Positions 1-28,193 of a stretch of 28,193 bases of DNA are shown here, piece after piece. The notes beneath the pieces were generated by a model, which was given only the letters and a program-made list of their open reading frames with translations, had not been told where the DNA came from and searched no databases. The number at the start of each line of letters is the position of its first letter. The first letter of the stretch is position 1. The DNA comes from a virus. A program made the translations under genes and the position numbers. The stretch lies in the IMG/VR virus record IMGVR_UViG_3300008339_000372, positions 1 through 28,193 of that record. One strand, 5' to 3'.

Positions 1-16
1 TCATAATGCCGCTCAT
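1..16 (-). CDS. possible start of a further minus-strand gene (cut by window edge)
   Basis: An ATG reading leftward begins at 16, four bases after the stop of the neighbouring fibre-like gene, which matches the tight spacing elsewhere in this operon. Only five codons are visible and no strong ribosome-binding site precedes it; a second in-frame ATG lies at position 4. Nothing can be said about the product. Confidence 0.25.
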
Positions 17-19
17 GGC

Positions 20-736
20 TTAACTCACGTTGCCGTTAATAACGCAAACCGTACCTGATAAGAACAGTATTGTCGCCACGCCTCTTGTAGCCAATGACAC
101 GCTCGCCTTGTCTGCATCCGTACCCGCGATATACGCCGTCGTAATCGTGCAAGTAATCGTGATAGCGCCCGAGGTGTTGTTGAAGATAGACACCACATCG
201 CCAGCCGCAAACGTCGCATCGGGAATCGTGATGGAGCCAGAAGCGCCTACCTCGATGAACTTACCTACGTCGCCTGTAGCCAGCGAATAGGAAGTCGTTT
301 TAGCCGATCCCGACTGCGGGATGTTGCGGAAGCCAACGCTAAAGTTCTCGTCCGGCAGCGTCACGGTACGCGCAGCAGATGGGCCGCTGAACGTAATGAC
401 TTGCGTAAATACCGGCACCGTCGTGTTGGCATCCGGCAACGTCATTGTGCGGCTGGCAGATAGCGTCGTCGGGGTCAGCGTGACGGCATACGAATTCGTA
501 CCGCCAGCGCGACCAGCCAACACCACCGCGTCTTGCGTAGAGGCAGCCTCGGAGCGCACCGCATTTGCAGCGCGGAACGTCTGGGCAGCAGTAAAGGTAT
601 TCGCCGTACCTGTTACCAACGCAAGAAGGTTGGTGCCGGTGAGCTTGTAGTTCGCGCCGGATCTCGCAACGATGAATTCGTCACCACCCTGCGCCGGGGC
701 TCCAGAACTTAATGCGCTGATCTTGGTATCGGCCAT
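20..736 (-). CDS. fibre-like or decoration-like virion protein, 238 aa
   Basis: The protein is 238 residues and rich in Ala, Thr, Ser and Gly. It opens with MADTKISAL, a short N-terminal motif found on many phage head-fibre and tail-fibre proteins. The middle carries repeated beta-type units of the form 'ARTVTLPDE' and 'SRTMTLPDAN' (about residues 90-130). The end is a beta-rich stretch with 'SITIPDATFAAGDVVSIFNNT'-like segments (about 165-190), similar in style to small domains that cap virion proteins. There is no signal peptide or membrane segment. It follows a 54-residue gene by three bases and belongs to the minus-strand late run behind terminase. A structural role is inferred from composition, the KISAL start and context; exact position in the particle is unknown. 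Confidence 0.6.
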   Translation of the reverse strand: MADTKISALSSGAPAQGGDEFIVARSGANYKLTGTNLLALVTGTANTFTAAQTFRAANAVRSEAASTQDAVVLAGRAGGTNSYAVTLTPTTLSASRTMTLPDANTTVPVFTQVITFSGPSAARTVTLPDENFSVGFRNIPQSGSAKTTSYSLATGDVGKFIEVGASGSITIPDATFAAGDVVSIFNNTSGAITITCTITTAYIAGTDADKASVSLATRGVATILFLSGTVCVINGNVS

Positions 737-739
737 GAC

Positions 740-904
740 TTACTCCAGAAGTATCTTGTCGCTACTTTCAAGCAGCGCGAACGAGGTGCCATCCTCGAGC
801 AACAAACCATCGGTGCCCGGTGACGGAGCAGGCACGAACTCGGGGTTGTCCCGAGTCGTCGTGCGCCCGTGAGTGCGCGATCGAGTACGCTCCTCGGTTC
901 TCAT
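740..904 (-). CDS. small virion-associated type protein with LLLE/LLES repeats, 54 aa
   Basis: This 54-residue gene starts at an ATG whose last base pairs with the TGA of the upstream 95-residue gene (ATGA overlap) and ends three bases before the next start. The N-terminal half is basic (several Arg and Thr). The C-terminal half has a repeating pattern, GLLLEDG, FALLESSD, ILLE (residues 34-54), seen at the ends of many small phage proteins that sit among tail and fibre genes. Function is not known. The conserved-looking repeat and perfect packing between neighbours argue that it is a real gene despite its size. Confidence 0.7.
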   Translation of the reverse strand: MRTEERTRSRTHGRTTTRDNPEFVPAPSPGTDGLLLEDGTSFALLESSDKILLE

Positions 905-1191
905 CAGAACGCCGAGGACGGAACCCGCAGAGCCATTGCGTAGACGCCGGTCGCCGTCGCGATGTTGCAGCGGATCTCACCAGCGCCGAGCTCGAAGATG
1001 CCACCGCCAGAAGCGGTCAGCGTGGTATCGGTGCCGACATCCTGCGCTGTGCCGTTCGGGCCTTTGCACTCGAGCTTGACCGTGCCACCACCAAACGTGG
1101 CCTCAACGCGAAACTCACCGCGCCCACCCGGCCACATGAACCATGAGCCAGTCGCGCTAGCGTTAGATGCGAGAACAATGCCTGTCGCCAT
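904..1191 (-). CDS. small beta-rich virion-type protein, 95 aa
   Basis: The product starts MATGIVLASNASATGSW and continues as alternating short beta-type segments (FRVEATFGGGTVKLECKG, about 27-44; IFELGAGEIRCNIATATG, about 65-82) ending in 'YAMALRVP'. Small proteins of this pattern are common between terminase and fibre genes of podoviruses and are usually labelled hypothetical or structural. There is no predicted membrane segment. It overlaps the next gene by an ATGA. A decoration or collar role is a guess. Confidence 0.6.
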   Translation of the reverse strand: MATGIVLASNASATGSWFMWPGGRGEFRVEATFGGGTVKLECKGPNGTAQDVGTDTTLTASGGGIFELGAGEIRCNIATATGVYAMALRVPSSAF

Positions 1192-1202
1192 TTCAGTCTC
1201 CG

Positions 1203-1895
1203 TTAGGCCGCTACGGCCTTGATCACCGCAAAGTTAAGCACCGGGGTATCCGTGCCTGCTGATGGAACCGTGCTGTTGTCGAGGTTGCCGACCGAAATCG
1301 TGCAAGATCCTGCGCCGACCGCAGTCACACCTACTCGATAGTATTTCGCTGTGCCAGCAGCAAGACCTGACTTGATGCTGACCACCACAACGTCACCGGC
1401 CTCGATCGCTGAATTGGTCAGCACGAACTCATCAGCCTCGTGGCCTGCGATCGTGCCAGCAACCAACGTGATCTGGCCGCAGATCTTATCCAGCGTGACG
1501 CCAGTCGTGCGTGAGGTCGCCTGCGTAACCGTGCCACCAGCTCCGGTCGCGTAGCCTACGCCTGCGCTAGCCGAGGTCGACTTGATGAACCCGGCAGCAG
1601 TCGCAGCGCCATCCTTGCGCACAGTCCACTTGCTCACACCGCCGACCTGAAGATCGTCAAGCAGCGAACCGGCAGCCGAGGCGGTATCCGTGACATTGAA
1701 CACGCGAGCCTTAAACGTCGTCAGCGCGTTGTTCCATGTGGCAGCCAGCGCACCGATCGACTTGCCGACGATCGCAGCCGCGGTCGCCTTCTTCGTCTCG
1801 CTAGATCCGGTGTCGTTGATCGGCAATACGTCAGCAGCAGGATCGATGGAATCCTGCGCGAGAGACGTTAGTGCCGATATCTTCTTGGTTGCCAT
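1203..1895 (-). CDS. head-fibre/tail-fibre-like virion protein, 230 aa
   Basis: The N-terminus (MATKKISALTSLAQDSIDPA) carries the same KISAL motif as the 238-residue protein downstream, followed by 'DVLPINDTGSSETKKAT'. The C-terminal half (about 110-225) holds a domain recognisable from many phage virion proteins: GYATGAGGTVTQATSRTTGV, then 'CGQITL', then HEADEFVLTNSAI and 'DVVVVSIKSG'. This domain is usually found at the end of fibres or decoration proteins. The start ATG overlaps the TAA of the basic 54-residue gene (TAATG). A structural assignment is well supported by family pattern; the target of binding is unknown. Confidence 0.65.
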   Translation of the reverse strand: MATKKISALTSLAQDSIDPAADVLPINDTGSSETKKATAAAIVGKSIGALAATWNNALTTFKARVFNVTDTASAAGSLLDDLQVGGVSKWTVRKDGAATAAGFIKSTSASAGVGYATGAGGTVTQATSRTTGVTLDKICGQITLVAGTIAGHEADEFVLTNSAIEAGDVVVVSIKSGLAAGTAKYYRVGVTAVGAGSCTISVGNLDNSTVPSAGTDTPVLNFAVIKAVAA

Positions 1896-2059
1896 TACAT
1901 CATCCCACGAGCGCGCTTGGCAGCCTCATCCTTGCGCTTGGCAATCATCTGGGCAGCATTCATCTCGCCCTGCTTCATGCCTTCTTCCATGCCCTGAGCT
2001 TGACCCTTCTTCTTGCCCTTTTTGTACAGGCCCTTTCCGGCCATAGCCATTGCGCTCAT
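1895..2059 (-). CDS. small Lys/Met-rich basic protein, 54 aa
   Basis: This 54-residue protein is strongly biased: the sequence GKGLYKKGKKKGQAQGMEEG (residues 8-27) is followed by a Met-, Ala- and Lys-rich helix ending AAKRARGMM. It has no Cys and no membrane segment. It overlaps both neighbours by one base (TGA/ATG junction at 2059, TAATG at 1895), so translation is likely coupled. The basic charge would suit nucleic-acid or capsid-interior binding, but this is inference only. No named family is recognised. Confidence 0.65.
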   Translation of the reverse strand: MSAMAMAGKGLYKKGKKKGQAQGMEEGMKQGEMNAAQMIAKRKDEAAKRARGMM

Positions 2060-2256
2060 CAGCCACCTCCGAGCAAACGCGAAACCGCAACCGAACCAGT
2101 CTGCTGACTACCCGGTGTCGACATGATCGTAGATGCGCGGCCACGGCGACGAGCCATGCGGCGCTGCTCGATGCGCGAAAGCTGCGCCTCGTCCACCGTC
2201 GGAGGCGGGGGCGTCGGCTCGACCTTCGGCATCTTCGGCTTAAAAAGACTTGACAT
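2059..2256 (-). CDS. small Pro/Arg-rich phage protein, 65 aa
   Basis: The protein begins MSSLFKPKMPKVEPTPPPPT and then has an Arg-rich helix (EAQLSRIEQRRMARRRGRAS, about 23-42) and a Gly-ending tail (SRLLGGG). Short proteins with this layout (SLFKPK, Pro run, RRRGRA, LLG near the end) are frequent immediately after terminase in podoviruses and near portal or head genes. A ribosome-binding site (AAGGAG) lies about 6 bases upstream of the ATG. A head-completion or internal role is possible but unproven. Confidence 0.65.
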   Translation of the reverse strand: MSSLFKPKMPKVEPTPPPPTVDEAQLSRIEQRRMARRRGRASTIMSTPGSQQTGSVAVSRLLGGG

Positions 2257-2286
2257 CTGGCGCTCCTTTCGGGTTGCGCAAGTAGT

Positions 2287-3663
2287 CTACCCCAGCACCC
2301 TGTAGTCTGCTACTGCCACTTGATGGCTCGGACGACGGGCCTGTTCCGTACCGCGGAACGGCTTGCGACCCTTGGCGAGATACCGGAATGCGTCTGCGTA
2401 ATGCGACGTCCAATCGTGCAGCGGCTTGTCCTTGAACCGCTGGAGCTTATCGTCGTATTCGCGCCTGTACTGCCGCAGGGCGTCGAGGGCGCGAGTCATC
2501 CTGCCCTTCGCCTCGTCTGCCGTTTCGCCCGGGAACGGATCTGGTGCGGTATTGAACTCGGTCGCAGGAAGCATCATTCGCGCAGCTTGGATGCCGTCGT
2601 CCACCGAGTCACGCTCAAGGATGCGTGGCTTCAAGCCGTAGCCAGCAGCGACCTGTACTCGAGACTGCCCAGATCCCCACTCCTGCACAGCGCCGTCGTG
2701 CGGCCAGATGTGATCGCCGTAGACGTAATCCATTGCGAGCAGCTTCTTGACGTACCACTCGAGTCCGACGCCGGAGCCTTCGAGTACGTTGATGATGCGC
2801 ACCTTGTGACCGATGAGTTGGTAGAACCAGATGATCGTGGAGTCGCCGACACCGATATCCCATGCCGTGCCGACAGGCTGACCGATAACGTGCGGGAAGT
2901 CGCCGATCCTGCCGTTGGCTTCTGCGCTGCGGATCAGCTCCGATAGGTATGCGCCCGGGATGTCTGCGTCGAAGTCGCAATAGTATTCCTGCCGGATGAT
3001 CGCTTCGGCTTCCTTGTCGCCGCGCTCCATGCGCAGCTCCTTGCGCTCACGCTGGATCGTGCCCATCGGGATCGCCTTTGTATCCTCGACGGTGAGCACC
3101 TGACCGAACCAGTCAGCATCCTGCTTGGCGTACTCGACTAGCCGAGCAAAGTGGTTCCTGCCGCGGGGTGTCGAGATGAAGATCGCCCAGCCGCCGTTCT
3201 CTGCAAGGATCGGACGCAGGAATGCCCACGCATTCGGATCTGCCATCGCGTACTCGGAGAACACGACGCCGACCGGAGGCGAGCCGACAAGGCTGTTGTA
3301 GTTATCCGATCCGACAACTTGCCATGTGCTGCCGTTCTTAAACCGGATAAACATATCCTGCTCGCGAGTGCTCTCGCGCAGCTCCATCGGGAATGCGTCA
3401 TCGATGCGGCGCTTGCCGGTGTGCGGGTTGACCGCATCCCAGATTGCTTTGCGCGACTGGTTGGCCTGCGGAAGCATGTGCCACACCGAGCCCACGCGAG
3501 TCATCATGGACACAGCAGCCCAATGCAGGCTGATGTCGTCCTTACCGGATCGACGGTGCCAAGCCAGAGCAAGGCGCTTGGTGCCGCTCTCGAGCGCACC
3601 CCATGCCCCCATCTGATACGGTCTTGGTCTCCAGCCGTTATGCGGCAGGGTTATTGTCGGCAT
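2287..3663 (-). CDS. terL: terminase large subunit (packaging ATPase/nuclease)
   Basis: The product drives ATP-powered DNA packaging and cuts the concatemer. At 458 residues it is near the usual length. The N-terminal ATPase shows the adenine-binding-type start RPRPYQMGAWGALESG, a deviant Walker A loop WHRRSGKD (35-42), a Walker B-like segment GVVFSEYAM (132-140) with the catalytic-type Glu after Ser, and a coupling-type segment IFISTPRG (161-168). The C-terminal RNase H-like nuclease is marked by Asp residues in TAWDIG (about D269), IWPHDG (about D323) and SHYADAFRY (about 430-440). It overlaps the small-subunit gene by 26 bases in another frame. Packaging mode (cos, pac or direct repeats) cannot be told from this alone. 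Confidence 0.93.
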   Translation of the reverse strand: MPTITLPHNGWRPRPYQMGAWGALESGTKRLALAWHRRSGKDDISLHWAAVSMMTRVGSVWHMLPQANQSRKAIWDAVNPHTGKRRIDDAFPMELRESTREQDMFIRFKNGSTWQVVGSDNYNSLVGSPPVGVVFSEYAMADPNAWAFLRPILAENGGWAIFISTPRGRNHFARLVEYAKQDADWFGQVLTVEDTKAIPMGTIQRERKELRMERGDKEAEAIIRQEYYCDFDADIPGAYLSELIRSAEANGRIGDFPHVIGQPVGTAWDIGVGDSTIIWFYQLIGHKVRIINVLEGSGVGLEWYVKKLLAMDYVYGDHIWPHDGAVQEWGSGQSRVQVAAGYGLKPRILERDSVDDGIQAARMMLPATEFNTAPDPFPGETADEAKGRMTRALDALRQYRREYDDKLQRFKDKPLHDWTSHYADAFRYLAKGRKPFRGTEQARRPSHQVAVADYRVLG

Positions 3664-4024
3664 CGGTTAGACGAACCACGTTGACGGTCAGACCGACGTT
3701 GCCGGAGTGCTCGACCTCGGCCTTGTCGCCGTATCGTTTTGGCAGGAACTTGGACGCGAACCACTTGCGAGCATCGAGCTCGACCCGAGCCTGCTGGGCA
3801 TCGATGACGCCAGAGCGCATATCCTCGATGACTTGCTCGGCCTTCTCGACCTGATCCTGCGCCAGAGCTTCTAATGCGCGCGCGTAGTGGTCGCCCGAAT
3901 TGACTCTCAACGCCGTCGTCCTAAACGTCGAGCGGCTGATTCCCACTTCCGCGCAGGCCGATCGCTCGGACATTCCGTCCTCGATCAGCTCCAGTACGCG
4001 CCGGACTTGCTCGGCTTTATCCAT
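3638..4024 (-). CDS. terS: terminase small subunit
   Basis: This 128-residue protein starts with a helix-turn-helix (AEQVRRVLELIEDGMSERSA followed by CAEVGISRSTFR, residues 4-35), as expected of the DNA-recognition part of small terminases. A helical middle and the segment DARKWFASKFLPKRYGDK (about 84-101) follow; this 'W-A-K-PK-YGDK' signature is typical of the family. The gene directly precedes and overlaps the large subunit, and its ATG overlaps the TGA of the tiny gene upstream. Family recognition plus order make the call firm. Confidence 0.88.
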   Translation of the reverse strand: MDKAEQVRRVLELIEDGMSERSACAEVGISRSTFRTTALRVNSGDHYARALEALAQDQVEKAEQVIEDMRSGVIDAQQARVELDARKWFASKFLPKRYGDKAEVEHSGNVGLTVNVVRLTDADNNPAA

Positions 4025-4179
4025 CAGCCCTTACGCTTTGCAGCGCCCTTCTTGGCGGCAGCGGATCGCTTCGTAGCGTAGGCAATGGCGACAGCTTGCT
4101 TGGTCGGCCGGCCAGCCTTGATCTCGGTGCGGATGTTCTCGCGAAAAGCTTTAGCAGAGGATGACTTAATTAAAGGCAC
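4024..4179 (-). CDS. small basic phage protein, 51 aa
   Basis: A GTG-started 51-residue gene lies between the 99-residue gene and terS. A GGGAAG-type ribosome-binding site precedes the GTG, and its TGA overlaps the terS ATG. The sequence contains SSSAKAFRENIRTEIKAGRP and then TKQAVAIAYATKR (residues 6-38), a pattern common in tiny phage proteins, and it ends in an Ala/Lys-rich basic tail. Function is unknown; the high charge suggests nucleic-acid contact. Context beside terminase would fit packaging or virion incorporation, by inference. Confidence 0.7.
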   Translation of the reverse strand: MPLIKSSSAKAFRENIRTEIKAGRPTKQAVAIAYATKRSAAAKKGAAKRKG

Positions 4180-4181
4180 GG

Positions 4182-4481
4182 TCACTTCCCTTTATTACGC
4201 GCGCTAATCGCTCGGGCCTTCGCTCGAGCATCTTCCTTGCTGCTGGCACCCCACGCGCGCAGGGCGAGTGCCAATCGTGTCGGTCGTCCTTTCTCGTCCT
4301 TCATCGGGCCGGGAGCGTTGCCCATGCGAGCGAGAAAGGAGGCGCGCCGCGGGTTGTCGCCGGACTTGACCGGAGGCTTTAGAGTGCCGCCAGTCTCGGC
4401 TTTGTACGAAGCGCGCCCCTTTTCATTCAGGCCGCCCTTCTTGTTCTGCCCTTCAGCTCGTTGCCACGCAGGAGTTTTCAC
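4182..4481 (-). CDS. DUF6321-type phage protein, 99 aa
   Basis: This 99-residue protein fits a small phage family I recognise as DUF6321. Visible signatures are AWQRAEGQNKKGGLNEKGRA (5-24), then LKPPVKSGDNPRRASFLARM (34-53) and GNAPGPMKDEKGRPTRLALA (54-73), closing with WGASSKEDARAKARAISARN. It is very basic and has no Cys or membrane segments. It overlaps the gene upstream by four bases and sits two codons from the next start. The family has no established function; frequent position near packaging genes suggests a packaging or DNA-associated role. Confidence 0.75.
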   Translation of the reverse strand: MKTPAWQRAEGQNKKGGLNEKGRASYKAETGGTLKPPVKSGDNPRRASFLARMGNAPGPMKDEKGRPTRLALALRAWGASSKEDARAKARAISARNKGK

Positions 4482-4714
4482 GGCACCAGCCTCACATCGT
4501 TTGTCGGGGTGTCGCGATCCTCGTAGAACGGAATGCGGCCACCCGTGCTGCCACCGAGTCTCACCGGACTAACCGCTTGCGCACCCGCAAGGCGAGTTGC
4601 TCGAGCCGCAATAGGACGGAAAGCAGCCGCTCCCAAACGGATGTCGCCAGCGATGCCACGCCTAACCGGAGGAGCTTCATCATTCCCATTGTCTCCAAGT
4701 CTGGCTACCTTCAT
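4478..4714 (-). CDS. hypothetical protein, 78 aa
   Basis: The product starts MKVARLGDNGNDEAPPVRRG and has an Ala/Arg-rich centre (residues 20-50) followed by a Gly/Pro/Asp-rich end (GGSTGGRIPFYEDRDTP, about 54-70). No named domain is recognised. It is linked by four-base ATGA-type overlaps on both sides, so it is almost certainly translated as part of the chain. A small virion or DNA-associated protein is possible. Confidence 0.6.
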   Translation of the reverse strand: MKVARLGDNGNDEAPPVRRGIAGDIRLGAAAFRPIAARATRLAGAQAVSPVRLGGSTGGRIPFYEDRDTPTNDVRLVP

Positions 4715-4944
4715 CGGAACCGTTTGACCTTCTCGGCAACCTTCTTCGGTTGCGCAACAAACTGCTCGCCCTTCGCCTTGCCTTCTCGCTTTGCCCGGGT
4801 CGTTGCTGCGTATTCAGCAGGCGACAGAGCCTTGATGGCCGCGCTCGGCAGATATCGCTCGCCTGTCTCGCTCGAGGGCTTGCCGGACTTGGTGCGCCAC
4901 TTCTGCGCTGTCCACTCCTTCAGCGATCGCTGCGGCGCTTTCAA
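4711..4944 (-). CDS. small basic phage protein with KSLKEWT-type signature, 77 aa
   Basis: The start chosen is a TTG at 4944 that overlaps the TGA of the preceding 59-residue gene. This removes an N-terminal extension that would only translate the neighbour's frame and leaves a conserved-looking core: RSLKEWTAQKWRTKSGKPSS (5-24), ETGERYLPSAAIKALSPAEY (25-44) and 'TTRAKREGKAKGEQFV' (47-62). Proteins with 'W-KWRTKSGKPS...GERYLP' are widespread in phages and have no assigned function. A G-rich run (GGGGGG) upstream could serve as ribosome-binding site. It is strongly basic, like its neighbours. Confidence 0.68.
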   Translation of the reverse strand: MKAPQRSLKEWTAQKWRTKSGKPSSETGERYLPSAAIKALSPAEYAATTRAKREGKAKGEQFVAQPKKVAEKVKRFR

Positions 4945-5120
4945 TCGCGGTACCCCCCGCCACGCCGCTTGTACTCCTTGGCAAGAAGCTGGGCCTTGCG
5001 CGCCGACCATTGGCCTGCCGCTGTACCCTGCACCGCTCGCGCCTTGATGGACTCGAAAAGCTCTTTGCGCATTTTCGCCATCGTGTAGTTGCCAGCCGCG
5101 TTGACGGTGCTCTTTGCCAT
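4941..5120 (-). CDS. small basic phage protein with WSARKAQ/GGGY signature, 59 aa
   Basis: A 59-residue gene fills the interval between the zinc-ribbon gene and the TTG-started gene. It reads MAKSTVNAAGNYTMAKMRKE, continues 'LFESIKARAV', and ends with GQWSARKAQLLAKEYKRRGG and GYRD. The 'NYTKP-MRK-LF--IK...GQWSARKAQ-LAK-YK--GGGY' pattern is one of the commonest tiny phage proteins known to me, with no established function. The conserved C-terminal signature makes a chance reading frame unlikely. Ten bases separate it from the upstream stop; the ribosome-binding site is weak, so coupling is likely. Confidence 0.75.
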   Translation of the reverse strand: MAKSTVNAAGNYTMAKMRKELFESIKARAVQGTAAGQWSARKAQLLAKEYKRRGGGYRD

Positions 5121-5130
5121 GTTATTGATT

Positions 5131-5325
5131 TTAGGCTGCGGGAGGCAAGTCGTCTACCGGCTTTTTCGGCTTGCGTACCCGAGCACCACGGGCAAACTCC
5201 AGCACCTTCGCTGATGGTGGAGGCGGGTTGCAATCGACGCACCTGATCCAATCACCGTACCCGTCGTTGACCCAGCCGCTGTTGTTGCAGCCGGGACACG
5301 GGGCCAGCTTGATTCCATCACTCAC
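5131..5325 (-). CDS. zinc-ribbon-like small protein, 64 aa
   Basis: The start is a GTG at 5325 overlapping the TGA of the upstream gene (GTGA). The protein has two CxxC knuckles, CPGC (about residues 10-13) and CVDC (about 30-33), separated by a Gly/Asn/Trp-rich loop, which is the layout of a DnaJ-type or rubredoxin-type zinc ribbon. A Pro run and a basic C-terminus (RVRKPKKPVDD) follow. Zinc binding is inferred from the Cys pairs. Role may be regulatory or structural. Confidence 0.65.
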   Translation of the reverse strand: MSDGIKLAPCPGCNNSGWVNDGYGDWIRCVDCNPPPPSAKVLEFARGARVRKPKKPVDDLPPAA

Positions 5326-5519
5326 GAATCCAGTCTCCGTTCGTATTCTTTCAACACCCGGCGCGCCCAGATCGAGGGGCCATCGTCCTGCCATCTTGAG
5401 ATCCGCTTCAGTACCCGTTCGTATTCACGCATGGTATGCCAAGCGATAGCGAGCGTCACGATGGTATCTACGTTGCTCAATTCTTCGTCGGTAACATCGT
5501 CGTCCGTAACGGTATACAT
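5322..5519 (-). CDS. hypothetical protein, 65 aa
   Basis: I place the start at the ATG at 5519 (MYTVTDDDVTDEELSNVDTI) because GAGGGAAG lies just upstream at good spacing; an ATG ten codons earlier has no such site. The N-terminus is acidic and the C-terminus is basic and helical (REYERVLKRISRW, RRVLKEYERRLDS). No family is recognised. It couples to the zinc-ribbon gene through a GTGA overlap. Confidence 0.55.
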   Translation of the reverse strand: MYTVTDDDVTDEELSNVDTIVTLAIAWHTMREYERVLKRISRWQDDGPSIWARRVLKEYERRLDS

Positions 5520-5677
5520 GACCCTTCCCTCAAGTACGGCGGTATCCAATCTTTACCGAAGTCGAAGGGTTCCGGCAAACCAAGTTCGACGCGCGATATT
5601 TCGCGGTGAACTGCTGCAAGTTGTTGATTTAGATTTCTTACTTCGGCCCAGAGCCTTTGCAGATTTTCTTCCTTCAT
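5477..5677 (-). CDS. short coiled-coil-like protein, 66 aa
   Basis: The ATG at 5677 has AGGAG nine bases upstream, better than an ATG three codons before it. The N-terminal 40 residues (MKEENLQRLWAEVRNLNQQL, then AAVHREISRVELGL) have heptad-like Leu/Val spacing and look like a single helix or coiled coil. The remainder (PEPFDFGKDWIPPYL) is compact and the last 14 residues overlap the next gene in another frame. It also overlaps the end of a Cys-rich reading frame on the same strand, so one of the two may be partly or wholly spurious. Function unknown. Confidence 0.5.
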   Translation of the reverse strand: MKEENLQRLWAEVRNLNQQLAAVHREISRVELGLPEPFDFGKDWIPPYLREGSCIPLRTTMLPTKN

Positions 5678-5813
5678 CGATGCCATCTCCTAGTTTTTGA
5701 ATGAGCTTTGCTACAGCGTTGTTTTTTTGCATCTCGGTTATCACCGAGTGATATCTCGTATTCCAGCAGCGGCGCGTGTATTCCACCCCGCAGACTTCAC
5801 ATCGCTTTGACAT
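5553..5813 (-). CDS. possible small Cys-containing protein overlapping two genes, 86 aa
   Basis: The frame opens with MSKRCEVCGVEYTRRCWNTR, which contains a CxxC pair and a further Cys like a zinc knuckle, and its start overlaps the end of rusA by 17 bases. The first 45 residues look protein-like; the rest (SKKSKSTTCSSSPRNIARRT) is low in complexity and lies on top of the coiled-coil gene. Either both genes are real and overlap by about 125 bases, or this one is shorter or not expressed. It is the only frame covering 5680-5796, which supports at least the N-terminal part. Confidence 0.4.
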   Translation of the reverse strand: MSKRCEVCGVEYTRRCWNTRYHSVITEMQKNNAVAKLIQKLGDGIDEGRKSAKALGRSKKSKSTTCSSSPRNIARRTWFAGTLRLR

Positions 5814-6159
5814 ACGGTCTAATTCTCACAATCACTTTGCCATCCTCACAAGCGTCATGCCGGGTGATGGATAGCGCGTCAATCAAGCTGTCGTCCTCGA
5901 TAACGTCAGCGGCTACAATCGCATCGAGCAGCGCCTTCTGGATGTTGTCCAAATCCCGGCGTCTCTTGTCTGGCGGGTACGCATCGATCGTCACTTGCAG
6001 CCGGCAGTTGAGGTTATCCCGCGGGATTCCCTGCTCGAGTATCCGATAGGATACGTCCAGCCTGTACTGCCGACCGTCTTGCGAGATCACGGTGCGGCCA
6101 CGATAGTTGCGCCAGTAATGATTAATCGAAGGCGGCCAAGGTAGGGTTAGCTCTAACAC
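5797..6159 (-). CDS. rusA: RusA-type Holliday junction resolvase
   Basis: RusA-family nucleases resolve four-way DNA junctions, here probably to debranch recombined phage DNA before packaging. The 120-residue length is typical. Family marks are the N-terminal LPWPPSINHYWRNYRGRT (6-23) and the catalytic-type segment PDKRRRDLDNIQKALLDAI (about 63-81), with DLDN carrying conserved acidic residues, and a further acidic stretch 'VIEDDSLID' (about 87-95). The start is GTG with a strong GAGGAGG site upstream. It lies on the opposite strand to the main recombination operon but would act with it. Confidence 0.88.
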   Translation of the reverse strand: MLELTLPWPPSINHYWRNYRGRTVISQDGRQYRLDVSYRILEQGIPRDNLNCRLQVTIDAYPPDKRRRDLDNIQKALLDAIVAADVIEDDSLIDALSITRHDACEDGKVIVRIRPYVKAM

Positions 6160-6385
6160 GACCCCTCCTCAAAATCTCTGATCGTCCTGCTCGAGTCATG
6201 CATAAACGCTGCACCTCGCTGTAGTTGTAATCGAGCATATCGCAGATCCAGCGCAAACTTCCGGCTTCGTCGTGCGGCGAGTAGATCCAATGTAGAGCCG
6301 CTCGAGCCATGCCTTTGCGGTTAGCGTCAGCGATCGCTTGATACAGCACCGAGGCCCAGAGCCTGCGGTATGCGTCATCATGCAC
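6122..6385 (-). CDS. hypothetical protein, 87 aa
   Basis: A GTG start at 6385 follows a GGGAGA site at about 8 bases. The protein (MHDDAYRRLWASVLYQAIAD..., then HWIYSPHDEAGSLRWICDML and 'YNYSEVQRLCMTRAGR') resembles small phage proteins with a helix-rich, DNA-binding-like middle; 'SLRWICDML.....VQRL' recurs in phage proteins next to replication genes. It overlaps rusA by 38 bases and the DUF3310 gene by eight. No function can be named. Confidence 0.55.
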   Translation of the reverse strand: MHDDAYRRLWASVLYQAIADANRKGMARAALHWIYSPHDEAGSLRWICDMLDYNYSEVQRLCMTRAGRSEILRRGRVRANPTLAAFD

Positions 6386-6596
6386 GAGGATCTCTCCCGG
6401 CTAGCATGGATGCATACCACAGCAGCTTGGCTGCGTCCTGCTCGACGGAATCCTTCAAGCCTAGTCGCCAGTTGTATTTAGCGATCTGGCCGCGAAGGTA
6501 GCCGCGCCATTCAGCAGGCGAGAGCTGTGCTTGGATCGCATCGATGCACTCGATGTCACCAGCCTTGTAGTGCAATGGATTGATAGCGTCGTTCAT
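6378..6596 (-). CDS. DUF3310 (SaV-like) family protein, 72 aa
   Basis: The start is the ATG at 6596, overlapping the stop of the membrane protein gene; an earlier ATG would only add translation of that gene's antisense frame. The family signature is clear: NPLHYKAGDIECIDAIQAQL (6-25), then 'GYLRGQIAKYNWRLGLKDS' (36-54) and 'DAAKLLWYASML' (58-69). DUF3310 proteins are frequent in phage early regions and sometimes labelled nucleotide-kinase-like, but their activity is not established. It belongs to the chain of small overlapping genes ahead of rusA. Confidence 0.82.
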   Translation of the reverse strand: MNDAINPLHYKAGDIECIDAIQAQLSPAEWRGYLRGQIAKYNWRLGLKDSVEQDAAKLLWYASMLAGRDPRA

Positions 6597-6745
6597 TCCT
6601 TCACCCCAAGGGCTTTGCATAGATCGTAATAAGCAAGGCCGAACCACAGAAACAACGCAACGCCAATCATGTACGGCAGAATCCATATCGGCGACGTTAC
6701 GATGATCAAGACAGCTGCGACCTTCTTCCAGAAATCGCGGGTCAT
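6593..6745 (-). CDS. small membrane protein, 50 aa
   Basis: I place the start at the ATG at 6745, which overlaps the TGA of the upstream 108-residue gene and has a GAGAGGG-like site. The product MTRDFWKKVAAVLIIVTSPI continues with 'WILPYMIGVALFLWFGLAYY' and ends DLCKALGVKE. Residues 9-43 are almost all hydrophobic and would form one long or two short membrane segments after a basic N-terminus. A membrane-acting phage protein (for example superinfection or holin-like) is conceivable, but no lysis neighbour is present to support a holin. Confidence 0.6.
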   Translation of the reverse strand: MTRDFWKKVAAVLIIVTSPIWILPYMIGVALFLWFGLAYYDLCKALGVKE

Positions 6746-7068
6746 GCTGAAGCCCTCTCTTTCAAACGATCGACACCGCGCTGACCGAACAGTTGTCGCA
6801 CGAGGCCGACGCAATCAGGATCACCGAGAACCTTGGCAGCACCGATCTCTCGGATCAGCTCACCAGCTCGAGCCTTGATGGACTCGACATCGACACCGGG
6901 TCTAGCGAGCTTGGCATCGAGTAGACGTAAACGATTGAGGGGATTTTCGCTAACGGCTGTAGCCCAGTAGTCTGCTGAATTCTTAGCAGCATAGTCACTA
7001 CGATCGTCAGGCTTTTTCTCAGGTTTCTGTGTATATACGCTAGGTGTATACATGAACTCATCACCCAT
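6742..7068 (-). CDS. hypothetical early protein, 108 aa
   Basis: The ATG at 7068 is preceded by AGGAGA at seven to eight bases. The first 45 residues are polar with many Lys, Asp and Tyr (TPSVYTQKPEKKPDDRSDYA). The rest is helical and contains 'NPLNRLRLLDAKLARPGVDV' and then 'SIKARAGELIREIGAAKVLG'. There is no Cys, signal peptide or membrane segment. It is the first gene after the structured gap 7069-7430, so transcription may restart here. No family is recognised. Confidence 0.6.
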   Translation of the reverse strand: MGDEFMYTPSVYTQKPEKKPDDRSDYAAKNSADYWATAVSENPLNRLRLLDAKLARPGVDVESIKARAGELIREIGAAKVLGDPDCVGLVRQLFGQRGVDRLKERASA

Positions 7069-7430
7069 GACTTTCTCCTGTAGTTATTGATTTAGACCCA
7101 GATGACTGATGGTGAACTCTGCACGGAGCGTAGACGGAATTCGCCTAACGCTGGATCGTGCAGAGATTTGATGACTGACGGAGCCACCCTGCTGTCGGCT
7201 ACTTTTCATCGGATTGCTCCGATTGCCATTTGCGCTTCCCGACGACACGCTGCGCACCCACAGGCTGGCCGCCCCGGTGTGGGTTTAAGGATTCTCTGCG
7301 CGTTGTTTCCCCGTCCAGAGATCCCGAGCTTCTTGGCGTGGTGGGGTGGTTGACAGGACTAGAACAGTCCTTCAGACTCCCTATCACGCTAGACCGCAAT
7401 CCAAGCGTACTGCTCACCCTAGGCAGCGTC
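7069..7430. other. structured stretch with no convincing gene
   Basis: This stretch between the 108-residue gene and the mom neighbourhood has no convincing coding content; a minus-strand frame does run across much of it (see 7199-7600). Three perfect hairpins are visible: ATCGGA/TCCGAT at 7208-7223 with a four-base loop; ACCCACA/TGTGGGT at 7256-7284 with a G/C-rich loop; AGGACT/AGTCCT at 7355-7371 with a five-base loop. I tested for tRNA: the third hairpin resembles a T-arm but lacks the canonical loop and a matching acceptor stem. It may be an RNA, a regulatory leader or a DNA site. Confidence 0.4.
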
Positions 7431-7600
7431 AAGCCCCCGCCAACCGGGGGTTTGTCGTTTCTAGCCTCTGTGACGGCCTCACAGATGATCTTGATGATCG
7501 CAGCCACCGTTCTAGCCTTGCGTCGAGATGCCCTAGCAGACGCTCTCCGTTCGCTTAATCGACGCCAGTAATAAGCTCGGTGGTATTCGGTACGACTCAA
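7199..7600 (-). CDS. doubtful reading frame after mom-like gene, up to 133 aa
   Basis: The ATG at 7600 overlaps the stop of the mom-like gene by four bases, as real genes here do. The first 50 residues (MSRTEYHRAYYWRRLSERRA, then basic and Ala/Ile-rich) look like a short basic phage protein. From about residue 50 onward the frame passes through a C/G-rich hairpin and other inverted repeats, and the translation becomes Ser/Pro/Arg-rich without recognisable structure. I think a short gene may begin here and that the rest is untranslated or noise. Confidence 0.3.
   Translation of the reverse strand: MSRTEYHRAYYWRRLSERRASARASRRKARTVAAIIKIICEAVTEARNDKPPVGGGLTLPRVSSTLGLRSSVIGSLKDCSSPVNHPTTPRSSGSLDGETTRRESLNPHRGGQPVGAQRVVGKRKWQSEQSDEK
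7431..7453. terminator. C/G-rich hairpin, possible terminator
   Basis: Five C (7434-7438) and five G (7446-7450) pair around a seven-base loop, and AAG/TTT flanks extend the stem. On the plus strand it is followed by TTTGTCGTTT, a loose T-run; on the minus strand by GCTTGACG. It could stop transcription in either direction, separating mom from the genes downstream, but the T-run is weak. Confidence 0.4.
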
Positions 7601-8265
7601 AACAATTGCCCTTGCGTAGCCGGTGCGTAACCAATTTCATATCGGTTGCTATCGCCTTTTGGGTAAGGCTCTATTGGATATAGCAATTGAGATAACAGTC
7701 TTTTACGATCTTTTTTATCACCGCAGATATAAATATATCGATGTTTACGCGGGCGATCTTCTGCATGAAAATCATCCCCAAATCGCTGCCGCAAATATTC
7801 GGCTGCACTTTCTTGCCCTTTTGCTAAAGCCGAAACACCTCGACTATGCAGACCTTCCATGCCTTTTATCTTCCAATCCTTTCGTTTTGCGGATAAACCC
7901 GTATATAAAAAATTGGTTGCCTGATAAACATACCCAATATGACCTTGGGCGCTATCCGCAAAACTGACAACAATCGTAGGCTTTGGAAGCAATTTAAGGC
8001 TATGAGAAACCAGTAGGCTTGGCCCATTTTTAATAGGTTCGGCAAAAACAAGCCGATTTAATTCCAAGACTATGTTGCCATTTTTCGGGCCAGCGATCCC
8101 TTCGCAGAGATGACGGCTCGGAGGGCTGCCATAAGTCACAACCCCTTTCAGTTGTTGCCCATCGAATAATCCAAATGCATAGGACACGCACGGAATGCGT
8201 TTAGCGTAATGAACGCGCAACAGCCAATCGTGTGTTTCTTCGTTTTTTACAGGCAATACACGCAT
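7597..8265 (-). CDS. Mom-like DNA adenine modification protein (GNAT-type)
   Basis: I assign this 222-residue protein to the family of phage Mu Mom, which modifies adenines to a carbamoylmethyl-type base and protects DNA from restriction. Supporting features are 'HYAKRIPCVSYAFGLFDG' (19-36), 'GVVTYGSPPS' (41-50), 'LELNRLVFAEPIKNGPSLLV' (67-86), and 'SFADSAQGHIGYVYQATNFL' with YTG (101-123); the last is the strongest family mark. Length is close to Mu Mom (about 240). The gene is much richer in A/T than its surroundings (7681-7740 is about 30% G+C), which suggests acquisition by transfer. It follows the regulator gene by two bases. No com-like activator is adjacent. Substrate specificity and the exact base are unknown. 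Confidence 0.78.
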   Translation of the reverse strand: MRVLPVKNEETHDWLLRVHYAKRIPCVSYAFGLFDGQQLKGVVTYGSPPSRHLCEGIAGPKNGNIVLELNRLVFAEPIKNGPSLLVSHSLKLLPKPTIVVSFADSAQGHIGYVYQATNFLYTGLSAKRKDWKIKGMEGLHSRGVSALAKGQESAAEYLRQRFGDDFHAEDRPRKHRYIYICGDKKDRKRLLSQLLYPIEPYPKGDSNRYEIGYAPATQGQLF

Positions 8266-8267
8266 CG

Positions 8268-8498
8268 TCAGCCTTTCTCAGCCCATCGACGGGCAGCCTC
8301 GACTTGGAGCTGCTTCCTGCGTATGCGAGCGTCTACGGGCTTAGGCGCAGCCACAAGGCCAAGCTGTAGCCGCATGACTTGCTTCTCAGGCAATACGCCT
8401 TTGCGTACCCATCGTGATACCGCTGGCTGCGAGACGCCGAACGCTCGAGCCAGATCCGCTTTGCTACCGAACGTAGCGAGTGCATCGTTGATGTCCAT
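8268..8498 (-). CDS. Cro/YdaS-like helix-turn-helix regulator, 76 aa
   Basis: This 76-residue protein has a clear helix-turn-helix at residues 9-32: FGSKADLARAFGVSQPAVSR followed by WVRKGVLP, like Cro, YdaS and other small phage repressors. A basic C-terminal helix (RIRRKQLQVEAARRWAEKG) follows. It is divergently oriented to the early operon and has no purine-rich site upstream of the ATG; a -10-like TAACAT ends seven bases from the start, so the mRNA may be leaderless. Operator-like repeats in and around its promoter suggest autoregulation. Whether it acts as Cro or as the main repressor is open. Confidence 0.82.
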   Translation of the reverse strand: MDINDALATFGSKADLARAFGVSQPAVSRWVRKGVLPEKQVMRLQLGLVAAPKPVDARIRRKQLQVEAARRWAEKG

Positions 8499-8504
8499 CT
8501 GTGT

Positions 8505-8533
8505 ATGTTAACCACAGTTACTTGGAATTGATA
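8505..8533 (-). promoter_or_regulatory. putative promoter and operator O1 of the regulator gene
   Basis: Reading leftward, a weak -35 TATCAA (8533-8528), a 17-base spacer and -10 TAACAT (8510-8505) lie just before the regulator ATG at 8498. Positions 8508-8520 contain the operator-like sequence TTAAC CACA GTTA, covering part of the -10 and spacer. The poor -35 would fit activation or tight control. Confidence 0.5.
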
Positions 8534-8583
8534 CACCGACAGAATGCATAGCAACGGAGGCAGGTATTTTCTGTGGAGGGGTG

Positions 8584-8611
8584 TTGACTATTACTTAACC
8601 TGTGTTAACGT
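8584..8611 (+). promoter_or_regulatory. putative early promoter with operator O2
   Basis: TTGACT (8584-8589) and TAACGT (8606-8611) are spaced by 16 bases. Between and over the -10 lies a perfect inverted repeat TTAAC CTGT GTTAA (8595-8608), and TGTGT/ACACA (8601-8616) adds a second dyad. The gene at 8655 is about 35 bases downstream of the expected start of transcription. It would drive the rightward early operon and be shut by binding of the adjacent regulator. Confidence 0.6.
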
Positions 8612-8654
8612 ACACACATGGGCGGCACGGTGCAGCCCGAACAGGAGATACACA

Positions 8655-8912
8655 ATGAGCAGCTTAAAGATTGGTTCCCTTGTCAAGAGCCTTGATTTCC
8701 ACAGCAACCGCGATTGTTACTACATCGGGATCGTCAAAAGCATTAACGCTGACGAAGGCACGTTTACCGCCGAAACCGTTGCGCGATATTGGGAAGGCGC
8801 CCCGCTCAAAATCGAATTGCCGGTCAACTTTACGGCACCAATGGAAGGCAACCACTTTTTTGATGATCCGTCACGCCCTCGCGTAATCAACCTTGACGAG
8901 GTGGCGGCATAA
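8655..8912 (+). CDS. first early-operon protein, 85 aa
   Basis: The start at 8655 follows AGGAG (8643-8647) at seven bases; longer upstream readings would cross the promoter. The 85 residues read MSSLKIGSLVKSLDFHSNRD, then 'CYYIGIVKSINADEGTFTAE' and a C-terminal 'NFTAPMEGNHFFDDPSRP'. It looks like a small beta-barrel, SH3-like protein (KIGSLVKSLDF...YYIGIVKSI), a fold used by several phage proteins, but no function is known. It is followed by its own intergenic promoter, so it may be expressed separately from the genes downstream. Confidence 0.7.
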   Translation: MSSLKIGSLVKSLDFHSNRDCYYIGIVKSINADEGTFTAETVARYWEGAPLKIELPVNFTAPMEGNHFFDDPSRPRVINLDEVAA

Positions 8913-8930
8913 GCCGCCCCTCTCGGGCTG

Positions 8931-8958
8931 TTGACTTTCTCTTAACCGACGTTACGAT
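8931..8958 (+). promoter_or_regulatory. putative second early promoter with operator O3
   Basis: TTGACT (8931-8936), 16 bases, then TACGAT (8953-8958). The spacer carries TTAAC CGAC GTTA (8942-8954), the same operator pattern as upstream. The whole block closely repeats the first early promoter, including the CTTAACC segment and the following GCACATA/ACACAT. Confidence 0.55.
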
Positions 8959-8985
8959 AAGCACATAACAACACAGGAGACGATT

Positions 8986-9306
8986 ATGGGTACACAAGCT
9001 TTCTGCTCCAGCTGCAACAGCCTTGAGCCGGCCTTTGAGTGCATCGGCATCAATCACTACGGTGACGAGGAGTTCGGCTGGTTTTGCGAATCCTGCGAAT
9101 CGCAGCATGAGACTTGCCATTGCGGCAACCCGGCTCACGAATTCCAATGCATCGACTGCGACCTCAAACTCATCCTCAAGACCGAAGGCGAACTCGAGTC
9201 TTGGATCGAATGGCTGGAAGCCAATGACGATCCCAAGAGCCATGAGGTGCGTTACGCCACATTCCTCGTCAAAGCCGCTCAAGCCAAACTCGCGGAGGCC
9301 GCATGA
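8986..9306 (+). CDS. Cys-rich zinc-binding-like protein, 106 aa
   Basis: The N-terminal 60 residues carry four Cys pairs or clusters: FCSSC (7-11), WFCESCES (32-39), CHCGNP (44-49) and CIDC (55-58), with intervening His, typical of a multi-zinc domain. The C-terminal 45 residues form an acidic/helical segment (EGELESWIEWLEANDDPKSH). AGGAGA lies seven bases before the ATG. It is the first gene after the second promoter. Similar zinc proteins in phages act as regulators or inhibitors of host enzymes, but no target is known. Confidence 0.68.
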   Translation: MGTQAFCSSCNSLEPAFECIGINHYGDEEFGWFCESCESQHETCHCGNPAHEFQCIDCDLKLILKTEGELESWIEWLEANDDPKSHEVRYATFLVKAAQAKLAEAA

Positions 9307-9491
9307 ACACCGACACCAATGCTCGCGCTTATCAGAACGAGCTCGACAACATTGCCAAGGATCTCGCCGATCTCGTCGACAATATGTCGCTCGACCCGCT
9401 CATCAAACACGCCATTCAGTACGCCTATGCCCTCGGCAAGGCTGACGGCTACGTTGCCGGTGTGCAGGCTGTGACGGGAGACCAGCGATGA
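9303..9491 (+). CDS. hypothetical early protein, 62 aa
   Basis: The ATG overlaps the TGA of the Cys-rich gene by four bases and follows GGAGG. The product is acidic and helical (ARAYQNELDNIAKDLADLVD, about 7-26), with a Gly/Ala-rich end 'YALGKADGYVAGVQAVTG'. No domain is recognised. It couples to the following membrane peptide gene by an ATGA overlap. Confidence 0.6.
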   Translation: MNTDTNARAYQNELDNIAKDLADLVDNMSLDPLIKHAIQYAYALGKADGYVAGVQAVTGDQR

Positions 9492-9607
9492 AGTCTCCTT
9501 GGCCGCAGTTCATCGGGCTCATCGTTCTATTTCTACTGGCTGCCGCGCTTGACCCGTGCGGCGACCGCGGATGCTCACGACAGGAGACTATCAATGCCCA
9601 TCGATAA
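9488..9607 (+). CDS. tiny membrane or secreted peptide, 39 aa
   Basis: A 39-residue gene starts at the ATG at 9488, overlapping the previous TGA, and ends inside the first codons of the next gene. It reads MKSPWPQFIGLIVLFLLAAA followed by LDPCGDRGCSRQETINAHR. The first 20 residues form a hydrophobic membrane segment or signal; two Cys (at about 24 and 29) could form a disulphide or lipid anchor. It resembles lipoprotein-like or small inner-membrane peptides of phages. Its small size makes it easy to miss. Confidence 0.5.
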   Translation: MKSPWPQFIGLIVLFLLAAALDPCGDRGCSRQETINAHR

Positions 9608-9770
9608 CGCCCCTTGGGGCAACGACGATCAGAGCTGGTGGCACCAGCAGGAGATGGAGGCGCAGGAGCGTGACGAGCAGGAGCGCATCGCTGCCTGCGA
9701 CCGGGCGCTTGCCGAGCTAAACGCAATAATCGAAACCGAACTAGACAAGATCTACAGGAGCCTGCCGTGA
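9594..9770 (+). CDS. acidic Trp/Gln-rich protein, 58 aa
   Basis: The ATG at 9594 has AGGAG (9582-9586) upstream; an earlier start would run through the neighbour's frame. The protein begins MPIDNAPWGNDDQSWWHQQE and continues as a strongly acidic helix (EMEAQERDEQERIAACDRAL, then 'ELNAIIETELDKIY'). It resembles small phage proteins located before Sak-type annealing genes. Its C-terminus overlaps the annealing protein start. Function unknown. Confidence 0.55.
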   Translation: MPIDNAPWGNDDQSWWHQQEMEAQERDEQERIAACDRALAELNAIIETELDKIYRSLP

Positions 9771-10285
9771 GCGAATTACTCAAGATCAACGTCAACGACC
9801 ACGTTGAAAAGAAGAACGGTCTCTCGTACCTGTCGTGGGCATGGGCTTGGGCAGAGGTGCTCAAGATCGACCCGACCGCTCGATACACGGTTCACGAGTA
9901 CGACGGGCTGCCGCTGGTCTATCTGAAAGACAATAGCGCGATGGTCAAGGTATCGGTCGAGATCAAGGGTGACATCAAGACCTGTCTGCTGCCGGTGCTC
10001 GACCACCGCAACAAGCCGATCGAGAACCCGAACAGCTTTGCGGTGAACACCTCAATCATGCGTTGCCTTGCCAAGTGCATCGCGTTACATGGGCTCGGTC
10101 TATACATCTACGCTGGCGAGGATCTGCCGGAAGCAGAGAAAGACGAGATGGAGACCAAGCTCGATGCCCTCCTCGCTGACTGCAACACGCTAGAGGAGCT
10201 GACTACGCTGTACCAAACCCTGCCGTTAGATTTTGCCAAGAATCACGCTGCCAAGTTTTCGGCTAGAAAGAAGGAGCTTGCCTAA
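9767..10285 (+). CDS. ssDNA annealing protein of the Sak3/DUF1071 type
   Basis: This family pairs complementary single strands, working with a phage exonuclease in recombination. The 172-residue protein starts at a GTG with CAGGAG seven bases upstream. Signatures are 'NGLSYLSWAWAWAEVLKIDP' (about 18-37), 'VHEYDGLPLVYLKDNSAMVK' (about 43-62), 'NSFAVNTSIMRCLAKCIALH' (about 88-107) and 'GLGLYIYAGEDLPE'. These match DUF1071 (an ERF/Sak-type annealing family). It lies three genes upstream of the NinB-type gene and one before the YqaJ gene with only one small protein between, a classic single-strand-annealing module. No ATPase motif is present, as expected. Confidence 0.85.
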   Translation: MSELLKINVNDHVEKKNGLSYLSWAWAWAEVLKIDPTARYTVHEYDGLPLVYLKDNSAMVKVSVEIKGDIKTCLLPVLDHRNKPIENPNSFAVNTSIMRCLAKCIALHGLGLYIYAGEDLPEAEKDEMETKLDALLADCNTLEELTTLYQTLPLDFAKNHAAKFSARKKELA

Positions 10286-10827
10286 TGCTCTACACCCACG
10301 CAGGGGCGCTGCCAGCGCACCAATACGTTTGGGTGGAGCCCAACGCCCTCGGCCAGCACGACTGGTTGCAGGGCGTCTGGTTCGGTCTGACTTGCTACCC
10401 GGGCCGCGCCTTCGGCTGCCATGTGATGCTCGAGTGCGGAGCGGTTTACCGTAACGTGCCGTTGCATCAAGTTGCACACCGTAACACCGCAGCACCGTGG
10501 ACTGCCGCCGACGCTCAAACATGGGACGCCTACGGCTACGAGTTCAGCATGATCGAGTACCCGTACCTCGCCAGCATGAACGGTAAAGCCCGGTGCAAGA
10601 GTGGCGAATATCAGGGACACTACTTGTTTACTTTGGTGCCGATCGGTGATGCGTTTAGCGCCACACCGACGCAATCCAAAGAGTTCTATTTCATGCAGCT
10701 CACCAACGGGCGATACACCGCCCAGCCCACGAATCATGTCCTGCTCGAGGATCGCTCGTTCACGGACACCCTTACATGGCCGACGTTTCTGCGCCGGCAA
10801 ACCGATTGGCATTCAGCGGAGGAATGA
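10285..10827 (+). CDS. conserved-looking phage protein inside recombination operon, 180 aa
   Basis: Start ATG overlaps the TAA of the annealing gene by one base and follows AAGGAG. The protein has many aromatic and polar segments: GCHVMLECGAVYRNVPLHQV (48-67), 'WDAYGYEFSMIEYPYLASMN' (79-98), 'HYLFTLVPIGDAFSATPTQS' (110-129) and 'SKEFYFMQLTNGRYTAQPT'. I recall related hypothetical proteins in recombination or replication clusters of many phages. No named domain or catalytic motif is seen. It is acidic to neutral with no membrane segment. A structural or regulatory partner of the exonuclease is conceivable. Confidence 0.6.
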   Translation: MLYTHAGALPAHQYVWVEPNALGQHDWLQGVWFGLTCYPGRAFGCHVMLECGAVYRNVPLHQVAHRNTAAPWTAADAQTWDAYGYEFSMIEYPYLASMNGKARCKSGEYQGHYLFTLVPIGDAFSATPTQSKEFYFMQLTNGRYTAQPTNHVLLEDRSFTDTLTWPTFLRRQTDWHSAEE

Positions 10828-11426
10828 TGGAACAACGATCACCAGAATGGTACTCGGCGCGCCTCGGTCTCGTGACCGGGAGTGCTATCTCCAACGTCCT
10901 GATGGATAGCACCAAGGCCGGATACCGAAACTACATGGCGCAGCTCATCTGCGAGCGCCTCACCGGGGAGCCTACGGAGACCTACGTCAGCCCTGCGATG
11001 CAGCACGGCATCGACACAGAGGATGAAGCGCGCGCCGCTTATATGGCTCGTAATGCGGTCATCGTCGATCAGACGGGATTCGTCCGGCACCCGAAGCTGG
11101 AGGCAGGCTGCTCACCAGATGGGCTCGTCAATGAGGATGGTTTGATCGAGATCAAATGCGTACAGCCGGCGACCGCCTTGGACTTGCTCGAGTCGAAGAA
11201 AGTTCCGACCGACCACTACAACCAGATCCAATGGCAGCTCGCCGTCACCGGGCGAGACTGGTGCGATTACGTCGTGTACCAGCCGAAGCTGCCGGAGCGC
11301 CTGCGCCTCAACGTGATCCGCGTGACGCGCAATCAAGCCGACATTCTGAACATGACCGAGAAGGTCGAGAAGTTCCTTGAAGAAGTTCGACGCAAAACCA
11401 AAGCCCTAAAGGAGATGACCCTGTGA
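10827..11426 (+). CDS. YqaJ/lambda-exonuclease-type recombinase nuclease
   Basis: This enzyme type resects double-strand ends 5' to 3' to supply single strands for annealing. I use the second of two adjacent ATGs (10824 and 10827); the first is one base from the GGAGG site. Core marks are 'EQRSPEWYSARLGLVTGSAI' (2-21), 'QHGIDTEDEARAAY' (about 55-68), 'GCSPDGLVNEDGLIEIKCVQ' (about 92-111, containing the D-EIK nuclease motif) and 'DHYNQIQWQLAVTG' (about 129-142). The 199-residue length is typical. It overlaps the upstream gene at the ATGATG junction and the SSB-tip gene by a GTGA. Confidence 0.88.
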   Translation: MEQRSPEWYSARLGLVTGSAISNVLMDSTKAGYRNYMAQLICERLTGEPTETYVSPAMQHGIDTEDEARAAYMARNAVIVDQTGFVRHPKLEAGCSPDGLVNEDGLIEIKCVQPATALDLLESKKVPTDHYNQIQWQLAVTGRDWCDYVVYQPKLPERLRLNVIRVTRNQADILNMTEKVEKFLEEVRRKTKALKEMTL

Positions 11427-11704
11427 AACAGTACGACAACACCAATCGTGGTTTGCTAGCCAAGAACGATCGCAAGCAGAGCGAGAACCAGCCGGACTAC
11501 ACCGGCAGCATCAACATCAACGGCGTCGAGTATTGGCTCAACGGCTGGCTCAAGACAGGGCAGAACGGCAGGCTGGCAGGCCAGAAATTCTTTTCGCTAT
11601 CCGTCAAACCGAAGGATGGTCTCGCTGAACCGCGGCAAGCACCAAAGCAGCAGCAAGTCGTCGAGACGTTCAGCGACGATGACATCGCGGATATCCCGTT
11701 TTGA
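11423..11704 (+). CDS. small ssDNA-associated protein with SSB-like acidic C-terminal tip, 93 aa
   Basis: This 93-residue GTG-started protein has MKQYDNTNRGLLAKNDRKQS (1-20), then 'GSININGVEYWLNGWLKTGQ' (28-47) and 'FFSLSVKPKDG', a layout widespread in phages and related in style to DUF736-type proteins. After a Gln-rich linker it ends FSDDDIADIPF. This matches the acidic tip of bacterial SSB proteins (D-D-D-I-P-F), the docking peptide for recombination and repair enzymes. Placement between a YqaJ exonuclease and NinB supports a DNA-recombination role. The link to SSB is by tip and context; the body is not an OB fold that I can recognise. Confidence 0.65.
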   Translation: MKQYDNTNRGLLAKNDRKQSENQPDYTGSININGVEYWLNGWLKTGQNGRLAGQKFFSLSVKPKDGLAEPRQAPKQQQVVETFSDDDIADIPF

Positions 11705-12114
11705 AACGAGTATTCCCTCGCGGCACCCAACCAGACCAGATCGCTTCGGCGGTCTCGGTCTTGGTGCGAGGGCTTGACCCTGCCATCTCGTGGCAAGTCA
11801 CTATCGAGGCATTCAAGCCGAAACGATCCGACAGGCAGAACTCATTCCTATGGGGCGTGATATATCCCAGCATCCTTGAAGGAGGCGGTGAGATGCTGCG
11901 AGGTTGGACAGCAGACGATCTGCACGAATACTTCCTGATCGAAGCATTCGGCTCGGAGATCATCGAGGGCTTTGGCCGCAAGCGACACAAACCGATCCGC
12001 AGATCCAGCAAGCTCACCAAGCAGGAGTTCAGCGACTACCTTGCCATCATTGAGGCCAAGTGCGCGGAGCTCGGCATTCACATACCAGAACCCGACTACG
12101 GAGAACACAAGTGA
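11701..12114 (+). CDS. ninB: NinB/Orf-type recombination protein
   Basis: The start is a TTG overlapping the previous TGA. NinB-type proteins bind single strands and assist annealing proteins by displacing SSB. Family-like regions are 'KPKRSDRQNSFLWGVIYPSI' (about 40-59), 'GWTADDLHEYFLIEAFGSEI' (about 69-88) and 'HKPIRRSSKLTKQEFSDYLA' (about 97-116) ending in 'GIHIPEPDYGE', similar to lambda NinB. Length 137 is slightly below lambda's (about 146). It sits beside a protein with an SSB-type tip, which makes a NinB assignment more likely. Confidence 0.75.
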   Translation: MKRVFPRGTQPDQIASAVSVLVRGLDPAISWQVTIEAFKPKRSDRQNSFLWGVIYPSILEGGGEMLRGWTADDLHEYFLIEAFGSEIIEGFGRKRHKPIRRSSKLTKQEFSDYLAIIEAKCAELGIHIPEPDYGEHK

Positions 12115-12305
12115 AAAAGACACAACAGAAACAAGTCATCGCTTTTATTCGCCGCCGCGGCAGTATCACCGCGCTCGATGCCATGCGCTTTGGATGCCTG
12201 CGCCTAGCCGCTCGCATCAGCGATCTGAAGGCAGAGGGGTATCAGATCGCATCCAAGCTCGAGACGAAGCGCGGCAAGACTTATGCGCGGTACAGGCTGG
12301 CATGA
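12111..12305 (+). CDS. small winged-helix-like DNA-binding protein, 64 aa
   Basis: A GTG start at 12111 overlaps the ninB TGA and follows GGAGAAC. The protein MKKTQQKQVIAFIRRRGSIT continues 'ALDAMRFGCLRLAARISDLK' and 'AEGYQIASKLETKRGKTYAR'. The pattern 'Q-V-I-A-F-I--RGSITALDA...RLAARISDLK-EGY' is the HTH_39-like helix-turn-helix of small phage regulators (Arc/winged type). It may regulate early genes or partner with the recombination proteins. Confidence 0.68.
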   Translation: MKKTQQKQVIAFIRRRGSITALDAMRFGCLRLAARISDLKAEGYQIASKLETKRGKTYARYRLA

Positions 12306-12511
12306 ACTGCCGCAGTTGCAGACACTCCAAACACGACGGCAAGCAGTTATTCTGCTACGCCAATGATTGGCCGGCAGACTATCGCTGCAACCATTTCAGT
12401 TACGAACCGGGAACCGATGAGGTCGAATATGACGATCGACAATCAAAGCCCAGCGGGAGCGTGGGCAGACGAGCTCAAGGCCGCGCCGTGGGGCTACGGC
12501 CAAGAGCGTGA
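12302..12511 (+). CDS. small Cys-rich protein, 69 aa
   Basis: The ATG overlaps the preceding TGA. The first 35 residues hold four Cys: MNCRSCRHSKHDGKQLFCYA, then 'NDWPADYRCNHFSYEPGTD', a CxxC-x(11)-C-x(10)-C pattern that suggests a zinc site. The last third overlaps the start of the next gene and is Arg/Gly-rich, so the functional protein may be shorter. No family is named; small phage proteins of this form are common in early operons. Confidence 0.55.
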   Translation: MNCRSCRHSKHDGKQLFCYANDWPADYRCNHFSYEPGTDEVEYDDRQSKPSGSVGRRAQGRAVGLRPRA

Positions 12512-12659
12512 CTGGCGCATCGATAACGCACTAGCCAATGTCAGGATGCGTGGCCTCTGGACGGAGGCCAGCACCCTAGCGAATGAGATCAACAGCCTAA
12601 AGGCCGAGATCCACCGCTTGCGTCAGACGATGCCGACCCAAGATCCGGCGCGCTTCTGA
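12429..12659 (+). CDS. last early-operon protein, 76 aa
   Basis: The ATG at 12429 has GAGG six bases upstream; in-frame ATGs at 12363 and 12417 are less well supported. The protein MTIDNQSPAGAWADELKAAP continues 'WGYGQERDWRIDNALANVRM' and a helical 'LANEINSLKAEIHRLRQTMP'. The C-terminal helix looks like a coiled coil. It ends inside the 3' end of the oppositely oriented tailspike gene, with which it overlaps by 37 bases. No function is known. Confidence 0.58.
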   Translation: MTIDNQSPAGAWADELKAAPWGYGQERDWRIDNALANVRMRGLWTEASTLANEINSLKAEIHRLRQTMPTQDPARF

Positions 12660-14545
12660 TAGATGGTGGTCAGCGCACCACCGTCAGATCGGAAGTAGAA
12701 GTCTCCATTATTTCCGTTGCCGTTGCTCGGAGCACCTTCGCCAGCAAGCAGGCCAGCCTTGTCTTGGTCAGAGCCACCGCCTGTGCCGGGATACAGATGA
12801 CTCTTTGAGAACAGCTTCCCGTCAGCCTTCAAGACGTAGAAGTTCGGCGATGCGCGAGTGCCGCCCCAGTAGAAGTTACCTGACGGGTTGATCGAGCCGA
12901 TGTACGATCCGTTTTGAAGGATGTTTAGATAGCCTTCAAAGTTGTTGAAGTACCCGTTAAAGATGTCGTAATACTTGCTCGACCCCAGCGAGTTGCCGAA
13001 ACGGATGTTCGACTCCGGGCTAAAGTTCAACTGTAGATACGCCGTATCCACAAAGTTCGTGATTGAACTATTGACGATAGCCGTTGCTGTACCCGGTAGA
13101 GTCGAAGCCGAATCCAGATACGAGAACGTGCAGTTCTCCACCCAGAATGATCCCTGACCAGACTCGGCAGTATTCAGATACAAATCAGCATGAGTCGCAT
13201 TGCCGATCGTGCTGCGGCAAGCGCGGAATGCGATGTTATTGGACGACGGGCCAGAGGTTCCCTTGTCGACCTTGAACACCGGAGCGCCGATCGCGATCGA
13301 GGAGTCATAGGTTGTGCAATCCTCAATGATGGAGTTTGCGCATGAGAGCAGATGAATACCGCCGCTCGATGCGTACTCCAACACGCCTTGCTTAATGTAG
13401 ACGTTGAAGGCAGCGCCAGCCGCATTCGTGCTTTCAATCCAGATGCTCGGCTGACCCGCGGCGCTCTGGCCGTTGGCCGTACTCCAGAAGTTCGAGATCG
13501 AGATCGAGTTGATCGTAAAGGCTTTTAGGTAAATCGCCGGCACCGAGTTCGTCGGGACGTACTCGTACTCAAAGTCATGCAGCCAGATGGAGAAGATGCC
13601 ATCGCTAGCACCGCCACCCATGTTGCCGTAGATCACCGACTTGGCAGCATTCTTCTGCACCAAGCAAACACCGGACATCTCGATCTTGGCAACGACACCC
13701 GCATTCGACCAGTTGAAGATATGACCGCCACCAGAGGCCGACTCAATGAACAGATCGCGGAAGCAAGTGCCGGTAATCAGCGTCGCTGTGTTGGTAAAGA
13801 CATCGCTAGTGCTGCTGAACAAACGGCTACGGCCAGCGTTGTACGCGCCAAGTTCTGCGCGCATCGGCCCCTGATAGGTGATGCCCGGAAGCATCGGGAT
13901 CGCCGCGCTGATCTTGTACTCACCCGGCGGGAAGTAAACCGTTGCGCCACCGATTGAGGCAGCATAGTTCTGTGCAGCTACAATCGCAGCACGGTCATCA
14001 GTCGTTCCGTTACCGACAGCGCCAAATGACTTAACGCTAACGACATTCTGCTCAAGATTGGCCGAGGTTGTCGGCGCGCCCGTAGAATCAAACGCCAGAT
14101 ACTTATTAGCGCGCTGCGTAGATGACGGGAGCGTAGAGGATATGGATGTGGAATCCGTGACCGGAAACTTGAGCGTCCGATCCGTGGCTTCATCGAGCTG
14201 TTGCGTGATCATCGTCAGCTTGTCGATGGACTGCTCAAGCGTCTCGGCAGGCAGTCGATCGTTCGGCTGAAGATCGGTCTCCTGCGTCAGCGGGACGTTG
14301 CGCGAGATCACAAGCGTCTGACCAGAAGCCGGAGCAACCGTCATCGTAACGGTGCCACCAGTCAGAACGCCTGCACCTGTGACGGTGTAGTTAGTTCCGA
14401 GCACCTGTGTCGTCTCTGCTCCCGTTGACGATCGCAGCACAACCAAGAGCTGGCTGTTCGCAAGGAAGTAGAACGGGACAGCAAAGGCTTGTGTCGAGCC
14501 GTTGCCGGAATAGGATACTTTCGCAGTCGATGATGAAACGGTCAT
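12623..14545 (-). CDS. tailspike: T7-type anchor with pectate-lyase-like beta-helix
   Basis: This 640-residue protein combines a T7 gp17-type N-terminal anchor (about 1-150: 'STQAFAVPFYFLANSQLLVV', 'TNYTVTGAGVLTGGTVTMTV', 'SRNVPLTQETDL', 'ETLEQSIDKLTMITQQLDEA') with a long beta-helix starting 'VKSFGAVGNGTTDDRAAIVA' (171-190) and 'GATVYFPPGEYKIS', the hallmark of pectate-lyase superfamily phage spikes. Its C-terminus 'GDFYFRSDGGALTTIYQKRA' followed by GSWVGIV is a small cap seen on many spikes. It probably recognises and may degrade a surface polysaccharide. It is last in the late operon and overlaps the early operon end. It lacks the CTCGAG word frequent elsewhere, which fits modular acquisition. 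Confidence 0.85.
   Translation of the reverse strand: MTVSSSTAKVSYSGNGSTQAFAVPFYFLANSQLLVVLRSSTGAETTQVLGTNYTVTGAGVLTGGTVTMTVAPASGQTLVISRNVPLTQETDLQPNDRLPAETLEQSIDKLTMITQQLDEATDRTLKFPVTDSTSISSTLPSSTQRANKYLAFDSTGAPTTSANLEQNVVSVKSFGAVGNGTTDDRAAIVAAQNYAASIGGATVYFPPGEYKISAAIPMLPGITYQGPMRAELGAYNAGRSRLFSSTSDVFTNTATLITGTCFRDLFIESASGGGHIFNWSNAGVVAKIEMSGVCLVQKNAAKSVIYGNMGGGASDGIFSIWLHDFEYEYVPTNSVPAIYLKAFTINSISISNFWSTANGQSAAGQPSIWIESTNAAGAAFNVYIKQGVLEYASSGGIHLLSCANSIIEDCTTYDSSIAIGAPVFKVDKGTSGPSSNNIAFRACRSTIGNATHADLYLNTAESGQGSFWVENCTFSYLDSASTLPGTATAIVNSSITNFVDTAYLQLNFSPESNIRFGNSLGSSKYYDIFNGYFNNFEGYLNILQNGSYIGSINPSGNFYWGGTRASPNFYVLKADGKLFSKSHLYPGTGGGSDQDKAGLLAGEGAPSNGNGNNGDFYFRSDGGALTTIYQKRAGSWVGIV
12655..12688. 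repeat. hairpin at convergent gene ends
   Basis: ATGGTGGT (12663-12670) pairs with ACCACCGT (12677-12684, one wobble) around a six-base loop, and TCTGA (12655-12659) pairs with TCAGA (12684-12688) outside it, sharing one base. No T-run follows on either strand, so it is at best a weak terminator or transcript-end stabiliser. Confidence 0.35.
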
Positions 14546-14548
14546 GGG

Positions 14549-17089
14549 TTATTCCTCTACGATAGCCTCAAGCTCCGGCGCTCTCGCACGACTTATCGGC
14601 TGGCCGGGATTCCACCAATATGTCGTTCCGTATTCCCGCTTCGCCTTTGCTCGAGCTCGGGCAAGATAGCCGGGGTCAAAATACTCTTGCATCTGGTTGA
14701 AGATCAGCCGATCGGTAGCCGTCTTGGTGTACCAAAGCGACGCGCCGGGAGTATATCCCCTCGCTGCCCTGATAGCCTCTGCACCGAAATTAGTGTCTTT
14801 GCCTTGCGACAATTCCTGCACATTGCCAACTGTCAGCTTGTAGGTATCTTCAATCGCGCCAAGCATCGGGCCGCCGATTGCACCAGCCAATGTGCGGCCA
14901 TACGTCGTCGCATCGGCAAACAAGAAGTCACCATATAAACCAAGTGCGCCGCCCTTGAGCAATGCGGCAATCAGGTTTTTCGGGCCATAGGCGCTTTCTG
15001 GATTTAACGTGCGCGGATCTTTACCAGACAGAATGTCACCGATCTCCATTGCAATCGCGCCCATCACAGTCTGGAGCGCAACCAATGTGGCGATATATCC
15101 AACCTTGCCAGATGTATTGCTGTACATCCCAAGGCCACGCCGCCAATGCCGATTGATGATGGCAAACGGGAATGTCTTAAATTGCCAGAACGCACGAGCC
15201 AGCTCGCCTGTTGCCGTGCCGGGGATCGTGCCGCCGAGGAGCGTAGCCTTCTCTCGAGCGCCCGGCTCGATCACAGCAATGTCGCGCTCATCGATAACCA
15301 CAGCCAGCAGCTTTGTAGCCGCTCGTTCTTTATCCAGATCGCTTACACCCTGCACCTGATAGATTCTCTCCGGCGTCAGAACGGTATCGTTGCCACTCCA
15401 TGAGTCAGGACGCGCCTTGCGCCAGATATCCCACTCGGCTTGCGTGATGCCCTTGCTGCGTAGGATCTTCCAATCCTGCGGATCAAGATCGGTGACAAGC
15501 TGATACTGCCGCGTGAGCTGGCCGATCGTGTCCATCATCGTGACGGAGAACGCTCGACGACGAGCCTCGGTCACAGCATTGAGGCCAGATAGGCGCATCA
15601 CGGTAGAGGCAATCTTGGCAGGCACATGAGATCCGAGCGTCTCATCGCCGAAGCGATTAACCTCATCCAGCATCGTATTGACTAGCAGTCCAGCTCGACG
15701 CGCTCGCTGCTTCTCGGCACGATCAGCCAGATTGAATGCGCGCATCTCATTCCGAAACACTTTGAACATCGGAAGGTTATTAACGCGGCTCGTCAATATC
15801 AGAGTGCCTTCATCCGAGATCGAGGTGATAGTCGCGCTTCCGAGTTTGGCCGCTACGAACAACGATCGCAGCGCAGAGAATGCTTGCGCCACTCGAAGGT
15901 TAGCCGGAGGAGGATTGTTTCCTGCGACGTAGTTGTAGAGATTGGCAGCAGAAGCAGCTCGCTTATCAATCAAAGAAGCCTTGAATCCCGGTTGCCCGGC
16001 AAGCGCAACCTTGGACTCGTCAGCCAATGCCTGTATGAAATACTCAACGGTCAGATCCGCATTCGGGCCAAACTTTTCTACAAGTGCCACATCACGCGCC
16101 ATGCGGCTAACGTGACCAGCCATCGCCTCAAATACCGATCGGCCAGACCATTTGCGCAACGCCTCAACCGAGGACATCCCATCCTTGAAATGCAACTGGC
16201 GAGCCTTGTTGTTTCGGTTCGCCTTAATTGCAGCGCCGTAGCCTGTAACATTCTTTTGCTTGTTCGCACCATCGGTCGAAATGGTGAGCCAAGCCTCCTC
16301 GAGGAACTTGCGCATCTCGGCATCGTTAAACAACGTGCCGTCATCCTTGCGATAGATCGACCGATCAACCCAACCCATCATGTCATTGACGAATTGATCG
16401 CGACCAAGCTGGATAGCAATATCTTGCGACCAAGCCTGCGGCAGACCCCAATTATCTAACCGGCCAACATCACCACCAGCGGCATTAAATCGAGTGCGCA
16501 AAGTCTCTGCGACCGCGCTCCACTCTTTTGCAGCCCTAATGATTTCCGGTCTAATGCCAGCCGTGTCGCCATAGGCAGCACGAACAAACTGTTCCTCGCC
16601 ATCCTTGTTTGCAAAGATGCCAAACATTCTGGGGCTGATTGCTTCCCACGCATCGGCCAATCGACCCATCGCGCCGGCAGCAATACCTTTGGCCTCAACT
16701 TCCACCGAGGTGCTGTTGTTCTTGCCATCAGCTTTGCCAGCCAGCAAACGCTCAAATGCCTCAAGACGGTTCGGATCTGCACCGAGTCTGACTTGCTCTG
16801 TGGTGTATCGCTCAATGGCATCATGCGCTGCAATCTGCAAACGCAATCGCTGCGCCTTCTTTTGCGCTTCGGCAACCAATTCATTTGCCGCATAGGTAGC
16901 GGCAGCGCGCATCTGATCTTGCTTGGATAATGCCTGATAAGCATTGCCCTGTTGGCGAGCAACCATAATCATCGCATTGCGAATACGAGCCTCGATGTTT
17001 CGAGCTTCCGCTTTGGTGATCGATCGGCCAATAGCCTGCTCAACCGCTGTAATACAAGCCTGTCTCATTCGCCGTGCCTCAATGCGCAA
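14549..17089 (-). CDS. large ejection-type internal virion protein, 846 aa
   Basis: This 846-residue protein is placed as in T7 gene 16 but carries no lysozyme-like N-terminus. It starts with long helices (MRIEARRMRQACITAVEQAI, 'ARNIEARIRNAMIMVARQQG'). Later features include hydrophobic or Gly/Ala-rich segments near 680-760 ('VGYIATLVALQTVMGAIAME', 'GALGLYGDFLFADATTYGRT', 'LAGAIGGPMLGAIED') that could insert in membranes, and a C-terminus 'YWWNPGQPISRARAPELE' common in podovirus ejection proteins. Likely role: ejected with the DNA to form a conduit across the cell wall. It overlaps the gene upstream by 25 bases. Confidence 0.7.
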   Translation of the reverse strand: MRIEARRMRQACITAVEQAIGRSITKAEARNIEARIRNAMIMVARQQGNAYQALSKQDQMRAAATYAANELVAEAQKKAQRLRLQIAAHDAIERYTTEQVRLGADPNRLEAFERLLAGKADGKNNSTSVEVEAKGIAAGAMGRLADAWEAISPRMFGIFANKDGEEQFVRAAYGDTAGIRPEIIRAAKEWSAVAETLRTRFNAAGGDVGRLDNWGLPQAWSQDIAIQLGRDQFVNDMMGWVDRSIYRKDDGTLFNDAEMRKFLEEAWLTISTDGANKQKNVTGYGAAIKANRNNKARQLHFKDGMSSVEALRKWSGRSVFEAMAGHVSRMARDVALVEKFGPNADLTVEYFIQALADESKVALAGQPGFKASLIDKRAASAANLYNYVAGNNPPPANLRVAQAFSALRSLFVAAKLGSATITSISDEGTLILTSRVNNLPMFKVFRNEMRAFNLADRAEKQRARRAGLLVNTMLDEVNRFGDETLGSHVPAKIASTVMRLSGLNAVTEARRRAFSVTMMDTIGQLTRQYQLVTDLDPQDWKILRSKGITQAEWDIWRKARPDSWSGNDTVLTPERIYQVQGVSDLDKERAATKLLAVVIDERDIAVIEPGAREKATLLGGTIPGTATGELARAFWQFKTFPFAIINRHWRRGLGMYSNTSGKVGYIATLVALQTVMGAIAMEIGDILSGKDPRTLNPESAYGPKNLIAALLKGGALGLYGDFLFADATTYGRTLAGAIGGPMLGAIEDTYKLTVGNVQELSQGKDTNFGAEAIRAARGYTPGASLWYTKTATDRLIFNQMQEYFDPGYLARARAKAKREYGTTYWWNPGQPISRARAPELEAIVEE

Positions 17090-19059
17090 TTCACCGCCGC
17101 CGGGAATCCGAGATACTCCTGCTCGGCTCGACGGATCGCATCCTCGGAATCGCGCATTCCATCGCGCACCGTGACCATGCCATCGTCGCCAGCAACTTCC
17201 ATATCAGCCGGAAACTCCTCGTCGCCAATCCGCATCATCTCACCTCGAGGGCGATCGATATCGGCCATATCTATAGCCCGGCCCTCAAAGTCTCGACCAC
17301 GCCCAGCCAGTTCGGCTTCCAGCATATCGATCTCATCCAACACACCGGGCAGGCCAGACTCACGCAGCGCCTTAATGATTTCAGTCTCATCAATATTGAT
17401 CTTCGGCCTCGGCGCAAATGTGCCGCCCTTGCCGACGTTATCCACCGATACCGGCTCACCACGCAACATCTGCTCGACGGCAACCTTCATGCGAGCAAGG
17501 TGCGTCATCAACGCCGCCCGGTTCGCTGGAATACCCGGGGCCGTATCCAGCTCCAGATTGGCTCGATTGCGCGTGACCATTGCCGCATCCATCGACTCGG
17601 CAAATTGATCGTATTCGCGAATCATCTCCTCATCAGGCCCGACCGCGCGCTCATCATTCGCTCGAGCTTCGTCGTCAATCATGCGCAACCGATCAGCAAT
17701 CTGCGTCGGCGTCATATCCGGCGTGATGCCCTCATATGACATCGAATCGTTAAAGAACCGGCTTTGACGAATAACCTCGAGCTTCTCTCTGACTTTGCCG
17801 TTGTAAACCTTGTCACGGAAAAGATCGCTCTCCAGAGCATCGACTATTTCGGAATCGGTGATCTCGTTATAGTCATTCTTCTCTGGAAAATAACCAGCAT
17901 CGAAGATGCGCTCGCGCACACCGTCCCATCCGGCAATGCGCCGATTGTCTGGCGTGTCCTTGCGCACCAATCCCGGCATCGTCTTATTGGTGATATCGCG
18001 TGACGATAGCTCGCCACCGTCATCGATAATGCCGCCGGTGCGCTTAATGAATTGCGCTAGAGACTCAACCTTGGGGTCGCCAAGAAACTTGCGAATCTGA
18101 CCTACATCATTTAGGTCGATATCCTGCTTCTTGGACTCGCGCAATTCATCGTATATGCGCGCAGCCAACTCATCATAGGAATCAGCCTGCCGAGGGACTT
18201 CCAGCGGCTTATATGCCGGCCCCATTGGTTGCATCGGCAAAACAGAGTCAGCAGCCTCATCTGGCGTCAATCCACGCTGGATCTCTCGCTGTGAAACGAC
18301 AGAATTGATTCGAGCAGATCGAGCGCCGAGATAGCCAAACGCAGCGCCGAGGATAACGTCGGCGGCCAACTGCTCAGATTGCAACTCGGAATATCGATCT
18401 GCTAGTTCGTCATAGCCCTGCGATTTGAGATATGCGCCAATTCCCTTGGACGCCACGATATCTTGCGCAACGTTGACGCCCGGGCCATAGAGCAAAGTGT
18501 TCAGCGCGACTCGACCGCCAATTGCAGCAGGAATGCGAACGCCAACAGCAGTCAATGCACCATCGATAGTTGCTGCGCCAATAGCGGTGCGCTCGTCCAC
18601 GCCTTGCTGCATCAGATCGGTCATCGTGCCGGTCATCTGGAATCCACCAGCTGCCGCAGCAGCAGCGCCCGGGCCACCAAAATAACCAGCTACAGCAGCA
18701 GGCAAACCGACACCGACAACGCCGTACAGAACTCGACCAGCAGCACCAACCGTCAGCGGATCTGGAGTCTGCGCAGCCGTAAATTTGGCCGGCTCCTCAA
18801 CTGTAATTCTGCGCAGCGCCTCGGTTGCCTTGGTGTCAAACACCATATCAAGAGGCTCGGTAAATGCGCGACCAGCCTGATACTCAACCGCTCCGGCTAA
18901 CTGGTTCGCCACACCAACCACTCGAGCGACACCAGTACCAATGCCAGACGGGACGCCCTCAAACCAATCAGGCTCAAAAGCCTCTTGCGCAGGCTCAATC
19001 AGCAACGATTGCTGCTCGACCTCGCGTCTCTGCCGATCGTTAATCGATAAGAAACTCAC
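17065..19059 (-). CDS. ejection-type internal virion protein, 664 aa
   Basis: The 664 residues begin MSFLSINDRQRREVEQQSLL. A Gly/Ala-rich hydrophobic region (about 105-190: 'AAGRVLYGVVGVGLPAAVAG', 'GGPGAAAAAAGGFQMTGTMT', 'IGAATIDGALTAVGVRIPAA') could be membrane-active. The centre has a domain seen in phage virion proteins ('SLAQFIKRTGGIIDDGGELS', about 325-345, then 'DNRRIAGWDGVRERIFDAGY'). The rest is charged and helical. No lytic transglycosylase signature is visible. It overlaps the gp15-like gene by four bases. Role inferred from order (after the gp15-like gene) and architecture. Confidence 0.68.
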   Translation of the reverse strand: MSFLSINDRQRREVEQQSLLIEPAQEAFEPDWFEGVPSGIGTGVARVVGVANQLAGAVEYQAGRAFTEPLDMVFDTKATEALRRITVEEPAKFTAAQTPDPLTVGAAGRVLYGVVGVGLPAAVAGYFGGPGAAAAAAGGFQMTGTMTDLMQQGVDERTAIGAATIDGALTAVGVRIPAAIGGRVALNTLLYGPGVNVAQDIVASKGIGAYLKSQGYDELADRYSELQSEQLAADVILGAAFGYLGARSARINSVVSQREIQRGLTPDEAADSVLPMQPMGPAYKPLEVPRQADSYDELAARIYDELRESKKQDIDLNDVGQIRKFLGDPKVESLAQFIKRTGGIIDDGGELSSRDITNKTMPGLVRKDTPDNRRIAGWDGVRERIFDAGYFPEKNDYNEITDSEIVDALESDLFRDKVYNGKVREKLEVIRQSRFFNDSMSYEGITPDMTPTQIADRLRMIDDEARANDERAVGPDEEMIREYDQFAESMDAAMVTRNRANLELDTAPGIPANRAALMTHLARMKVAVEQMLRGEPVSVDNVGKGGTFAPRPKINIDETEIIKALRESGLPGVLDEIDMLEAELAGRGRDFEGRAIDMADIDRPRGEMMRIGDEEFPADMEVAGDDGMVTVRDGMRDSEDAIRRAEQEYLGFPAAVNCALRHGE

Positions 19060-21086
19060 GGATTCACTCGCAAGTAAACCACGCGACCATTCCTATCCTT
19101 CAACGGGGCCGTGCCATCGGTCGCCATATAAACGCCGTTGCCAACCGTGACCAGCGCCACATCGTCGAGCTCAACAGAATCTGGCAACCCTGCCGTTTTA
19201 CGAGCAGCCGGCCATTGCTTGTTCAGATCGTTAATCGTGCTGTCCTCATCCATGCCCCAAGGCAGCAAGATGTTGTAGCCACCAATCTCGGTGACGCCAC
19301 CGGACACCGCTCGAGCAGCCATATCGGACACTTCAGAATCAAACTCGCCGGTGTAATTACCGCGGCGCGCAGCCTCGGCAGCATAAAACGCACGATAAGC
19401 CTGATAGGCGGTCGCCTCTATTTCTGGCGAGGCACGATAGGCATCACCCGTCAAACCAACCCATTGCGCCCTTAAATCGCCATCAGACGGCATCGGGAAC
19501 TTACCGCGGCCCATTGCCTCTTTTTCGCCGGTCGTCGGATTCAGTAGATCTTCGCCTTGCAATATGCGCTCGGCAACAGAGAATGCCGGCAACGTAGACG
19601 GACGAGAGAACCAACCGCCCTCTTTCGTAATGATCTGCGACTCTCGACCGAGCATAGATCCGGCCATTGATGTCACCGGACTATCTGCGCGGATCTGCCC
19701 CATCATTGCTTGATAGGCATCGTCCGGCAGCGATCGGCGAATGTTGGTGAATAGACTGACTTTCTCAACGGAAGTCATGCCAGAGGCAAATGCCGAGAAC
19801 GCCTTTGCCTCATCGTTTGTCATCAGCGCCATCGGGGTGCCGTACTCTTGCGTCATCGTGCGCGAGACGGTCGAGCGATTCTTTAGTTCGGCAGCAAACG
19901 CAACAGGATCGGCAGGATCAAGCTGCGTGATCTTCATTAGATTGCGATTAGCAGCAAACTGGATCGGATCTGCCGTGCGCTCCGACACAATGGTTTTTGC
20001 AGAATTAAGTAGCAACTGATATCGCTTGTTTCTTTCCGCAAATCCAGTCTCTGTCGGTGCAGGCTTTTCTTTAGCCAGCAACTCGGTGATCTGTTTGCTA
20101 TCCATGCCGACCATGCTGGATGCTACGGTTCCGATCCGCAACGACTCTTGATAATCGCCGTATTGATCTCCCATGCCAGCAGCCACAAATTCTGTGCGAC
20201 TAATCGGCGAGCTAACGCCATAACCAGCAGAGAGCAATGCAGATTGATCGGCAACGCGCTCGCGCAATAATTCACGTCGCTCTGCCTGCCGCGCCTTAGC
20301 CTCTGCTTCCAATCGGCGCAATTCAGAATCGGTCTGCGCGCGTAACTGCAATCGCTCATCAGCGCCAAGCTCATCGATATATGGGATGCCAGACTTGCCG
20401 GGTTCGGCCTTGAGCGCCTGATCTATCTGGCGCGGATTCTGGCGCATCGCACCAAATCCTGCGTCATAGGCGAGACGCTGGCGAGCAGCAGCCCATGCCT
20501 CGGCTCGTTTCTCTGGCGGCAGTCGAGCATATTGCAAAGCAAGATCGTCACGGGTAGCAGCGTAGTCTTGCGGCTTTGAGCCAACAATCTGCCTAGCCTG
20601 ATCTAGAGATTGCCCAACAAGATTGACATCACGCTCAACCTTGCGCTGCGCTTCCCATCGAGATGCGCCATCAAATACGTTCAGCGAGTATTCATCGGCG
20701 CGCTGGCGTAGCCACGCATTCGCGCTTTCCGATTTTGTTTGCTTCAGCTCCTCGGAAACGATCTCGTCATAGGCGGTGCGAGCAAGATCGGTAAATCCTT
20801 CAAATTGACCGTTAGCCGCAGCCTCTTGCTCCAACTCTTGGGATCGCGTCATCCACTTTGACTTGATCGCAACTGCTCGAGCAGAAGCATCAATCGCTGC
20901 TTCATCCTCTTTGCGTTTCTCAATCTCCAGATTTCGGCGCTCGACCATCTGACCGGCAGCTACAGCACCTCGAGCGATAGCCTCGCCGGCTTGCGCTAAA
21001 CCAGACTGGATGCGCCCAAGCCCTCCGACATCGGGAGCAATGACGCGCGGCGTCGTCTGCTGTCGATAGAACTCGAGCTTTGCCAT
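19056..21086 (-). CDS. gp15-like internal virion protein, 676 aa
   Basis: Starts MAKLEFYRQQTTPRVIAPDV and then 'GLGRIQSGLAQAGEAIARGA', followed by long charged helices through at least residue 300 ('EKRAEAWAAARQRLAYDAGF', 'SELRRLEAEAKARQAERREL'). The second half is mixed ('SVEKVSLFTNIRRSLPDDAY') and it ends with a beta-type 'VTVGNGVYMATDGTAPLKDR'. Length is close to T7 gp15 (747). It follows the gp14-like gene and precedes the other ejection genes, so it probably makes part of the core and the periplasmic tube. It carries no catalytic motif that I can see. Confidence 0.7.
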   Translation of the reverse strand: MAKLEFYRQQTTPRVIAPDVGGLGRIQSGLAQAGEAIARGAVAAGQMVERRNLEIEKRKEDEAAIDASARAVAIKSKWMTRSQELEQEAAANGQFEGFTDLARTAYDEIVSEELKQTKSESANAWLRQRADEYSLNVFDGASRWEAQRKVERDVNLVGQSLDQARQIVGSKPQDYAATRDDLALQYARLPPEKRAEAWAAARQRLAYDAGFGAMRQNPRQIDQALKAEPGKSGIPYIDELGADERLQLRAQTDSELRRLEAEAKARQAERRELLRERVADQSALLSAGYGVSSPISRTEFVAAGMGDQYGDYQESLRIGTVASSMVGMDSKQITELLAKEKPAPTETGFAERNKRYQLLLNSAKTIVSERTADPIQFAANRNLMKITQLDPADPVAFAAELKNRSTVSRTMTQEYGTPMALMTNDEAKAFSAFASGMTSVEKVSLFTNIRRSLPDDAYQAMMGQIRADSPVTSMAGSMLGRESQIITKEGGWFSRPSTLPAFSVAERILQGEDLLNPTTGEKEAMGRGKFPMPSDGDLRAQWVGLTGDAYRASPEIEATAYQAYRAFYAAEAARRGNYTGEFDSEVSDMAARAVSGGVTEIGGYNILLPWGMDEDSTINDLNKQWPAARKTAGLPDSVELDDVALVTVGNGVYMATDGTAPLKDRNGRVVYLRVNP

Positions 21087-21595
21087 TACGCGGCTCCCTT
21101 GAACGGATTGCGCGCCATCAGACTGCTAGATCTTGGCGCTTTCGGCGCACCGCCGCCAGCCGGCATCTTGCCGCCAGCAGCAGAGAACGCCATCAAAGCA
21201 TTAGTGCCAGCAGACAGAATGGCTGGCCCCCACAGCGGCTTGGCGGCACGAGTAGCGCCAGCCTCAAACATCAATCCGCGTCGGCGGCCTTCGCCTTCGT
21301 ATCGGATATTGAGCGCGTCTAGTTCGGCAGCGGTCGCAGCCTGCGAGTAGGCATCAGCAAAGGATGCTGATTCTAGCAATCCCATTTGCGCGCCAGCGGC
21401 CCGTGTAGCGCCAAACGCCTCACGCGCCTGCCTGCGCTGTGCTTCCTCTGCGGCTCCAGCTTCTAGAGAGGTTGCGCGAGCTTGTTCCTCTAGCCCTCGA
21501 GCTTGCGCTTCGCCGACTTTGCGAGCCTGCGCTGTTTCAGCGATCGTCGCCGTAGCGGAGGCGGCAGCAGCGATAAATGGTATGAACTGCGCCAT
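21086..21595 (-). CDS. gp14-like internal virion protein, 169 aa
   Basis: The 169 residues are Ala-rich: MAQFIPFIAAAASATATIAE at the start, then a long helix (ARKVGEAQARGLEEQARATS, 'LEAGAAEEAQRRQAREAFGA'), a short central segment 'GAQMGLLESASFADAYSQAA', and a C-terminal hydrophobic 'WGPAILSAGTNALMAFSAAG'. This is the layout of T7 gp14, which inserts in the outer membrane upon ejection. It starts at the TAATG junction with the gp13-like gene. Assignment rests on order, size and composition. Confidence 0.7.
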   Translation of the reverse strand: MAQFIPFIAAAASATATIAETAQARKVGEAQARGLEEQARATSLEAGAAEEAQRRQAREAFGATRAAGAQMGLLESASFADAYSQAATAAELDALNIRYEGEGRRRGLMFEAGATRAAKPLWGPAILSAGTNALMAFSAAGGKMPAGGGAPKAPRSSSLMARNPFKGAA

Positions 21596-22020
21596 TACTG
21601 AATCCTCGAATACATCGCCATATCTTGACCGCTCGTCCCAAACGAGCGCATCAAGCCTTCAAATTCAAACCGCAGCATCTTTGCCCATCGATGCCCCTGC
21701 GGAAAACGAGCATCCACATACGCCTCAATCCGGCGATACGGGCGAGTGTTCAAGTAGTCGTCGACGATCCGCGTGAGGCCAACCATGTGCGGCCCTGCGT
21801 CCTTTGCAAGCCATGCCCATGCGGCGTATCGGTTCGCCCACATCTCTGCCACGCCTGCGCACATGACGGGCTTCTCGCCAGCCAATACGGTATAGGCAGG
21901 GCCGGCTGCCACAAGCTGCTCGCAATACTCGTCGTCGAATACAAGCGGAGCCATGATCTGTTGCGCATCTTGCAGCACCATCGCTCGCAGATATTTAGCG
22001 TTGAACGAAACGACTTCCAT
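21595..22020 (-). CDS. gp13-like protein (GNAT-type fold, DUF2833-like)
   Basis: At 141 residues and positioned directly after the tail tubular B gene, this matches T7 gp13 (138). The sequence has a GNAT-like flow: 'FDDEYCEQLVAAGPAYTVLA' (28-47), 'EKPVMCAGVAEMWANRYAAW' (49-68), 'RRIEAYVDARFPQGHRWAKM' (96-115) and 'LRFEFEGLMRSFGTSGQDMA' (116-135), similar to DUF2833. T7 gp13 is needed for particle assembly though not retained. The catalytic use of the fold is uncertain. Confidence 0.7.
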   Translation of the reverse strand: MEVVSFNAKYLRAMVLQDAQQIMAPLVFDDEYCEQLVAAGPAYTVLAGEKPVMCAGVAEMWANRYAAWAWLAKDAGPHMVGLTRIVDDYLNTRPYRRIEAYVDARFPQGHRWAKMLRFEFEGLMRSFGTSGQDMAMYSRIQ

Positions 22021-24794
22021 TAGTCCTCCGTCCTCAACCGCGGGTACATCGCAACCACCGTGAGCGGCAATGGCTGATCGGCCAGCACCCAGATTCGGCC
22101 ATCGGTTTCGTATCCACCCGGATACGGAAACTTGTCGGTGTCGCCGGTCAACACAGGCGGCACTTCATCCATATAGTCTGACAGCGATCGATACAGGATG
22201 TAATCGGTCGATGACGCATCCGGCCCGACCTTGCCGCCGAGGCTTGCATAGAGGCGCATCACGATTTGATGGAATCGCTTTGTCTTGCCCTGCGCCGTGC
22301 CATCCGTGGCACCCGCATCAATCCTTTGAGTGGCAAGAGTGGACGTATACGGCTGCCCGATCTGCGCTCGAGCAGTCTTGACGGAAAGCGTTACAGAACC
22401 ATTGGACACGGTTAAATTCTCAATCTCCGCGCCGTCAGCCAGAGCAGAGACTGTCGTGCCTTCCAGATGCCAAAGCCCGGTGATGACCGTTGAGGTCAAT
22501 CGCCAACCGTTAGCCGGCAACTCGGCAAGACTCTGGAACGGCGAGAGGATCGTGCAGAGCACTTCGCCTTCGTTGACGTAAGAGGTGATTTGCGCGCGCG
22601 AGGTCAGCCATTGCTGCGCAGTCTCGTCGAAGTAACGCACACGGATCTCGCGGCCTACGTCACCAGCCTTGAAAACATCGTCATTCATAGCGATGAATTC
22701 ATCAGCCTCTGTGACCAAGAAATCGCCGGCCTCGGTCGTCAATTCAAAGAACGACGTTACCGTGAACGAGACATTGGTAGCGCCGCGGGTCGTTGCGCCA
22801 GCACCGGGCTGCAAGGTTTCATTCACAGCGCCATCAAACTCAAGCGACGAGTCAAGGAACACAGCGCCCTCGATGTCATCGTCCTGCTCAAATCCTTCTG
22901 CAAAATACTCCACAAAGCGCCGCGTCGATCCGTTGACCGACTTTTTAACAATCACCCAAACGTCATTGACGCTGGCATCTGGGCTCGTAATAACTTGCAC
23001 AGATTCGGCAACAGCAGATACGCCGCCGAGCGGGTGACGATGCCAGCCGTAGACGTTCTGTTCTCGATCGTAGGTCATTCCGATCAGCTTGCCATTGGCT
23101 AGCACAATCCAAATGATGTTGTCCGGTTCCTTCTGGTACGCCATCTCGACGATGCCAGACTGCGTGATCTCGGGATATAGCACGTTCATATCGCGCGGAA
23201 CCCACGAGTCAGACTGGATGTCGAACCGCAGCTCAATCACCCGGCGACCGCCGATGCGCACAAATAACACCGAATCCTCAACCAGCACCGGCTCCATCTC
23301 GCGCGAGCCTTCAGCAGACTGAATCTCGTACTTGACGTTTTCGGGGCCGAGCACTTGGTTCGGCGTGATCTCCTGCACGGCGACCTCGGAGCCTGCCGTA
23401 CCCACGAGCAGCACATCCGATGCCGTCATCCAACGGATCTTGTCGACCGTACCGACCGAAAGCGTCAGCGAGATCGCGTTATCAGCCAGAATCTCGCCGA
23501 GCGTATCGGGAGCCATAGACGAGTAGTCACCGGCCACAGACGCATAGATCTGTTGATTGCCCGACCACCACAGACGATCGCGCCAGAAAGCGACCTTGTA
23601 CGGGAACGCAGCACCTGTCGCCTCGCCCCATGCGCCGATCCGATAGCGGCAGTCGTCGCCGGCAACGATCTCGGCAGGAGCAATGCCCGGGCCGATGATG
23701 TCGACGGTCGCATTCTGCGCATCCGTGATCGCCGTCACTTTGACGACAACATAACCGGGATGCAGATATTCCCAAGTCACCGCACCGTCAGACTCGGTGC
23801 CTTCTTCGTGTATAGGGCGCACAGAGCCCGTTGTAGCGGAGTTGGTTGCCTCGTAATACTTGCCATCAGACTTGCGCAGATTGGTCGCCGTGACCGCCTT
23901 ATTCGTTTCCCAAGGCGGCGTCGTGATGTTGACCGGCTCCAACCGGAACAGCATCCCAACGTGCTCGTTCTCAAATACGTCTGTCGTGCAGACGAGCGAG
24001 ACGCCAGTGCCAGACGACGCGCCGAGCGTGAAATTCTTGTAGGCGAGCGGCTCGACTTGGAACGGGCCATCGGTCGGAGCATAGGTCGCAAACGCCCAGC
24101 TCGTGTTGCCGCTACGGGTCAACGTGCGCGGCGCATAGCCCTCGCAGCCGATATAGAGCACATCACCAGATTGGACGATAGAAAGCGCGCAGCCGCCCTC
24201 TGGATTCGTTAAATCGGCCTCGGTGTACGGACTTGCAATTTCGTAGACCTTTTGCAGATCGCCGTTGAATACATAAGCGCCAAATGCGGTGGTATTGATG
24301 TTGTTGCCATACCAATCCTTGAGCTCAAACGTATTGGCACCAGCATTGACGTTCGCAACCTGTACATACCGGCCATTGAGCTCGGTCATGCCCTCAACAC
24401 CAACGACATAGAACCAGTCGCCGTTTGATGGATCGGTGCCGGTGTAAGTCAGTACACCCGGATTGGCATTCGTGATATTGGTGATATCAAGTGTGTCACC
24501 GAGTACCACACCTCGATCGGTAAAGAAGCGAACGTATTGGTCGCCGAACTCGAGCACATAGGCTTGATCGAACGAGAACTCAAAACGCTTGAGATAGGAC
24601 TTCTTGTTCTGATACTTCGTCGGTAGGACGAACCGCGTACCCGGCATTCGCTTGGCCGGCCCCTGCACAGTTGGGACGAAACGCTCCATCTTGTAGCAGG
24701 AACTTGAATACTTCTCGAAATCGACGCGACCAGATAGGAGGGGGCCGACCTCGCCGCCGTTGAAATTCGAGATCGCAGGCGAAACCTTTGCCAT
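22020..24794 (-). CDS. tail tubular protein B (gp12-like nozzle)
   Basis: This 924-residue protein forms the tail nozzle in T7-like phages. Its beginning 'SPAISNFNGGEVGPLLSGRV' and 'DFEKYSSSCYKMERFVPTVQ' followed by GPAKRMPGTRFV is a common mark of phage nozzle proteins. The remainder is beta-rich ('WWSGNQQIYASVAGDYSSMA', about 405-425; 'VLLVGTAGSEVAVQEITPNQ', about 457-476; 'FVEYFAEGFEQDDD', about 620). Its C-terminus 'LADQPLPLTVVAMYPRLRTE' is also typical. It follows the tail tubular A gene by three bases. T7 gp12 is 794 residues; the extra length lies in the middle and C-terminal beta regions. Confidence 0.85.
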   Translation of the reverse strand: MAKVSPAISNFNGGEVGPLLSGRVDFEKYSSSCYKMERFVPTVQGPAKRMPGTRFVLPTKYQNKKSYLKRFEFSFDQAYVLEFGDQYVRFFTDRGVVLGDTLDITNITNANPGVLTYTGTDPSNGDWFYVVGVEGMTELNGRYVQVANVNAGANTFELKDWYGNNINTTAFGAYVFNGDLQKVYEIASPYTEADLTNPEGGCALSIVQSGDVLYIGCEGYAPRTLTRSGNTSWAFATYAPTDGPFQVEPLAYKNFTLGASSGTGVSLVCTTDVFENEHVGMLFRLEPVNITTPPWETNKAVTATNLRKSDGKYYEATNSATTGSVRPIHEEGTESDGAVTWEYLHPGYVVVKVTAITDAQNATVDIIGPGIAPAEIVAGDDCRYRIGAWGEATGAAFPYKVAFWRDRLWWSGNQQIYASVAGDYSSMAPDTLGEILADNAISLTLSVGTVDKIRWMTASDVLLVGTAGSEVAVQEITPNQVLGPENVKYEIQSAEGSREMEPVLVEDSVLFVRIGGRRVIELRFDIQSDSWVPRDMNVLYPEITQSGIVEMAYQKEPDNIIWIVLANGKLIGMTYDREQNVYGWHRHPLGGVSAVAESVQVITSPDASVNDVWVIVKKSVNGSTRRFVEYFAEGFEQDDDIEGAVFLDSSLEFDGAVNETLQPGAGATTRGATNVSFTVTSFFELTTEAGDFLVTEADEFIAMNDDVFKAGDVGREIRVRYFDETAQQWLTSRAQITSYVNEGEVLCTILSPFQSLAELPANGWRLTSTVITGLWHLEGTTVSALADGAEIENLTVSNGSVTLSVKTARAQIGQPYTSTLATQRIDAGATDGTAQGKTKRFHQIVMRLYASLGGKVGPDASSTDYILYRSLSDYMDEVPPVLTGDTDKFPYPGGYETDGRIWVLADQPLPLTVVAMYPRLRTED

Positions 24795-24797
24795 GCT

Positions 24798-25400
24798 TTA
24801 CAGCCTCGCCAAGATCCAAGTCTGGTCTGCGAGAGACTCCGGTGGGTTTTCGATTGCGTTAGCGATGACGGCATCCTTTATCGCATTACGATAATCGTTA
24901 TAGGCCATCTGCTTCTGCTCCGCGCTAGCCGTCAAAGGCTCGGCGAGAATGTACGCAAGGTATGCGGAGAAAGCCATATCAAACGCCGCATCGAACTGCA
25001 CCGGGTCAGTTACCCGAGACAGATAGCGCAGCTTCAATGGGCCAGCCTGATTCGAGAGAATGTACTTGCCCTCGACCACATATTCCTGCCCACCAGTTGA
25101 TATCAGATCCGATAGATCCGGCGACGGATACCATTGGCCGACTTGCAGGATGCGCATACAGTCGGTGGGCAGCGGATATTGATAGGCCCAGTCCCAAAGT
25201 GGGACTGTGGTATCCGCAGCGAGGTTTGCTCTCTTGATGCAAAAGCGCCATGAGAATCGGCGCTGGAGATAATCCCGTGTCATATCGAACACGGCATTCA
25301 CCTCACGGGCAGGCTTGGTGTTGTCCGTGAGATTCAAAATGCGCAAATCCCCGAGCTTCGTCAGCGCGAGGTTTGCGATTGCTACATTGCTAGCGGCCAT
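24798..25400 (-). CDS. tail tubular protein A (gp11-like adaptor)
   Basis: The 200-residue product starts MAASNVAIANLALTKLGDLR and has 'DYLQRRFSWRFCIKRANLAA' (43-62), 'YQYPLPTDCMRILQVGQWYP' (73-92) and a helical C-terminus 'LAYILAEPLTASAEQKQMAY'. These are characteristic of T7 gp11 (196), which joins the portal to the nozzle. The gene precedes tail tubular B as in T7. The start follows a GGTCTCCCG-like region, with a modest ribosome-binding site. Confidence 0.85.
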   Translation of the reverse strand: MAASNVAIANLALTKLGDLRILNLTDNTKPAREVNAVFDMTRDYLQRRFSWRFCIKRANLAADTTVPLWDWAYQYPLPTDCMRILQVGQWYPSPDLSDLISTGGQEYVVEGKYILSNQAGPLKLRYLSRVTDPVQFDAAFDMAFSAYLAYILAEPLTASAEQKQMAYNDYRNAIKDAVIANAIENPPESLADQTWILARL

Positions 25401-25418
25401 CGGGAGACCCCGAGACCG

Positions 25419-25613
25419 TTAAGCCGGCGGCCAAATATCTTGAATGATTGCCTGCTTGATCGTATCGATCGCGAACAGGACTTCATCCTTCTGCATATTT
25501 GCAGCCAGATCCACGCGCAGCTCAACGTCCGTGGTCGCCGTTGAGGACGCACCTTCGGTCACGTTGCGAACGCCTTGTTCGCCACGATCAATACCGTAAA
25601 AACGCTCTGCCAT
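25419..25613 (-). CDS. small conserved-type structural protein, 64 aa
   Basis: This 64-residue protein begins MAERFYGIDRGEQGVRNVTE and continues 'GASSTATTDVELRVDLAANM', ending 'LFAIDTIKQAIIQDIWPPA'. The ERFYGI...VTEGAS...DVELRVDL pattern recurs in many phages between capsid and tail genes. Function is unknown, perhaps a capsid-associated or connector helper. AGGAGA (minus strand) lies five bases upstream, within a palindrome and just after a terminator. Confidence 0.65.
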   Translation of the reverse strand: MAERFYGIDRGEQGVRNVTEGASSTATTDVELRVDLAANMQKDEVLFAIDTIKQAIIQDIWPPA

Positions 25614-25618
25614 GATTC

Positions 25619-25630
25619 TCTCCTAGGAGA
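25619..25630. repeat. 12-base perfect palindrome containing a ribosome-binding site
   Basis: TCTCCTAGGAGA is a perfect inverted repeat covering the AGGAGA ribosome-binding site of the 64-residue gene at 25613. It lies directly downstream of the terminator stem. In RNA it could form a four-base stem with a CTAG loop or a dimer site. Confidence 0.5.
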
Positions 25631-25661
25631 AAAGGGCGAGCCGGTTGCCCGACCCGCCCTT
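25628..25661 (-). terminator. intrinsic terminator after the capsid-proximal gene
   Basis: On the minus strand AAGGGCG (25661-25655) pairs with CGCCCTT (25638-25632) around a 16-base loop, followed by TTCTC after the stem. It separates the capsid and 167-residue gene from the tail genes. Its T-run is short, so partial read-through is likely, consistent with lower expression of the downstream genes. Confidence 0.55.
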
Positions 25662-25666
25662 GTTTC

Positions 25667-26170
25667 TTACGCCGTGTAACGACCGATCAGCTTCACGGTG
25701 CCGGTCGCGTCAGCCGCGGCGGTCAGCGTGAAAGCCACATCGTAGAACACCGACGGGTCAGAGGTGAGGCCGAGGGCGTCCCACAACTCCTTGCCGCTGT
25801 TCGCGATCGAGAACACAGCCGACTCGTGCAGCACATCCACGCCGTTCAGCGCGCCATCCTTGAGGGACAGAGCCGAGGCGAAGAAGTCAGCATCGACCAC
25901 AGCGCCGCCGTCCTTGGCCGTGCGATACAGGCCAATGTCGGAGATCGTCGTGGTTCCGATGTCCGGCGAGTAGATTCGAAGATCCGTCATGACCGCATTC
26001 GAGGGAACGCGGAACATACGGTACGTCGAACCAATGCTGTCGGTATCGGTGATAGCCGCCGTTGCAACTTCGATGTGCTCAAAAGCGCCGTCAACACGGG
26101 GGCTATTGAGAACAACCGGGGTCGCGTCTGCGTTAGTGATAAGGGTTGACTTAACTGCTACAACTGCCAT
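25667..26170 (-). CDS. capsid-associated/decoration-like protein, 167 aa
   Basis: This 167-residue protein follows the capsid gene by 14 bases. It is beta-rich: 'LITNADATPVVLNSPRVDGA' (10-29), 'YRMFRVPSNAVMTDLRIYSP' (50-69), 'FYDVAFTLTAAADATGTVKL' (142-161), ending IGRYTA. Comparable proteins follow the major capsid in several podovirus groups and are called head-stabilising or decoration. No membrane segment is present. It precedes the terminator at 25628-25661, so it should be made at levels near the capsid's, which suits a stoichiometric decoration protein. Confidence 0.62.
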   Translation of the reverse strand: MAVVAVKSTLITNADATPVVLNSPRVDGAFEHIEVATAAITDTDSIGSTYRMFRVPSNAVMTDLRIYSPDIGTTTISDIGLYRTAKDGGAVVDADFFASALSLKDGALNGVDVLHESAVFSIANSGKELWDALGLTSDPSVFYDVAFTLTAAADATGTVKLIGRYTA

Positions 26171-26184
26171 TTTCGTTTACTCCC

Positions 26185-27072
26185 TTATTCCGCGCAGAGG
26201 ATGTCAACGACCTTCTTCTCCTCGGTGCGAGTGGCACCGAAGGTACCCATCAGGTAAACCTGATACGGGTGCGAGGAGAGGTCACGACGCTGCGTGATAT
26301 CAGACATGATGTCATTCCACATACCGAGGTGAACGCCCGACGGCACCCACACAGGGCAGCGACGATTGCTCGAGGTCGTCGGCAAACGCTCGGTGTGGAT
26401 GAAGTTGATGCCAAGGAACTGCATCACTTTTCCATCCTTCATCACCGGGGTGTCGCCGTTGAAGTCGCTCGAGACCACTTGGATCTGGCCCAAGAGATCG
26501 TCGTGCTGCTCGGCAGAGATGGCGCAATACACCGGCTCCGCGTCGAGATCAACCTCGTTCTCCATCAGGATGCGACGCGCTTCACGCAGCTTGTCGACCG
26601 TGAGGCCCACGTTGCCAGAGGCAGCGTAGTTCACAGCAACGCGCTGGTTCGTCGTGTCAAAGCCCGTGGTCGTGCCGCCAGCTTCGCCCGTCTTGTTGTC
26701 GCCGAGCATACCGTTGATGATCACATCGTCCATCGCACGGCCCATCGCGTAGAGACCGTTCTGCGCATAGGCAGACTGCGGGTCGGCGAGGAGACGGAGC
26801 TTGTCGAAGTTGTCGATCAGGTCAGCCCAATCATAATCTTCCGGGAAAACCCAACGACGATTGTTCGGGGTGTTAACCGGGACGATCGGAGTGTAACGGG
26901 TCGAAACCGCACGAGCAGCGGTAGCACCGTACTGCGTGACGACTTCAGACTGCTTGCCCTTGTACGAACCAGTCTGCACAGCGGTGCGCAGCTTGGAGCC
27001 CTTTTGCTGCAACAGCAGCGAGATGTTAGTGCCGTATTGGACGGCATAAACTGATGCAATATTGTCGGCCAT
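26185..27072 (-). CDS. major capsid protein
   Basis: The 295-residue protein lies directly behind the scaffold gene. It starts MADNIASVYAVQYGTNISLL, has a conserved-looking N-arm/E-loop region ('FPEDYDWADLIDNFDKLRLL', 75-94), then 'LYAMGRAMDDVIINGMLGDN' (105-124) and 'LDAEPVYCAISAEQHDDLLG' (176-195), and closes with 'WNDIMSDITQRRDLSSHPYQ' and 'GTFGATRTEEKKVVDILCAE'. The 'A-DD-IINGMLG' and 'DI...DITQRRDLS' marks are those of a HK97-fold capsid family found in T7-like and marine podoviruses. GGAGGG lies six bases upstream of the ATG, after a run of seven T. No frameshift product is visible. Confidence 0.85.
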   Translation of the reverse strand: MADNIASVYAVQYGTNISLLLQQKGSKLRTAVQTGSYKGKQSEVVTQYGATAARAVSTRYTPIVPVNTPNNRRWVFPEDYDWADLIDNFDKLRLLADPQSAYAQNGLYAMGRAMDDVIINGMLGDNKTGEAGGTTTGFDTTNQRVAVNYAASGNVGLTVDKLREARRILMENEVDLDAEPVYCAISAEQHDDLLGQIQVVSSDFNGDTPVMKDGKVMQFLGINFIHTERLPTTSSNRRCPVWVPSGVHLGMWNDIMSDITQRRDLSSHPYQVYLMGTFGATRTEEKKVVDILCAE

Positions 27073-27213
27073 GATAGCCCTCCAAAAAAACTAAATATGT
27101 AGTGTTCTCGGATGGCTTGTCCGTTACCGGGGCCAGAATCCTTGCGAGATACGCTCTCACCGATCGGTCGTCTTTCCGACTGTCAGTTGGGGCCTCACGG
27201 CTTACCCTATCCT
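27073..27213 (-). other. long leader upstream of capsid gene
   Basis: About 140 bases without coding content lie between the terminator region and the capsid gene, an unusually wide gap here. It has a ten-base palindrome ACCGATCGGT (27159-27168) and GAGA/TCTC inverted pairs around 27145-27158. A run of seven T precedes the capsid GGAGGG site. A promoter or mRNA-stability leader for capsid is likely; I see no good -35/-10 pair and no T7-type promoter consensus. Confidence 0.4.
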
Positions 27214-27260
27214 GCTAGCTAAAAAAAGGCCCGAGATCGCTCCCGGGCCTAACAGCTAGC
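27214..27260 (-). terminator. intrinsic terminator between scaffold and capsid genes, within a larger inverted repeat
   Basis: On the minus strand AGGCCCG (27250-27244) pairs with CGGGCCT (27233-27227), followed by a run of T (27227-27221), a textbook intrinsic terminator. The 7-base arms GCTAGCT (27214-27220) and AGCTAGC (27254-27260) flank it and are also complementary, so the terminator sits inside a second stem. It probably limits read-through from scaffold to capsid. Confidence 0.75.
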
Positions 27261-27313
27261 TCTCACAGGAGATTTACGCCGAGGATAGTACCTCGCGCGT
27301 ATCACACTAGCAA

Positions 27314-28171
27314 CTACTCTGTAAACAGCTCTGGGTTAGCCATTCGCTGCAATCGCATCATCTCCTCAATCGCACCCTGACGGATCTTCTCGTCACGGTT
27401 CATGTAGCGACCCATGAACTCCTGATCCGCGAACATTCCAGCGATCTTGTTCTTGGCAGCCTGCGGAGTCAGCGCACCACCTGATGCCGCCTCCGATGCC
27501 ACGAACGACCCCTCAGCGAACGATGCACCGATCGCATGGAACAGCTTGATCATCGGGCCGGTGCCGATCGCCTGCTCCAATCGCTCGAGCCCGTCAGCGT
27601 CCAGCCCAGCGTCTGCACCGAACTTGCCGACAGCACGTTTGGCGAGCTCAATGTTCTGGTCAGCCGCGGCACCCCATTCCCGACGCAATGCTGAGAAATC
27701 CTCCTCAGACTTGTTCAGGAAAGCCTCACGCTCCATCTCTATCCGCTGCGTGGACGTTTCATTCCACCACTCGGCGAGACCCTTGGCTTGCTTGTTAGTC
27801 AGCCCCAGATCGTGAAGCACCGGAGCGACCGCCTGTGCGAACGAACCGTCATCCCCTTCCGGTACTGGCAGCTCGTACTTATCGGCGCTCTCTGGGCGTC
27901 CTAGGCGGTTATAGACAGCAGCCCAACCCTCTGCGTCGTCATCCGACTTGGGGGCGAGAATGGTGCGACCGGCCTTGTCAGCGCCGAATACCTTCTCGAG
28001 GTTCTGATAGGAGAGCAGGGCATCAGCCGGCCCTTTCCATCCTTTGGCTTTAACTAGTTCACCCAGTTGACTAGCTGTGCCTTGGTCGATCCCTTCCGGC
28101 GCGTACCACGCGGGAGCCGCTGCCGGAGCAGTCGGGTTGCCTGCTTCCGCAGACCCTTGATCGTCACTCAT
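27314..28171 (-). CDS. scaffolding (capsid assembly) protein
   Basis: The 285-residue protein is acidic, starts with a Pro/Ala-rich disordered region (MSDDQGSAEAGNPTAPAAAP) and is mostly helical: 'DQGTASQLGELVKAKGWKGP' (30-49), 'ADALLSYQNLEKVFGADKAG' (50-69), 'DNEK'-free helical centre, and a C-terminus 'FMGRYMNRDEKIRQGAIEEM' plus MRLQRMANPELFTE. Scaffolds shape the procapsid and then leave. T7 gp9 is 307 residues. AGAGGA lies upstream of the ATG. Position directly before the capsid gene supports the call. The ATG is near the right edge; the portal gene is expected beyond it. Confidence 0.8.
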   Translation of the reverse strand: MSDDQGSAEAGNPTAPAAAPAWYAPEGIDQGTASQLGELVKAKGWKGPADALLSYQNLEKVFGADKAGRTILAPKSDDDAEGWAAVYNRLGRPESADKYELPVPEGDDGSFAQAVAPVLHDLGLTNKQAKGLAEWWNETSTQRIEMEREAFLNKSEEDFSALRREWGAAADQNIELAKRAVGKFGADAGLDADGLERLEQAIGTGPMIKLFHAIGASFAEGSFVASEAASGGALTPQAAKNKIAGMFADQEFMGRYMNRDEKIRQGAIEEMMRLQRMANPELFTE

Positions 28172-28193
28172 CGATGAATTCCTCTTGTAGATT

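Follow-up and report, generated by a model that had tools for sequence, protein, structure and literature searches.

Genes of the locus and lineage of the virus

The window, i.e., the whole stretch of viral DNA that was analyzed (28,193 bp of an IMG/VR virus record), contains a leftward gene unit with the order regulator, Mom-type protein, RusA and terminase and, divergent from it, a rightward early operon with recombination genes. The genes that are important for the following analysis are:

7597-8265, minus strand: Mom-type DNA modification gene (PF25680, 136 bits), directly downstream of the regulator
8268-8498, minus strand: Cro-type regulator, 76 aa, first gene of the leftward unit, recognition-helix region VSQPAVSRW
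8655-8912, plus strand: slot gene, 85 aa, with other small genes at this place in close relatives
8986-9306, plus strand: Cys-rich, zinc-ribbon-like protein, 106 aa, first gene after promoter C
9767-11426, plus strand: body of the rightward operon with the Sak, ferredoxin-PHROG and YqaJ/RecE-like genes
9767-10285, plus strand: Sak annealing protein
10285-10827, plus strand: ferredoxin-PHROG protein
10776-11426, plus strand: YqaJ/RecE-like exonuclease
11701-12114, plus strand: NinB-like recombination mediator, further down the rightward operon

The major capsid protein is nearest to those of the Manatee Spring podovirus (54%) and of HTVC010P-type Pelagibacter phages (~42%), and the virion proteins follow a podovirus plan. 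The lineage is that of freshwater HTVC010P-like podoviruses. A megablast search of the window against named phages gave no match. Except for a break at 107-217, the 35.6-kb contig IMGVR_UViG_3300008266_000361 includes the whole window at 100% identity. This disagreement, seen as a break in the blastn alignment, is probably a repeat in a tail-fibre-like gene that was assembled differently. Compared with the near-complete relative G013, it is mainly a lysozyme gene that is missing from the extended contig.

Three operator-like sites between the regulator and the early operon

From the sequence-only reading three sites with the pattern TTAAC-N4-GTTA were known, termed operators A, B and C here. 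All three are present as described and the genome-wide motif search, which had been proposed as a check, returned them as the sole matches in the window, without a further copy elsewhere. The control elements of the locus are:

8505-8510, minus strand: -10-like TAACAT of promoter A, 6 nt before the regulator ATG
8508-8520: operator A, TTAAC-CACA-GTTA (TTAACCACAGTTA), overlaps the -10 of the regulator's own promoter
8584-8611, plus strand: early promoter B, TTGACT (8584-8589), 16-bp spacer, TAACGT (8606-8611); 8/12
8595-8608: operator B, TTAAC-CTGT-GTTAA (TTAACCTGTGTTAA), in the spacer and -10 of promoter B
8620-8638, plus strand: leader hairpin GGGCGGCACGGTGCAGCCC, upstream of the Shine-Dalgarno of the slot gene; CCAGCACGGTGCTGG at the same place in group Ib relatives
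8898-8922, plus strand: 25-nt palindrome GAGGTGGCGGCATAAGCCGCCCCTC (= GAGGYGGCGGCNTAAGCCGCCCCTC), spans the stop codon of the slot gene
8931-8958, plus strand: early promoter C, TTGACT-16-TACGAT; 9/12
8942-8954: operator C, TTAAC-CGAC-GTTA (TTAACCGACGTTA), in the spacer and -10 of promoter C

Operator B is the perfect dyad that it had been claimed to be, with 5-bp arms without mismatch, and operators A and C are each one outer base short of this. The three copies fall within 450 bp, with 0.05 copies expected from dinucleotide shuffles of the window; the four matches that result when B is read on both strands were reached in none of 100 shuffles, and a three-site cluster occurred in none of 300 first-order Markov simulated windows. 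With a position weight matrix (PWM) trained on the sites of the window together with those of relatives, mainly the latter, the three sites score 20.5, 19.5 and 15.8, while the next-best site in the window (position 19 / 20-33, two arm mismatches) scores 10.2, about half. A scan of viral contigs for TTGAC-N6-TTAACY-N3-GTTA was not used as evidence, as unrelated phages were mixed in among the matches listed.

Each site was supposed to lie inside or over a promoter. This is well supported for C and fairly well for B, and it applies to A in part: a -10-like element is present there, the -35 being poor. Operators B and C have the same register, filling the spacer and reaching into the -10, and A shares the -10 register with both of them in the opposite direction. 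In the relatives L010 and L043 the -10 of promoter B reads TAATAT, and in the group Ib relatives L045 and L129 the TTGAC -35 of promoter B is lost and the operator is kept. At the regulator, the distance between a TAnnnT and the start codon is 6-9 nt in 17/17 selected group I/II relatives, and no clear Shine-Dalgarno was found upstream of the regulator gene in these relatives or in the window; the regulator mRNA is therefore probably leaderless or nearly so. Leaderless mRNAs are known for cI and paaR2 (PMC8630535). The leader hairpin downstream of promoter B shows folding z values of only -1.8 (GGGCGGCACGGTGCAGCCC) and -1.5 (CCAGCACGGTGCTGG). In group Ib its loop part GCACGGTGC is retained and the outer stem is altered. 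GGTGC hairpins of a similar kind are also present before some of the other genes with the 25-nt palindrome at their end.

The regulator is a Cro-type protein

The regulator scores above the curated Pfam cut-offs for both P22_Cro (PF14549, 34 bits, cut-off 30.2) and YdaS (PF15943, 32.2 bits, cut-off 30), and the closest solved structure is P22 Cro (1rzs, E 2.8e-5). The AlphaFold model (pLDDT 83) contains the helices H3-10, H13-20, H24-33, H38-45 and H56-75, i.e., the five-helix all-alpha Cro fold is predicted. Foldseek matched this model best to Xfaso1, P22 and N15 Cro, including N15 Cro on operator DNA; the ten best hits are Cro proteins or a Cro hybrid, with a TM(target) of 0.65 for P22 Cro, and with only 76 residues to compare no hit reached E <= 0.001. 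Since the P22_Cro and YdaS scores lie above threshold, 1rzs is the best structure and Cro proteins are the top folds, the regulator is, by sequence and predicted fold, a member of the P22/N15 Cro family. When named phages were searched by tblastn, the regulator matched for the most part enterobacterial (P22/lambda-like) Cro genes, 36-52% identical in the rows listed; the few other matches among these rows are from phages of Hafnia, Erwinia, Cronobacter and Arthrobacter. The protein consists of one HTH domain, and neither Pfam nor the model revealed a separate oligomerization or cleavable domain.

Recognition helix and operator change together in relatives

The regulator, terminase, Sak and Mom proteins served as queries to collect related loci. 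Where the regulator is 97-100% identical to that of the window, all three sites are retained, and where it is ~66-71% identical, the A/B/C arrangement is kept in L043, L045, L046, L101, L111 and L129. In the aligned A-B interval the arm positions are 18/18 identical between groups Ia and Ib, compared with 51-59% for the other 86 positions, and the arms of operator A alone are conserved at 9/9 positions. When arm conservation was compared with the rest of the intergenic DNA, Fisher tests gave P values of 5e-4 and 8e-5 for two of four comparisons. In L007, different genes occupy the slot, yet the third promoter after them carries a site with a CGCG centre in the place of operator C. At most group I loci the promoter of the regulator itself bears a site. 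Furthermore, a Cys-rich ORF starts at the same place after promoter C in relatives.

The regulators differ in their recognition helices, and the operators differ with them. Among 48 distinct regulators, which share ancestry so that the Fisher values given here are not corrected for relatedness, TTAAC-N4-GTTA is found near the start in 12/13 with the helix PAVSRW and in 0/35 with other helices (2e-10). Regulators with KGAVSQW are accompanied by a site of the type TTTAG-N4-CTAAA in 7/7 cases, other helices in 0/41 (1e-8), this motif having been defined after these loci had been viewed. Both operator classes occupy the same places over promoters. The repeat consensus GTTTAGTAA, which was reported for the YdaS/PaaR2 intergenic region (PMC8630535), begins with GTTTAG, the half-site of group II. 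In group III (RASVNRW) much of the C-terminal tail of the window protein is kept (RKQLQVEAARRWAEKG type) and the operator of the window is absent; only a weak common pattern, TTAGC-N4-GTTGA / TAGC-N4-GCTAA, was found there. For groups IV and V no motif was found.

That relatives carry matched pairs of an altered repressor and an altered site argues that the sites are real, and the strongest evidence at hand for their binding by the regulator is that helix and operator change jointly. The earlier assignment of one site to the regulator and two to the rightward operon, with the 76-aa protein as the one that binds them, thus gains strong support from the comparison of related sequences. The matched pairs, PAVSRW with TTAAC and KGAVSQW with TTTAG, could be used to test the recognition code proposed for Cro proteins.

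A slot for small genes between operators B and C

The 85-aa slot gene shows no significant match to Pfam or PHROG, and the slot genes of relatives that were scanned have no Pfam match. About eight different slot contents, encoding 66-102 aa, were found in the group I loci compared. Most relatives carry one slot gene, while L007 and the L045/L109/L111 group have two; one slot gene (102 aa) is common to L101 and L129, and the second slot gene of L109/L111 corresponds to the 66-aa L212 protein.

Common to the slot gene of the window and most relatives' slot genes is the 25-nt palindrome at their end. Its stem measures 10 bp, its loop holds the stop codon, and it is predicted to fold as RNA with -21.4 kcal/mol (z -5.5). 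An identical palindrome closes the slot of L005, L009/L010 and the L109 group, and in L007 it is found at the end of the first of two genes. Variants with one or two changes close the slot in L043 and L046/L116; the palindrome is absent from the 102-aa slot genes of L101 and L129. Altogether it was found in 69 viral contigs, 47 of which carry a lineage marker. In all 50 distinct cases listed the frame that ends at the TAA of the palindrome is open for at least 50 codons, with no start with a ribosome site for four occurrences. The 49 distinct products that end at the palindrome fall into 21 clusters without any blastp link between clusters at 1e-3. In the bacterial genomes scanned there was one match, which may be due to chance, at the end of an SSB-like gene in a Chloroflexi MAG.

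The palindrome could be an exchange boundary, an RNA 3' hairpin or a C-terminal E(V/A)AA tail. We tentatively suggest that promoter/operator B, the leader hairpin, one or two interchangeable genes, promoter/operator C and the common palindrome might together form a repressor-silenced cassette in lytic phages. If this holds, the palindrome would serve exchange (perhaps via Sak), the 3' stability of the mRNA or degradation through the E(V/A)AA signal. Candidate genes for host takeover or anti-defence in such a repressor-controlled slot could be collected systematically through the shared 3' palindrome.

Probable early-gene shut-off and its alternatives

The phage had been described as purely lytic in appearance, and this description is supported: the two lysogeny-related profiles searched, Phage_integrase (PF00589) and Resolvase (PF00239), matched none of 20 contigs of the lineage, which mostly measure 30-44 kb, and neither domain is apparent in the near-complete gene sets. 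A P22_Cro match is present in 18/20 of these contigs, with exactly one in 16 and a further very weak one in two. As far as the window and the gene sets compared show, no CI-like gene lies opposite the regulator. The compact phage switch that had been predicted from the three sites, if understood as a lysis/lysogeny switch, is therefore not supported, as no CI-like partner was seen at the locus and most contigs have a single P22_Cro match. Lambdoid CI/Cro switches have two divergent, antagonistic repressors that share operators, as well as integration and lysogenic maintenance; no such repressor pair was found here, and the integrase and resolvase profiles gave no sign of the latter. As neither an integrase or resolvase match in the 20 contigs nor a CI-like gene at the locus was found, early-gene shut-off with autoregulation would be the better reading of the module. 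Wider relatives may differ in lifestyle, since the Manatee Spring relative MW202898 (L202) encodes a XerD-like recombinase at 2840-3730, unlike the 20 contigs tested. The relative G013 (L207) encodes at 29325-29513, in the leftward arm, a 62-aa protein with an HTH-like sequence that has no match in the extended contig of the window. For the terminase, the matches among phages and plasmids were all distant and contributed no evidence on lifestyle.

We consider it likely, from the sequence comparisons, that a Cro-type autorepressor binds A, B and C and shuts off itself and the rightward early recombination operon. Sites, positions, family, predicted fold, arm constraint and co-variation were computed, and from here we infer that the 76-aa Cro protein binds the TTAAC-N4-GTTA palindromes as a dimer and acts as repressor rather than as activator. 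On B and C the repressor would fill the stretch between -35 and -10 and exclude the host RNA polymerase, silencing the early operon with the slot gene, the Cys-rich protein and the Sak/YqaJ/NinB recombination genes. At A it would cover the -10 of its own promoter and limit its own level. A pulse is the likely outcome, with the early genes on at entry and off once the regulator has accumulated. Such a mechanism is a variant of the textbook one. Occupancy of all three sites is not guaranteed, since a related Cro protein may discriminate between similar sites; phiKO2 Cro, for instance, binds only OR3 (PMC4997575).

The position of the regulator gene also allows another interpretation, which we regard as unlikely, namely that the protein is an immunity or carrier-state repressor that would keep an unintegrated genome dormant and exclude superinfecting relatives, i.e., a switch without CI. 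The gene occupies the place that cI has in lambda, is divergent to the early operon and has a probably leaderless start like cI and paaR2, and changed operator specificity among relatives is what turnover of immunity groups would lead to. However, a protein of 76 aa with a single HTH domain and without a recognizable oligomerization or cleavable domain, together with the absence of integrase and resolvase matches in the 20 contigs, argues against it. It is very improbable that the repeats are duplicated promoter cores with a shared -10 flank instead of operators: the common registers at B and C, and at A in the opposite direction, would fit, but sigma-70 contacts do not account for the conservation of the upstream 5-bp arms, which are in the spacer, the Ib relatives keep both arms at B despite the lost -35, and in another helix group this position is taken by a different palindrome. 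Least probable is that a host regulator binds the sites and the 76-aa protein acts elsewhere. Binding by the phage protein is deduced from sequence comparison, which leaves room for this, but the operator class changes with the recognition helix of the phage regulator and most group I loci place a site on the regulator's own promoter.

Comparison with known systems

As a probable autorepressor, the regulator resembles P22/N15 Cro (PF14549; 1rzs, 6on0, 3bd1) in its family score, the predicted all-alpha HTH fold and the small single domain, and the sites and the phylogenetic footprint resemble the P22/N15 situation in the palindromic operators with conserved half-sites over the regulator's own and the divergent promoters. 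In contrast to P22/N15 Cro, no CI/C2 partner is seen in the window, the regulator is encoded leftward, in the place of a cI gene, and its start is probably leaderless, and one regulator would serve two successive early promoters. YdaS (PF15943) of the E. coli prophages CP-933P and Rac is similar in that the regulator exceeds its Pfam cut-off and in that group II relatives use the GTTTAG half-sites of the YdaS/PaaR2 region (PMC8630535), whereas YdaS works opposite a CI-type partner in the immunity region of an integrated prophage. In the literature searched, no description of a Cro-type regulator in HTVC010P-type phages was found. Freshwater HTVC010P-related genomes were called lytic due to the lack of an integrase, and their GC content is ~32%, compared with 56.5% in the window (PMC6811365). 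The capsid protein links the window to these podoviruses, and a large freshwater HTVC010P-like lineage without recognizable integrases appears to keep a Cro-only control module. Unlike in HTVC010P-type phages, the Sak/YqaJ/NinB early operon of the window would be under the control of a Cro-type regulator.
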